From Candidatus Rokuibacteriota bacterium (GTDB lineage Bacteria > Methylomirabilota > Methylomirabilia > Rokubacteriales > JACPHL01): 6,755 bases of DNA. Under the pieces are notes generated by a model. It worked only from the letters and a program-made list of their open reading frames with translations. It made no database searches and had not been told where the DNA came from. The stretch spans positions 1 to 6,755 of the forward strand of contig JACPHL010000240.1 in NCBI GenBank assembly GCA_016188625.1, written 5' to 3'. Position numbers and translations under genes: made by a program. Below are positions 1 to 6,755 of the stretch, one piece after another (the stretch's first letter is position 1; every line of letters starts with the position of its first letter).

Positions 1-238
1 CCTCTGGGAGGTGGCCGCCGAGCTCTCTCGGCGGTTGACCCGGATCTTCCTGCGCGACCGCGACGGCCGCCGCCCCGTCTACGGCGGCACCGAGAAGTTC
101 CAGCGGGATCCCCACTGGCGAGACCTGGTCCTCTTCTACGAGTACTTCCACGGCGACAACGGGGCCGGGATCGGGGCGGGCCACCAGACCGGCTGGACCG
201 GCCTGGCCGCCAAGCTCATCCAGCAGAGCGGATGCTGA
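1..238 (+). CDS. GH63/MGH1-like glycoside hydrolase (glucosidase), C-terminal fragment
   Basis: The frame is open from the left edge (Leu-Trp-Glu at bases 2-10) to TGA at 236-238, so this is the last 78 or so residues of a longer protein whose start lies outside the window. The GTG at 11 is an internal valine, not a start. The segment reads [11 protein letters not shown], then [13 protein letters not shown], then [13 protein letters not shown], which is the C-terminal signature I recognise from bacterial GH63 / mannosylglycerate-hydrolase-like glucosidases of roughly 850-900 residues. These inverting enzymes hydrolyse alpha-glucosidic bonds in an (alpha/alpha)6 barrel. The Glu of YEYF (codon 140-142) may be the general base of the family, but I infer that from position only. 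The substrate (storage glucan, glucosylglycerate or similar) cannot be told from this fragment. No signal sequence can be assessed. The family call is fairly secure, the exact activity is not. Confidence 0.75.
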
Positions 239-290
239 CCCGTCAGCAACCCATTGAAAAATCGGCACCATTAACCAGTTCGAATTTCGT

Positions 291-324
291 CCGCCGGGCC
301 CGGGCCTGGATGCGCGGCCGGCGG
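291..324. other. GC-rich inverted repeat after the glycosidase
   Basis: CCGCCGG at 291-297 is matched by CCGGCGG at 318-324 (7 bp stem, 20-base loop that contains the nested palindrome GGCCCGGGCC). It lies about 50 bases past the glycosidase stop and could end transcription, but no T-run follows it. In DNA this GC-rich such matches also occur by chance. The rest of 239-426 holds a short A/T-richer patch (about 250-290) and the lipoprotein promoter and ribosome binding site, with no gene. Confidence 0.22.
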
Positions 325-358
325 GGGTCGGGCGGGGAGGCGCGCCGGCGGGGCGGTG

Positions 359-387
359 TTGTCCCGGGGCCTGGAGGGTGATAGGCT
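359..387 (+). promoter_or_regulatory. Candidate sigma70-type promoter for the lipoprotein gene
   Basis: TTGTCC at 359-364 and TAGGCT at 382-387 are separated by exactly 17 bases. They match the -35 and -10 consensus at 4/6 and 3/6 positions, keeping the important T/A/T positions of the -10. Transcription would start near 394, giving a leader of about 33 bases that includes the Shine-Dalgarno at 412-418. The call rests on inspection only. Confidence 0.35.
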
Positions 388-411
388 GGGGGCAACGGGC
401 AGCGAGCCGGG

Positions 412-418
412 AAGGAGG
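412..418 (+). promoter_or_regulatory. Strong ribosome binding site of the lipoprotein gene
   Basis: AAGGAGG lies 8 bases before the ATG at 427. This is a near-perfect anti-16S match at ideal spacing and fixes the start codon. It is the strongest such site in the window, fitting an abundant small envelope protein. Confidence 0.75.
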
Positions 419-426
419 GAGGTACG

Positions 427-828
427 ATGAAAAGGATCTCAGCATTGGCCGTGCTCCTGGCCTTCGCGACCGTGACCCTCGGCGCCTGCGCCGAGATGAG
501 CCCGCGGACCGGTCAGGGGGCCGCGGTGGGCGGGGGGCTCGGGGCGGTGGCCGGGGCCCTCATCGACAAGAACAACCGCTGGCGCGGCGCGGTGATCGGG
601 GGGGTCATCGGCGCGGTGGCCGGGGGGACCCTGACCGAGATCAGCTCGCGGGCGGCCAGGGAGGCGGCCCAGACGGGGAGGCCCGTCTCCTACGAGTCCA
701 CCGACGGCTTCCAGCGGGTCGAGGCCGAGCCGATCGCCTCCGCCGACCCGAGGTGCAAGCGGGTCCGGGAGCGGATCTACCAGGAGGGGCGGCTCATGCG
801 GGAGCAGGTCCGGGAGATCTGCGAGTAA
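427..828 (+). CDS. Glycine-zipper outer-membrane lipoprotein (YMGG-like)
   Basis: A 133-residue protein. Residues 1-20 form a lipoprotein signal: basic MKR, a hydrophobic core, and the lipobox LGAC, which places the acylated cysteine at Cys21. Residues 29-70 hold two glycine-rich hydrophobic stretches (AAVGGGLGAVAGALI and GAVIGGVIGAVAGG) separated by a short polar link, DKNNRWR. This is the glycine-zipper hairpin seen in SlyB/YMGG-type envelope lipoproteins, which associate with membranes and probably stabilise the envelope. The tail (about 95-133) is polar, with DPRCKRVRERI and a final REICE, so it holds two cysteines (in RCK and EICE) that might pair in the periplasm. The ATG is set by the strong AAGGAGG at 412-418. 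Its 3' end overlaps the oppositely oriented dehydrogenase by 52 bases (777-828). No substrate or partner can be inferred; the class is clear, the precise role is not. Confidence 0.85.
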   Translation: MKRISALAVLLAFATVTLGACAEMSPRTGQGAAVGGGLGAVAGALIDKNNRWRGAVIGGVIGAVAGGTLTEISSRAAREAAQTGRPVSYESTDGFQRVEAEPIASADPRCKRVRERIYQEGRLMREQVREICE

Positions 829-1802
829 GGCTCACGGGCTTCCGCGAGCGGCAGGAGCGCGTGGATGACCGGGTGGAGGCGCCCCTGGCCGATGAGGCGG
901 AGGACCTCGGTGAGCTCCCCTCGGGTGCCCAGGTAGGAGCCGATCAGCGAGATCTGGCGGGTGAAGAGGCGCCAGATCTCCACCGGGGCCTGAAGGCCGG
1001 TGTGGGCGCCGCAGGTGACCAGGCGGCCGTTCTTCCCCAGGGCCTTGACGCTCCGGTCCCAGGTCGCCGCCCCCACGTGCTCGACGACCACGTCCACCCC
1101 GCGCTTGTCGGTGAACCGCCGGACCTCCTCGTCGAAGGCCTGCTCGCGGTGGTTGATCACGCAGTCGGCCCCGAGCTCCTTGGCCAGGCGGAGCTTCTCC
1201 TCGCTCCCGGCCGTCGCGATCACCCGGCAGCCGAGGAGCTTGGCGATCTGGATGGCGGCGGAGCCGACCCCGGAGCCGGCGGCGATCACCAGGACATCCT
1301 CGCCGGCCCGGGCCCGGGCCCGGGTGACCAGCATGTGCCAGGCGGTGAGCCCCGCGAGGGTGAAGGCCGCCGATTGCCGGTAGCTCACGCCGGCCGGGAG
1401 CGGCACGCAGTTGACCGCCGGGGCGGCCATCAGCTCGGCGTAGCCGCCGTGCACCTCGAGCCCGATGGCCCGGCTCGTCAGGCAGATGTTGTCCTCGCCC
1501 CTCCGGCAGTACTCGCACCGCCCGCACGCCAGGCGGGTGGCGACGGCGACGGCCATGCCCGGGTCGAGCCCCCGGACCTCGGGGCCGACGGCCACGACGT
1601 CGCCGGCCACCTCGGAGCCCATGATGTGGGGGAGCGGGACCCTGGTCGCCACCCGCCCCTCGCGGGTCAGGAGATCGAGGTGGTTCATCCCGCAGACCCT
1701 GACCCGCACCAGGACCTCGCCGACCCCGGGCGAGGGATCCGGGTAGTCCTGGTACCGGAGCCGATCGATCCCGCCGTGCTCGTGGAGGACGACCGCCTTC
1801 AT
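777..1802 (-). CDS. Zinc-binding medium-chain dehydrogenase / quinone oxidoreductase with abnormal C-terminus
   Basis: 341 residues, read on the minus strand from ATG at 1802. It starts MKAVVLHEHGG like many Zn-type MDR proteins, with GGAGGT (1807-1812) 4 bases upstream. Residues 1-150 are the GroES-like catalytic domain: Cys37, His59 and Glu64 sit where the catalytic zinc ligands fall, and Cys93, Cys96, Cys99 and Cys107 form the structural-zinc lobe (GRCEYCRRGEDNIC). Residues 165-300 are the Rossmann domain with the NAD(P) loop AGSGVGSAA at 175-183. Such enzymes oxidise alcohols or reduce quinones or enones; the substrate is not readable. Similarity to the family runs cleanly to LLPLAEARE (316-324), then stops. 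The expected ending of the type AH..LE....FGKVVL is absent, and residues 325-341 (bases 830-780) are read antisense through the lipoprotein 3' end to a TAG. The original 3' end was probably lost by rearrangement, or the sequence is misjoined. The final helix/strand that packs the catalytic domain is missing, so activity is uncertain. Confidence 0.85.
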   Translation of the reverse strand: MKAVVLHEHGGIDRLRYQDYPDPSPGVGEVLVRVRVCGMNHLDLLTREGRVATRVPLPHIMGSEVAGDVVAVGPEVRGLDPGMAVAVATRLACGRCEYCRRGEDNICLTSRAIGLEVHGGYAELMAAPAVNCVPLPAGVSYRQSAAFTLAGLTAWHMLVTRARARAGEDVLVIAAGSGVGSAAIQIAKLLGCRVIATAGSEEKLRLAKELGADCVINHREQAFDEEVRRFTDKRGVDVVVEHVGAATWDRSVKALGKNGRLVTCGAHTGLQAPVEIWRLFTRQISLIGSYLGTRGELTEVLRLIGQGRLHPVIHALLPLAEAREPYSQISRTCSRMSRPSW

Positions 1803-1832
1803 GGGGACCTCCGAAACCGGCCGTGTTGCTCC

Positions 1833-1862
1833 CTTATAGCAGAGCGGCGCCGCGAGGGTCAA
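1833..1862 (-). promoter_or_regulatory. Candidate sigma70 promoter for the dehydrogenase
   Basis: On the minus strand TTGACC (1862-1857) is followed after 18 bases by TATAAG (1838-1833). Each hexamer matches consensus at 5/6 positions, the best promoter-like pair in the window. Transcription would begin near 1826, giving a leader of about 24 bases that carries GGAGGT just before ATG at 1802. Confidence 0.55.
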
Positions 1863-1884
1863 GCCGCCGAGCCCGCGGCGGCGA

Positions 1885-1913
1885 TTGCCTTTTCCCGGCG
1901 TCTCGGGTAAGGT
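1885..1913 (+). promoter_or_regulatory. Candidate promoter for the Nudix-epimerase pair, near-leaderless
   Basis: TTGCCT at 1885-1890 and TAAGGT at 1908-1913 are spaced by 17 bases (4/6 and 3/6 consensus matches). The start of transcription would fall near 1920, only a few bases before the GTG at 1923, so the message could be leaderless or nearly so. The same bases also contain AAGGTGG (1909-1915), which would serve as a Shine-Dalgarno 7 bases from the GTG if transcription starts further upstream. The two readings exclude each other. Confidence 0.3.
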
Positions 1914-1922
1914 GGGGGGGCC

Positions 1923-2165
1923 GTGGAGATCGAGCGCGACGTCTTCCGGGCCCAGGCCGTCCGCCCGAGCGTCTCGGCCGTGATCTTCCGCGGGGACCGC
2001 CTCCTCCTCCAGCGGTGGGCCGGCGGGGGGCAGTGGGGGCTCCCCGGCGAGACCCTCGGCCTGGAGTTCTTCGACCCCGGGGCCCTCCCCGGGGATCTGG
2101 TCCCGCTCCACCGGATCAGGATCGGGGACGCCCTGGCCCGCGCCGCCACCCCCTTCATCCGCTGA
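1923..2165 (+). CDS. Shortened Nudix-family protein lacking the Nudix box (probably inactive)
   Basis: 80 residues from GTG at 1923 (AAGGTGG 7 bases upstream) to TGA. Residues 14-42 match the first strands of a Nudix hydrolase (SVSAVIFRGDRLLLQRW, then GGQWGLPG, which normally leads straight into the catalytic box). Residues 43-80 match the end of the same fold (LGLEFFDPGALPGDLVPLHRIRI). Between them the Nudix box GX5EX7REUXEEXGU and following strands, roughly 70 residues, are missing. The join falls at residues 42-44 (about bases 2046-2054) and stays in frame, so this looks like an internal deletion. Full-length relatives have about 150 residues and cleave nucleoside-diphosphate-linked substrates using the Mg-binding glutamates of that box; without it catalysis is not expected. 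The frame has kept high-GC codon use and no stops, so the loss is recent or the remnant is tolerated. It ends 8 bases before the epimerase gene and likely shares its transcript. Confidence 0.6.
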   Translation: MEIERDVFRAQAVRPSVSAVIFRGDRLLLQRWAGGGQWGLPGETLGLEFFDPGALPGDLVPLHRIRIGDALARAATPFIR

Positions 2166-2173
2166 GGGGCGCC

Positions 2174-2923
2174 GTGTTCCGGAAGGTCCATCACGTCGGG
2201 ATCGTGGTCCGGAGCCTCGAGGCCGCGCTCGACTTCTACCGGGACTGCCTCGGGCTGCCCGTCGTGCGGATGGCGGAGGTGCCCGATCAGGGGGTGCGGG
2301 CGGCCCTTCTGGCCTCGGGCGAGAGCGAGCTCGAGCTGCTCGAGCCGACGGACCCCTCCACCGGGGTCGCCCGCTTCCTGGCCAAGCGCGGGGAGGGGCT
2401 GCACCATCTCTGCCTGGAGACCGACGACGTGGCCGGCGAGCTGACCCGCTTCGGCGCCCGGGGTGTCCCGCTCATCGACAGGGTCCCGAGGCCGGGGCTG
2501 GCGGGGCGGATCGGCTTCCTCCACCCCGAGGCGTGCGCCGGCGTCCTGGTGGAGCTCGCCACGCCCACCGAGGCGCGGCCGCCCGCCGCGGCGCCCCTCG
2601 GTCTCTGCCGGGTCGTCGTGGGGACCGAGGATCCAGTCGGCCTGGGCGAGCGGCTCCAGAGCCTCTTCGGCCTGCCCCTCCAGGAGATCAACGCGGGCAA
2701 GCGCGTCCAGGCGGAGGCGGGCCCCGTGGCCCTCCTGCTCGTCCCCGCCGATCAGGCCGGGGGGACTCAGGGGATGCTGGCGCTCTCGCTCCAGACCGAC
2801 GATCTCGCCGCGGCGATCGCCCGCCTGGAGGCCGGGCGTCGAGGCTTCCTGCGGGGGGCCCGGGAGATCACCGTGGAGCCCGCCTCGAGCCACGGCGTGC
2901 CGCTGCACATCAGCCAGCCGTGA
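2174..2923 (+). CDS. Methylmalonyl-CoA epimerase-like protein with two VOC domains
   Basis: 249 residues from GTG at 2174, chosen because HHVGIVV then falls at residues 6-12 as in epimerases; GAGGGG precedes it at 2164-2169. Residues 1-132 match methylmalonyl-CoA epimerase throughout: HHVGIVVRSLEAALDFY, LELLEP, ARFLAKRGEGLHHLCLE, RIGFLHPEA, GVLVEL. His7, His78 and Glu127 fall where metal ligands of this VOC (vicinal oxygen chelate) enzyme lie. The known enzyme interconverts (R)- and (S)-methylmalonyl-CoA in the cytoplasm on the route from propionyl-CoA to succinyl-CoA. Residues 143-249 form a second VOC-like repeat (LCRVVVGTEDPVGLGERL at its start, HGVPLHIS at its end) with no matching ligand set, so it is probably structural. 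Classic epimerases are single-domain, about 130-150 residues. Other VOC activities (dioxygenase-like, glyoxalase) are possible, but the first domain's motifs favour epimerase. The gene follows the Nudix remnant by 8 bases. Confidence 0.72.
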   Translation: MFRKVHHVGIVVRSLEAALDFYRDCLGLPVVRMAEVPDQGVRAALLASGESELELLEPTDPSTGVARFLAKRGEGLHHLCLETDDVAGELTRFGARGVPLIDRVPRPGLAGRIGFLHPEACAGVLVELATPTEARPPAAAPLGLCRVVVGTEDPVGLGERLQSLFGLPLQEINAGKRVQAEAGPVALLLVPADQAGGTQGMLALSLQTDDLAAAIARLEAGRRGFLRGAREITVEPASSHGVPLHISQP

Positions 2924-2963
2924 GGGATCAAAATCTTTAATGGGGCCGATAAAGAGAAAGCGC

Positions 2964-2993
2964 TTGACCTCGTCGCCGCCGCGCGCCGAGACT
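2964..2993 (+). promoter_or_regulatory. Weak candidate promoter before malate synthase
   Basis: TTGACC (2964-2969) is followed after 18 bases by GAGACT (2988-2993); the -35 matches at 5/6 and the -10 only at 3/6. An A/T-richer stretch at 2927-2960 sits directly upstream and could act as an UP element. A start near 3000 would give a leader of about 90 bases. The 168-base gap 2924-3091 contains no other recognisable feature, and no terminator hairpin with a T-run follows the epimerase. Confidence 0.28.
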
Positions 2994-3091
2994 GATCCCC
3001 GGATCGTCGAGCGGGCCTCAAGGGCTGCCTCGTGTCGCCCGCCGCGGCATGGGGCCCAACGCGGAAGCGCAGGCATGCCGAGGGGGAGCCC

Positions 3092-4778
3092 ATGACCAAG
3101 CACGTCGGTTCCCGGGAGAGTGCGGCCGCGCGGGTGCGGTTTGCGCCGGTGGACGGGGCGCCGGAGCTGTTCAGTCCCGCGTTCCTGGAGTACCTGGCGC
3201 GGCTCCATGACCTGTTCACGCCTCGGGTCCACGAGCTGCGCGCCGGGCGGGCGGAGATGCTGAGCGCGGCGCTCCACCGCGGGCGCCCCCCGGGCGCGCT
3301 TCCGGTCAGCGAGATCAACACGGGCGACTGGCGGGTCCCGCCCCTCCCCGACGAGCTGTGGAAGCCGGGGATCGAGATCTCGGGGCCCTGCTCCATCACC
3401 CCCATGTTCATCAACGCGCTCAACCCCGGCCCGGAAGGCGAGCGCGCCGAGGGCGACCTGGACGACGACGAGGACTCCGCCGGGCATCGCCTGATCGACA
3501 CGGTGACGGCGGCCCGCAACCGGGTGCTGGCGGTCCGGCGCGAGCTCGCCTACTCGGAAGAAGGAGTACCGGCTCGCCCCCGGGGAGCTGCCGTTCTTCA
3601 TGCATCGGGAGCGAGGGCTCCACCTCGACGAGCCGGAGGTGACGGTGGACGGGAAGCCGATCCCGGCCGCGATCCTCGGGATGGCCCTGACGCTCTTCCA
3701 CGCGGGACGCGAGCAGGCCCGGCGGGGCCAGGGGATCTACTTCTACCTCCCCAAGGTCGAGACCCCCGACGAGGTCGCGTGGTACCGCGATCTCTTCGAC
3801 GCGAGCCGCGATCTCCTCCCGCACCTCAAGGGCGCCATGATCAAAGCGGTCATCCTGGTCGAGGCGCTCCCCGCCGTCTACCGGATGGAGGAGATGCTCC
3901 ACGCCCTCGGACCGTACGCCGGCGGGCTCAACGCGGCGCGCTGGGATCTCAAGGCGAGCATCTTCGAGTACGTCATGGCCGATCCACGCCAGGTCTGGCC
4001 GGACCGCTTCGGCGTGGACATCAAGACCACCCCGTTCCTCGCGAACATCTTCCGGCGCCTGGTGGCGATCTGCCTGAGGCGGGGCGCCGTCCCGATCGGC
4101 GGCATGGCCACCGCGCTCCCCAACCCCGACCCGGAGGTGAACCGGGTCGCGGCCGCCGCGATCCGCGCGGACAAGGAGTGGGAGGCCCGCCAGGGGTTCA
4201 TCCGGGCGTGGGTGGCGCACATCTTCCACATGAAGACCGCGGCCGACCCGTTCAAGGAGCTCCTGGCCTCGGGGTGGAGGCCCACGCCCGGGATGGCCGA
4301 TCCCGCCAACTACCCGATCCGGATCGAGGTCCCCGCGGGCCCGATCACCGTCGAGGGGACGCGCCGCAACGCGCGGATGCTCATCGAGTACGTCGAGGGG
4401 TGGTTCGGCGGGCGCGGGGCGAAAGGGATCGACAGCCTGGCCGGGAAGCCCGGGGTCCACCCCGCCCTGATGGAGGACCTCGCCACCGGGCGCATGTCGG
4501 TCGCCCAGGTCGCCCAACGTATCTTCCACGCCGCCCGAACGACCGAGGGCCCGTCCGCGGTGCACGACTTCGCGCTCGTGAAGCGGCTCCTCCAGGAGGA
4601 GGCCGAGGACATCCTCCGGGTCTCGAAGCCCGACCCCGACGCGACCGAGCGCTACCGGAAGGCCGTGAAGATCGCCATGCGCTGGATCAAGAACTACACG
4701 GAGCTGGATTTCCGGAGCCTCGGGTCCTACACGCGGGCCGAGCTCGAGGCCATCGCCGCCGCGCCCGACGCCTTTTAG
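3092..4778 (+). CDS. aceB: Malate synthase (AceB/MSA-like), interrupted by an apparent one-base frameshift
   Basis: Malate synthase condenses glyoxylate and acetyl-CoA to malate in the cytoplasm. ATG at 3092 follows AGGGGG at 3081-3086; an in-frame GTG at 3032 lacks family-like sequence. The N-terminal part (3092 to about 3557) reads PELFSPAFLEYLARLHDLF, TGDWRVPP and ISGPCSITPMFINALNPG, typical of the family. The rest continues in the +1 frame, clearly from AAGGAGTACCGG at 3561 (KEYRLAPGELPFF) to TAG at 4776-4778. Removing one base gives 561 residues, near the roughly 530 usual for MSA. In corrected numbering the active site is complete: Arg174 (HRERGLH), Mg ligands Glu257 (LVEALPA) and Asp285 (AARWDL), 28 apart as in E. 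coli GlcB, and catalytic base Asp462 (LMEDLATG). Unusual: residues about 120-130 are an acidic DLDDDED run where typical MSA has a DFEDANSPTW-like segment. The MFS gene follows by 15 bases. As written, the gene would not give full-length enzyme. The gene symbol is by similarity only. Confidence 0.8.
3557..3562 (+). other. Frameshift site within malate synthase
   Basis: The bases GAAGAA at 3557-3562 lie where coding similarity changes frame. With one A removed the line reads Tyr-Ser-Glu-Lys-Glu-Tyr-Arg-Leu-Ala-Pro, joining both halves smoothly. The upstream frame has no stop nearby and stays open to 6172 as meaningless arginine/proline-rich sequence, so it is not a typical programmed shift with an early in-frame stop. 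A loss of two bases would also fit. Confidence 0.65.
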
Positions 4779-4793
4779 CCGGCCGGCGGGACC

Positions 4794-6086
4794 GTGCCCG
4801 AGCCGCTCGACCCGACCGCGCCCGCCTCGACCGGCCGTCCGGCAGCCCGGGGCCGCGGCGACGCCCTCTGGCTGGTCGGACTCTGCGCCTCGCGCCTCTT
4901 CCTCACGCTGGTTTTCGTGAGCTACCCGGCCGTCCTCCCGGTGGTCCAGAAGGCCTGGGGGATGTCCGCGGCAGCGGCCGGGTCGATCTCCTCCGCCTTT
5001 CAGATCGGGTTCGCGCTGTCCCTGGTGGGCTTCTCGAGCCTGGCCGACTGGGTCGGGGCGAAGCGGGTCTACCTCTGGTCGAGCCTGGCGGCGGTCCCGG
5101 CAGCCTTCGCCTTCGCCCTGTTCTCCAGTGGCCACCTCTCGGCGTTCCTCCTCAACGGCCTCCTGGCTCTCTCGCTCGGCGGGATCTACACCCCGGGGCT
5201 CATCCTGATCGCCGACCGCTTCCCCCCTGCCACGCGGGGGCGAGCCACCGGCTTTTTCCTGGCGGCCTCCTCCTCGGGGTACGCCGCCTCGCTCCTCCTG
5301 ACCGGGGCGGTGCTCGGACGCTGGGGGTGGCGGCCCGCGCTCCTCGCCGCGGCGACCGGGCCCCTGGTGGGGGCTCTGATCGCCCTGGGCGTCCTCCGCG
5401 GCACTCCCAACCGGATCCCGCCGCGCCCGGCCGGGGCGGGGTTCACCGGCGAGGTCTTGAGGAACCGCCCCGCCGCGCTGATGATCGCGGGCTACACCTT
5501 CCACTCCTGGGAGCTCCTCGGGATGTTCGCCTGGGCCCCGGCCACGGTCGCCGCGGCGCTGGCGAGCCGCGGGGCGGGCGAGCTCCGCGCCACCGGGCTC
5601 GGGGCCAACCTGGCGGCCCTCTTCCACCTCGCCGGCCTGCTGGCCTCCTCGATCGGCGGCCAGCTCTCGGACCGCTTCGGGCGGACCGCGGTGATCCTGG
5701 CGATGCTCTGGGCGAGCGCCGCCTGCTCCTTCACCTTCGGCTGGCTCGTGGGGGGCCCCCTCTGGCTCCTCCTCCTGGTGGGGCTCCTCTACGGCTTCAC
5801 CGCCATCGGCGACTCGCCGGTCTTCTCGGTCGGGCTGACGGAGGTGGTGCGCCCGCACGTCCTGGGCGCCGCCTTCGGCGTCCGCTCGCTTCTCGGGTTC
5901 GGCGCCGGGGCGGTGGCCCCGCTCGCCTTCGGGGCCGTGCTCGATCTGACCAACGCCGGGGCGCCGTACCGGGTCTGGGGGTGGGCCTACACCCTGCTCG
6001 GCCTGGGCGCCCTCGGCGCCATCGCGACCATGCTCTGGCTCCGGCGCCTCCCGGAGAGCCGGCGGCTCGCGGGGGGCCTCCGGTAG
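4794..6086 (+). CDS. Major facilitator superfamily transporter, 12 TM helices, substrate unknown
   Basis: 430 residues from GTG at 4794, 15 bases after the malate synthase stop, so probably co-transcribed; the ribosome binding site is weak (GGCGGG). After a Pro/Ala-rich cytoplasmic N-terminus (1-23) twelve hydrophobic segments can be drawn, roughly 24-46, 60-80, 92-110, 116-140, 151-172, 180-201, then a central loop 202-225, then 226-255, 267-288, 298-318, 322-345, 356-384 and 393-415. The MFS motif A occurs in both halves: GFSSLADWVGAKR at 79-91 and GGQLSDRFGRT at 288-298. ADRFPPATRGRATGFF (140-155) is the usual sequence between helices 4 and 5. These are inner-membrane secondary carriers, commonly proton-coupled. 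Being next to malate synthase suggests a small organic acid such as a C2 or C4 carboxylate, but this is inference from context; sugar-phosphate, nitrate/cyanate-type or drug export cannot be excluded. No damage is visible. Confidence 0.85.
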   Translation: MPEPLDPTAPASTGRPAARGRGDALWLVGLCASRLFLTLVFVSYPAVLPVVQKAWGMSAAAAGSISSAFQIGFALSLVGFSSLADWVGAKRVYLWSSLAAVPAAFAFALFSSGHLSAFLLNGLLALSLGGIYTPGLILIADRFPPATRGRATGFFLAASSSGYAASLLLTGAVLGRWGWRPALLAAATGPLVGALIALGVLRGTPNRIPPRPAGAGFTGEVLRNRPAALMIAGYTFHSWELLGMFAWAPATVAAALASRGAGELRATGLGANLAALFHLAGLLASSIGGQLSDRFGRTAVILAMLWASAACSFTFGWLVGGPLWLLLLVGLLYGFTAIGDSPVFSVGLTEVVRPHVLGAAFGVRSLLGFGAGAVAPLAFGAVLDLTNAGAPYRVWGWAYTLLGLGALGAIATMLWLRRLPESRRLAGGLR

Positions 6087-6091
6087 ATACT

Positions 6092-6117
6092 CGGAGGGAG
6101 GCGCTGCCCCCCTTCCG
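6092..6117 (+). terminator. Imperfect hairpin just after the MFS gene
   Basis: CGGAGGGAGG at 6092-6101 can pair with CCCCCTTCCG at 6108-6117 around a six-base loop, with one G-T wobble and one mismatch. It begins 5 bases after the MFS stop, a natural place to end the malate synthase-MFS transcript. There is no T-run behind it, so it is not a classical intrinsic terminator, though GC-rich genomes often lack one. Confidence 0.35.
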
Positions 6118-6139
6118 AACCTCCCCCCTTGGGTTGCGT

Positions 6140-6163
6140 CGGCAAAGCCGCCGCTCGGAGCGG
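6140..6163. repeat. Two adjacent small hairpins in the 6087-6305 gap
   Basis: CGGCAAAGCCG (6140-6150, 4 bp stem, AAA loop) is immediately followed by CCGCTCGGAGCGG (6151-6163, 5 bp stem, CGG loop). They abut exactly. They may be part of transcript-end structure between the MFS and GT9 genes or chance palindromes. The gap also holds a 9-base direct repeat CGCGAGCCG at 6174-6182 and 6196-6204. Confidence 0.3.
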
Positions 6164-6250
6164 ACCATCTAACCGCGAGCCGAGGGTCCAGAGGTCGCGA
6201 GCCGCCCGGGGCGTTACTCGGGGAGGCGGGGATCGCGGTGCCCGGTCGGC

Positions 6251-6279
6251 TTGACAGCCCCCGGGGAATGCCCGAGAGT
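6251..6279 (+). promoter_or_regulatory. Weak candidate promoter for the GT9 gene
   Basis: A perfect -35 hexamer TTGACA at 6251-6256 is followed after 17 bases by GAGAGT (6274-6279), which matches the -10 at only 3/6 positions. Initiation would fall near 6286, right at the in-frame ATG of 6288, which would make the message leaderless if that start is used. Confidence 0.3.
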
Positions 6280-6305
6280 GGCAGGCGATGGCGGCGGCTC
6301 CGACC

Positions 6306-6755
6306 ATGAGACGCCTGGTGATCCGCCCCGGCGGCCTCGGCGACCTCCTCCTCACCCTGCCCGCCCTGGCACACCTGGCCGAGCGCCTCCGGGCTGAAAT
6401 CGAGATCGCCGGCGACCCCGCGCGCCTGGCGCTCCTCGCCGGGAGCCCGTACGCGACCCGGTGCCTCTCCCTCGAGGAGCTCGGGCTCCACGCCCTGTTC
6501 ACCCCCGACCCCCCGCCCGAGCTCCTCGCCCGGCTCCGCGCGTACGACGCGATCGTCTCCTGGTTCGGGGCCGGGGATCCCGTTTACCGGGCTCACCTCG
6601 AGGCCCTGGGCCCGCCGGTCGTGATCGCCCGCGGCACCCCGGCCCCCGAGGCCCGGGTCCACGTGAGCCGCCACCTCCTCCTCACCCTCGCCCCCTTGCT
6701 CCCGCCCCCGCCCGAGATCCCGCCGGTGCGCCTCGCCCCGACCGCTCGGGAGCGG
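6306..6755 (+). CDS. Glycosyltransferase family 9 (ADP-heptose:LPS heptosyltransferase-like), N-terminal part
   Basis: The frame is open from ATG at 6306 to the right edge (150 codons, no stop), so the C-terminus is outside the window. The opening MRRLVIRPGGLGDLLLTLPAL is the hallmark N-terminus of GT9 heptosyltransferases: a first beta strand followed by the RPGGLGD loop that helps form the active site at the domain cleft. AGDPARLALLAG (about 35-46), AYDAIVSWFG and HVSRHLLLTLAPL also fit the first Rossmann domain of this GT-B fold. The family transfers heptose or a related sugar from an ADP-sugar to lipopolysaccharide core at the cytoplasmic face of the inner membrane. Which sugar cannot be told. 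The start is uncertain: an in-frame ATG at 6288 adds MAAAPT and neither start has a good Shine-Dalgarno; 6306 is chosen because it fits the family's usual N-terminus. It is separated from the MFS gene by 219 bases and is probably a separate unit. Confidence 0.8.
   Translation, partial: MRRLVIRPGGLGDLLLTLPALAHLAERLRAEIEIAGDPARLALLAGSPYATRCLSLEELGLHALFTPDPPPELLARLRAYDAIVSWFGAGDPVYRAHLEALGPPVVIARGTPAPEARVHVSRHLLLTLAPLLPPPPEIPPVRLAPTARER

Follow-up and report, generated by a model that had tools for sequence, protein, structure and literature searches.

A malate synthase-like gene of a Rokuibacteriota draft genome is read in two different frames, which raises the question of whether the organism carries a broken gene, whether it bridges the two frames by programmed frameshifting or makes two separate proteins, or whether the break belongs to the assembled sequence and not to the genome. 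The stretch of DNA analysed here, referred to as the window, comprises all 6755 nt of contig C34, which belongs to a draft metagenome-assembled genome (MAG) of 2.6 Mb in 344 contigs, 84% complete. Its nearest sequences are those of Candidatus Rokubacteria/Rokuibacteriota, and the window sequence gave no match that would indicate a phage origin. Malate synthase-like loci for comparison were drawn from a public genome collection as well as from the genomes of 59 relatives, two sets that overlap, leaving 77 distinct full-length proteins for the comparison of column conservation. The coordinates of all features are collected in Table 1.

Concerning family membership, both halves of the gene match one and the same family along their entire lengths, more than would be expected by chance. 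The downstream part scores 179.5 bits with the PF01274 profile (cut-off 26.4) and hence belongs to the malate synthase TIM barrels; it also matches the PF20659 C-terminal domain and, according to the positions and the alignment with Escherichia coli malate synthase A (PDB 3cuz), keeps the catalytic Arg, Glu, Asp and Asp. These four residues, placed by the original prediction at 174, 257, 285 and 462 in its own numbering, are all present as claimed, and all of them lie downstream of the break. The TIM barrel, the four catalytic residues and the PF20659 domain are shared with malate synthase A (TIGR01344), from whose E. coli representative the window gene differs in being broken by a net 11-nt deletion (see below) and in missing the TIGR01344 equivalog cut-off of 594.5, with 240.6 bits for the downstream part. 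An intact relative also falls below this cut-off, at 280 bits. As neither of the two reaches it, the gene is best termed "malate synthase A-like" instead of "malate synthase A", and since even the intact relative scores so low, the Rokubacteria-type malate synthases appear to be a divergent branch. A second malate synthase TIM barrel was not found in the assembled genome, where the gene is single copy. The intact Rokubacteria-type protein of locus L002 and its relatives do not reach even half the TIGR01344 cut-off, in a divergent clade common to SAR202/Dehalococcoidia and Entotheonella.

Table 1. Position of the malate synthase-like gene parts, of the break between them and of other deletions in the same assembly (positions in the window unless a locus and contig are given).
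Feature	Position	Strand	Basis
Malate synthase-like gene, upstream part: residues 1-154, N-terminal helical region through first hairpin strand	3092..3553	+	Translation; tblastn, 44-77% identity to relatives; weak TIGR01344 match
Break interval: 10 nt vs 21 nt in relatives, net 11-nt deletion, predicted hairpin turn	3554..3563	+	Codon comparison; predicted flanking strands
Malate synthase-like gene, downstream part: TIM barrel and C-terminal domain, four catalytic residues	3564..4778	+	PF01274, PF20659; 3cuz alignment; 61-84% identity to relatives
Nudix-type gene, in-frame loss of 70 codons (210 nt) including the Nudix box	1923..2165	+	QWGLPG to DET/GET: 5 codons vs 75 in 10/10 relative copies read
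galU homologue, out-of-frame internal deletion of about 58-61 nt	L137 (G000:C22), about 4375-4381
MoxR-type AAA ATPase, 101-nt out-of-frame deletion	L166 (G000:C52), about 3833-3858

Translation of the window places the frame switch within 3554-3563, so that the two parts indeed lie in different frames, as originally reported. In the structure predicted for an intact relative (pTM 0.84) this site falls in the turn that connects strand 152-155 with strand 160-163, hence a predicted beta-hairpin turn. It precedes the Pfam TIM-barrel domain, whose profile match starts at residue 173 in the relative, and the break thereby cuts off the N-terminal part of the protein.

The original prediction described the lesion as a one-base frameshift in an otherwise intact gene, caused by an extra A in GAAGAA. 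This hexamer is found at 3557-3562, and dropping one of its bases does bring the two parts into one frame. The resulting protein, however, would be 4 residues short in a turn which never varies in length among the relatives read. Its join, Tyr-Ser-Glu-Lys-Glu-Tyr, also departs from what the relatives have, i.e. Tyr-x-Asp-x-Glu-Lys/Arg-x-Lys/Arg-Glu-Tyr, part of a pattern that, among the closer relatives, reads RELxYxDxE(K/R)x(K/R)EYxIAxGELPFFMHRERG. The distance from the DED motif to HRERG is an ungapped and constant 54 codons in every relative read, which amounts to 162 nt, as compared with 151 nt in the window. Because of this difference, the break amounts to a net loss of 11 nt at the hairpin turn and not to one extra A, a reading that requires two events, an insertion and a 12-nt deletion, where a single 11-nt deletion suffices, and which we consider very improbable. 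At the junction itself, TAC is followed by T CGG AAG AAG GAG TAC, whose right side encodes R-K-K-E-Y as in the relatives L011, L033 and L064; one 11-nt deletion is thus the economical reading, while its exact end points need the ancestral sequence. A direct repeat that could explain the loss was not recognisable locally at the break, and the exact break-site sequence was found nowhere else in the genome, the site being unique.

A second group of explanations holds that the break is functional, either as a programmed +1 frameshift stimulated by AAGGAG or as a split of the enzyme into two proteins. The motif is located at the site (3561-3566, as had been stated), and the downstream part offers an ATG at 3600. 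In spite of its likeness to a Shine-Dalgarno sequence, AAGGAG is just the ordinary Lys-Glu codon pair, present also in intact relatives such as L002, L008 and L026. It lies 33 nt ahead of the ATG, and such a distance is too far for a start signal. The upstream frame runs without a stop as far as 6172, and the site shows neither a slippery sequence nor a homopolymer. In all 109 related loci (window excluded) both parts share one frame; the search for the same shift in relatives that had been suggested was therefore negative (0/109), and the earlier judgement that programmed shifting is unlikely holds. With the relatives negative, no stop in the upstream frame and native codons at the motif, programmed frameshifting can be regarded as effectively excluded. 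A functional split is not expected either, because no relative is split and the second protein would have to use ATG 3600 as its start codon, which lies within the conserved FFMHRERG motif. In the relative L070, the malate synthase-like gene shifts frame near its C-terminus, at about 4017-4044; this is a second, independent break at a different place.

If the break were an old mutation, other damage should accompany it. Outside the break, the window protein is changed at 2 of 240 near-invariant columns (those conserved at >= 97% among 46 relatives), and the intact relatives are changed at a mean of 2.1 and a median of 1 of the same columns. The marks of a decayed pseudogene, i.e. accumulated substitutions, stops and more frameshifts, are not seen, as there is no further stop or shift; the 392 codons from ATG 3600 are stop-free, in agreement with the downstream part having been called undamaged. 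Since the changed columns are as few as in intact relatives, no relaxed selection is visible, and the damage either arose very recently or does not exist in the organism.

Two explanations share this expectation. The first is a real and very recent 11-bp deletion, which would have deprived the strain of the only malate synthase-like gene it had and left a fresh pseudogene. The clean flanks of the break and a window free of Ns speak for it, as does the single malate synthase TIM barrel in the genome, which means that no second copy is hidden by collapse; the absence of further decay fits a very recent event, and both the Nudix loss on the same contig and the deletions elsewhere in the genome could be genuine. 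Against it stand the unbroken gene in nearly all sampled relatives and the similar damage to conserved, housekeeping-type galU and MoxR-type genes, for which a technical cause is easier to accept. Overall, we consider a real deletion the main competing explanation and a serious possibility, if a somewhat improbable one. The second explanation, a local assembly error in the draft MAG, we regard as the best available and as moderately probable. In this case contig ends would have been wrongly joined, or a short gap wrongly closed, with the loss of bases; the 11 nt gone would put the TIM-barrel part out of frame in the sequence, and the gene in the organism itself would be intact, as it is in the relatives.

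Other features of the same assembly bear on this choice. The in-frame deletion in the Nudix-type gene (Table 1) supports a problem of sequence quality at the level of the contig. A survey of 80 contigs of the window's genome against 1.1 Mb of the relative genome G004, in which 88 genes were comparable, yielded out-of-frame internal deletions in two, galU and the MoxR-type ATPase, and on the contig of the latter (C52) there is also an N gap of 20 nt at 3065. Six short gaps of Ns, 5-41 nt in length, occur in 554 kb of the window's assembly vs none in 1.09 Mb of G004. The converse comparison gave 2 candidates in 85 genes of G004, one being the mirror of the galU case, and apart from this mirror the changes in G004 are small and mostly at low identity. 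It should be kept in mind that the frameshift candidates are few (2/88 here vs 2/85 in G004), and that small deletions also occur for real. Neither the Nudix nor the MoxR junction shows a long overlap, so that joins made by the assembler through an overlap of about 10 nt or longer are not demonstrated there. A further locus (L175, G000:C61, about 2721-2768) encodes a large protein that lacks about 333 residues, in frame, with respect to its G004 homologue (net -1047 nt), either for real or through assembly. That all four deletions (in the malate synthase-like, Nudix, galU and MoxR-type genes) are real, and that the lineage, here the sole sampled member of its family, is rapidly losing genes through short internal deletions, seems unlikely to us.

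An assembly error is favoured, in sum, because no other sign of decay is seen, the relatives are unbroken, and deletions inside other genes, together with N gaps, occur in the same assembly. According to Chen et al. 2020 (PMC7111523), errors of local assembly and of scaffolding give rise to wrong gene sequences in public MAGs. The present case resembles those in that the gene is interrupted but not otherwise decayed, and that the draft is fragmented and scaffolded, contains N gaps and has additional internal deletions, whereas it differs in being judged from the assembled sequence instead of read support. As to the cause, the class that had originally been proposed, a recent mutation or a sequence artefact, stands, and the kind, a one-base insertion in GAAGAA, gives way to a net 11-nt deletion.

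What we describe is, then, nothing out of the ordinary: a gene broken in a draft genome, probably through an assembly error. A one-base insertion called from a single sequence is unsafe, as it is the relatives that reveal the 11-nt loss. Were the 11-bp deletion real, malate synthase activity would probably be abolished, because the assembled genome contains no second malate synthase barrel. Gene absences or breaks in this MAG should not be taken as metabolic loss without read support.
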